From Helicobacteraceae bacterium (lineage in GTDB: Bacteria > Campylobacterota > Campylobacteria > Campylobacterales > SZUA-545), in assembly GCA_031275395.1 (NCBI GenBank), contig JAISOU010000095.1, positions 1 to 40,923 on the forward strand: a stretch of 40,923 bases of DNA, in the 5' to 3' direction. Positions 1 through 40,923 of this stretch are shown piece by piece. The notes beneath the pieces were generated by a model. The model was not told the DNA's origin. It did no database searches and saw only the letters and a list, made by a program, of their open reading frames with translations. A program made the position numbers and the translations under genes. Numbering within the stretch: position 1 is the first letter of the stretch; each line of letters starts with the position of its first letter.

Positions 1-165
1 ATAATTGCTCTTAACCTGTGGCGTCTCCCCTTTGTAGCTGTATTTAATGCGGCGGTTACTTTCTGGCGTATTGCCAAACTCCGCTCCTACAGCTTTGCGC
101 CAGAGGTATTTATCCTCTAAAGAGCCGCACTCTCCAAATACTGTAAAATGGAGTTTGAAATTGGA
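1..165 (-). CDS. 3' or internal fragment of an unrecognised leftward ORF, cut by the window edge
   Basis: Reading leftward, 55 sense codons run from just after an in-frame TAG (166-168) to base 1. The translation has ordinary composition, with stretches such as EDKYLWRKAVGAEFG and NRRIKYSYKGETPQ. There is no ATG, GTG or TTG start in the open part and no ribosome binding site, so this is either the inside of a broken gene or a chance frame. I do not recognise the family. Confidence 0.25.
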
Positions 166-495
166 CTAATAGAAGAGGATAGAGAAATTAAAGAAAGCTA
201 GTGTTGGAGCGGTTTGGTTGGCTATTTGAAGCGTCCAATATACTGTCCCATCAATTTACAACTCGCTGGCGCTATCTGAACATAACTTAACAAACGCCCT
301 AAATTATCCTTACAGAAATGCCAACGAACCCGCATATTGAACGGCTTAGAACGCTGTTTGATTAAATCGTTTGAAAAGTCAAAAACAGCGCTAAAACGCA
401 CGAAAAACGCAATTTGAACGCCGCTGAAAAGTGATCCAAAAGCGCCAAAAAAGTGAAAAAATGTCCCGCAATCGGCGAAAATGATCACCAATCCG
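166..495. other. stretch left of the repressor gene with no gene I can support
   Basis: About 330 bases lie between the edge fragment and the 3' end of the repressor gene. A leftward open frame exists at 222-491, but its translation is rich in Phe and Cys, it has no convincing start signal, and it looks like chance. The stretch is more AT-rich than its surroundings. The left end of the Mu-like element should lie here or further left. Without a right end or target duplication to compare, I cannot place it. Confidence 0.4.
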
Positions 496-1185
496 CTATT
501 CGACGCGGCTCAATTTTTCTTTTAGCAGAACCCTACCTATTATGCGCAGGTTATCAAGATCGTCGCCCTCAATGTCAATCGGCTTAAAATCCTTATTATC
601 GCTAATCAATCGGACTGCGCCGCTCTTGGGGTTGCGCTGAACGCGCTTAACAAGCAAATCGCCCCAATACTCGGCAACGTAAATCCCTCCGTCTTTAAAC
701 CTATGCTCGTATTGCATTGGATTAAGGTATATTTTTTCGCCTGGCGTAAGCGTCGGAAGCATAGAAGCCCCCTCGACCTCGATGGTTTGCATGTGATCTT
801 CGATGTCGACGTTTAAACTCGCGAGGACTTTGCGGCTTATACAAACTATCGCGGGCAGGGCTTCGCTGAAGTTTGTAATACCGCTCCCCGCGGCTGCCTT
901 AACTTCGTCAAAATCCAGAACGTTAACGAGATCGTTATCTCGGTTGCGCGGCGGTTTAACGTTTGGCGCGTCGGCGTTGCTTACGTACATTGAGCCTTCG
1001 CCAAACAAAAGCCAATTGTGCGAAATGTTGAGCTTTTTCTCCAAAATAAGCGCGATCTGCGGCGATACTTTGACCTTGCCAATCTCAATATCCCTAATTT
1101 GACCGCGATTTTTGCCTATCAACTCTCCAAACTCCGCTTGCGTTAAACCCGCGCTAAGTCTAGCTTGCTTAAACCTTTCAACCAT
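496..1185 (-). CDS. CI/LexA-like phage repressor (HTH + S24 peptidase), element immunity regulator
   Basis: This 229-residue transcriptional repressor should hold the Mu-like element silent and be inactivated by RecA-stimulated self-cleavage. Residues 4-60 form an XRE-type helix-turn-helix (GLTQAEFGELIGKNRGQIRDIE). Residues about 90-225 are an S24/LexA-type peptidase domain, with a candidate cleavage bond Ala99-Gly100, the nucleophile Ser141 in VEGASMLPT and the general base Lys180 in DLLVKRVQ. All catalytic parts are present, so it is probably functional. The start ATG (1185) has an AAAAGG ribosome binding site. It is transcribed away from the early genes, the classic c / ner-A-B layout of Mu-like phages. 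The 8-bp inverted repeat at 1234-1257 just upstream is its likely operator. The family call is firm; the operator assignment is inference. Confidence 0.9.
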   Translation of the reverse strand: MVERFKQARLSAGLTQAEFGELIGKNRGQIRDIEIGKVKVSPQIALILEKKLNISHNWLLFGEGSMYVSNADAPNVKPPRNRDNDLVNVLDFDEVKAAAGSGITNFSEALPAIVCISRKVLASLNVDIEDHMQTIEVEGASMLPTLTPGEKIYLNPMQYEHRFKDGGIYVAEYWGDLLVKRVQRNPKSGAVRLISDNKDFKPIDIEGDDLDNLRIIGRVLLKEKLSRVE

Positions 1186-1222
1186 TTTTTCAACCTTTTG
1201 GTGATTTTTTTCGCCAAAACCC

Positions 1223-1251
1223 TTGCTTTTTGAGTTGAAATACTCTATAAT
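1223..1251 (+). promoter_or_regulatory. candidate early promoter of the Mu-like element
   Basis: A TTGCTT (1223-1228) and a perfect TATAAT (1246-1251) are separated by 17 bases. The promoter faces right, towards the early genes and transposase. The -10 lies inside the 1234-1257 inverted repeat, so a bound repressor would occlude it. Confidence 0.6.
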
Positions 1252-1257
1252 TTCAAC
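1234..1257. promoter_or_regulatory. inverted-repeat operator for the S24 repressor
   Basis: GTTGAAAT (1234-1241) and ATTTCAAC (1250-1257) form a perfect 8-bp inverted repeat around an 8-base spacer. The size and place, between the divergent repressor and early genes and over the -10 box, are what a CI-type dimer site would have. Half-site-like TTTCAACC also occurs at 1175-1183 and 1188-1195, around the repressor start codon, which hints at autoregulation. Confidence 0.6.
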
Positions 1258-1431
1258 ATCACTCTAAGTAAATATACCACAAGCGATCTTGTTATTTGAC
1301 AACCCCTACCCCAGCACAGGACGAGGCGAATGCCCGACTGGGGCTTAAAAACGCTGAAACGCCTAAACCCTAAGTAGATGGGAGGGCGGGGAAGCCATTA
1401 GCGGCGCGGTCAAGCGGGCGTCGCTGATTTT

Positions 1432-1456
1432 TTGATCGCGTTTAATCCGCGATCAA
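1432..1456. repeat. perfect 9-bp inverted repeat in the element control region
   Basis: TTGATCGCG (1432-1440) and CGCGATCAA (1448-1456) flank a 7-base loop. No T-run follows on either strand, so a protein-binding site or RNA hairpin is more likely than an intrinsic terminator. Confidence 0.55.
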
Positions 1457-1511
1457 CGCTAGGCAGATCGCCTACGCGAAGCCGTCTCGATCTATATTGG
1501 TTGCCTTTGCA

Positions 1512-1583
1512 AACTCCTTTATTGTGATTGATCGGGACGGCTCCGCGCGGGCGACCGCTATACCTTATATCACAATATAGGAG
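1512..1583. promoter_or_regulatory. pair of inverted CTCCT-N-TATTGTGAT boxes
   Basis: AACTCCTTTATTGTGATT (1512-1529, + strand) is mirrored by ATCACAATATAGGAG (1569-1583). A third copy, AACTCCTGTATTGTGATT, lies at 2787-2804. In the second and third copies the CTCCT end is the ribosome binding site (AGGAG on the other strand) of an adjoining gene. The boxes could be a regulator site abutting start signals, or a small mobile repeat. Confidence 0.4.
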
Positions 1584-1588
1584 ACCCC

Positions 1589-1918
1589 ATGCAAAACAAA
1601 CTCGGCGAAATCAACCGCATAGCGCAAATCGCGGCGGAAAGGTTGTCGCAACTTGCTAAATGGACGCCGCTAGAGATACAAGAGTCGGCAAAAGTCCTGG
1701 AAACTATTACTTACTCGCTTAGCGCCGCGCAGGGTAAGGAAATGGACGAAACCGCTTGCCTGCACATAAATTTTGATCGCCTGACAAGCGCGATAATCGG
1801 AGCCGTCGACGTAATCGCCAAAGCGACGCGCGATATCTCTTTGGCGAGAATGGAGCTTAAGAGCGCGGCAAATCCGCTATACGCCGCCGTCGCGACGGTG
1901 GACGGCAAAAAGGATTAG
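1589..1918 (+). CDS. small early-region protein of the Mu-like element, function unknown
   Basis: A 109-residue protein begins with ATG behind a strong AGGAG (ATAGGAGACCCC). It is mostly predicted helix and Ala-rich, with no signal peptide, membrane segment or Cys cluster. I do not recognise a family. It is the first rightward gene after the operator region, a place usually held by small regulators or recombination accessories in Mu-like phages. Downstream of its stop, the frame beginning at 1918 stays open to a TAG at 1996-1998 with natural-looking composition (TDIYAALDALNQMCS) but lacks a start. A small gene may be broken there. Confidence 0.6.
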   Translation: MQNKLGEINRIAQIAAERLSQLAKWTPLEIQESAKVLETITYSLSAAQGKEMDETACLHINFDRLTSAIIGAVDVIAKATRDISLARMELKSAANPLYAAVATVDGKKD

Positions 1919-2020
1919 AAACGGGCGTTAAAACCGACATATACGCCGCGCTTGACGCGCTTAACCAGATGTGCTCGATCGCGGAATTAACGGCGTAGCC
2001 GTAACAAAAAAGGAGATCAA

Positions 2021-2485
2021 ATGCAAATTGAAATCAAAGCTAAGGTAATCGACCCTAACGAAGCGATATATCCGCAACTTAAACTGCAGGGCGCGGATTA
2101 CAAATTGAGCGAAGGCGCTGGCGAGCTTATCGCCGAATACAACGGCAAGCGGATCGGCATATCCTACCACGACTTGCTAAACGCCGCAGTTGCCGCGATC
2201 GGCAAAGGCGATCAAAACGGCGGGTGGCAAATCGACTCCACGCCTTGCGACTGCGAAAAGGGTGAAAGCGAAAAAAGGTTTAGCGACCTTATGCACGACC
2301 TTGACAATAAGCTAGAAGGGTTGGTTACAGGTCAAAAACTCATACTTGACGCTTTAGGCGAAGAGCAAAATCGGCGGGCAAAAACTCTGCAAACCCTTGT
2401 CGAAAGCAGTAAAAAATACATCGCGTCTCTTAAGGTTATAAGGCGAGACGGGCGCGCCGTAGAGATAGCCTCCTCAGAAGACTAA
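2021..2485 (+). CDS. hypothetical early-region protein of the Mu-like element
   Basis: A 154-residue soluble protein starts with ATG behind AAGGAG at good spacing. The N-terminal half (about 1-75) reads as a small alpha/beta domain. It is followed by a Cys pair (TPCDCEKG, about 75-82), then a helical, coiled-coil-like C-terminal part (about 85-145, LMHDLDNKLEGLVTGQKLIL). I do not recognise the family. Its place among early genes suggests an accessory or host-takeover role, but nothing in the sequence shows which. Confidence 0.6.
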   Translation: MQIEIKAKVIDPNEAIYPQLKLQGADYKLSEGAGELIAEYNGKRIGISYHDLLNAAVAAIGKGDQNGGWQIDSTPCDCEKGESEKRFSDLMHDLDNKLEGLVTGQKLILDALGEEQNRRAKTLQTLVESSKKYIASLKVIRRDGRAVEIASSED

Positions 2486-2500
2486 GACTACGGGTCGGGA

Positions 2501-2782
2501 CTAATCTCGCCCCTCCTTAACGAGAAAGTCAATCCATTTGTCGACGGTCGTTTTAATTTTTTGCACCTCGCCCTCAAATTTGGACTTAAGCTCGGGTGCA
2601 ACTCAAAAACCAGCTCCTGCAGAACGCGCACGTTTTCGTTGGTCTGAAGAACTAGGTTCGTAAGCGCGAGAGTGCGCTTGTTAACCTGCGACCAAAGCCA
2701 ATCTGTCGCTTCGTCGAGCGGATTTGAAAACGGGTAAGAGATTGGGAATCTCCACAAACCGCAAATCGTCTCTTTGGCTCAT
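2501..2782 (-). pseudogene. frameshifted small leftward gene, function unknown
   Basis: An ATG at 2782 has a textbook AGGAG six bases upstream. The first frame gives MSQRDDLRFVEIPNLLPVF and then degenerates. The next frame supplies a natural helical stretch (DEATDWLWSQVNKRTLALTN). The third frame supplies a natural end (FEGEVQKIKTTVDKWIDFLV) closing at TAG 2501-2503. One base too many in a short A-run near 2727 and one too few in a C-run near 2598 would restore a protein of about 93 residues. The net change is zero. The gene runs against its neighbours. The family is unknown; the claim of double frameshift rests on my reading of composition. Confidence 0.5.
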
Positions 2783-2786
2783 TCGT

Positions 2787-2804
2787 AACTCCTGTATTGT
2801 GATT
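2787..2804. promoter_or_regulatory. third CTCCT-N-TATTGTGAT box
   Basis: AACTCCTGTATTGTGATT matches the copy at 1512-1529 in 17 of 18 positions. Its CTCCT is the ribosome binding site, on the minus strand, of the broken gene starting at 2782. Confidence 0.4.
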
Positions 2805-2898
2805 TGCGAATGATACCTAATTGCGCTTAGCTAGATCGCCCCTAATATGGGCGATCAATAGTAAGCGAAACATACCGCCAAAACAAAGGAAATAAAAA

Positions 2899-3141
2899 AT
2901 GGCAAAAAAATATAAAAGCTGGCGCGAAATGGGCAAAACGCCCGTTAACACGGGCGCGCTCGAAAGCAAGATGTACCGTAACGAGACAACGCGGAATATC
3001 GCGCTGTTTTACGGCACGTCCGCAAATTTTGCCCGCGCCCACGATCTGCATCCTTGCGTAATCGCGGAGGTCGTGCGGCGTAGGTGCAGCGGCTTATACC
3101 CCCCAATCCAAAGCGCGCAAAGCCCTGAAAATCCTTATTAA
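2899..3141 (+). CDS. small HTH-like early protein, C-terminus probably frameshifted
   Basis: An ATG with AAAGGAAAT upstream opens an 80-residue frame. Residues about 32-62 (IALFYGTSANFARAHDLHPC and the helix after it) look like a helix-turn-helix, as expected of a Ner-like or similar small regulator next to a MuA gene. The last residues (after LYPP) are unnatural. Removing one C from the C6 run near 3099-3104 gives a much better end (SKARKALKILIKEGLLADPP) that closes with TGA at 3179-3181, just before the next gene's AAGGAGG. I read this as a one-base homopolymer frameshift in a gene that was about 93 residues long. The HTH call is tentative. Confidence 0.55.
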   Translation: MAKKYKSWREMGKTPVNTGALESKMYRNETTRNIALFYGTSANFARAHDLHPCVIAEVVRRRCSGLYPPIQSAQSPENPY

Positions 3142-3194
3142 AGAGGGATTATTAGCCGATCCGCCTGCGATCGCAATCTGACAAGGAGGGCGGC

Positions 3195-5453
3195 GTGAGC
3201 GTAAATCAAGCGGCGATCGCCGCTCATATAAGGGCGTGGTTGCCAACGGCAATTGCGGCGATCATATTAGGCGTTAGCGATAGCGCAATACGCAAAGGCA
3301 TTATTAGACGATCCAATCGCTACGCGTGGCGGGAAGCCAACGGCGGGCTTCGCGGCGGTAAAAGCGGGAAAACGTACGAAATTTTAACCGAACTTCCGCC
3401 TGACTGCTACGACGAGCTTTGCGTCCAATACGGGCGCGAATTTGAAATCGAAACGACGGAGGAAACCAATGAAGGAAATAAGCGCGGACGAAGCGTCCTC
3501 GGCGAAAGTCGGCAGGATCATCGATCGCCAACGGGAAATAATAGGGTTGAAATACGCCCGCTACGCGGAGGAATGGGCGAAAAAGAAGGGCTGGGATCCC
3601 AAAGACTTAACGGAACCGCAACTAAACGAATTACTACGCTCCTTTGCGCTCAGAGAAAACAGATCGATCAACGCTCAAGTACTGACGCTGAGCGTCCGGT
3701 CGGGTATCTGCAAAGCCATCCTAGAGCGCGCGGGCGAAACCAAAACGAAGCCGAAGGAATAATAGATGACGCAGATGGAGTGGTCAAAAATACAAGCGGC
3801 GCTGAAATTGCAATCCAATCCGTTTTAACGCAAACCCTGTCGGCGCTACCGCCGCTTGAGCTAAGAGACGGCAAACCGACGGAAAACGACAAAGCCGCAT
3901 TGGTCGAAAGCTACGAAACGCTAAAGCGCGAGGGTAGGACGCTTAAAACCATACTCGGCATGTTTGCCTATCGCTACGGCTTAACGATACGCAAATCGAC
4001 GCTATACGATTGGCGGACGCGCTTTGCGGACGGCGGGCTTAAAACCTTAGTCGATCGCAGAGGCGGAAACCGCAAAAACATAGACGACGAGTGCCTCGCC
4101 GCCGCCCTAAAAAATAGCGCGGGGGCGCATTACACAACCGCGCTTAAAGAGTACAAGCTCGCGCTCCGCGTTAAATATGAGGACAACCCAAAAGCGCTTA
4201 CCGCTATCGCGCCTATTACGCAAAGCGGCTTTAACCGCGCCGCCAAACGCCTAATCAAAGAGGGCGGGGTCGTCTCGCTCTTACTTAGAGGCGGCAAGGA
4301 TAGAGCGGTGCGCGAGCTTAGCCCCTCCGTTCCCCGCGAAAAGGTAGCGCGAGGCTACGAGTATCAGATGGACGCGACTAAGCTGGATTACGCCGTTGTT
4401 AAGACGATCAGGGTATGGGACGATACGCTTAACAGACTGACCGAAACTACAAAGGTTACAAGGGCGACGATGATCGTAATAGTCGATCACTACTCCTCCC
4501 GCTTTGTCGCGGGCTTATACGATAGCCCTAACTCATACGCCAACGTCCGTCTCCTTAAAAAAGCGATCCTGACTATGGGAGCGCCGAGAATACTGCGGAT
4601 GGACAACGGCTCGGATTACAAATCCAAACACTTCCAAGACGCCGTTCGCGAGTTGGGCATTATAGCGCAGTTTGGACGCAAGTATCGCGGCGACGATAAA
4701 GGGACGGTCGAGCGGATCAACAAGACCATACAGGATTACGCTGAGGATCGACCGGGCTACTTAGGGCATAACCTAACGCAACGCGAGCTACGCGAAAAGA
4801 TGGCGTGCTACAAGTCCGAAAGGTTAAGCGGCGCGGCGACCAACATTAAAAACCTGATGACGTGGGAGCAGTTTGACGCGCAGATCGACATTATAACGGA
4901 CGAGATTTGCGCCAATAACGGCTATATCGCGGCGTGGGAGCAGGCGCCGGGTGAAATCAAGATTATTCCGGAGGAGGATATTAACCGCGCGCTTGGCAAA
5001 CGCTACGAGCGCAGGTTTGGCAAGCAGGGCGTAACCGTAGACAAACTCTACTATCAAAGCCTCGACGCAAGACTGGCGGCTTACAGGGGTCAAATGGTCG
5101 AAGTCGTCGAAGATATAGACGACGTTAGAAGAGTCTGGTTATACGACCTCAAAACCAAAGAGCATATCGGGACGGCTACTAACGCCAAGCTCTTAGGATA
5201 TACCAAAGAGGAAAAGCGAGCGATCGAGCGCGCAATCGATAAAGCCGCGAAAGCCAAAATCAGAGGCGTGGAGCGGCTAGGCGAGCAGATCGACGGCTTA
5301 AAGCCTTACGTCAAACAAGCCAACGCCCTGCTCGAACAGCGCAAGCGCGAGGCTACGATGAAAAAAGAGCAAGAAGCGCCAATCGAGGCGGCGAACGCCT
5401 CGATCGACAGGCTTACCGAGCGAATGCTTAAACTTGAGCGCAAAATAGGCTGA
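3195..5453 (+). CDS. MuA-type DD(35)E transposase
   Basis: A 752-residue frame from GTG (AAGGAGG upstream) encodes the DNA-cutting and strand-transfer enzyme of the element. Residues about 12-80 are a Mu-type DNA-binding domain (GLRGGKSGKTYEI, ELPPD). Residues about 225-300 are a second helical DNA-binding region. The integrase core has Asp393 (YQMDATK), Asp470 (RMDNGSDY) and Glu506 (GTVERINKT), an exact 35-residue spacing. Residues about 590-690 match the Mu transposase C-terminal barrel, followed by a coiled-coil tail. Two oddities: residues about 92-195 are Arg/Ser/Gly-rich and look like the shadow of another gene in the +1 frame (3469-3762). Also, dropping one G near 5448-5450 would extend the coiled coil with AEHEAELINEVITLVKAP. 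So the frame may be fused or damaged. The family call is certain; activity is not. Confidence 0.88.
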   Translation: MSVNQAAIAAHIRAWLPTAIAAIILGVSDSAIRKGIIRRSNRYAWREANGGLRGGKSGKTYEILTELPPDCYDELCVQYGREFEIETTEETNEGNKRGRSVLGESRQDHRSPTGNNRVEIRPLRGGMGEKEGLGSQRLNGTATKRITTLLCAQRKQIDQRSSTDAERPVGYLQSHPRARGRNQNEAEGIIDDADGVVKNTSGAEIAIQSVLTQTLSALPPLELRDGKPTENDKAALVESYETLKREGRTLKTILGMFAYRYGLTIRKSTLYDWRTRFADGGLKTLVDRRGGNRKNIDDECLAAALKNSAGAHYTTALKEYKLALRVKYEDNPKALTAIAPITQSGFNRAAKRLIKEGGVVSLLLRGGKDRAVRELSPSVPREKVARGYEYQMDATKLDYAVVKTIRVWDDTLNRLTETTKVTRATMIVIVDHYSSRFVAGLYDSPNSYANVRLLKKAILTMGAPRILRMDNGSDYKSKHFQDAVRELGIIAQFGRKYRGDDKGTVERINKTIQDYAEDRPGYLGHNLTQRELREKMACYKSERLSGAATNIKNLMTWEQFDAQIDIITDEICANNGYIAAWEQAPGEIKIIPEEDINRALGKRYERRFGKQGVTVDKLYYQSLDARLAAYRGQMVEVVEDIDDVRRVWLYDLKTKEHIGTATNAKLLGYTKEEKRAIERAIDKAAKAKIRGVERLGEQIDGLKPYVKQANALLEQRKREATMKKEQEAPIEAANASIDRLTERMLKLERKIG
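3469..3762 (+). CDS. 97-residue ORF nested in the transposase reading frame, function unknown
   Basis: An ATG at 3469 sits six bases after GGAGG, lying in the +1 frame of the transposase. The product is an ordinary soluble, charged, helical protein (IIDRQREIIGLKYARYAEEW, DLTEPQLNELLRSF). The overlapping part of the transposase frame looks like a shadow instead. It ends in tandem TAA TAG, followed directly by ATG 3766 with its own GAAGGA. I suspect the original order was three genes (DNA-binding protein, this gene, catalytic transposase) with ATGA-style overlaps, now read through because of small indels. A true dual-coding overlap is the alternative. I do not recognise the family. Confidence 0.6.
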   Translation: MKEISADEASSAKVGRIIDRQREIIGLKYARYAEEWAKKKGWDPKDLTEPQLNELLRSFALRENRSINAQVLTLSVRSGICKAILERAGETKTKPKE

Positions 5454-5545
5454 GCATGAAGCGGAGCTGATAAACGAAGTTATAACGCTAGTTAAAGCGC
5501 CTTAGACGCGGCTTTGATTGGCGTTTTAACGGAGTTCAAAGGCGT

Positions 5546-5576
5546 AAAAAAAGGCTGACGGGAAATCCCGCCAACC
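5546..5576 (-). terminator. hairpin with leftward T7 between transposase and MuB-like genes
   Basis: An imperfect palindrome (5553-5576, centred on CGGGAAATCCCG) is followed, on the minus strand, by seven T residues (5552-5546). That is the form of an intrinsic terminator for leftward transcription, yet no leftward gene is seen immediately to the right. Confidence 0.35.
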
Positions 5577-5603
5577 CAAATACTTAAAAAAAGGAACTCA
5601 ACA

Positions 5604-6479
5604 ATGAATGATAGCACAACCCCAACCTTAAAACAAGAGGTCGAGCGTTGGATCGAGTTAAATAAAGCCGATGGCGTATCGCAGGCAAGCATAGCTAGAG
5701 CTACGGGATACGCCGCTGGAGTAATCTCGCAGGTCGTAGCCGCTAAATACGCGGGCGACGCGGCGAGCGTCGAACGCAAAATCAGGCAATACATAGCCAA
5801 CTACGGCGCAAAAGCCAAAACGCCCGAAATATGGATCGACACCAAGCAAACGAGAGCCGCCGCGGTAGCGGTTACCAACGCAATCGCCGAAAACCGCATG
5901 TGCGCCCTGTTTGGCGATAGCGGCGCGGGCAAGACCAGCTTTATCAGGCGCTATCTTGCGGATCGCCCCAATAACGTATATCTTGAAATCGTGCGCGGGC
6001 AGGGCACAAGGGACGTGCTTAGAGAGATTTGCGCGGGATTAAAGATACAACCTAAGCGATCCAACTACCAGACCTTTTGCGAGATATGCGCCCATATCGG
6101 CGATCGCGTGATTGTGATTGACCAAGCGGAGTTTTTGCGCTCGGACACAATGGAGATGATACGCGGCATTAACGATCGCTCGGGCGCGGCGGTTATATTG
6201 ATAGGCATACATAGCTTACTTAACGTGTTGAGCGAACACGAGCATTTTCGCCGCAGAATCAAATGGAAGTGGCAGTTTCAGCCGCTTAACGACGACGAGA
6301 TCGGCGCGTTGTGCGAGGCTTACGGCGTAAGCCGATCCTTTGCTCAAACCATCGCAAAGTTAGCGCAACGCAACTTTAGATCGACTACCTATCTGTTGGA
6401 AAACGCCGTAAAAATCGCAAACGGCGAACCAATCACGGAAGATCTGCTAATCGACGCTAAACAGATGCTGTTTATTTAG
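5604..6479 (+). CDS. MuB-type transposition ATPase / target-selection protein
   Basis: This 291-residue AAA+ ATPase should bind DNA, choose target sites and stimulate the MuA-like transposase. Residues about 8-65 form a helix-turn-helix (GVSQASIARATGYAAGVISQ), as in MuB. The Walker A motif is GDSGAGKT (104-111) and Walker B is VIVIDQAE (169-176). The C-terminal region (LNDDEIGALCEAYG, then LAQRNFRSTTYLLENA) fits the MuB / AAA_22 family. It starts with ATG behind AAAAAGGAAC, lies 150 bases after the transposase and appears intact. Gene order A then B is as in Mu. Confidence 0.88.
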   Translation: MNDSTTPTLKQEVERWIELNKADGVSQASIARATGYAAGVISQVVAAKYAGDAASVERKIRQYIANYGAKAKTPEIWIDTKQTRAAAVAVTNAIAENRMCALFGDSGAGKTSFIRRYLADRPNNVYLEIVRGQGTRDVLREICAGLKIQPKRSNYQTFCEICAHIGDRVIVIDQAEFLRSDTMEMIRGINDRSGAAVILIGIHSLLNVLSEHEHFRRRIKWKWQFQPLNDDEIGALCEAYGVSRSFAQTIAKLAQRNFRSTTYLLENAVKIANGEPITEDLLIDAKQMLFI

Positions 6480-6488
6480 GGGCGCGGG

Positions 6489-6923
6489 ATGTTTGAGTTT
6501 TTTACGGCGCAGGCGCTAAGCGCCCGCGATTTTGACAACGCGGAGACGCAGTGGGCTTACGAGGGCTTGCTTGCAAAACAAGCTATAACGACAATCTACG
6601 CCAAAAGCGGCACGGGTAAGAGCTATCTTGCTCTAGCCATAACGGGCGCAATCGCCGCCAATATGCGTATGGCGGGCTATGTCGACTATGAAAACCGAGT
6701 CGGCGAATTGGAGCGTCGCGGCGTTAATAGGCTGATTGCCGCCAACCCGCAGTTTTTTTACCTCCATAAAACCAAAATGCGAACGGGTCGGCACGACCTC
6801 TTAAGCGAGATGGCAAAACTCGCCAAAAGCGGCTATTACAGAGACGCGCTAATCGTGCTTGACGGCGCGAAACACTTTGTACGCGACGTACAAAACGATC
6901 GGCAGGCGCGCGAAATGATCTGA
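6489..6923 (+). CDS. truncated RepA/RecA-like ATPase, 3' end lost at a junction
   Basis: A 144-residue frame starts nine bases after the MuB-like gene. The Walker A motif is AKSGTGKS (about 38-45), and a Walker B-like strand is ALIVLDGAKHF (about 119-129). This matches AAA_25 / RepA-type phage ATPases, which normally run on for another 100 or more residues (including a histidine-containing sensor strand) after this point. Here the frame stops about seven codons after the helix RQAREM. That is where the sequence turns into the antisense end of another transposase. I infer a truncated and probably non-functional protein. Confidence 0.7.
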   Translation: MFEFFTAQALSARDFDNAETQWAYEGLLAKQAITTIYAKSGTGKSYLALAITGAIAANMRMAGYVDYENRVGELERRGVNRLIAANPQFFYLHKTKMRTGRHDLLSEMAKLAKSGYYRDALIVLDGAKHFVRDVQNDRQAREMI

Positions 6924-6924
6924 T

Positions 6925-7840
6925 TCCCTCTTTGCCTACCATTCGCGTCGCCGATTCGCCAAGTAGCAGATCGAGCGTTCTTTCATTTTCGATCGTCTTT
7001 GGCGGCGCCGGCGTTTTAGCCCATTTTTCAAGCGGCGAGAGCGACATATTTTTGCCGCTATGTATGCGGGTTTCGTATATCTGCGCGACCCAAGCGTCGA
7101 TGATCTGCTGGAGTTGTTCGGCGGAGTATTTAACCTCTATGATCTGCCCGTCGTTTTCTTTGGCGATCCATATTTTTTTGGCTTCCTCTTTTCCTAGCTT
7201 TTGTTCGGCTCTCCATTTTTCGATCGATTTTTGCCGATCTTCGTAACTCTTACGGGATTTAATCGCCATTTTTTCGGCTACGCTATGTCCGGAGTAGCCG
7301 CTCAGCTCCTCGAACATTTCGGAGAGCGTCCTAAACGATCGCTCTATATGCGGTTTTAAGTCGCCGCTAAACGGCGCGACGATCTTTTGGTCTATACCCA
7401 GATGCAGGCAGATCGAGTTGAAATGATTGCTTGTGTAATCGCGCCCGTTGTCGATCACGACTTGCTCGGGAACGCCCAGCCGCAAGATCGCCTTACGCAA
7501 CAACCTCGCGATAGCGTAGGAGTTTGATTTTTCTTCTACGCTATAGACTACGCGGCGGCTATACACGTCGATCGCGCCCAAGATCATATATCGCTTGCCG
7601 TCGGCGCACAGCAGATCCGCCGGAGTGCCGTCCAACTCCCAGATCATATTCGCGTATTTGGCGGCTTCGCTCATTCGCCGTATGCGGGTAAAAACGAGCT
7701 TTTGGCTTTGTCCGGATTATCGGCGAAGGCGATCAGTTGCGGTTGTTCTCGTTCGAGCGCTCGCCAAAGCCTAGAGATCGCGTATTGGCTCGGAGCTTCG
7801 TTCGGGTATCTGTGTTGCAGCGATTTGGCGAGGGATTTAA
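6925..7840 (-). pseudogene. remnant of a second Mu-type DD(35)E transposase, opposite orientation
   Basis: Reading leftward from about 7840, the protein shows typical mid-to-C-terminal Mu-like transposase sequence: LIAFADNPDKAKSSFLPAYG, then IWELDGTPADLL (first Asp), VVIDNGRDYTSNHF (second Asp) and KPHIERSFRTLSEM (Glu), with the second Asp and the Glu 36 positions apart (D-35-E). The frame breaks near 7671-7676 (GGCGAATGAGC), and one extra base would rejoin it. Both ends are missing. At the left it stops after MVGKEGI, where the truncated ATPase begins. At the right it runs into the polyvalent gene. It differs clearly from the 3195-5453 transposase, so it comes from another element. Confidence 0.75.
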
Positions 7841-10493
7841 CCCGCAGACGCATTTTATTCCGCGAGGCGGTTACGAAGGAATGCCGCTTGTCGATCGCGC
7901 GGGAAACGTGGCGATCGGCAATCACAGGGCGCAGGCGATTAAAACGATGAGCGACGAACAGTATCGCGGCTATATCGAGGGTATGCGCGACGACTTTCCG
8001 GAGGCGTTTAGAGAATATGAGAAGCTCGCCTCTTTCGATCCGTTAAAAGCGGAGTATTTTACGCAAGAGGGCAAGCTCGACGTCAAGGCTTTCAAGAACG
8101 ACGCCGCGCCGTTTAGGGAGCTTGATTTCACGATAGAAAACTTTCGCAAAGAGTTTCCGGACAATAAAACCCAAACGCCGATCGGCGAGGTTTATATTCA
8201 CGATTCGCAATACAACAAAATGGGCGCGCAAGATCGCAATCGAGAAGCTTTCTTTGGACTGATAAAACCCACGCTGAATAGTCCGTTGTTTATCGTTGAG
8301 AAGGGCGGGACGAAACACTTCATCAAGCCTTTCGTTAAAGACGACGGGCGGATTATATTCCATTCGGTAGCGAAAAAGAACGATGAAGGCGGAATATATA
8401 TCGCCTCGAACTATCCGATCAGAGAGGGATACGCAAAAGGGATTTTTAGGGACGGGGAAATCATTTACGCGCACGCGCGGCGACTTACAAAATCCAGCGC
8501 CCATTCACGCATGCGCGACGAAATTATACCAAATATTGAACCCAAAAACCAGCGTTTAATGGTCGTTAGGGTTTTGGACGCGAACGAGGATACGCTTAAA
8601 CGCATAGCCAAACTTAGCAACGAAGGCAGATTGTTTGGCGAAAAAGAGAAAATCATCGCCAACGAAGCCAAATACTCGGAGAAGCTAAACAAACTATTTG
8701 ACCCAGAGCGCGGCGTTAATTTTATCGAAAGCGAAACCGAATTAAAGAACAGATTGGGCGCGGCGGAAGAGACGCAGGCTAATCAGGCGATGATCGGGCG
8801 GCTAAACGACGCGACGCCGAACGCAATCGATCGGTATATGCGCGAGAACTCCGACGACGTCGGGACCAAAATGATGATCTATCGAAACGCTTACGCCTTT
8901 TATAACTTGCGGCAGGCGGCGAACAACTTCGATAACGCCGCGATCGATCTAAACGTAATACTGCCGCGCTCGCTCGATCGAATGAGAATCGCGGGGAAAA
9001 ACGCAAAACAGAACGCCGAAGCGTTAGCCGCAGACTATATCGAAAGACTGACGAAATACGGCGGTAGAGACGTAGAGGGCGACCTTGTAACGGCGAACGA
9101 TCTTAGCGCGGATATTTTAGGGTTGGCGATTAGGCGTTTTAGGGCGATGAAGGACGAAGGCGTCGTCGAATTAGGTCGGCGTATCGACGATCTGATAATC
9201 AAAGCGAAAGAGCAGCGACAACCTAGTCTATTTGAGGGCGAGATCGCGCCTATGGACAGAATAGACGCGGCGTTAGAAATATACGGCGAGAGAAACAGCG
9301 CCGCTTTGCAGGAGGCGGCGCGATTAATCAGGGAGCTGGACGCGGCGCGAAACGCGGCGAAAAGTCAAGCGCCGCAAACGCCAAGAGTCGATCGAGCCGA
9401 AAGAGTAAAAGACGATTTAGCCGCTCTCGATCCCGCCGCGCTAACAGACGAGCAGAAACTGGTTAGAGAGGTTTATCTGGGAAATCAACCCGAAACGCTG
9501 TTGAGGGGTAAAGACGAAAGCGATTTGATAACCTTTTTCGCGGGGTCAAAAAAATCGGGCGCAAGAAAAATCTTATTGCGGCACGGCGGCATTGAGGCTA
9601 AAGGCGGGCTAACGCCGCAAGAACTATTGGAGATAGGCGACGTAATCAGGAACGGCAAATTAGCGGGCGATAGTTTTACCCAAGCGGGCGATAGCGTTCG
9701 CTACGCGTATAATCTAACTCGCGACGGCGTTAATTTTAGAGTAGTAATCGAAGAAACGAACAACGGTAAAAAAGCGTTTGATTTATACAGCGACAGAAAC
9801 ACAATAAAAACGGAAGAGCCGAAACAAACATCCCGCCCCTCTTCCGCAACCGAAACTATACCGCAAAACGCGGCGAAAAGTCAAGAAAGCGCCCCGTCGT
9901 TACGCGCAGCCGCCGAAGCGAAAGTCGCCAATACGGAGCGATTGATCGCGGAAGGCGATTATGAAACGACGCGAGCCGATCTAAACAACGCCCGCAGAGA
10001 GTTAGAGGCGCTAACGCCCGAAGATAAGCAAGCGTTAGCGACTCGCGCCCAAATGCGAAACTATATCGAGCGGGGATACGAGCCTTTTATGTCGCGGGTT
10101 ATCGACGAGCGATCGACGACCGAGCGATCGACGACGAAGCTGGACGACGGGCGAGTCGTCCGCGACGAGGAAGCGCGGGCGATAGCCAAAGAGGCGCTGG
10201 ACGAAATCGACGAGACGCGCTCGCTCGTTTCCGATTACGCGGAGATAGAGCGAGCGGCGACGGACGCTAACGGCGCGATAGATTCGGCTATCGACGGATT
10301 TAGCTTGCGCAACGAGGGCGACGCCACGCTAGTCAAACCGCCGATTATGCGCGCGGACATTACCGCCGCGCAAGAGAAGATCGCTCAAAAATACGGCGGC
10401 GTATGGAACGCCAAAACTAAAGAGTTCGCGTTCTACAGCCGCGAAAACGCGAGCAAGTTTATAACGGAGTTTGCCGCCGATTGCGGCATATAA
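7737..10493 (+). CDS. large phage polyvalent protein: ParB-like domain with two BECR-type nuclease-like modules (5'-truncated)
   Basis: The open frame is 918 residues. The first 34 or so are antisense to the transposase remnant, so the true protein is cut at its N-terminus near 7840. Residues about 35-95 resemble the DdrB-like ParB domain (MPLVDRAGNVAIGNHRAQAI). The expected second half of that fold appears only after residue 260 (RLMVVRVLDANEDTLKRIAK, SNEG). In between (about 146-250) is a module like the phage barnase-EndoU-ColicinE5/D-RelE (PBECR) nucleases. A second module of that general type occupies about 605-690 (KILLRHGG, LTPQELLEIGDVI, NFRVVIEETNNGK). The C-terminus has a short WNAKTKEFAFYS element. 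Such proteins are usually injected with phage DNA. Domain names are from memory of the families, not from a search. Confidence 0.65.
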   Translation: MRLFSFERSPKPRDRVLARSFVRVSVLQRFGEGFNPQTHFIPRGGYEGMPLVDRAGNVAIGNHRAQAIKTMSDEQYRGYIEGMRDDFPEAFREYEKLASFDPLKAEYFTQEGKLDVKAFKNDAAPFRELDFTIENFRKEFPDNKTQTPIGEVYIHDSQYNKMGAQDRNREAFFGLIKPTLNSPLFIVEKGGTKHFIKPFVKDDGRIIFHSVAKKNDEGGIYIASNYPIREGYAKGIFRDGEIIYAHARRLTKSSAHSRMRDEIIPNIEPKNQRLMVVRVLDANEDTLKRIAKLSNEGRLFGEKEKIIANEAKYSEKLNKLFDPERGVNFIESETELKNRLGAAEETQANQAMIGRLNDATPNAIDRYMRENSDDVGTKMMIYRNAYAFYNLRQAANNFDNAAIDLNVILPRSLDRMRIAGKNAKQNAEALAADYIERLTKYGGRDVEGDLVTANDLSADILGLAIRRFRAMKDEGVVELGRRIDDLIIKAKEQRQPSLFEGEIAPMDRIDAALEIYGERNSAALQEAARLIRELDAARNAAKSQAPQTPRVDRAERVKDDLAALDPAALTDEQKLVREVYLGNQPETLLRGKDESDLITFFAGSKKSGARKILLRHGGIEAKGGLTPQELLEIGDVIRNGKLAGDSFTQAGDSVRYAYNLTRDGVNFRVVIEETNNGKKAFDLYSDRNTIKTEEPKQTSRPSSATETIPQNAAKSQESAPSLRAAAEAKVANTERLIAEGDYETTRADLNNARRELEALTPEDKQALATRAQMRNYIERGYEPFMSRVIDERSTTERSTTKLDDGRVVRDEEARAIAKEALDEIDETRSLVSDYAEIERAATDANGAIDSAIDGFSLRNEGDATLVKPPIMRADITAAQEKIAQKYGGVWNAKTKEFAFYSRENASKFITEFAADCGI

Positions 10494-10502
10494 GGACACG
10501 CA

Positions 10503-12635
10503 ATGAATTGTAATACCTTCGCGCCGATTAAAGCGCTTAACGATTTGTGGGATAACGGCATAGATCTACTATTTGATAAAGTCCTCGACGGCATAGAATG
10601 GGTTGATCGTAAAGCGGGAGGACGGATTCCGCTAGTCTTGGGCAAAGAGGTTAGAGAACTTGCTGGGACCGATAGGGTTTTTAAGATCGCGCGAGATAAT
10701 ATATTTAACGACGCGGCGGCGTTACGCGGAAACCTAGCTAGACTTGGCGACGATAATAAACGCGATCTGACGCGCGCGCTTGGCGGCGATATAGACCCCG
10801 CCGATCTTAGCGACGCGATAAAACCGCTATATCATAGATTGCGCGCGGCGATCGATAAAAACGCCGACGATTTAATAGCTTTGGGCGCGTTAAATGAAAA
10901 GTATCGCGTTCAGGACTATGTGAAACGATATTACGAACAATATAAAGAACGAACGAGCGCGGCGCGAAGCTATCTTTTGGGTAAATATTTTCAGCGCAAA
11001 GATATGACGCTGGACGAACGGTTGGCGTTGGGGCAGATAGAGGACGCGTCGTTTGTCGTGCCGCAGACGATTTTAGAGCAGCAGTTGCAAATACAGAAAG
11101 CCGCCGCGCTTAAAGCCTTCGCCGATAGATTTTCGTCCGATCAACCCAAAGACGGCTTTGTCCGCGTTCCTAGCGACACGGTTGGCGGGGGCGTTAAGAA
11201 ATATGGCGCGTTAGCGGGCAGATATATCGACGAAAGAGCGTTTCGGTATATCAAGGAAGCGTCGCATTTACGCGCGGAGCTAAACGGCATTGAAAACGCG
11301 TGGCTCGAAGTGGTCGATCATTTGAAGGTTAATCTTACGATTAAAAATCCGGGGACGCACCTTTATAACGTTTTGTCGAATTTGCAGTTGGCGTTTTTAC
11401 ACGGCGACTACGCCGCGCTTGGCAAACTGCTGGTCAAAGCGACGACGGATAAAGCCGAGTTTGACGATCTGGTTAAACTCGCAAACCGCAACGGCATAAA
11501 TACTTACTTGAACGAATTAGACCCGCGATCGATAGATATCGACCCGCAAACCGCGCAGCCGAGTCTTTGGAAATCGTTTTTGAAAAATGTATATATGACT
11601 AAGGGAAGCGCGACGGGCGAGTTTGCGCGGCGTATTTACGACTGGGAAGATAAGTTTTTCAAGGTCGCGCGGTTTGGCGATAAGATAGACGAGGCAAAAG
11701 AGAGGCTTGGGCGAGAGCTAACAAACGAGGAAATCCGCGATATTGCGCTGGAGGCAAACGATGCCTACGTCGATTACGACAAGCCGATGACTCCGTTTGC
11801 CCGCGCGATTGATAAGAACGGGATTTTTCCGTTCTTGAACTATACCTATAAATCTACGCCGATGGTCGCGCGGATGATTTTCAAACATCCGCTTAGATTC
11901 GCCGTTTTGCAGTTTGGGCTTTCGGCGATTGGCGGCAGTATGTTATTTAACGACGACGATGATTTGGCGCGTCCGGATTGGGCGGGGGACAAATGGAATC
12001 TGTTTGGCGCGAAAAACTATATACCAATCGGCAACGGCGCGTATCTTAACTTGGGACGAGCGTTGCCGGGTCTTAAGTTCGCCGCGCCAGAGTTTGGCGG
12101 ATTTGTAACGGGCATAAGCCATATAGCGAGCGGACAATCTACGCGCGGATACGATTTAAGCGGCAAATACGACGACGCGATCGACCGAGCGACTAATATA
12201 ATGTTGGAGGCAAGCCGCAATTATTTGCCGTCGATGACTTTGGGCAGATACGCGCAAGGCGCGGTCAAGATCGCGGCGGGCGCTGAGTTGAAAGAAAACG
12301 AGCCTAAAAGTATGGGGTGGTTGGCTGCGCGCGCGCTTGGCATACGAGAGTTTAATCCCGCGCGCGAAATACAGCGAAACTTGAACTCGGCGAAAAACAA
12401 ATTACGCGAAGACGAAGAGGACTATAAAAACGATCGAACGCGCCTGTTGGCGGCGCGCGCCGAATATGCCGCTAAAATCAAAAAAATCGAGGAACACGCG
12501 GCGGCGGCTGGGGTGAAGATGGACGCGAACGGGCGCGCGATTGGCGGCTCGGCGAAAAAGGAGAGCGACGAGAGCTTTAGCGCGGCGACGAAAAAGCCCG
12601 TCGTATTTAAGCGGTTTAATCCGCTTAAAGATTAG
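10503..12635 (+). CDS. phage large polyvalent protein, LPD38-like C-terminal part
   Basis: A 710-residue protein follows nine bases after the previous gene and surely belongs with it. It starts with ATG (weak AAGGACACGCA upstream). It is mainly helical: about 1-330 charged helices, then a region with short hydrophobic helices (FPFLNYTYKSTPMVARMIF, AVLQFGLSAIGGSMLF) around residues 440-480, and a Lys/Ala/Glu coiled-coil tail (about 630-680). The middle and C-terminal parts are like the large polyvalent-protein domain LPD38 found at the ends of multi-domain proteins of phages and mobile elements. The probable role is a virion-carried or internal structural / DNA-ejection protein. No capsid, portal or tail gene accompanies it, so its present function is doubtful. 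Confidence 0.65.
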   Translation: MNCNTFAPIKALNDLWDNGIDLLFDKVLDGIEWVDRKAGGRIPLVLGKEVRELAGTDRVFKIARDNIFNDAAALRGNLARLGDDNKRDLTRALGGDIDPADLSDAIKPLYHRLRAAIDKNADDLIALGALNEKYRVQDYVKRYYEQYKERTSAARSYLLGKYFQRKDMTLDERLALGQIEDASFVVPQTILEQQLQIQKAAALKAFADRFSSDQPKDGFVRVPSDTVGGGVKKYGALAGRYIDERAFRYIKEASHLRAELNGIENAWLEVVDHLKVNLTIKNPGTHLYNVLSNLQLAFLHGDYAALGKLLVKATTDKAEFDDLVKLANRNGINTYLNELDPRSIDIDPQTAQPSLWKSFLKNVYMTKGSATGEFARRIYDWEDKFFKVARFGDKIDEAKERLGRELTNEEIRDIALEANDAYVDYDKPMTPFARAIDKNGIFPFLNYTYKSTPMVARMIFKHPLRFAVLQFGLSAIGGSMLFNDDDDLARPDWAGDKWNLFGAKNYIPIGNGAYLNLGRALPGLKFAAPEFGGFVTGISHIASGQSTRGYDLSGKYDDAIDRATNIMLEASRNYLPSMTLGRYAQGAVKIAAGAELKENEPKSMGWLAARALGIREFNPAREIQRNLNSAKNKLREDEEDYKNDRTRLLAARAEYAAKIKKIEEHAAAAGVKMDANGRAIGGSAKKESDESFSAATKKPVVFKRFNPLKD
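12606..12629. terminator. perfect 9-bp hairpin at the 3' end of the polyvalent operon
   Basis: TTTAAGCGG (12606-12614) and CCGCTTAAA (12621-12629) surround a 6-base loop, inside the last codons of the gene. No T-run follows, so it may be a factor-assisted terminator or 3'-end protecting hairpin. It sits between convergent transcripts. Confidence 0.4.
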
Positions 12636-12666
12636 TTCGCGGGCGGGATCGCGGCTTGCGTAAGCG

Positions 12667-12900
12667 TTAAATCCGATCCGCTTCGTCGCAAGGCGCGTCG
12701 GGAACTTTCGCCAGCGCTTGCGCAAACGCCTTTTTAGAGCCTCTTTCGGCGCGATTAAGCAGATAGGTTTCCGTGTCTATCGCCGCAATCTTTTCGGCGA
12801 GCGCGGAAGCGATTAGCTGATTGATTGACGCGCCCTCGCGCTTCGATAACTCACGCGCGGCGCGGTGTAACGAGTTTGGCAAACGTAAACTAAGCGTCAT
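12667..12900 (-). CDS. ribbon-helix-helix antitoxin of the PIN module
   Basis: A 77-residue protein. Residues 1-40 give the strand and helices of an Arc/CopG-like ribbon-helix-helix (MTLSLRLPNSLHRAARELSK, then ASINQLIASALAEKI). The C-terminal part is a basic/hydrophobic tail of the kind that wraps a toxin. It overlaps the 3' end of the PIN gene by 11 bases and has its own strong AAGGA six bases before ATG. It would bind the PIN toxin and autoregulate the pair. Its partner is transcribed first, the reverse of the common antitoxin-first order. Confidence 0.8.
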   Translation of the reverse strand: MTLSLRLPNSLHRAARELSKREGASINQLIASALAEKIAAIDTETYLLNRAERGSKKAFAQALAKVPDAPCDEADRI

Positions 12901-13324
12901 TATCTATCCTTTTTAGGTAATCTTGCGGGCGAATAACTTCAACGCCGAAGCGTTCGGCTTGGCGAAAATCCTTTGCGTTGAACGTAACTATACTTTTAGC
13001 GTTCGCGGCGACGGCAAGCTCCAAAACCAAGTCGTCTTTTGGGTCGCTTAAAATGGGTCGCCACAAATAGTAAATTTTCTGTTTATGCGCGACTTGACAA
13101 ACATAATCCAAAATCGCGTCGATATCCGCGTCGCTTAAGGCTTTGTTGGGATACGATCGCTTTGCCGCGTCTTCGTATTCTAAAACTAGCGGCGTTGAAA
13201 CGGCGATTTCAAATTTGCCCGACGGCAATAGGCTAAAAAGCCGAAACGACGCGCCGTTTCGCGATCGCGTAGCCGAGACAAGGACGTTGGTGTCGATAAC
13301 GATCCGATCGGGCTTGTTTATCAT
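12890..13324 (-). CDS. PIN-domain ribonuclease toxin (type II toxin-antitoxin)
   Basis: A 144-residue single-domain PIN protein of the type often annotated as a toxin component of the PIN family. The expected acidic residues are visible: Asp11 (VIDTNVLVSA), Glu49 (PLVLEYED), Asp97/Asp98 (SDPKDDLVLELA) and Asp119 (FNAKDF). These bind Mg2+/Mn2+ to cleave RNA. The ATG at 13324 has no ribosome binding site, and a minus-strand TATAAT (13336-13331) ends only seven bases away, so the mRNA may be leaderless. It is followed by the RHH antitoxin. It could be cargo or a stabiliser of the adjacent element. Confidence 0.85.
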   Translation of the reverse strand: MINKPDRIVIDTNVLVSATRSRNGASFRLFSLLPSGKFEIAVSTPLVLEYEDAAKRSYPNKALSDADIDAILDYVCQVAHKQKIYYLWRPILSDPKDDLVLELAVAANAKSIVTFNAKDFRQAERFGVEVIRPQDYLKRIDNDA

Positions 13325-13330
13325 AGCGGT

Positions 13331-13336
13331 ATTATA
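13331..13336 (-). promoter_or_regulatory. -10 box of the toxin-antitoxin promoter
   Basis: TATAAT on the minus strand lies seven bases before the PIN start codon. No -35 match is seen at 17 bases upstream, which is common in Campylobacterota. The predicted transcript would begin at or beside the ATG. Confidence 0.45.
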
Positions 13337-13428
13337 TACGATACTTGATAAATCCGCTATAGCCCGCGGTTAGCGTGGCGGCAAACGCTAACACATATGT
13401 TTTTTTTCGCGCGCGCGTATCTATAGTC

Positions 13429-13448
13429 GGGGGGGGGGGGGGGGGGGG
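13429..13448 (+). repeat. poly-G tract, G20
   Basis: Twenty consecutive G residues, then A and five more G. Tracts of this kind are the hallmark of slipped-strand contingency loci in Campylobacter. The tract is about 100 bases upstream of the toxin start, outside any gene I trust. The true length in the population is likely variable. Confidence 0.95.
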
Positions 13449-13657
13449 AGGGGGCGCGATTAAATGATCAGTTGGTTCGGTTCGCGGGTTTTTTGCGGAG
13501 CGCTTTTTGGGATTTATCCGTTTTTTGGAAACGGGTAAAAAATGCCAACAAACGCAGTAGTAGAGCGGCTTTGTTGCTCGCCGCGTCAGAAAATGTGCAA
13601 ACATTGTGCAAGCTTTTCGGCGGTTGGCGGGTTTTGCTCGCGTCGCGCAATTTTAGA

Positions 13658-13671
13658 GGGGGGGGGGGGGG
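13658..13671 (+). repeat. poly-G tract, G14
   Basis: Fourteen consecutive G residues about 25 bases before the first residues of the split two-helix membrane protein. A change of one or two G would alter which upstream frame leads into that gene, so phase variation is possible. Confidence 0.95.
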
Positions 13672-13696
13672 CAGAACCCCGCGACCGCCGCCGCCG

Positions 13697-14066
13697 GTAG
13701 GGCAAAAGATTATTTTCGCGATCGGCGTTTTGTCGGTAAATGTAACGTTCCTTGCGATCGGCGCATACGCGATAGGCAAAGATCCGTTAGCCGATCTTCG
13801 CTATTTGACGAACAACGCTCGCTCCTATTAGACTATACTTTGTTATAACGACAATCGCGCTAACGGCTCTAGTCGTGTATTACGTTTTTGGTCTTTTCGC
13901 AAACGCGTTTGTAGCCGAGCGCGTAAAAAAAAGAATATTGCGATTGACGCTTGGCGACGAATTGGCGCAAAAGGTTCTAAAAGAAAGGGCTAAAAACGCG
14001 GCAAAACAAGAAAGAGAAAAATTAAAACGCGACTTTTTCTTTTGGCGGCGAAAACGCGCGGAATAG
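13697..14066 (+). pseudogene. split small membrane protein with two transmembrane helices
   Basis: Frame one gives a clear transmembrane helix (IIFAIGVLSVNVTFLAIGAY) and ends RYLTNNARSY at TAG 13829-13831. The next frame, open since about 13810, gives a second helix (FVITTIALTALVVYYVFGLF) and a charged cytoplasmic tail to TAG 14066. Removing one T near 13827-13828 joins them into a protein of roughly 120 residues. The start codon is not clear; a G14 tract lies just upstream. As it stands, only the C-terminal piece from GTG 13875 has a start. The family is unknown. Confidence 0.5.
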
Positions 14067-14101
14067 CTCGCGTTTTGGATCGTCGGCGGGTCTAATATCA
14101 A

Positions 14102-14124
14102 AATCAAAAAAGCGGTTTTAGCCG
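14102..14124 (-). terminator. weak terminator-like hairpin after thiL
   Basis: On the minus strand, about 30 bases after the thiL stop, a short CGG / CCG stem with A and T flanks is followed by six T residues (AAACGGCTAAAACCGCTTTT...). The stem is only 3 bp with a bulge, so this is a tentative call. Confidence 0.35.
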
Positions 14125-14154
14125 TTTGCAAAATAATATAAATGAAGCGCGATT

Positions 14155-15078
14155 TTAGAAATGCGAAAAGCCGATCGGGTTATACTGTTTGCCTTCGATC
14201 GTTAGCGTTTTTTGTTTAACAGCTCGCCCAAGCAAGATCGCGCCCGCGTTCAAAAATCTTTCGCGCTCTTCGATCGTCGCCGTAAAAAGCAGCCGATACT
14301 CCTCGCCGCTATTTAGCGCAAACTCCAAAGCCGCGTCAAAATCGCCGAAGCGATCGAAAACTTCTGGCGCGATTAAGCCTTGCGGATTGTCGATCTCAAA
14401 GCCTACGCCGCTTGCTCGTATCAAATGCCCCGCGTCGCCTAAAAAGCCGTCGCTAACGTCGATCGCGCTTGCGGCGTATTTAGCGACGATCGGCGCTAAG
14501 GCGATCGCAAGTTTTGGGCGTAAATGCGCTTTGGCAAAAGGATCGCAAAGCTCGCCTCGAAGAAGCGCCTCCAATCCTAAACGGCTTTTTCCAAGCGGCG
14601 CGGAGAGAAAAAGATAGTCGCCGATCGACGCTCCGCCGCGCGAAACAAAGCGCGTCGTCGTCCCCAAGATCGTCGCGCCAAGCTGAATAGAATCGCAGCG
14701 CGTCGTGTCGCCGCCCGTAACGGCGATTTTGAACTCCAAAAGCGCCTCGTTGATCCCGTCGTAAAGCGCCGCGAGATAGCCAAAATCAAGATCGCTAGGA
14801 AACCCGATCGATAGGTTGATCCACTTAGGAACGCCGCCGCACGCCAAAATATCGCTTACGTTGGCGATTATTAGTTTATAGCCGACGTCGCGGGGCGGAA
14901 AATGGCGTTTGAAATGGACGTTTTCGCGCATATCGTCGTTAGCGATCAATAGAAGCTCGCCGCCGATCGCCGCGCAAGCGCAGTCGTCGCCTATACCGCT
15001 CAATATCGACTCGTCGGCGCTTGTCAGCCGTTTCGCAAGCTTTTCTATAATATCAAATTCTTTTTGGGCGCTATTCAT
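14155..15078 (-). CDS. thiL: thiamine-monophosphate kinase
   Basis: ThiL phosphorylates thiamine monophosphate with ATP to give thiamine diphosphate, the cofactor used, among others, by Dxs encoded in this window. The 307-residue length is normal. AIR-synthase-fold landmarks are all present: GIGDD (28-32), ENVHF, NVSDILACGGVP (73-84), GGDTTR (122-127) and DVSDGFLGDAGHL (207-219), then SGEEYRLLF near the C-terminus. ATG at 15078 is chosen because the conserved N-terminus (EFDIIEKLA) follows at once. It is divergent from the DUF502 gene. It marks the return to core genome after the accessory region. Confidence 0.95.
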   Translation of the reverse strand: MNSAQKEFDIIEKLAKRLTSADESILSGIGDDCACAAIGGELLLIANDDMRENVHFKRHFPPRDVGYKLIIANVSDILACGGVPKWINLSIGFPSDLDFGYLAALYDGINEALLEFKIAVTGGDTTRCDSIQLGATILGTTTRFVSRGGASIGDYLFLSAPLGKSRLGLEALLRGELCDPFAKAHLRPKLAIALAPIVAKYAASAIDVSDGFLGDAGHLIRASGVGFEIDNPQGLIAPEVFDRFGDFDAALEFALNSGEEYRLLFTATIEERERFLNAGAILLGRAVKQKTLTIEGKQYNPIGFSHF

Positions 15079-15172
15079 AGCCGCTAGAATGCCATTGGCG
15101 GGCTTAATTTACGCGCGATCGATACCGCCGCTTACTTTGGATATGTTAAACTTTGGCAATTAAGGAGAAAAA

Positions 15173-15796
15173 ATGAGCGAAGAAACAAAAAAACAAAAAA
15201 CCTCTCTTCCGAAACGTATGATCCTGATCGCGGCGCAAGGGGTTTTAACGATTTTTCCGCTTGTCGTTACGATCTATCTCGTCTATTGGTTTGTAACGTC
15301 GGTAGAAAGCGGCGTTCATTCTCTTTTGGCGCTTATCAATCCAAACGTTAAATATTTTCCCGGTCTTGGCATTATCGTTGGCATCGGCGTTTTGCTCGGC
15401 GTAGGCTGGCTAGTTCAAGCGTATTTTGTCCGCAAACTAATCAAGCTAGGCGACGCGATTTTGGAGCGTATTCCCGTGATCAAAACGATCTATGTCGGTT
15501 TGCGCGATTTTGTCGGTTTTATGTCGATGACAAAAAAGCAGACCGAAGGCTCGGCGGTTTTGGTAACGATCGGCGATAAGCGCTTTATCGGCTTTATTAC
15601 CGATCACAACGCGGGCAAAACGCTAAACACGGGCGAAGAGGATCTGGTCGGCGTATATCTGCCGCTTGGCTATATGATCGGCGGTTACGTCGTATATGTC
15701 GATCGCAACAGCTTGACGCGCTTAACGATCAGTTCCGAAGAGGCTATGAGAATTGCGCTAACGGGCGGTATGAAAAGCGAAAAACCCGAAGAATAA
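15173..15796 (+). CDS. DUF502 family inner-membrane protein
   Basis: A 207-residue protein with two transmembrane helices (about 18-41 and 63-87), followed by the conserved DUF502 region: IPVIKTIYVGLRDF, VLVTIGDKRFIGFITD, LVGVYLPLGYMIGGYVVYVD, and SSEEAMRIALTGG at the end. The biochemical function of the family is not known; related proteins are linked to membrane trafficking in plants (LCV/COV1), a distant analogy. ATG follows AAGGAG. It is probably expressed alone from the 15079-15172 spacer, divergent from thiL. Confidence 0.9.
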   Translation: MSEETKKQKTSLPKRMILIAAQGVLTIFPLVVTIYLVYWFVTSVESGVHSLLALINPNVKYFPGLGIIVGIGVLLGVGWLVQAYFVRKLIKLGDAILERIPVIKTIYVGLRDFVGFMSMTKKQTEGSAVLVTIGDKRFIGFITDHNAGKTLNTGEEDLVGVYLPLGYMIGGYVVYVDRNSLTRLTISSEEAMRIALTGGMKSEKPEE

Positions 15797-15848
15797 AATA
15801 CGGAATTATTTTTGCTTTTTAGCGACAAATTGTCGTTAGGAAGGCTGA

Positions 15849-16472
15849 ATGCGAAGCGTAATAGCAACGTTGTTTTTAGTTTGTTCGCTTTGCGGCGAAG
15901 AGTTTGTTCGTTTGGATTTGCCGATCTCAAAGCCTTTTAACGGCGCTTTGCGCGTTCCCGCGCCGCAAAAAAAAATCTATCAAAAGATCGCCTACGACGC
16001 CTCTTTTTTAGAGCTTGCCAGAATCTATGCCAACGCGCCGATCGAATATGAACGGCTTAAAGCGGTAACTCTTGCGATGATGATGCTTGAATCGGGGCGC
16101 GGTTCGTCCGAACTAGCCAAAAAGTTTAACAACTTCGGCGGGCTTAAATACCGCCAAGAGATGGTTTCGATCGCGCAAAAGATACGCTACAAAGCCAGCG
16201 ATGGCTACGACTACTACTGCGAGTTTGGTTCGATCGACGATTTTATAGTCGGTTTTTGGGCGTTTTTGGATCGCAAACCATACGAGGGGTGGCGCAAAAA
16301 AGCCTTTAGCGAAAAGGCGTTTTTGGAGTTTATCGCGCCGATTTACTGCCCGCTTAACAAAGAATATGCCGCGCAGGTTATTTCGCTTCTGCCCGAAGCG
16401 CGCGCCTTGCTCGATCGGCAAAAACGCGAAAGCTCGCGTTTTGCTATGACAAATCAAACGGAGGGCATTTAG
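15849..16472 (+). CDS. exported glucosaminidase-domain peptidoglycan hydrolase
   Basis: A 207-residue protein with an N-terminal signal peptide (MRSVIATLFLVCSLCGEE). Its catalytic domain is of the mannosyl-glycoprotein endo-beta-N-acetylglucosaminidase / Bax type: MMMLESGRGSSELAKKFNNF with the likely catalytic Glu in LESGRG, then FGGLKYR, the aromatic Y/W-rich middle (YDYYCEFGSIDDFIVGFWAF) and APIYCPLNKEYAAQV. It should cut glycan strands of peptidoglycan in the periplasm during growth or separation. The start follows AGGAAGGCTGA. Its last four bases overlap the end of the convergent HAD gene. Confidence 0.85.
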   Translation: MRSVIATLFLVCSLCGEEFVRLDLPISKPFNGALRVPAPQKKIYQKIAYDASFLELARIYANAPIEYERLKAVTLAMMMLESGRGSSELAKKFNNFGGLKYRQEMVSIAQKIRYKASDGYDYYCEFGSIDDFIVGFWAFLDRKPYEGWRKKAFSEKAFLEFIAPIYCPLNKEYAAQVISLLPEARALLDRQKRESSRFAMTNQTEGI

Positions 16473-17089
16473 AGCGCGTCTAGTAGCGCGATCGGAGTTT
16501 TGATAACGCGATCGGCAAAAGCGCTCTGCGTCCCGTAACCCCACGCGGCGAATATCCCTCTAATTTCAGCCGCTTTCGCCGCTTTCATATCCTTGCCACT
16601 ATCGCCGACAAAAACCGCTTCGCTAGGTTTCGCTCCCAACTTTTCCAAAGCCAAAAAGAGCATATCGGGCGCGGGTTTTGGATTGACCGCGCAATCCGCG
16701 CCGATAAACGCCGAAAAGTAACGCGCCGCGCCGCTATGTTCCAACATCGCTTTGGCAAAAACGCTTGTAGAATTTGTAGCGATCGCCATTTTTACGCCGC
16801 GTTTGTTTAGCGCAAAAAGCGTTTTTTCAATCCCGTCGTATAACCTTAGATCGTTTAAGCAGATTTTTTCGTAGCGCTCTTCAAAACGTTTATGATCTTC
16901 TTTGTTTGCGTCTTCGCCGTAAAAAACCTTTGCGGATTCAAAGGTAAGCGCGTCGATTCGCTCAAAAATATCGTTTTCATCTAGCGCCGTCAAACCTTTG
17001 AATATCCGCGCATAGTTGATCGATTCCGCGATATTACGCCTGCTATCCGTTAGCGTTCCGTCCAGATCAAAAATAACCGTATCCGTCAT
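16469..17089 (-). CDS. HAD-superfamily hydrolase, phosphoglycolate-phosphatase-like
   Basis: A 206-residue phosphatase. Motif I is FDLDGTLTDS (nucleophile at the first Asp, acid/base at the second). Motif II is ATNSTS, the motif III lysine lies in VNPKPAPDM, and motif IV is FVGDSGKDMKAA. The helical cap between motifs I and II places it with the Gph / pyrophosphatase-like HADs. I chose ATG 17089; longer leftward frames start inside creD and add an unnatural Tyr/Ser/Arg-rich tail. The substrate cannot be read from sequence; phosphoglycolate or a nucleotide are usual. It lies directly downstream of creD on the same strand and may be co-transcribed. Confidence 0.88.
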   Translation of the reverse strand: MTDTVIFDLDGTLTDSRRNIAESINYARIFKGLTALDENDIFERIDALTFESAKVFYGEDANKEDHKRFEERYEKICLNDLRLYDGIEKTLFALNKRGVKMAIATNSTSVFAKAMLEHSGAARYFSAFIGADCAVNPKPAPDMLFLALEKLGAKPSEAVFVGDSGKDMKAAKAAEIRGIFAAWGYGTQSAFADRVIKTPIALLDAL

Positions 17090-17099
17090 TGTCGCGCCG

Positions 17100-18395
17100 T
17101 TAATTTTTCTCGTCGTACCAACCGATATTTCTGGTGATATACATAATGATCGCGAGCGCGATAAATACGACGATCGATCCGTAAAGTAACGCCATATCCT
17201 CCAACTGCAATAAAACATACAAAAACCCGTATAGAAAAACAAACGATAGCGCTACGCCCCCAACCTGTTTGGCGTTCAAATATTTAAGCGCTCCAAACTT
17301 GATATAAGAGGTTATCAGAGCAATTGTTGCAAAAGCGGCGATCAGATAAGCGAAAGCAAAATCAATAAACTCTGAAATAGAGACTAGTAGCAAGTAAAAA
17401 ATAACCATAGCAAAGCCTACCAATAGATACTGTATCAGGTGAATAGGCTTTTTGCTCGCCGCCTCAAAAGCAAAAAATAGCGCAAAGGTAAGGACGATAA
17501 ACAATATACAGTATTTTGTCGCTCTCTCGGCGTTTCTATAGTCGTTGATCGGACTAATAAAATATGCGAGAAGCCGCGACGATTCCGAAGGATTGGAAAC
17601 GACGTTGGTTATATTCCATGTCGCGTCGAAACCGTCGTTACCGACAATCTTTTCATCGGGTAGATAACTACCGGTAAAGCTAGGATCGCGCCAATCGGAA
17701 ACAATGTTAATTTTATTAACGCCCGCTAAGGGAGCAAAGCTAATAGCATTACTGCCCTTTACTTTAGCTTTTATCTTAAAACTGTTCGGCGAGTTTTTGT
17801 TAATATCCGTAGAGGCGAAAAGCGACGAACAGTCATAAGAATAAACGCATTCAAACCCTTTTAGCGCCGCTCGCGTCGTTTTGGCTTCTACCGATAGCCC
17901 GCGATCGTTCCATAGCAGATCAAACTGCGAATAGCTCTTTATGTCGACTACGCCGATTTCGATAAACGCCTCCGATAATCTCGCGCCTTCGACTAAAGCA
18001 ATCTGGTCAAAAGCGCCGCTAATCGTTATATCGGCGGTAAATACGGGGACGTTAAAAATGCCTATATATCTAATCTGCGTTTTGGTTTCGATCCGCGCGT
18101 CTAATTCCGACGGAAAATACTTGGCGTAAAGCGTTTTTTCTACGATCTCTTTTTTGCCTTTGTCGTTGGTTACGATCTCCTTGACGTTATAGGGGACAAA
18201 CAAAACGGGAGGCGTCGCCAAAACGTATCCGCCCCAAGAGCCTGTAATTTTGGAAACGGCTTCTTGTTTATAGTAATCTCTTCCTTCGATCGTTTCGGCG
18301 ACAAACGCCTGAGGAATTAACATCAATAGGATTAGCGCCGCGATTCCGCCCGCTTTTAGCGTGTAGGCGACCGATTTGCTAAGTTTGAAGGACAT
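17100..18395 (-). CDS. creD: CreD-family inner-membrane protein
   Basis: A 431-residue protein of the CreD (inner membrane protein, COG4452) family. It has one N-terminal transmembrane helix (about 15-33), a large periplasmic domain (about 35-290, with YFPSELDA and NITNVV), and five or more C-terminal helices (about 293-417) including the family-typical PIHLIQYLLVGFAM stretch. In enterobacteria CreD is controlled by CreBC and linked to envelope stress and beta-lactam response; no creBC is seen here, so its role is open. It ends WYDEKN, as CreD proteins commonly finish in a short polar tail. A TATAAT lies 25 bases upstream of ATG. Confidence 0.88.
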   Translation of the reverse strand: MSFKLSKSVAYTLKAGGIAALILLMLIPQAFVAETIEGRDYYKQEAVSKITGSWGGYVLATPPVLFVPYNVKEIVTNDKGKKEIVEKTLYAKYFPSELDARIETKTQIRYIGIFNVPVFTADITISGAFDQIALVEGARLSEAFIEIGVVDIKSYSQFDLLWNDRGLSVEAKTTRAALKGFECVYSYDCSSLFASTDINKNSPNSFKIKAKVKGSNAISFAPLAGVNKINIVSDWRDPSFTGSYLPDEKIVGNDGFDATWNITNVVSNPSESSRLLAYFISPINDYRNAERATKYCILFIVLTFALFFAFEAASKKPIHLIQYLLVGFAMVIFYLLLVSISEFIDFAFAYLIAAFATIALITSYIKFGALKYLNAKQVGGVALSFVFLYGFLYVLLQLEDMALLYGSIVVFIALAIIMYITRNIGWYDEKN

Positions 18396-18419
18396 TGCGC
18401 GCCTTTTATATTTTTGACA

Positions 18420-18425
18420 ATTATA
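18420..18425 (-). promoter_or_regulatory. -10 box upstream of creD
   Basis: A minus-strand TATAAT (ATTATA on +) ends 25 bases before the creD ATG, without an obvious -35, which fits Campylobacterota housekeeping promoters. Confidence 0.4.
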
Positions 18426-18547
18426 GCGCCCCGATACTTTTTAATAGCCGCTTGAAAAAGCTGAAAGCTAGTTTGGCGCGATCGCGATCAAACGTTCGCT
18501 AAAATCCGCGATACGGCGAAGTTTTACGTCCGTCATAACGAGAGCGG

Positions 18548-18553
18548 TATAAT
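18548..18553 (+). promoter_or_regulatory. -10 box upstream of the class V aminotransferase
   Basis: A TATAAT lies 31 bases before ATG 18585, with an AAGGA ribosome binding site at 18572-18576. No clear -35 is seen. Confidence 0.45.
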
Positions 18554-18584
18554 TGCGCAATTTTTATTCGTAAGGATTTTATCG

Positions 18585-19691
18585 ATGCTACTAATGACGC
18601 CCGGCCCCACTCCGTCGCCGGAGTTTATCCGCCAAGCTATGGCGCTTGAGAGTATTCACCACAGAACGCCCGAGTTCGAGGCTATTTTTGGTCGCGTCCG
18701 CGATCGCCTAAAAACCTTTATGGGCGTTTGTGAAGTCGTTTTTCTCGCAAGCACGGGAACGGGCGCTATGGAAGCGGCGCTTACGCATCTGTGCGCCAAA
18801 AGAGCGTTGACGATCAACGCGGGCAAGTTCGGCGAGCGCTGGACAAAGATCGCCGCCGCCTACGGCAAAAATCCGCTGGAGCTTAAATACGAATGGAATA
18901 CGCCCGCTTCGGTATCCGACGTTGAAAACGCGCTGAAAAATAACGCCGATATCGACGCGCTTTTTATTCAGATCTGCGAAAGTTCGGGCGGTTTGCGCCA
19001 CCCCGTAGAGGCGATCGCGAAAGCGGCGAAGGCGATTCGCCCCGAACTTTTCGTAGTCGCGGACGGTATCACGGCGATCGGCGTAGAGAGAATCGACGCG
19101 GCAAATATAGACGCGCTTATCGGCGGTAGCCAAAAGGCGTTTATGCTCCCGCCCGGTTTAGCTACGATCGGACTTTCGGCGAACGCGGTTAAACGTATCG
19201 ATACGACGGGCGGCGCGGGGTTTTATTTCAACCTTGCGACGGAGCTAAAAAACCAGCGCAAAAACACGACGGCTTGGACGGCGACCACGACGATCATTCA
19301 GGGTTTAGACGCGTTCTTTGCGCGACTCGATACGATCGGCGAAGATCGTTTTTACGCCGACGCGCTTAGACGCTTCGAGGCGGGAATCGCGGCGCTGAAC
19401 GCTATCGGGGCGCGGATTTACCCTACGATTCCCGCGCCGAGTATGTTTAGCGTTTTTCACCCGCAAGCGGCGAGCATTCGCAAGCGTATGAAAAAAGAGA
19501 CGCTCGTCAATGCGGCGGGCGGGCAGGACGATCTTAAAGACAGCTTAATTCGTATTAACAATATGGGTTTTGTTTCTCCGAACGAGATCGCGTGGAGCTT
19601 AAACGCGCTGGAAATCGCGCTGGATCGATCGGGCGCTAGAAAATACGACGGCGCAGCCAACAGAGCTTTTACGGAAAACTACTACAGATGA
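18585..19691 (+). CDS. PLP-dependent class V aminotransferase (serine/phosphoserine-type)
   Basis: A 368-residue aminotransferase of fold type I, class V. The N-terminus LMTPGPTPSP and SIHHRTPEF are typical of the serine-glyoxylate / alanine-glyoxylate / aspartate-using subgroup. The pyridoxal lysine is Lys184 (GGSQKAFMLPPGLA). The phosphate-binding STGTGAMEAA is near residue 57, and VADGITAIGVE carries the ring-stacking Asp. It probably makes or uses serine (a stand-in for phosphoserine aminotransferase) but could act on alanine or aspartate. It overlaps the next gene by the 4-base ATGA, so the two are translationally coupled. Confidence 0.88.
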   Translation: MLLMTPGPTPSPEFIRQAMALESIHHRTPEFEAIFGRVRDRLKTFMGVCEVVFLASTGTGAMEAALTHLCAKRALTINAGKFGERWTKIAAAYGKNPLELKYEWNTPASVSDVENALKNNADIDALFIQICESSGGLRHPVEAIAKAAKAIRPELFVVADGITAIGVERIDAANIDALIGGSQKAFMLPPGLATIGLSANAVKRIDTTGGAGFYFNLATELKNQRKNTTAWTATTTIIQGLDAFFARLDTIGEDRFYADALRRFEAGIAALNAIGARIYPTIPAPSMFSVFHPQAASIRKRMKKETLVNAAGGQDDLKDSLIRINNMGFVSPNEIAWSLNALEIALDRSGARKYDGAANRAFTENYYR

Positions 19692-20509
19692 TCGGCGAAT
19701 ACGAGATACCAAAGGGAAGCAAGCTCTTTTTCGGCGATCGGGCGCGCAAAAAGCGAGAGATCGAAAACAAAGCGGCGGCGCTCTTTGAAAAGCGCGGTTT
19801 CGAGGAGATCGCCGCGCCGCTTTTTTCGTATCATCAGGCGAACCTCAACGAAACGATCCGCTTTAGCGACGAGGATAATAACGCCGTTTTTTTACGCGCC
19901 GATTCGTCTTTGGAGGCGGTCAGGCTGATCTTAAAACGGCTTGGGCGCGCTACGGAACACCGCAAATGGTTTTACATTCAGCCCGTTTTTCGCTATCCGA
20001 CGCGGGAGATCCACCAGATCGGCGCGGAGGCGATCGGACAAAGCGATCTAAAAGCTATGATTTCGCTTTGCGGCGAGATTTTGGACGCGGTAGGATTGCG
20101 CGGCGCGACGCTTCAGGCGGGGTCGATCGCGCTTCTAAACGCTTTGCAAAAACTACTCGGAATCGATCGCGAGGTTTTAATCCGCCACGAACTGCACAAG
20201 TTGCTTGAAAGAGATGAAAAGTGGCTTAAACCGCTTGCGGAGCTGTGCGATCCAAAGCGCCTTGACGAGGTTTTGGCGATCGTTCCAAACGAATTAAAAC
20301 CGCACTTAAAGGCGATGGGCGAATTAGCGCGGGGACGAGATCGCGTGGCGCTTTCGCCGCTTTTTTACGCGGATATGGCGTATTACGACGATCTCTACTT
20401 TCGCTTCTTATTAAACGGCAAACAGATCGCTATGGGCGGCGGCTACGAAAGCGGCGAGGGCAGAGCGGTAGGATTCGCGATCTATACCGACGAACTTATC
20501 GACTTTTAA
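19688..20509 (+). CDS. hisZ: ATP phosphoribosyltransferase regulatory subunit (HisZ-like)
   Basis: A 273-residue paralogue of the histidyl-tRNA synthetase catalytic domain. Motif 2-like FYIQPVFRYPTREIHQIGAE, the EIP..G start and the C-terminal GGGYESGEGRAVGFAI are present. It lacks the anticodon-binding domain, as HisZ does. HisZ activates the short form of HisG in the first step of histidine synthesis. It is coupled by ATGA to the aminotransferase. hisG is outside the window, so the partner cannot be checked here. A standalone HisRS-like amidotransferase-type paralogue is less likely. Confidence 0.82.
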   Translation: MIGEYEIPKGSKLFFGDRARKKREIENKAAALFEKRGFEEIAAPLFSYHQANLNETIRFSDEDNNAVFLRADSSLEAVRLILKRLGRATEHRKWFYIQPVFRYPTREIHQIGAEAIGQSDLKAMISLCGEILDAVGLRGATLQAGSIALLNALQKLLGIDREVLIRHELHKLLERDEKWLKPLAELCDPKRLDEVLAIVPNELKPHLKAMGELARGRDRVALSPLFYADMAYYDDLYFRFLLNGKQIAMGGGYESGEGRAVGFAIYTDELIDF

Positions 20510-20528
20510 CGGCGCAAAACCGCCTTAA
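20506..20528. terminator. hairpin between convergent hisZ and the small leftward genes
   Basis: TTAA-C-GGCG (20506-20514), a 6-base loop and CGCC-TTAA (20521-20528) make an 8-bp stem with one bulged base, spanning the hisZ stop codon. There is no T-run. It sits exactly where a bidirectional terminator would be expected. Confidence 0.35.
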
Positions 20529-20532
20529 TCGT

Positions 20533-20793
20533 CTAAGATTCGAGCCGATAGCTAAACTGCGCCGCAAGATCAAGTTTGGGCGATTTGGTTCCGTTAAAAT
20601 TACGAACGAAACGATCCGTTTCGCGCAACATTTCGGCGGCGCTTAAAAGCTCTTTCAACTCTTCGTCGTTAGTCGCTCTTTGCAAACGGTTTTCTATGCT
20701 TGCTCTACATAGTCGCGCTTCGCTACGCAAAGAGGCTAAAGCGTATGCAAGCCGCGCCCTGCGATAGGCGATCTTTGCCTCTGAAAAACTCAT
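20533..20793 (-). CDS. small helical protein of unknown function
   Basis: An 86-residue, Arg/Ala/Glu-rich, almost wholly helical protein (KIAYRRARLAYALASLRSEA, ELKELLSAAEMLRETDRF), with no signal or membrane segment. Start ATG 20793 overlaps the stop of the upstream gene as ATGA and has AAGGGG nearby, so the two small genes form an operon. I do not recognise a family. Coiled-coil proteins of this size are sometimes secretion or flagellar chaperones, but nothing here shows that. Confidence 0.7.
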   Translation of the reverse strand: MSFSEAKIAYRRARLAYALASLRSEARLCRASIENRLQRATNDEELKELLSAAEMLRETDRFVRNFNGTKSPKLDLAAQFSYRLES

Positions 20794-21044
20794 CGCGCCC
20801 CTTTTTGCCAAATAGATAAAATCTCGTCGGCGGCTTCTTGCGCGCTATCTCTATTGATCGTTTCCGCTTCGTTTCTAATAAAGCTCGCTATCTCTTCAAG
20901 CGACTCGATTTCGCCGCCTATCAAACGCGCTTCGCCGGAGGTTATTAAACCTTTTTCAAAGCGACTAAACAGCGCAAAATAACGATCGTTAATAAAATTG
21001 GCGATCTCTTGCAACACGATCTTTCGAGAACGCAAAAGCGTCAT
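20790..21044 (-). CDS. small conserved-looking hypothetical protein
   Basis: An 84-residue protein. I chose ATG 21044 (AAGGGG five bases upstream) over the more upstream in-frame ATG at 21071, which has no ribosome binding site. It is helical and soluble (VLQEIANFINDRYFALFSRF, EIESLEEIASFIRNEAETIN). It is translationally coupled to the next small gene by ATGA and follows the leftward manC gene by about 60 bases, so it may share that transcript. The family is unknown. Confidence 0.72.
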   Translation of the reverse strand: MTLLRSRKIVLQEIANFINDRYFALFSRFEKGLITSGEARLIGGEIESLEEIASFIRNEAETINRDSAQEAADEILSIWQKGAR

Positions 21045-21103
21045 TTTTACCCCTTGCGAAGTAAAAAGCAAACCCCGTTCCGCTTAATAAATCTTAACGC
21101 GCG

Positions 21104-22477
21104 TTATTGATCTCTTTTGAAGTCGTCTTCGATACGGACGATATCGTCTTCGCCGAGATAGTCGCCTACCTGCGCTTCTATGATTACGAGATCGATCTTG
21201 CCCTGATTTTCAAGACGGTGCGCGCAACCGGCGTGAATGTAGATCGATTCGTTCGCGTTGATCTGGCATACTTTATCTTCGAGCGTAACGATCGCCGCGC
21301 CGCTAACGACGATCCAATGCTCGTTACGGCGGAAGTGTTTTTGTAGCGATAATCTTTTGCCCGCTTTGACGACAATGCGTTTAATCTTAAAGCGATCGCC
21401 CGTATCCAAAATCTCGTAAGTTCCCCAAGGGCGGTGGGCTATAGAATGGACTTTTGGCAACTCGCTGCCTTGCGCTTTTAACGCCTTAACGACTTCGCGC
21501 GCCTTTTGCCCGCTTCCCTTTTTAGCGATCAGCAGCGCGTCGGAAGCGTCGATCGCCATTATATCTTCGCAATCGATCAGCGAGATTTGCCGCGAAGAGC
21601 CGATCACAAGATTATTTTTGGAATCGATATAGATCGCTTTGCCCGCGTTGCCCAGATCGTCTTTAGGCAACTCGTTATACAAGCTTTCAAAACTGCCCAT
21701 ATCAGACCACTTTGCGGCGCACGAAACGACGCGAATATTTTTGGCTTTTTCCATCACGGCGTAATCGACGCTAATTTCGTCGATCGCGCTCATCTTTTCG
21801 CGGCTGATTCTAACCGTCTTTTCGTCGATCTTAGCCGTTTCAAACGCGGCTTTGATCTGCTCCAAAAGTTTTGGCGCGTGTTCTGCCAGCGCTTGCAAAT
21901 AAGCGCCCGCCGTAAAACAGAACATTCCGCTATTCCAATAGACCTCGTCGCGCGCGATAAGCTCTTGGGCTTGTTCGCGGTTTGGCTTTTCTTTGAACGC
22001 CTTGACGATATTTCCCCGCGCCTCGATATATCCGTAGCCGGTTTCGGGATAGGTCGGCTTGATTCCAAAGGCGACCAGATAGCCTTCGAGAGCCTCTTTT
22101 TGCGCGGCTTTGATCGCCTCGACATACCTTCCGTCTTGATCGTCGATAAGGTGATCGCTCGGGACGACCAAAAGCGGCTCGTCCTGCGACGAGCATAGCG
22201 CGGCAAGGGCGATCGCGGGCGCGGTGTTGCGTCCGACGGGTTCGATCAAAACGCGATCGGCTTCAAAACCGATCGCCTCTAACTGATCGAGCGCCAAAAA
22301 GTAATGCTCCGTATTACAGACGATCAGCGTTTTTTCGCAAAGCGGCACGTTGCGTTTGACCGTTCTTTGAAAGAGCGAATCGCCCTCGAAAAGCGAAGCG
22401 AACTGCTTGGGCATTAGCTCGCGGCTAATAGGAAAAAGGCGCGTCCCCGATCCGCCGCATAAAATAACCGCCGTCAT
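21104..22477 (-). CDS. manC: bifunctional mannose-1-phosphate guanylyltransferase / mannose-6-phosphate isomerase
   Basis: A 457-residue two-domain enzyme. Residues 1-290 are a nucleotidyltransferase with the pyrophosphorylase signature GGSGTRLFPISRELMPKQF (8-26), PSDHLI and KPTYPETGYGYIE. Residues about 345-450 are a type II isomerase cupin (RPWGTYEIL, LQKHFRRNEHWIVVSG, YIHAGCAHRLENQG). It makes GDP-mannose from mannose 1-phosphate, and may interconvert fructose 6-phosphate and mannose 6-phosphate. GDP-mannose feeds surface polysaccharide or LPS. No glycan cluster is in view; it stands alone, divergent from lysA. Confidence 0.95.
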   Translation of the reverse strand: MTAVILCGGSGTRLFPISRELMPKQFASLFEGDSLFQRTVKRNVPLCEKTLIVCNTEHYFLALDQLEAIGFEADRVLIEPVGRNTAPAIALAALCSSQDEPLLVVPSDHLIDDQDGRYVEAIKAAQKEALEGYLVAFGIKPTYPETGYGYIEARGNIVKAFKEKPNREQAQELIARDEVYWNSGMFCFTAGAYLQALAEHAPKLLEQIKAAFETAKIDEKTVRISREKMSAIDEISVDYAVMEKAKNIRVVSCAAKWSDMGSFESLYNELPKDDLGNAGKAIYIDSKNNLVIGSSRQISLIDCEDIMAIDASDALLIAKKGSGQKAREVVKALKAQGSELPKVHSIAHRPWGTYEILDTGDRFKIKRIVVKAGKRLSLQKHFRRNEHWIVVSGAAIVTLEDKVCQINANESIYIHAGCAHRLENQGKIDLVIIEAQVGDYLGEDDIVRIEDDFKRDQ

Positions 22478-22609
22478 CGATTGTCCTTAAAGTTGATGGC
22501 GCGATTTTACAAAAATCGTTCGCATAACATTTAATTTTGCAAATATTTTATTAACGTTTTAGCCCCCTCTTGTTACTATTCTACGATTAAAACCCCCGCA
22601 AAAAGGCGT

Positions 22610-23824
22610 ATGATGGATTACCGCTCGCTTGCCGATCGTTACGGAACTCCTCTGTATATTTACGATTTTGACTATATGGCGAGCCAATACAATGCGCTAA
22701 AAGGGGCGTTCGAGGGCAAAAAGTCGTTGATCGCCTTCGCGCTGAAGGCTAATTCAAACCTTAGCGTGATCGCGCATTTTGCCGCGTTAGGAGCGGGCGC
22801 GGACTGCGTGAGCTTTGGCGAGATCAAACGCGCTCTGATCGCGGGCGTTCCAAAATACAAAATTATCTTTAGCGGCGTAGGCAAGCGCGACGACGAGATT
22901 TTGGGCGCGCTCAAAGAGGATATTTTATTTATCAACGTCGAGAGCGAAGCGGAGCTTATGCGCGTCGAGGCGATCGCCAAAGAGTTGGGCAAACCCGCGC
23001 GAATTAGTATCAGGATTAATCCCGAAATCGACGCAAAGACCCACCCATACATATCGACGGGTTTGCGAGAACACAAGTTTGGAGTGGATCAGGAGAGCGC
23101 GAAAAAACTCTATATCCACGCCAAAAACTCCCCGTTTTTAGAGCCGATCGGCGCTCATTTTCATATCGGAAGCCAGCTAACCGAACTAGAGCCGATAAAA
23201 CAAGCCGCGCAAAAAGTCGCCGAGCTTGTCAGATCGCTTGTCGCGCTGGAAATCGATCTGAAGTTTTTCGACGTTGGCGGCGGGATCGGCGTGGTCTATA
23301 AAAATGAAAAAACGATCGATCTAAAAGAGTACGCAAGCGCTATTTTTGGCGCTATTAAAGATCTTGACTTGACGATCGTATGCGAAATCGGGCGTTTTTT
23401 GGTAGCTAACGCGGGAAGGTTTCTTACTAAAGTCTTGTATGAAAAAGATACGGGGAAAAAGCGTTTTGTCGTGGTTGACGGCGCTATGAACGATCTGATT
23501 CGCCCCGCGCTCTACAACGCCTACCACGCCGTAGAGGCGATTGGTTGCGAAGGCGAAACAAGTTTGTGCGATATTGTAGGGCCTATCTGCGAAAGCTCCG
23601 ATTTTTTCGCCAAAAACGTCGCTTTGCCGCCGACAAAACATAACGATCTGTTGCTAGTCAATACCGCGGGCGCTTACGGATTTGTTTTGAGCAGCAACTA
23701 CAATACAAGGCGGCGTTCGGCGGAAATCGCCATACAAAACGGAGTCGATCGATTGATTCGAGAGCGCGAAACCTACGAGGATATTTTTGCGAGCGAACTG
23801 AAGCTGTTAGAAACGACGCGATGA
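22610..23824 (+). CDS. lysA: diaminopimelate decarboxylase
   Basis: A 404-residue PLP enzyme that decarboxylates meso-diaminopimelate to lysine. Landmarks: YGTPLYIYD at the start, pyridoxal Lys46 in AFALKANSN, HFHIGSQL, DVGGGIGV, CEIGRFLVANAG, and the C-terminal GPICESSDFF and NTAGAYGFVLSSNYN. It has the full usual length. It is the first gene of the rightward lysA-pheA-hisC-fliFGH-dxs run and overlaps pheA by 4 bases (ATGA). Confidence 0.97.
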   Translation: MMDYRSLADRYGTPLYIYDFDYMASQYNALKGAFEGKKSLIAFALKANSNLSVIAHFAALGAGADCVSFGEIKRALIAGVPKYKIIFSGVGKRDDEILGALKEDILFINVESEAELMRVEAIAKELGKPARISIRINPEIDAKTHPYISTGLREHKFGVDQESAKKLYIHAKNSPFLEPIGAHFHIGSQLTELEPIKQAAQKVAELVRSLVALEIDLKFFDVGGGIGVVYKNEKTIDLKEYASAIFGAIKDLDLTIVCEIGRFLVANAGRFLTKVLYEKDTGKKRFVVVDGAMNDLIRPALYNAYHAVEAIGCEGETSLCDIVGPICESSDFFAKNVALPPTKHNDLLLVNTAGAYGFVLSSNYNTRRRSAEIAIQNGVDRLIRERETYEDIFASELKLLETTR

Positions 23825-24873
23825 GTTTAGAGGAACTAAGAAAGCGAATCGACGCGATCGACGACAAACTTTGGGAGCTTTTAGAGGCGCGAATGGGTCT
23901 TGTCCAAGAGATCGGCGAGATCAAGAAAAAAGAGCGCCTAACGATCTATCGCCCCGCGAGAGAAAAAGAGATTTTGTCGAGGTTAAGCGTCCGCAAAGGG
24001 CGTCTTTCAAAAAGCGCGATCGAGGCGATCTTTTTAGAGATTTTCGCCGCTTCGAGAACGCTAGAGTTTGCCGAGCGCATAGCCTTTTTAGGTCCTGTAG
24101 GTAGCTTTACGCACCAAGCGGCGGAGAGCCGATTTGGCGCAAACGGCGACTATCTTTCTATGCAGTCGATCGGCGCGGTTTTTGACGCGGCGGAATCCAA
24201 ACGGGCAAAATACGGCGTAACGCCGATCTACAACAATACAAGCGGGCTTGTGGGCGAAGCGATAGATCGCCTTGAAAAAAGCCCGCTTTTGATCGTAGGC
24301 GATATGGAGCTTGCGATTCACCACTGCTTTGCTACAAAAGCCCAAAGCCTCAACGCGATCGATAAGATCTATTCCAAAGACGCGGCGTTTGGGCAGTGCG
24401 GGGCGTTTTTGCAGGGACACGCCTTAGACGGGCGCGTTGAGATGATCCCGATCGAAAGCACCGCCAAAGCGGCGCGGCTTGCAAGCGAGGACGAAAAAAG
24501 CGCGGCGATCTGCTCGCATATCGCGGCAAAACTTTACAATCTGCCCGTGATGTTTGACAATATCGAGGATACGGGCGAAAACACGACGCGCTTCGCTATT
24601 CTAAGCGATTTTGAAAACCCTTCTAGCGGTCATGACAAAACGACGATCATCGCGCAAACGCCTAATAAACCGGGCGCTCTTTTTGCTTTATTAAAGGCGT
24701 TTAAGGACGCGAATATCAATCTGGCGCAGTTAGAGTCGCTCCCTTCAAAAGGCGATAGAAGCTCGTCGCGTTTTTTTATCGATTTCGAGGGGCATAAAGA
24801 GGATCCGAAAGTCGCCGAAACCTTATCTAAAATTAAAAACTATAAACTGCATGGAAGCTATGCAAGGAGCTAA
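23821..24873 (+). CDS. pheA: bifunctional chorismate mutase / prephenate dehydratase (P-protein)
   Basis: A 350-residue protein. Residues 1-85 are an AroQ chorismate mutase (IDAIDDKLWELLEARMGLVQ, IYRPAREKEIL). Residues about 88-265 are prephenate dehydratase, starting GPVGSFTHQAA and containing the catalytic ENTTRFAIL. Residues about 275-345 are the ACT regulatory domain (KPGALFALLKAFKDANINL, then ESLPSK, where feedback-sensitive enzymes have ESRPSK). It turns chorismate into phenylpyruvate, and is probably inhibited by phenylalanine. The leucine in place of arginine in ESRP may alter control. The position between lysA and hisC is as in Campylobacter. Confidence 0.96.
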   Translation: MSLEELRKRIDAIDDKLWELLEARMGLVQEIGEIKKKERLTIYRPAREKEILSRLSVRKGRLSKSAIEAIFLEIFAASRTLEFAERIAFLGPVGSFTHQAAESRFGANGDYLSMQSIGAVFDAAESKRAKYGVTPIYNNTSGLVGEAIDRLEKSPLLIVGDMELAIHHCFATKAQSLNAIDKIYSKDAAFGQCGAFLQGHALDGRVEMIPIESTAKAARLASEDEKSAAICSHIAAKLYNLPVMFDNIEDTGENTTRFAILSDFENPSSGHDKTTIIAQTPNKPGALFALLKAFKDANINLAQLESLPSKGDRSSSRFFIDFEGHKEDPKVAETLSKIKNYKLHGSYARS

Positions 24874-24878
24874 GAAAA

Positions 24879-25973
24879 ATGCGATTTAGAAAAGAGTTAG
24901 AAAAGATCAAAACCTACGAAGCGGGTAAGCCGATTGAGTTAATCGCCAGAGATTACGGCGTCGCCGAAAACGAGATTATAAAACTTGCCAGCAACGAAAA
25001 TCCTTTCGGCGCAAGCCCTAAGGTCGTAGCTAAAGTCGCTTCGCTCGCTTCGCGAATCAGCCGTTATCCAGACGATAGCTATTTTGTCTTGAAAAAGGCT
25101 TTAGCCGAACGCTTCACGGTCGAATCAAAAAACGTTATTATCGGTAGCGGAAGCGATCAGATTTTTGAGTTTATAAGCCACGCGCTAATCGATCGCGGCG
25201 ATCTTGTGTTACAAAATAGAATCACATTTGCGATGTACGCGATCTATACGGCTCAGACGGGAGGCGAAACGGTTGTCGTCGATAGCGATCGCCACGATCT
25301 AAAAGCCTTTGAGGCGCATTTAGATAAAAAGCCGAAAATTATCTATCTCTGCACGCCTAGCAATCCTTACGGCGACGCGCTTTTTAGCGAAGATATTTTC
25401 GAGTTTCTAAAAAAAGTCGATCCGCAAACGCTAGTCGTTATCGACGCGGCGTATATGGAATACGCGGCGTTTAAAGATCCGCGAAAATATATCGACCCAA
25501 AAGAGTTAATCGACAAGTTTCCAAACGCGATCTATACGGGGACGTTTTCAAAGGCGTACGGACTTGGCGGTATGCGCGTAGGATACGGGATTGGCGAAGA
25601 GAGTTTGATTAAAGAGCTTCATAAACTCCGCGCCCCGTTTAATATAACGACCCTTTCTTTAGCCGCCGCCGCGATCGCGCTGGAGGATCGCGAGTTTGTA
25701 AAAAAGAGCGTAGAGCATAATTTTAAAGAGATGAAGCGCTACGAGAAGTTCGCCGTTCAAAACGGATTAAAATACGAGCCGAGCTACACCAATTTTATCG
25801 CGCTATTTTTCGGTCAAAACGAGAGCGCCAGCGATATAGCCGACGCTTTACTAAAAAAAGGTATGATTGTCCGCGATCTGAAAAGCTATCATCTTAACGC
25901 GATTCGCGTTACGATCGGGCTAACGGCTGAAAACGATCGCTTTTTTGAGCTTTTCCAAGAATTGCGGAGGTAA
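24879..25973 (+). CDS. hisC: histidinol-phosphate aminotransferase
   Basis: A 364-residue class I/II aminotransferase. It shows LASNENPFGASPK, GSGSDQIFEFI, CTPSNPYG, the pyridoxal Lys225 in TFSKAYGLGGMRVGYG, and the C-terminal NAIRVTIGL. It converts imidazole-acetol phosphate and glutamate to histidinol phosphate, and in Campylobacterota may also serve phenylalanine and tyrosine transamination, which would fit its place beside pheA. It lies five bases after pheA and three before fliF. Confidence 0.95.
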   Translation: MRFRKELEKIKTYEAGKPIELIARDYGVAENEIIKLASNENPFGASPKVVAKVASLASRISRYPDDSYFVLKKALAERFTVESKNVIIGSGSDQIFEFISHALIDRGDLVLQNRITFAMYAIYTAQTGGETVVVDSDRHDLKAFEAHLDKKPKIIYLCTPSNPYGDALFSEDIFEFLKKVDPQTLVVIDAAYMEYAAFKDPRKYIDPKELIDKFPNAIYTGTFSKAYGLGGMRVGYGIGEESLIKELHKLRAPFNITTLSLAAAAIALEDREFVKKSVEHNFKEMKRYEKFAVQNGLKYEPSYTNFIALFFGQNESASDIADALLKKGMIVRDLKSYHLNAIRVTIGLTAENDRFFELFQELRR

Positions 25974-25976
25974 AGC

Positions 25977-27677
25977 GTGGATATTAAAGCCCTCGTCGAA
26001 CAACTAAGCGCGCTGACAAAGCGTTTCAACGCGAAACAAAAGGCTACGATTATCGCCGCGCTGATCGGCGTTATCGCGCTGATCGCCTTTTTGATCGTCT
26101 TTGCAAGCCCCAGAAATTACGACGACGGCTATCGCGCTCTATTTCGCGATCTTAGCGCCAAAGACGCGGGGCTTGTCGTTCAACAGCTAGAAACGCAGGA
26201 CGTTAAGTTTAAGATTCCGGAAGAGGGCGTGATCGCCGTCCCGAAAGAGCAGGTTAATCGCGTTCGGTTAAACCTAGCTTCGCAGGGGTTGCCGCGCGAC
26301 GGCAGACCCGGCTTCGAGCTGTTCGACACGCAAGATTTCGGCGCGACGGATTTCGATCAGCAGGTCAAGCTGTTGCGCGCGCTGGAGGGCGAATTAAGCT
26401 CCACGATCGAGAGCTTGGAGAGCGTGCGAAGCGCGAAGGTTCATATCGCTATGCCCAAAGAGAGCGTTTTTGTCAGCAAAGAGATTCCGCCGACGGCTTC
26501 CGTAGTCGTGGCGATGAAAGACGGAATGCAGACTAGCCGCCAACAGATCTTGGGCGTTAAACACCTTGTCGCCTCCGCCGTGCCGAAACTGACGGTTGAA
26601 AACGTGCGGATCGTCAATGAGGACGGTATTCCGCTAGGCGAAGAGGACGCGCTGACGACCGCGGGCGAAACGGCTAGGGCGCAGCTTCGATACAAGCGCG
26701 ATTACGAGCAGGTTTATGAAAACAAGATCGTTCAAATGCTGGCGCAATTTTTGGGCGGAAGCGAGAAAGCCGTCGCGCGCGTAACGATCGACTTTGATTT
26801 TTCGCAGAGAAACTCTGTCCAAGAGGTATTCGACCCAAATAACGTGCCGCGTTCCGAGCAGAGTATGGAGTATAAGCGCGAAGGAACTCGTCCGCGCGAG
26901 ATCGGCGGCGTTCCGGGCGCGGTGTCCAACATAGGTCCCGTGCAAGGCTTGGAAGACGATCGTCTGCGCGACAAAGAGCAGAGGAGCGAAAACACAATCA
27001 ATTATGAAATATCCAAAAAGACAAGCGAAATTAAGGGCGAGTTCGCCACGATCAACCGCGTTACCGCCGCCGTAGCGGTCGATGGGCGTTATAAAACTCC
27101 CAAAGGCGACGGCGCGGGCGACGGCGAATTGGAATACGTGCCTTTAACCTCGGAGGAGCTTGCGGCGATTGAAAATCTTGTTAAACAGGCAATCGGCTTT
27201 AATCCCGAGCGCAAAGACGAGGTAACGGTAAGCGCCTTTGAGTTTAGAGCGGGAATCACGCCTACAAGTTCCGCGCCGCTAAAGTGGCTCGAAAAATACT
27301 TTGATCCGATCTATCCCGCGCTAAAATATCTCCTTGCGGCGATCTTGCTCTTCGTTTTTTACAAAAAGGTCATCAAGCCCTTTATCGATCGTATGATGGA
27401 GATTCCGATCGCGGAGGAGGAGCCGCCAAAGCATATCGAGTTTGAAGAGGACGAAGAGGAAGAGGATTCCGATCGCGCAAACGAGCTTAAAAAGCGCATA
27501 GAACAACAGCTAGGCGCGGGCGCGGGCGCGGACGAAGAAAAGCTAAAATACGACGTGTTATTAGAGCGTTTGCGAACCGCTTGCGACGAAAAACCAAAAG
27601 ACGTGGCGACGCTGATCGGCAGTCTTTTGAACGACGAGATCTCAAGAGCCAGTCGGAACGCTAAGGAGAAACTATGA
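25977..27677 (+). CDS. fliF: flagellar MS-ring protein
   Basis: A 566-residue inner-membrane protein forming the MS ring, the base of the flagellar motor and export gate housing. It begins with GTG after GGAGG. Transmembrane helices lie at about 22-42 (IIAALIGVIALIAFLIVF) and about 445-465. Between them are the ring-building motifs (FEVPEEGVIAVP-like FKIPEEGVIAVPKEQVNRVR, RALEGELSSTIESLESVRSA, ASVVVAMKDG) and a disordered loop. The acidic C-terminal tail (EFEEDEEEEDSDRANELKKR) binds FliG. The start of fliG overlaps its stop (ATGA). Confidence 0.97.
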   Translation: MDIKALVEQLSALTKRFNAKQKATIIAALIGVIALIAFLIVFASPRNYDDGYRALFRDLSAKDAGLVVQQLETQDVKFKIPEEGVIAVPKEQVNRVRLNLASQGLPRDGRPGFELFDTQDFGATDFDQQVKLLRALEGELSSTIESLESVRSAKVHIAMPKESVFVSKEIPPTASVVVAMKDGMQTSRQQILGVKHLVASAVPKLTVENVRIVNEDGIPLGEEDALTTAGETARAQLRYKRDYEQVYENKIVQMLAQFLGGSEKAVARVTIDFDFSQRNSVQEVFDPNNVPRSEQSMEYKREGTRPREIGGVPGAVSNIGPVQGLEDDRLRDKEQRSENTINYEISKKTSEIKGEFATINRVTAAVAVDGRYKTPKGDGAGDGELEYVPLTSEELAAIENLVKQAIGFNPERKDEVTVSAFEFRAGITPTSSAPLKWLEKYFDPIYPALKYLLAAILLFVFYKKVIKPFIDRMMEIPIAEEEPPKHIEFEEDEEEEDSDRANELKKRIEQQLGAGAGADEEKLKYDVLLERLRTACDEKPKDVATLIGSLLNDEISRASRNAKEKL

Positions 27678-28699
27678 CGCTACCGCCGCATTTACAATCG
27701 TTATTTGAAGAGATGTCTATGGCGGAAAAGACGGCCGTGTTTTTGATGCAGATGGGCGAGGACGTTACCGCGCAGGTCTTTACGCATATGGACGTCGATA
27801 CGATCACGGAAATATCTAAATATATCGCGCTTTCCAAAAACGTAGATAAGCAGATCGGTATGGCGGTTTTAGAGGAGTTTTACGCGATCTTTCAGTCCAA
27901 CCAGTATATCAACACCGGCGGTATGGAATACGCCAAAGAGATTTTATATAAAGCGCTTGGCCCCGAAGAGGCGCGAAAGGTGCTTGAAAAACTTGCGAAA
28001 TCTATGCAATCGGGGCAAAACTTTGGTTATCTTAGCAAGATCAAGCCGCCGCAACTATCCGATTTTATTATCAACGAACACCCGCAGGCGATCGCGTTAA
28101 TTTTAGCGCATATGGACGCGAGCGCGGCGGCCGAAACGTTAAATCTCTTTCCCGACGATTTACGCGGAGAGGTTTCTATGCGAATGGCGAATTTGGGCGA
28201 TATATCTCCCGCGATTATCAAGCAGGTTTCCACGGTTTTAGAAAGCAAATTGGAGGCGCTCACGAGTTACAAAGTCGAAGTTGGCGGCCCTCGCGCCGTC
28301 GCGGATATTTTCAATCGTTTAGGCGCGAAGGCAAGCAAAGCCACTCTCGCGTATATCGAACAGGTCGACGAGGCGCTGGCGACCTCGATCAAAGAGATGA
28401 TGTTTACCTTCGAGGATATTATCAAGCTAGATAACCACGCGGTTCGAGAGATATTGCGCAACGTCGATAAAAAAGAGCTTACGCTGGCTCTTAAAACCGC
28501 CTCCGATCCGCTTAAAGATAAGTTTTTCTCCAATATGTCGCAGCGGGCGGCGGATACGATGCGCGAAGAGCTTCAATATCTCGGCGCGGTCAAGGTGCGC
28601 GAAGTCGAAGCGGCGCAACGCAAGATCGTAGATAGCGTTCAACAGCTCGCCGAACAGGGCGTGATCGAGATGGGCGGCGAGGAAGAGGTGATCGAGTAA
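27674..28699 (+). CDS. fliG: flagellar motor switch protein FliG
   Basis: A 341-residue rotor protein. The N-terminal domain binds FliF, the middle domain carries EHPQ (135-138) that meets FliM, and the C-terminal domain holds the charged torque helix (AVREILRNVDKKELTLALKT, then KDKFFSNMSQRAADTM). Complete and of ordinary length. It couples MotA movement to rotation and switching. Translation is coupled to fliF by ATGA, and fliH starts on the base after its stop. Confidence 0.97.
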   Translation: MTLPPHLQSLFEEMSMAEKTAVFLMQMGEDVTAQVFTHMDVDTITEISKYIALSKNVDKQIGMAVLEEFYAIFQSNQYINTGGMEYAKEILYKALGPEEARKVLEKLAKSMQSGQNFGYLSKIKPPQLSDFIINEHPQAIALILAHMDASAAAETLNLFPDDLRGEVSMRMANLGDISPAIIKQVSTVLESKLEALTSYKVEVGGPRAVADIFNRLGAKASKATLAYIEQVDEALATSIKEMMFTFEDIIKLDNHAVREILRNVDKKELTLALKTASDPLKDKFFSNMSQRAADTMREELQYLGAVKVREVEAAQRKIVDSVQQLAEQGVIEMGGEEEVIE

Positions 28700-29497
28700 A
28701 TGGAAATTATTATCTCGCCCGATCGAATCGACGCGCACAAGATCGCTAAATATGAGTTTAAGAACTTTGAAAGCGCGCCTACGCCCGCAAAAGCGCCCGT
28801 TTTGGCTCCTCCGATCGCGGCGCCGCAAGGGGATAACGCGCTTGCGGCGGAAAAAGAGACGCTCGCGGATATTAGCGCCAAGCAAGCCGTCGAAAACGAT
28901 CTTGTAACAAATCTGATTAAAAAGGTCGAAACCTTTGCGGATAACGTCGCGCAGTTGCAATTACGCCTAGAAAAGCAAGAAAGCGAGTTTGAACAAAGGA
29001 TCGAAACCGAAAAACGGCGCGCCTTTGAAGACGGCAAAAGAGAGGGCGAAGAGGCGGCTACGGCGCGGCTTACAAGCGACGTAGAACAAAAGAAGGCGCA
29101 GTTGATCGAATCGCTGATCAAACTTGACGCGGCGTTAAAAGAGTTTGGCGAACACGGCGTTTCGCTAGAAAAGGAGCTTTCTAGTATCGCGGTAGAGATC
29201 GCGAGAGAGGTTATAGCGATCGAGGTTGGCGAAAACTCCTCTAAGATCGCTCTGGCGCTAGCTTCGTCGCTCTTAAACGACATTAAAGACGCGCTTAAAA
29301 TCGTTATAAAGGTCAATCCAGCCGATCTAGCCGCTTTGAAAGAGGCGTTCAAAGAGGACGCAAAGATCGCGATCGAACCGGATCGCGCCGTCGCGCTTGG
29401 CGGCGTCGTGATCCATAGCGACGCGGGCAATATCGACGCGGAGCTTCCGCATAGATTCGCGGCGATCAGGAAAAGCGTTTTAGGAGGCGGGGAGTGA
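28700..29497 (+). CDS. fliH: flagellar export ATPase regulator FliH
   Basis: A 265-residue protein with a low-complexity Ala/Pro N-terminal part, a long coiled coil (about 55-140, LRLEKQESEFEQRIETEKRR) and a C-terminal FliH / V-ATPase E-like domain (SIAVEIAREVIAIEVGENSS, DAGNIDAELPHRFAAIRKS). FliH dimers hold the FliI ATPase inactive and guide it to the export gate. Position after fliG and before dxs matches Campylobacter. The dxs GTG overlaps its stop. Confidence 0.93.
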   Translation: MEIIISPDRIDAHKIAKYEFKNFESAPTPAKAPVLAPPIAAPQGDNALAAEKETLADISAKQAVENDLVTNLIKKVETFADNVAQLQLRLEKQESEFEQRIETEKRRAFEDGKREGEEAATARLTSDVEQKKAQLIESLIKLDAALKEFGEHGVSLEKELSSIAVEIAREVIAIEVGENSSKIALALASSLLNDIKDALKIVIKVNPADLAALKEAFKEDAKIAIEPDRAVALGGVVIHSDAGNIDAELPHRFAAIRKSVLGGGE

Positions 29498-31311
29498 AGC
29501 CGATCAAAGAGCAAACCCTAGCCGAATTAAACGAAACCTGTAGTTTGATTCGAGCGCGCATTATCGACGTCGTGAGCCGAAACGGCGGGCATTTAACTAG
29601 CTCGCTCGGCGCGGTGGAGTTGATTGTCGCTATGCACCGCGTCTTTGATTCGTCTAGCGACCCGTTTATCTTCGACGTTTCTCACCAAGCCTACGCGCAT
29701 AAACTTTTAACCGATCGTTGGGACTCCTTTGAAACGCTCCGCTCTTTTGGCGGCGTTAGCGGATTTACAAAACCCAGCGAAAGCTCGTTCGATTATTTCG
29801 CGGCGGGACATAGCTCCACAAGCGTCAGTTTGTCCGTAGGCGCGGCGAAGGCGATCGCGCTGAAAAACGAAAAACGGACGCCCGTAGCGCTGATAGGCGA
29901 CGGCGCTTTAAGCGCGGGAATGGTTTATGAAGCGATGAACGAGCTAGGCGATCGCAAATATCCGATCGTCATAGTGATCAACGATAACGAGATGAGCATA
30001 GCAAAGCCGATCGGCGCGATTAGCCTTTCGCTCTCTAGGGCGATCGCCGCGCCTTGGTTTCAAAAGCTCAAATCGATGATCGATAGCGCGATTGGCGGCA
30101 ACGAAACCTTTCAATACTTGGCGAAGCGTTTTGAGGAGAGTTTGCGGCTGATCACGCCGGGCATCTTATTTGAAGAGTTGGGTTTGGATTACATCGGCCC
30201 CGTTAACGGACACGATCTAAGCTCTTTAATCCCCGTTTTAACCCGCGCCAAAGAGATGAAAAAGCCCGTCGTCGTCCATACCCGCACGATCAAGGGCAAA
30301 GGCTACGACATCGCGCAGGGCAAAGAGGAGCGTTGGCACGGCGTAGGTCCCTTTGACAAAGAGAGCGGCAAAGCGCTAAAAAGCGGCGGCGATAAGAGCG
30401 CTACGGAGATTTTTTCGCGAGCGCTTTTGGAGCTTGCCCGCAAGGACGAAACAATCGCGGGCGTTACCGCCGCAATGCCAAACGGAACGGGACTAGACAA
30501 ACTCATCGACGAGTTTCCGGAGCGCTTTTGGGACGTGGCGATCGCCGAACAACATGCCGTAACTAGTTGCGCGGCGTTGGCAAAGGAGGGCTTTAAGCCT
30601 TTTTGCGCGATCTACTCGACGTTTCTGCAACGCGGATTCGATCAAATTATTCACGACGCGGCGATTAGCGCTATGCCCGTAATTTTCGCTATCGATCGCG
30701 CCGGTATCGTCGGCGAGGACGGCGCGACTCATCAAGGCGCGTTTGACGTAGGCTTTTTGCGCCTGATCCCAAATATGGTAGTTTTCGCTCCTAGGGACGA
30801 GGCGAGCCTGATCGACGCGGTTAGTTTCGCCGCCAATCTTGGCAAACCGTGCGCTTTTCGCTACCCGCGAGGATCGTTTGAGCCGCACAAGATCGCGCCG
30901 TTTGAACCGTTCAAATTGGGCAGAGCGCAATGGCTAAAACGCGGCGTAAATCTACTGCTGATCGGCTACGGAAACGGCGCGGCAAAAGCGCTGGCGGCGA
31001 GCGAGATTTTGCTAAAAAACGGACTTAAAGCGGGCGTTTTGGATCTGCGTTTCGTTAAGCCGATCGATAAAGAGGCGTTAAAGATCGCCGCGGAAAGTTA
31101 CAATCGCTTTGCCGTTATTAGCGATTCTTCCATAACGGGCGGCGTTAGCTCCGCGATTGTCGAAGCGCTGATCGAGATTGGCTCTTTATCGGTTAAAATA
31201 GAGCGTTTTGAACTGCCGGACATTTTTTTGCCTCACGGAGACACGAGGCGCGTGGAGGAAAGTTTGAATCTAAACGTAGAGCGGATCGCGCATAAGCTGT
31301 TAAATGGCTAA
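29494..31311 (+). CDS. dxs: 1-deoxy-D-xylulose-5-phosphate synthase
   Basis: A 605-residue thiamine-diphosphate enzyme joining pyruvate and glyceraldehyde 3-phosphate into DXP, the entry to the MEP isoprenoid route and to thiamine and pyridoxal. Landmarks: GGHLTSSLGAVEL, DVSHQAYAHKLLTDR, the ThDP/Mg motif GDGALSAGM...NDN (about 135-165), AEQHAVT, DRAGIVGEDGATHQGAFDV and FRYPRG. It starts with GTG, overlapping fliH (GTGA). Full length. Confidence 0.97.
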   Translation: MKPIKEQTLAELNETCSLIRARIIDVVSRNGGHLTSSLGAVELIVAMHRVFDSSSDPFIFDVSHQAYAHKLLTDRWDSFETLRSFGGVSGFTKPSESSFDYFAAGHSSTSVSLSVGAAKAIALKNEKRTPVALIGDGALSAGMVYEAMNELGDRKYPIVIVINDNEMSIAKPIGAISLSLSRAIAAPWFQKLKSMIDSAIGGNETFQYLAKRFEESLRLITPGILFEELGLDYIGPVNGHDLSSLIPVLTRAKEMKKPVVVHTRTIKGKGYDIAQGKEERWHGVGPFDKESGKALKSGGDKSATEIFSRALLELARKDETIAGVTAAMPNGTGLDKLIDEFPERFWDVAIAEQHAVTSCAALAKEGFKPFCAIYSTFLQRGFDQIIHDAAISAMPVIFAIDRAGIVGEDGATHQGAFDVGFLRLIPNMVVFAPRDEASLIDAVSFAANLGKPCAFRYPRGSFEPHKIAPFEPFKLGRAQWLKRGVNLLLIGYGNGAAKALAASEILLKNGLKAGVLDLRFVKPIDKEALKIAAESYNRFAVISDSSITGGVSSAIVEALIEIGSLSVKIERFELPDIFLPHGDTRRVEESLNLNVERIAHKLLNG

Positions 31312-32206
31312 CGGGTCAAAAGAAGCCGAAATACTACAAGAGATCGAGCAGATCGACAAACGCGCTTTTTGGGATAGCGCATTATTCAAAAAGCTCTTTG
31401 TGTCGATCGCGCTGATCGCGCTGTTGATCTTCTCTTTTTGGGGCGCGGCGAGGGAGCGAAGTTTCGACTATCTTTTCGCGCCGCTCGATCAAAAAGCCGA
31501 AGAGTATTTAGAACGGACGCTTATAAAAACCGCTTTCACCTACGCGAGCGTTCGCGCCGCTCACGCCGTCGTATCGCTTTTCAAGGGGACGCAAGTGCAT
31601 CCGCCGTTTGCGACGATAAGCGTGGGCGAGCTACTTTCGCCGGTTTTGGATATGATCGAGAAACTTTCCGACGCGCTTATGGTCGCGATCGCCTCTTTGG
31701 GCGCGCAAAGGATTATAATGGAGATCGGCGGCTTTATCGGCTTGTCGTTCTTTGTGTCGGCGGGTTCGGTTTTGCTTTTGGCGGGCGTGTGGATTACGAA
31801 GTTTAAGCCGCTTCTGTTTTCTTGTGGGGCGCGGCTTGTCGTTTTTGGTTTGGCGGCGCGGCTTATGATCCCTTTGATCGCCTGCGGCGCTTCGATCGCG
31901 AGCGAAACTTTGTTGCAAAACAAATACGAGGAGGCGATTTCTGGTATGGAAGTCCAAAGAGGCGCTTTTAGCGAAAGCGTCTTGCCGTCCGACGGATCGG
32001 GCTTTATGGATAAGGTTAAAAAATGGGCGAGCTTAGACGCGCTTTCGGCGCGAATCGACGCTCTAAAAAACGTTGCGGAAGAGCTGACGAAAAACTTTAT
32101 TGCGCTCTTTACGCTTTTTGTTTTTGAAACGATCGTTTTTCCGATCGCTTCGTTATGGATTCTTTTACGCATATTTTATGCGTTCATTCCACTAAATAAG
32201 GATTAA
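31304..32206 (+). CDS. multi-pass inner-membrane protein of unknown function
   Basis: A 300-residue protein overlapping dxs by 8 bases. Transmembrane helices appear at about 28-46 (LFVSIALIALLIFSFWGAA), 140-160 (IGLSFFVSAGSVLLLAGVW), 168-190 (ARLVVFGLAARLMIPLIACG) and 265-292 (FIALFTLFVFETIVFPIASL). A soluble loop lies between the first and second, and a charged segment at about 195-260. I do not recognise a named family. Co-transcription with the fli-dxs run is likely from the overlap. Confidence 0.8.
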   Translation: MANGSKEAEILQEIEQIDKRAFWDSALFKKLFVSIALIALLIFSFWGAARERSFDYLFAPLDQKAEEYLERTLIKTAFTYASVRAAHAVVSLFKGTQVHPPFATISVGELLSPVLDMIEKLSDALMVAIASLGAQRIIMEIGGFIGLSFFVSAGSVLLLAGVWITKFKPLLFSCGARLVVFGLAARLMIPLIACGASIASETLLQNKYEEAISGMEVQRGAFSESVLPSDGSGFMDKVKKWASLDALSARIDALKNVAEELTKNFIALFTLFVFETIVFPIASLWILLRIFYAFIPLNKD

Positions 32207-32207
32207 A

Positions 32208-32489
32208 ATGCACGCTCCTGAAGCTATGCAAATTCTTTTAGAAAAAGCGCTTGGATTTTTAGAGAAATCCAAAGAGTCCGATTGGGCGGAAACGCCTTTA
32301 GAGGATCAGAAAAAAATGATTCGCGCCGCGATCGAGGCGCTTAAAAATAACCAGCCGATCGACAAGGGAGCGCTTAAAGCGGAATTCGCGCCGATCGGCT
32401 CTTTACAGGAAACCGCCGTTAGCAACCGTTGGGGCGAAGAGTATATCGGACTTGCCGAAGAGTTTGAAGAACTGATCGAGCTTGTCTGA
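32208..32489 (+). CDS. small conserved-looking hypothetical protein
   Basis: A 93-residue, acidic, helical protein (EAMQILLEKALGFLEKSKES, GEEYIGLAEEFEELIELV) starting with ATG behind AAGGAT, two bases after the membrane-protein gene, so it probably ends the same operon. No membrane segment, Cys pair or recognisable motif. Function unknown. Confidence 0.75.
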   Translation: MHAPEAMQILLEKALGFLEKSKESDWAETPLEDQKKMIRAAIEALKNNQPIDKGALKAEFAPIGSLQETAVSNRWGEEYIGLAEEFEELIELV

Positions 32490-33058
32490 TCGCAAAGTTG
32501 TTTCGGCAAAAGAAAGAACGACGCAAAAGGGTAAAGTTTTATTTTTTACTTGCGCGTTTTTATCGTTGCCGATATTCAAGCTATACGCTATAGAATGTCG
32601 TTTCGCCAGAATTGATCTCTCAAAAACGCCTATTTACAGCGATCAATATCGGTATAGAAACGCGCCTATCTAGGACGATTAGCGCTACGGTCTATAGCGC
32701 CGATCTTTATGAAATCGGCTACGAAAAAAGCGTTAGCGGCGACGCGAGCGGCGTTAAGATCGGTTACGAGCGTTTTGGCGATTACGGTTTGCGTACCGTA
32801 AGAGTCAATCTTATCTATCATATCGCGGGCGGTAAAAGCGAGCTTAAAATCGCGCCCGAAATCGGATTAAGTTTATTTACGTATCTTTCTTTAAGCTACG
32901 GCTACGGTTTTCATATAGCCAAAGATAAGATAGACAAAATAGACGCTCATAGGTTTGCGTTTCGTATCAATATTTATTTGGCGCTAAGTAGCGCGTTAGA
33001 TTGTTTTCTTTTAGATATTCCAATGCGTTGCAACGACCCAATTCGCACGTTTTTTTAG
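32482..33058 (+). pseudogene. frameshifted exported, possibly beta-barrel, protein
   Basis: From a TTG at 32482 (weak start) one frame gives a basic N-region and a signal-peptide-like core (KVLFFTCAFLSLPIFKLYAI), then stops at TAG 32671. The next frame, open from 32612, gives alternating-residue strands like an outer-membrane barrel (LYEIGYEKSVSGDASGVKIG, LSLFTYLSLSYGYGFHIAKD). One extra or missing base in 32612-32670 would join them. The last 30 codons of the second frame are antisense to the TPR lipoprotein gene, so the true end is probably a stop just past 32980, reached by another shift. Family unknown. Confidence 0.45.
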
Positions 33059-33485
33059 CGTCTTGCGTAGCTTTTTCATAATCCGTTAGATTAAAATAGA
33101 TAAGCCCGCGATTATTATAGGCGCCGATATAGTTCGGATCTATTTTTATTGTTTGACCGTAATCGGCGATCGCTTTATTTGCGTAACCCAGATGGTTATA
33201 AGCGCCCGCGCGGTTATAATAAGCGTCCGCGTAGTTTGGGTCAAGTTTAATCGCTCTAGTATAATCGGCGATCGCTTTTTGATAATCGCCTAAATTGCGA
33301 TGAGCGTTCCCGCGCATATAGTAAATATAGGCATTTTTAGGATATTCTTTGATAACGATCGAAAATTGTTTGATCGCCTCTTGGATATTTCCGCTTTCAT
33401 AAGCGTATATGCCTTGCCTAAACGCGCTTGGAGCGGCGCAAGCAAATAAAAAGGCGCAAAATAAAACGATCAAAATACGCGCCAT
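32967..33485 (-). CDS. TPR lipoprotein with CX4C tail
   Basis: A 172-residue protein. A lipoprotein signal ends at the lipobox LFAC (Cys16), so it should be lipidated in the envelope. About four tetratricopeptide repeats follow (AIADYTRAIKLDPNYADAYY is typical), ending in a tail TCELGRC and a short helix. It resembles the lipoprotein at 35894-36394 and the large TPR protein between them. TPR arrays bind partner proteins; the partner here is unknown. No ribosome binding site stronger than AAAGG is seen before ATG 33485. Confidence 0.85.
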   Translation of the reverse strand: MARILIVLFCAFLFACAAPSAFRQGIYAYESGNIQEAIKQFSIVIKEYPKNAYIYYMRGNAHRNLGDYQKAIADYTRAIKLDPNYADAYYNRAGAYNHLGYANKAIADYGQTIKIDPNYIGAYNNRGLIYFNLTDYEKATQDAKKTCELGRCNALEYLKENNLTRYLAPNKY

Positions 33486-33785
33486 CGTATCCTTTCAAAA
33501 TAAACCGCGAGCGTTATTTAGACGGACCGTTCCGCTTTCTATCCTCGCGATCATAGCGCTACATCGCGTTTTGTCATTCTAGCGACGAAGCGCAAACGGC
33601 CAAAGCCGCGCTTTATCCGTTCGATTCGGGCGATTGCGACGGCGTTCAAAATAAACGCGCCCGCTTAAATAGATCGTATTTCTATCGGCGGAAGCTACGG
33701 GGCAAACGGCTAGCTTTGCGCCGCTCTTATTGATAGGTTGGGCTATTTTTTGTATAATAGGACATTTATGTCAAAGGCTTGATCA
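33486..33785. other. intergenic stretch between divergent TPR genes
   Basis: No gene with a start signal. A frame without a start around 33590-33700 has gene-like composition (TAKAALYPFDSGDCDG) and may be a fossil. The right end carries the promoter of the large TPR gene. Confidence 0.4.
33730..33758 (+). promoter_or_regulatory. consensus-like promoter of the large TPR gene
   Basis: TTGATA (33730-33735), 17 bases, TATAAT (33753-33758), ending 27 bases before the ATG. This is the best housekeeping-type promoter match I see among the core genes. Confidence 0.65.
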
Positions 33786-35885
33786 ATGCGTTTGAGTTTA
33801 GCTTTTGCGCTACTTCTTGTTTCGGTTTGCGCAGCCGAAGAATCCGTCGAAAAGGTCGATCCCAAAGAGGCGATCGAACAATACACCAATCAGATTGGCG
33901 TTAATCCTAAAGCCGCCGAACCGTTTGTTAATCGCGCTTTTATCTACCTTGAGATTGGCGAAAGCAAAAAGGCGATCGTCGATTTCACCCACGCGATTCT
34001 AAACGATCCAAATCTGGCGAACGCTTATAGCGGGCGCGCTTTAGCCTACTCGAAAGAAAACGACCGACAAAGAGCGATCGCCGATTATACAAAGGCTATA
34101 GAGCTTGGCGGGGACGCTACGGCGCTTCGCGTGGCGCGGGCGAACGAATATGCGCTTTTGGGCGATAGCGCTTTGGCGATAGCGGACTACTCGGAGGCGA
34201 TCAAAAGCGACGAAAACGACTATGCGTCGCACGTTGCGCGCGGTAAGGCGCTTATTGGCGACGGTAAAACGCAGTCGGCGATCCGCGATTTTACCCGCGC
34301 TTTGCATATTAAGCCCGATTTGGCGGAAGTCTATTTCTTACGCGGCAACGCCTACGGCAAGTTAGGAGAAACCGAAAAAGCGATCGCCGATTATACAAAC
34401 GGCGTTAAATACGACGGAAGCAAAGGGTCGTTTGCGCATCTTTCTCACGCCGTCGCTTCCCAAAAAATGGGCGACGATAAAAAGGCTCTTGAAAACTACG
34501 ATCTCGCCTGTGCGTCCGATCCTAACGATTCGCTTCTTATCTTTTTACGCGCAATGACCTATTATCGGTTGGGCGAAGAGGCGCGGGCGATCGCCGATTA
34601 CGACAAGACGATCGAAATCGATCCGAATCATCTAGGCGCATATTTTAATAGAGCGGCAATCTACTTTAGCCGCGAGGAGTATGAAAAGGCGATCGCTGAT
34701 TTTTCGCGGGCGATCAAGCTCGATCCCGAACCCGCGCAATCCTATTTTATGCGCGCCGAATCTTATATGAAGCTAAAAGATACTAAAAGCGCTCTCGCCG
34801 ATTACAATTTAGCGGTTAAGAGCGATCCAAATCACGCGAGCGCTTATTACGGACGCGGACTAATTACGGCGCAAAGCGGCAATTTGGACGGAGCGATCGC
34901 GGATTTTTCAAAGACGATCGCGCTTGCGCCAAAAGACGCGAGAGCCTATTACGAACGCGGATCGGCGCTAACAAAAAGCGGCTATCATCAAAGCGCGATC
35001 GCCGATTTAACGCAGTCGCTAAGGCTAAATCCAAATTCGCCCAACGCATATTTAGCGCGCGGATCGGCTCGTCTGAACGCGGGCTTTGCAAAAGACGCGA
35101 TCGCCGACTATTCTCAGGCGATAGGGCTTAGTCCAACGTTAAAAAAGGCGTTGATCGGTCGCGGTTTTTCTTATATTCGTTTCGGCGATTATCAAAAGGC
35201 GATCAAAGATTTTTCTGATTATATTAAAAATACTCCGAACAACGCCGACGCATTTTACGGGCGCGGTTTGGCGCATTTGCGATCGGGCGCGTATCAAAAC
35301 GCGATCGCCGATTTCGATCGAGCGCTTTCGCTTAACCGCAACCACGCTTTGGCGTTAAGCGCGCGCGGTTTGACTTACGCGGAGCAAAAAAATACTCAAA
35401 AGGCACTCGCCGATTTTAGGCGCTCTATAGCGATCGATCCAAATTTAGCGGAAACGTATCGCGCTAGAGGCTCCGTATATCTTAAACAAGGTAGCCGCAT
35501 AAACGCGATCGCCGATTTTGATCGGGCGATCAAGCTCGATCCAAAGTACGCGCCAACCTATGTGGATAGAGCCGACGCGCGCGCAAAAACGGGCGATACA
35601 AAAAGGGCGCTCGCCGACTATGAGCAGGCGTTAAAGCTCGACGCGAACAACGAGCAAATCTACCAAAAACGCGCCGCTTTGTATAGCAAACAGGGCGATT
35701 TTAAGCGGGCGGTTAGAGATTTAAGCTCGGCGATCGAGCGAAATAGCGACAATCCCGCGCTATATGTCGATCGCGCAAATGCTTACCTCAAGCTAAAAGA
35801 TCGGCGCACCGCTTTAAGAGACGCGAGAATGGCTTGCGAATTAAAGGATTGCGCGCTTCTTAGACGCCTTGAAAACAGGAAATAG
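33786..35885 (+). CDS. large exported TPR protein, about 19-20 repeats, CX4C tail
   Basis: A 699-residue protein with a cleavable signal peptide (MRLSLAFALLLVSVCAAEE) and almost nothing but tetratricopeptide repeats. I count about 19 copies of the pattern AIADY.(A/S)I.L.P....AY..RG, spaced 34 residues. It ends in a tail with CELKDC and a short helix, like its two small neighbours. It should form a long superhelical solenoid in the periplasm or at the surface, as a scaffold for protein complexes. The AIAD codons spell GCGATCGCCGAT again and again, so the gene is also a DNA-level repeat array open to recombination. Partner unknown. Confidence 0.9.
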   Translation: MRLSLAFALLLVSVCAAEESVEKVDPKEAIEQYTNQIGVNPKAAEPFVNRAFIYLEIGESKKAIVDFTHAILNDPNLANAYSGRALAYSKENDRQRAIADYTKAIELGGDATALRVARANEYALLGDSALAIADYSEAIKSDENDYASHVARGKALIGDGKTQSAIRDFTRALHIKPDLAEVYFLRGNAYGKLGETEKAIADYTNGVKYDGSKGSFAHLSHAVASQKMGDDKKALENYDLACASDPNDSLLIFLRAMTYYRLGEEARAIADYDKTIEIDPNHLGAYFNRAAIYFSREEYEKAIADFSRAIKLDPEPAQSYFMRAESYMKLKDTKSALADYNLAVKSDPNHASAYYGRGLITAQSGNLDGAIADFSKTIALAPKDARAYYERGSALTKSGYHQSAIADLTQSLRLNPNSPNAYLARGSARLNAGFAKDAIADYSQAIGLSPTLKKALIGRGFSYIRFGDYQKAIKDFSDYIKNTPNNADAFYGRGLAHLRSGAYQNAIADFDRALSLNRNHALALSARGLTYAEQKNTQKALADFRRSIAIDPNLAETYRARGSVYLKQGSRINAIADFDRAIKLDPKYAPTYVDRADARAKTGDTKRALADYEQALKLDANNEQIYQKRAALYSKQGDFKRAVRDLSSAIERNSDNPALYVDRANAYLKLKDRRTALRDARMACELKDCALLRRLENRK

Positions 35886-35893
35886 GACCCGAT

Positions 35894-36394
35894 CTATTCG
35901 ACAAGCAATTTGGAGTCGCTTAGATCTATGAACGTTTCGCAATCGCCCAAATCGCACGCTTTTTTTGCGTCTAGCGTCGCGTTTTTATAATTTTTTTGCT
36001 TGGCGTAAGCCGTCGAGCGATTGCTATAGGCTTTGGCGTTGGTTGGATCGAGGGCGATAACCTGCGTCCAATCGGCGATCGCTTTATTTGTATCGCCCAA
36101 TCTGTAGTAAGAGTTTCCGCGACTATGATATGCGTTGGCGTTTGACGAATCGATCCTGATCGCTTGGTTAAAATCCGCGATCGCTCTACTGTAATCTTTT
36201 ATGTTGGCGTAACTTCTCCCCCGTCTAATATACGCCTCAACGTTATTCGGATCTTCTTTGATAGCGTTTGAAAACTGCTCGATCGCCTCTTGAAACTTGC
36301 CGCTTTTTCTAGCCTCAAGCCCCTGTTCATACGCGCTAGGCGCGACGCAGGCAAACAATAAAAAACCGCAAAATATAGCTATTAAACATCTCAT
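35894..36394 (-). CDS. TPR lipoprotein with CX4C tail
   Basis: A 166-residue protein. The signal ends in the lipobox LLFAC (Cys16, VAPSAYEQG following), almost the same start as the lipoprotein at 32967-33485 (LFAC-AAPSAFRQG). About four tetratricopeptide repeats follow, then ACDLGDC and a short acidic end. Clearly a paralogue of that lipoprotein, placed convergently with the large TPR gene (8 bases apart). Probably a small envelope adaptor; partner unknown. Confidence 0.85.
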   Translation of the reverse strand: MRCLIAIFCGFLLFACVAPSAYEQGLEARKSGKFQEAIEQFSNAIKEDPNNVEAYIRRGRSYANIKDYSRAIADFNQAIRIDSSNANAYHSRGNSYYRLGDTNKAIADWTQVIALDPTNAKAYSNRSTAYAKQKNYKNATLDAKKACDLGDCETFIDLSDSKLLVE

Positions 36395-36728
36395 TCTCGT
36401 TTCCTTTCAGCGAAAAATCAACGCATAGTAACCAAACCGCTCTTAAAACGCAAGCCGATAGCCCCGATATGAGTCGTCTGTATAGACGGCTCGGGGAAGT
36501 CCAAAATCGACGCAAAACCAAACGCCGCGTCCGCAACCGCCATCCCCGCCGCTCCCGCTTTGCCGTCCAACGCCCGTTTTTTTAAGATATTCGCCCTTTA
36601 TATTATGCGTTTTTATCGTTAGTTGCAATAGGATCGGATTTTTCTATCTAAAACTATTGCGCGTTTGTCGCGCAATTTGCTAACGACGGCGTTAAAACTA
36701 GCGCCGCTAACGTTTTGGCGATTTTCGT
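36395..36728. other. intergenic stretch between TPR lipoprotein and pth
   Basis: No gene I trust in about 330 bases. A leftward frame (36443-36628) is Gly/Arg-rich and looks like chance. A small perfect hairpin (CGTCT-GTAT-AGACG, 36475-36488) is present. In many Campylobacterota lptF follows pth; it does not here. Confidence 0.4.
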
Positions 36729-37304
36729 TTAATCCTCTTTTTGCCTATTTTGTATTACGCCCGATCTGCTTAGCGTTGATTGGACGCTTTCTAGCGAGTC
36801 TGATATTAGCGCTAACGCGGCGTCGGAGGCGGCTTTGATCCATTCGCTTAATACGGCTTTCTGATCGTCGCTCCAATTCCCCAAAACATAACTAATCGAT
36901 CTTTCTTTTTCGTCGGGTCGTCCGATACCCATTCTCACTCTAAAATAATCGCTTCCGCAGAGCGCGTCGATCGACTTTAATCCGTTATGCCCGCCGCCGC
37001 TTCCGCCAAATTTGAATCTAAGCGCTCCAAAGGCAAGATCGAGATCGTCGTGAATAACGACTGTTTTTTCTGGTTTGTAAAAGTTTTTAACGGCTAAAAC
37101 GCTTTCGCCGCTAAGATTCATATATGTCGCGGGTTTTAAGATTAGCGTTTCGTCGGCTTTGTAAAGTTCGCCTTTGAAAGCGGTTTTGGAGATATTCGCG
37201 GGATTAAGGCGGCGTATTATCTCGTCCGCCGCCAAAAAACCCGCGTTATGTCTAGTATTTTCGTAGCGCTTGGTCGGATTGCCAAGTCCCACGATCAGCG
37301 TCAT
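36729..37304 (-). CDS. pth: peptidyl-tRNA hydrolase
   Basis: A 191-residue hydrolase freeing tRNA from stalled peptidyl-tRNA. Signature GLGNPTKRYENTRHNAGF (6-23) with catalytic His19; KPATYMNLSGESV, IHDDLDLAFG and FGGSGGGHNGLKSI are all present. ATG 37304 overlaps the rplY stop by 4 bases (ATGA), so it is translated with the ribosomal protein. Known pairing in Campylobacter and many other bacteria. Confidence 0.97.
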   Translation of the reverse strand: MTLIVGLGNPTKRYENTRHNAGFLAADEIIRRLNPANISKTAFKGELYKADETLILKPATYMNLSGESVLAVKNFYKPEKTVVIHDDLDLAFGALRFKFGGSGGGHNGLKSIDALCGSDYFRVRMGIGRPDEKERSISYVLGNWSDDQKAVLSEWIKAASDAALALISDSLESVQSTLSRSGVIQNRQKED

Positions 37305-37837
37305 TTCGCTTTAATAACTCCGGTGATAGCGATACGCCCGTCAAGCAGGATTTTTACGCCTTTTGGCGATTTAATATCCCGCGCCAAAACCGTGTCGTTT
37401 ACGTCGAGATCGCTAACGTCGATATCAAAAGAATCGGGCAGATCTTTACCTAAGCATTGAACGGGAAGGCGCTTTTTCATCTTAATGAAAACCCCCTTAT
37501 TTTTCAAGCCTTTTGGCGTGCCGATCGTTTTTACCGGAACGAGGTAACGCGAAAGTTTATCTTTAACGACGACGCGCAGATCGACGTGAAGCAGATCGCC
37601 GCTAACGGGATCGGTTTGATACTCCTCGATTACGACGGGGTATTTTTTCGCCCCCGCTTTAACGTCAAAAACAAGTTTTTCTTTGTTCTTGACAAATCGC
37701 GTAAAGTCGTTTTTCTTAAACGCCGCGTTAACGTTAGGTTCGCCGCCGCCATAGATGTTGGCGATCAGATAACCATCTTTGCGTAGCGCCCTCGTAGCGC
37801 TTTTGACAATACTCTCTCTGACAATGCCCTCTAGCAT
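37301..37837 (-). CDS. rplY: 50S ribosomal protein L25/general stress protein Ctc
   Basis: A 178-residue two-domain L25 (long, Ctc/TL5 type) that binds 5S rRNA. Features: GYLIANIYGGGEPNVNAAF near the start, VVIEEYQTDPVSGDLLHVDL (the 5S contact region), then the C-terminal beta domain (VPVKTIGTPKGLKNKGVF, LPDSFDIDVSDLDVNDTVLA). Starts with ATG behind AAAAGG. Forms an operon with pth. A hairpin lies in its leader. Confidence 0.95.
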   Translation of the reverse strand: MLEGIVRESIVKSATRALRKDGYLIANIYGGGEPNVNAAFKKNDFTRFVKNKEKLVFDVKAGAKKYPVVIEEYQTDPVSGDLLHVDLRVVVKDKLSRYLVPVKTIGTPKGLKNKGVFIKMKKRLPVQCLGKDLPDSFDIDVSDLDVNDTVLARDIKSPKGVKILLDGRIAITGVIKAK

Positions 37838-37860
37838 TTAATCGTCCTTTTATAAAGTTT

Positions 37861-37888
37861 TTCGCCGTCAAAAAATGCAAACGGCGAA
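37861..37888 (-). promoter_or_regulatory. 8-bp inverted repeat in the rplY leader
   Basis: TTCGCCGT (37861-37868) and ACGGCGAA (37881-37888) with a 12-base loop, 23 bases before the rplY ATG. After it the minus strand reads AAAAC, not T, so it is not a plain terminator of pilT. It may be a leader hairpin limiting rplY translation, or a poor terminator. Confidence 0.4.
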
Positions 37889-37911
37889 TTGGGGCGCGAA
37901 TTATACAAAAA

Positions 37912-39075
37912 TTATCCCATGCCGCCTTTGATCTTAAAGACGCCGACCTCTTTTGGCGCGTCGATTTTCTCCGCGATCGCGCCGCGAATACGGATTTTAA
38001 GGTCGTCGGGGCTGTGCGCGTTGGCGAGCGCCTCCTCTTCGCTGATCTTGCCGGCGTTGTAAAGATCGAACAGCGATTGATCGAACGTCTGCGTTCCGTA
38101 AATCTCCCTGCCTTCCGCAAGCGCGTCAAATACCTCTTCGTCGCGGTTATCGGCAATCATACTGATCACGCGGGGCGTGTTTAACAAAATCTCTATCGCC
38201 GCCGTTCGTTTGTTGTTCGTCGTTTTAACGAGTCGCTGAGAAATCACGCCCGCTAGCGTGCTGGCAAGCGTCAGGCGAATACGGTTTTGCTCCTCTTTCG
38301 CAAACATACCAACCACGCGAGCGATCGTCTCTTTTGCGTCTAAGGTATGGAGCGTGGACAGCACCAAGTGTCCCGTTTCCGCCGCGTGCAACGCGATTTC
38401 AATCGTTTCAAGATCGCGCATTTCGCCCACAAGGATAATATCGGGGTCTTCGCGCAACGCGCCGCGCAGAGCGTTTGCGAAACTAAGCGTGTCTTCGCCT
38501 ATGCTTCGCTGGTTGATAATACATCTCTTATCGCGATGAACAAACTCGATCGGATCTTCGATTGTGATAATGTGGTCGCGCCGTTTTGCGTTGATCGCGT
38601 CGATCAGAGCCGCCAACGTCGTCGATTTTCCGCTTCCCGTTACGCCCGTAACCAAAACGAGTCCGCGCTTTTTGTCCGCGAGCGTGTTAAGCGATTTTGG
38701 CAGATCCAACTCGGCGAGCGTCTGAATCTCGGTCGGGATTGTCCTAAAAACCGCCGAAAGCCCGTCTTTTTGGAAAAATGCGTTTGCGCGAAAACGATAG
38801 TTTTCGTCAAGCTGAAAGGTAAAATCGATCTCTTTCGAGTTAACCAACTCTCCAAAACGCCCCCGCAACATCTCTTTAGCCATCGTCAAAGCGTCCTGAC
38901 GGCTCATAACGTCTTCGCTTAAAGGGACTATATCGCCTCTAATCCGCCCCATAATCTTCTGCCCCGCCTTGATATGCAGGTCGCTACCGTTCTTTTGAAC
39001 GAGCGTTTTAAGATAGCCTTTAACCCGCTCGCTTACCTCGAACGTCAATTTCGCAACATCTACCTCTACCGCCAC
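37912..39075 (-). CDS. pilT: type IV pilus retraction ATPase PilT
   Basis: A 387-residue secretion ATPase. Walker A GVTGSGKS (144-151), Asp box TIEDPIE (171-177), Walker B DPDIILVGEMRD (210-221), His box AETGHLVLSTLHT (232-244). The N-terminal part (SDLHIKAGQKIMGRIRGDIV) fits PilT rather than PilB, which is longer and has a tetracysteine zinc site absent here. It powers pilus retraction for twitching or DNA uptake. No other pil gene is in the window. The C-terminus extends about 30 residues past typical PilT, ending Gly-rich. Confidence 0.92.
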   Translation of the reverse strand: MAVEVDVAKLTFEVSERVKGYLKTLVQKNGSDLHIKAGQKIMGRIRGDIVPLSEDVMSRQDALTMAKEMLRGRFGELVNSKEIDFTFQLDENYRFRANAFFQKDGLSAVFRTIPTEIQTLAELDLPKSLNTLADKKRGLVLVTGVTGSGKSTTLAALIDAINAKRRDHIITIEDPIEFVHRDKRCIINQRSIGEDTLSFANALRGALREDPDIILVGEMRDLETIEIALHAAETGHLVLSTLHTLDAKETIARVVGMFAKEEQNRIRLTLASTLAGVISQRLVKTTNNKRTAAIEILLNTPRVISMIADNRDEEVFDALAEGREIYGTQTFDQSLFDLYNAGKISEEEALANAHSPDDLKIRIRGAIAEKIDAPKEVGVFKIKGGMG

Positions 39076-39089
39076 GCAACACTCCTTTT

Positions 39090-40052
39090 TTAGCTAGATA
39101 ACGCCAATGCTGAAAGTATATCTGAAAAAGCCCGTTCAAACTGCGCTAATCCGTCGCGCAAAAGCGTATCGCACAACTCCTCAAAATCTACGCCGCTCGC
39201 TTTGATTTGCGCGAAAAACGCTTCAAGGCGATCAGGCGAGATTGGCAACTTGTTCTTACGATCGGCGTTTGTTAAAAATGTTTCGATCGCCTTTAGCGGC
39301 GCGGTATTCACAAGACAATCGCCCAAAAGTTCGCTAATATAATAATCCGCGCTCAGATCGCCGCCTTTAACGCCCGTGCTGGCAAATAAAGCGCGAACGT
39401 TTTTGCGCCGCGATTCGCGGATTAGATTATAGTGATTAGCGGCGTTAAAAATACCGGTTTTCGCTTTAAGATTTTCAGGCAGTTTTTCGTCGATAGCGCG
39501 ATCGAAGCGGCTGACAAACACGCTGATTACAAGCGGCGTTTCATTGTCGTTAGCCGCTCTTAAGATTTTGCGCGTTTGTTCGAGCGAAAAAACAAGCGTC
39601 GCGTTAGTAGGAACGCCGATTTTAAGCGTCTCTTTGATCGCTATAAATCCCTCGTTTGTCGCGGGGATTTTGATCATAACGTTTTCGCGTCCGATCGCTT
39701 TATAAAGCCTTTTTGCCTCCTCGATCGTGCTAGCCGCATCGCGCGCGTACGCGGGATCGACCTCCACGCTTATAAACCCGTCCGATCCGTCAAAATAAGG
39801 CTTTAACCTGTCGGCGGCGTTTTGCGCGTCTTCGATCGCTAAAGTTTCGTAGAGTTTTTTGCCGCTAACGCCTTTAAGTTTAAGCGCTTTGATTTGCGCT
39901 TTGTAGGAGTTTTTACCTACGATCGCCTCTTTGAAAATCGCGGGGTTTGTCGTAATTCCGCGCGCGCCGCGCTCCAAATACTTATGCAGATCGCCGCTGA
40001 TAAAATCCCGATCGAGATAGTCGATCCACAGCGAAAAAGAGGTTTTGCTCAC
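39090..40052 (-). CDS. tal: transaldolase
   Basis: A 320-residue transaldolase of the non-oxidative pentose phosphate route (sedoheptulose 7-phosphate + glyceraldehyde 3-phosphate to erythrose 4-phosphate + fructose 6-phosphate). Schiff-base Lys128 in VMIKIPATNEG; GITTNPAIFKEAI near residue 32; ISVFVSRFDRAIDEK, and ASTGVKG. Starts with GTG 40052 behind AAGGA at good spacing. It is 14 bases upstream of pilT on the same strand. Erythrose 4-phosphate feeds the shikimate route that pheA draws on. Confidence 0.95.
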   Translation of the reverse strand: MSKTSFSLWIDYLDRDFISGDLHKYLERGARGITTNPAIFKEAIVGKNSYKAQIKALKLKGVSGKKLYETLAIEDAQNAADRLKPYFDGSDGFISVEVDPAYARDAASTIEEAKRLYKAIGRENVMIKIPATNEGFIAIKETLKIGVPTNATLVFSLEQTRKILRAANDNETPLVISVFVSRFDRAIDEKLPENLKAKTGIFNAANHYNLIRESRRKNVRALFASTGVKGGDLSADYYISELLGDCLVNTAPLKAIETFLTNADRKNKLPISPDRLEAFFAQIKASGVDFEELCDTLLRDGLAQFERAFSDILSALALSS

Positions 40053-40379
40053 TCGCGTTCCTTGCTATACAATGAAACGATCCTAATACAAAAAACCTTG
40101 CGCGCCCGCCGATCGCAATTTGGTTGCCGATTTGCGTCCAACTCGGCGGCGCGCAGAAACCCGATCGTCGTCAAACCGCGTTCAAATAAAGTCGGCGGCG
40201 CGCCGATCCGCTTGCGCGTTGCGCCGCGACGAAAAGAGTTTATCGCGCCCTGCGCGGGGACTATGCTATTCTTAACGCGAAGCGCCCTGCGCGCCTACTT
40301 TAAGTCCGCGCAAAACGGCGCGTCAGATCGACCGCTCTTAAAAACCGTAGCCCGAACGCGCAACGCTCGCAAATATGCG
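40053..40379. other. GC-rich intergenic stretch with short direct repeats
   Basis: No gene I trust; a rightward open frame is Arg-rich and looks like the shadow of nothing in particular. Two pairs of 12-base direct repeats occur: TCGGCGGCGCGC at 40143-40154 and 40192-40203, and GCGCCCTGCGCG at 40245-40256 and 40282-40293. The tal ribosome binding site is at the left end. Confidence 0.45.
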
Positions 40380-40923
40380 CTACTGTTCTATAATACACCA
40401 ATACAAAATTAGCGTGTTCGCATATTGGTCAATCCACACACTATATTCCACACCGTCGTCGTACTTATAACAACCGTCCGAATCGCACACAAACCCCGCA
40501 TTTCGCAGAACGCTTTTGTACGCGCTTACGGCGTTTCTAGCGGTTGCGTCGTCTATTACCGTAATTGCGCGTTCAACGTAGTATTGCGTTCCGGGTATTT
40601 CGCCAAATACGTCGTTAAGATCCGCGTCCGTAGGCGCGTGAGAACCGTCTGGGCTTCCTAACGCAATATTGAAATCGCCGTATTCGTTGGTATCGGCGCA
40701 CGCGAACATCGAACCTTTGGCGTTTTCTTTGTGAAAGTCGTTAAAGTCTTCGCATTCGTTTTTAAAGCCCGAAACAAAACCTTTGCTTAACAGCGAAGTT
40801 TCAAATTGCGCTTGCGCTTCGCTTGAAACGTAGTAATACCACTTTATCGCATATCTTGCGGTAACGTTTAAACCGCTTTGGCTAAAACTCGGAAACGAGG
40901 AATAAGTAGCCGCTACAGAGAGG
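40380..40923 (-). CDS. 3' part of an unknown leftward gene, cut by the window edge
   Basis: The frame is open from the right edge to a stop at 40380, at least 180 residues, so the apparent ATG at 40709 is internal. The part seen has aromatic-rich segments (ARYAIKWYYYVSSEAQAQFE), two Cys-containing acidic stretches (NECEDFNDFHKEN, GFVCDSDGCYKYDDGVEY) and no membrane helix. Cys spacing and acidic loops suggest an exported, disulphide-bonded protein. I do not recognise the family; the N-terminus is outside the window. Confidence 0.65.
   Translation of the reverse strand, partial: LSVAATYSSFPSFSQSGLNVTARYAIKWYYYVSSEAQAQFETSLLSKGFVSGFKNECEDFNDFHKENAKGSMFACADTNEYGDFNIALGSPDGSHAPTDADLNDVFGEIPGTQYYVERAITVIDDATARNAVSAYKSVLRNAGFVCDSDGCYKYDDGVEYSVWIDQYANTLILYWCIIEQ

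Follow-up and report, generated by a model that had tools for sequence, protein, structure and literature searches.

Polyvalent proteins of the jhp1044 type in Helicobacter combine PBECR nuclease domains with a DdrB-like ParB domain and are highly mosaic, as many as 50 combinations of domains having been reported (Iyer et al. 2017, PMC5512222). The words "inserted" and "insertion" are absent from the text of that paper, and its passages on these proteins describe no shared nucleotide tag. The gene described here lies in a window of 40,923 nucleotides, the whole stretch of DNA analysed, from a Helicobacteraceae bacterium. It resembles the jhp1044 type in joining PBECR modules and a DdrB-like ParB domain in one large phage protein and in its strong mosaicism. 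It differs in having an insertion within the ParB domain, which goes unmentioned for the jhp1044 type in that text, and a nucleotide tag. Judged by comparison with relatives, a domain has truly been inserted, in frame, into this prophage gene, which is truncated and encodes a known kind of polyvalent protein. The preliminary description had proposed that the arrangement as a whole might be undescribed; going by the 2017 text, its novelty is confined to the placement of the insert within the ParB fold, since the combination of PBECR with DdrB-ParB and its mosaicism were already reported there (PMC5512222).

Results

A truncated polyvalent gene in a prophage remnant

An uninterrupted open frame of 933 amino acids extends from 7692 to 10490 of the window. 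Homology to polyvalent genes begins only at about 7828, the start that had earlier been placed at 7836, and we delimit the gene, whose 5' part is gone, as 7836..10493 (plus strand). Its relatives are prophage proteins of 1700–2500 amino acids with several dissimilar effector domains in one large protein, which bears out its description as a polyvalent phage protein, the window copy being truncated. No ParB sequence was found upstream of about 7828. The first 33 or so residues of the open frame were considered as a divergent ParB start and rejected, as they are the antisense of a transposase. A frameshifted Mu-type transposase remnant (6727..7841, minus strand) abuts and truncates the polyvalent gene; its two frame-shifted parts match adjoining stretches of a single 716 amino acid frame on contig C40. 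Because the window comes from a draft contig, a misassembly at the 7828–7841 junction is conceivable. The gene is truncated where the antisense transposase begins, and a functional ParB domain is therefore unlikely to be made from the window copy. The earlier suggestion of two cutting activities directed at the host or at rival elements finds no support for this 5'-truncated copy, which is probably a remnant.

The polyvalent gene is surrounded by an S24 repressor and MuA- and MuB-like proteins, whose predicted identities mark the neighbourhood as a rearranged Mu-like prophage remnant. A full-length Mu-type transposase is also present at 3195–5453, the frameshifted remnant being a second one. 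An AAA_25/RepA-like ORF at 6489–6923 (plus strand) looks cut short (phrog_6357 is matched over 141 of 321 positions), and a PIN-domain protein adjoins the remnant at 12890–13324 (minus strand). Directly downstream of the polyvalent gene is a separate ORF of 710 amino acids (10503..12635, plus strand), which by eye resembles the C-terminal region of the intact proteins L039 and L040. Between the window and the same-genus genome G006, pN is 0.13 and pS is 0.76 over 8632..9345, and the ParB parts likewise have low pN against pS, as expected under purifying selection. These ratios suggest that the remaining coding sequence was selected in the past.

A PBECR2 module inside the ddrB-ParB domain

Pfam identifies ddrB-ParB (PF18763) at residues 10–82 of the open frame (E-value 2.1e-7; 31.5 bits, above the curated cut-off of 27.6). 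The N-side part (7836..8020, plus strand) is recognized by PF18763, by alignments A1 and A8, and by blastn to locus L030. It keeps the active-site arginine (GNHR) and the extra tyrosine helix before the last strand (QYRGY), both GNHR and the tyrosine being invariant in A1 and A8. With homology starting only at about 7828, the window copy is without the first 50 or so residues of the domain, including the N-terminal strand and the QFR region, and a complete alpha+beta ParB fold is not present. The C-side part (RLMVVRVL...KLSNEGR; 8553..8631, plus strand) is followed by the helical region that usually comes after ddrB-ParB (8632..9345, plus strand; 76% identical to G006). In seven relatives (L030, L031, L079, L080, and L089–L091) the C-side part adjoins the N-side part directly.

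Between the two parts lies an insert (8021..8550, plus strand), absent from relatives, that consists of a PBECR2-type nuclease module and a degenerate 3' tag. The Pfam match to PBECR2 (PF18810) covers residues 144–244, approximately 8166–8468 (E-value 9e-7; 29.6 bits, above the curated cut-off of 27.1). The catalytic pair of this family is an H (or R) in the first helix and an S or T in a late strand; the R is invariant in alignments A4 and A9, and the S is kept in IASNYP.

Same-genus homologues have no counterpart of residues 104–270 (approximately), and their ParB domain is continuous. In G006 (contig C25), residues 21–103 are matched at 29881–30129 and residues 271–542 at 30127–30942, abutting within one 2533 amino acid frame; in G003 (contig C61), the matches to residues 23–93 and 272–553 are 12 nucleotides apart. 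In L031, the Pfam ddrB-ParB match runs unbroken over residues 1283–1395 (profile positions 5–119 of 121) and includes the strand equivalent to RLMVVRV. At the DNA level (blastn), window positions 7828–8020 and 8551–9319 match L030, where the spacer is 26 nucleotides as against 530 in the window, the insert taking the place of those 26. A continuous ddrB-ParB domain is also found in intact Helicobacter and Campylobacter phage proteins. Thus the PBECR2 module is a genuine insertion of approximately 530 nucleotides, located in the loop that leads from the helix with the tyrosine to the last ParB strand (RLMVVRV); the length of this loop already varies among relatives. A ParB-like domain split by a PBECR-type module had been read from the sequence beforehand; both Pfam families and these insert-free homologues agree with it. 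Unlike the usual placement of such modules in series, this PBECR2 module sits inside another domain.

The PBECR2 module also occurs alone, at the end of another phage gene in the same genome (contig C86; 49% identity to the insert). In the sister genome G001 (L033, 9346–10737), a PBECR1 module (PF18809) occupies the same ParB loop, so that one loop has accepted two unrelated BECR families, the second insertion being independent. L033 also has a damaged ParB start, and the insertion within ParB is therefore seen in two fragments, each with a damaged ParB start. An intact protein carrying an insert in ParB was not found among the homologues searched, including a class-wide PF18763 survey with matches in 40 of 397 genomes, mostly of near-complete profile length and with nearly every domain uninterrupted, whose doubtful matches were inspected individually where they could be retrieved. 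A single-protein search found no close relatives in plasmids, viral contigs, or genome_contigs.

The AlphaFold model of the insert (10 sequences) has a helix at 65–80 followed by strands (core pLDDT 74–82; overall 56.8), and that of ParB plus insert is of low confidence (pTM 0.39). Foldseek comparison of the predicted models with the PDB gave no significant match (for the insert, none at E ≤ 0.001). With no decisive fold match from either program, it is Pfam and residue patterns that place the insert in the BECR fold. A joint alignment of PBECR2 and ParB rows as one fold failed, and a profile comparison of PBECR2 with an HxxxHG-type BECR-like module yielded nothing.

PBECR2-type domains also occur fused to the N-terminus of type I specificity (HsdS-like) proteins in two Campylobacterales genomes (L038, 6897–8816; L037, 1562–3745; both minus strand). 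Pfam finds both domains in L038 and neither in L037, where the PBECR2 part shows up when aligned with the window insert. The gene next to each fusion encodes HSDR_N and N6 methylase domains, and a restriction system with an RNase-like part is possible.

A second module flanked by direct repeats

Farther downstream is a DUF3519-type (PBECR-like) module (9570..9800, plus strand). The Pfam match (PF12033; residues 646–718, E-value 7e-4) scores 20.4–23.1 bits, below the cut-off of 27.5, and six of the eight members of its alignment match DUF3519 (best E-value 7.1e-7). The histidine of RHGG and the pattern Y-S-x-R-N (YSDRN in its conserved form) are present here and in most relatives, and correspond to the helix H and strand S of BECR nucleases. 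Comparison with HxxxHG-type BECR-like modules by hhalign gave an E-value of 0.0019 with a probability of only 14. The putative BECR assignment of this module thus rests on a residue pattern and a weak profile match. Within that limit, the second BECR-like module of the preliminary description is recovered, and candidate catalytic residues are present in both modules.

Direct repeats of 24 nucleotides (23 of 24 identical) flank the DUF3519 module. The left one (9346..9369, plus strand) equals the 3' half of the tag described below; the right one (9862–9885) is contained in a full 3' tag, GAAACTATACCGCAAAACGCGGCGAAAAGTCAAG (9852..9885, plus strand; peptide ETIPQNAAKSQ). Just behind this tag begins a block (9894..10111, plus strand) that shares 98.2% identity with a different polyvalent gene in the same genome (contig C41), whereas the next matching stretch is 71% identical.

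A conserved nucleotide tag at module ends

In polyvalent genes of the Campylobacterales, a conserved tag, AAYTMTACCRCAA...AAGTCAAG, often closes the BECR modules; it is readable in two frames, as ETIPQ or as NSTTN. At the 3' end of the PBECR2 insert it takes the form GAAATTATACC (8520..8530, plus strand; peptide DEIIP); no tag was found at the insert's 5' boundary. Behind most modules of several BECR families in the window's genus stands the peptide (D/T/S)E(T/I)IP, which hardly varies there, and the nucleotides under ETIP are conserved as well (GAAACTATACC...AAAAGTCAAG). The threonine codon in the listed ETIP sites is ACT, one remnant excepted; ACT makes up 12% of threonine codons in these genes. 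In Helicobacter and Campylobacter, the core TACCACAA stands at module ends in the other frame (AAT TCT ACC ACA AAC, NSTTN).

TACCRCAA occurs within 300 nucleotides downstream of 48 of 158 modules. The opposite strand of these stretches has 0 and the interior of the modules 3; the exact tag core is absent from the majority of module ends. Non-redundant tails are split almost evenly between the two phases (21 and 22); frameshifted remnants account for a few of them, and the intact gene L089 has both phases. Across 119 Helicobacter-family genomes, AATYCTACCACAAA is found 98 times and its reversed pattern 5 times. Most of 30 sampled loci lie behind a module or a recognizable module remnant, often with a stop codon directly after the tag. 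That the tag is conserved irrespective of reading frame points to a role at the nucleic-acid level. Finally, in 86 polyvalent gene fragments, 167 homology starts fall at tags, compared with 40±17 in 200 shuffles, an enrichment that can partly be due to the conservation of the tag itself.

At L169, L185, L189, L191, L193, L195, and L197–L199, a stop codon directly after the tag closes a module remnant; several of these are short orphan fragments in Helicobacter genomes, and such remnants could be a store of silent cassettes. In a non-exhaustive search of parts of the literature on jhp1044/HP1116 and DUF3519, we found no mention of the tag.

Discussion

We consider it probable that the open frame is what is left of a gene for a polyvalent protein (injected, multi-domain) of a Mu-like prophage, and that exchangeable cassettes account for the gene, its insert, and its tag together. 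BECR nuclease modules would be the cassettes, each ending 3' in the short conserved tag. A PBECR2 cassette would have entered, in frame, the surface loop that links the last helix of ParB to its last strand, and a DUF3519 cassette would have been joined farther down through recombination in the tag, the tag serving as recombination homology. In an intact ancestor the modules may have been RNases delivered with the phage DNA; the window copy is presumably no longer fully functional. The recombination reading draws on the 24-nucleotide repeats, the 98.2% block behind the tag, the homology starts at tags, and published mosaicism; in H. pylori prophages, as one report describes, homologous recombination often breaks the DUF3519 gene (PMC11321410). 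As the insert has no tag at its 5' boundary, recombination between tags does not by itself explain the insertion into ParB.

The conservation of the tag invites two other explanations. If (D/T/S)E(T/I)IP were a peptide signal, such as a site at which a protease would release the modules once injected, its near constancy within the window's genus would be accounted for, and processing of polyvalent proteins has been predicted (Iyer et al. 2017, PMC5512222). However, Helicobacter reads the same nucleotides as NSTTN, one gene contains both frames, and the ETIP threonines are almost all ACT despite the low usage of that codon; we rejected the tail as a peptide motif on account of the two frames and regard a peptide signal as very improbable. 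Alternatively, the tag could be an element that acts as RNA or in regulation, such as a site of self-cleavage by the encoded RNase or a promoter inside the gene; nucleotide-level conservation directly 3' of nuclease modules would fit this. Yet no excess of RNA structure was found at the tag (mean z −0.12, RNA parameters), which led us to reject a hairpin; no regulatory context is known, and the flanking direct repeats agree better with recombination. Such an element is unlikely, if less so than a peptide signal.

Another view takes the protein as a functional fusion effector, with the ParB halves packed around the nuclease, a nucleotide- or DNA-binding ParB regulating it, and translation from an internal start. 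The frame is open over more than 900 codons, the ParB parts are under purifying selection, the insertion sits in a loop between secondary-structure elements, and the same loop was used twice with different modules. Against this, antisense transposase sequence stands where the N-terminal ParB part should be, L033 as the second case also has a damaged ParB start, no intact insert-bearing protein was found, and the joint AlphaFold model has the low pTM given above. We think it quite unlikely that the window copy is such an effector. On the exchange of cassettes, the simplest reading of the tag is a module-boundary sequence that would help exchange. A more far-reaching version, which is conceivable though we lean against it, makes the tag a dedicated recombination site at which a phage or host recombinase swaps BECR cassettes into and out of polyvalent genes in frame throughout the Campylobacterales, the ParB loop insertions being one outcome of this intragenic system.

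Mosaic phages have short conserved boundary sequences at module borders. The tag may be likened to these in being short, conserved, and placed at module borders, and differs in that it lies inside a single coding frame, marks the 3' side of nuclease modules, and occurs in two reading frames. By analogy, the cassettes also recall integron attC gene cassettes, in which a coding part carries a 3' site and the inserted unit is flanked by parts of the site; in contrast to attC, the tag has no structure excess under RNA parameters, and the cassettes lie within an ORF.

Phage effector proteins may thus be re-armed by nuclease modules that move as units, even into another folded domain. The tag is the part of the finding most worth following: it is a handle for finding cassettes by DNA search, and, being shared, it makes the mosaicism of Helicobacter and Campylobacter polyvalent proteins, so far unexplained, directly testable.
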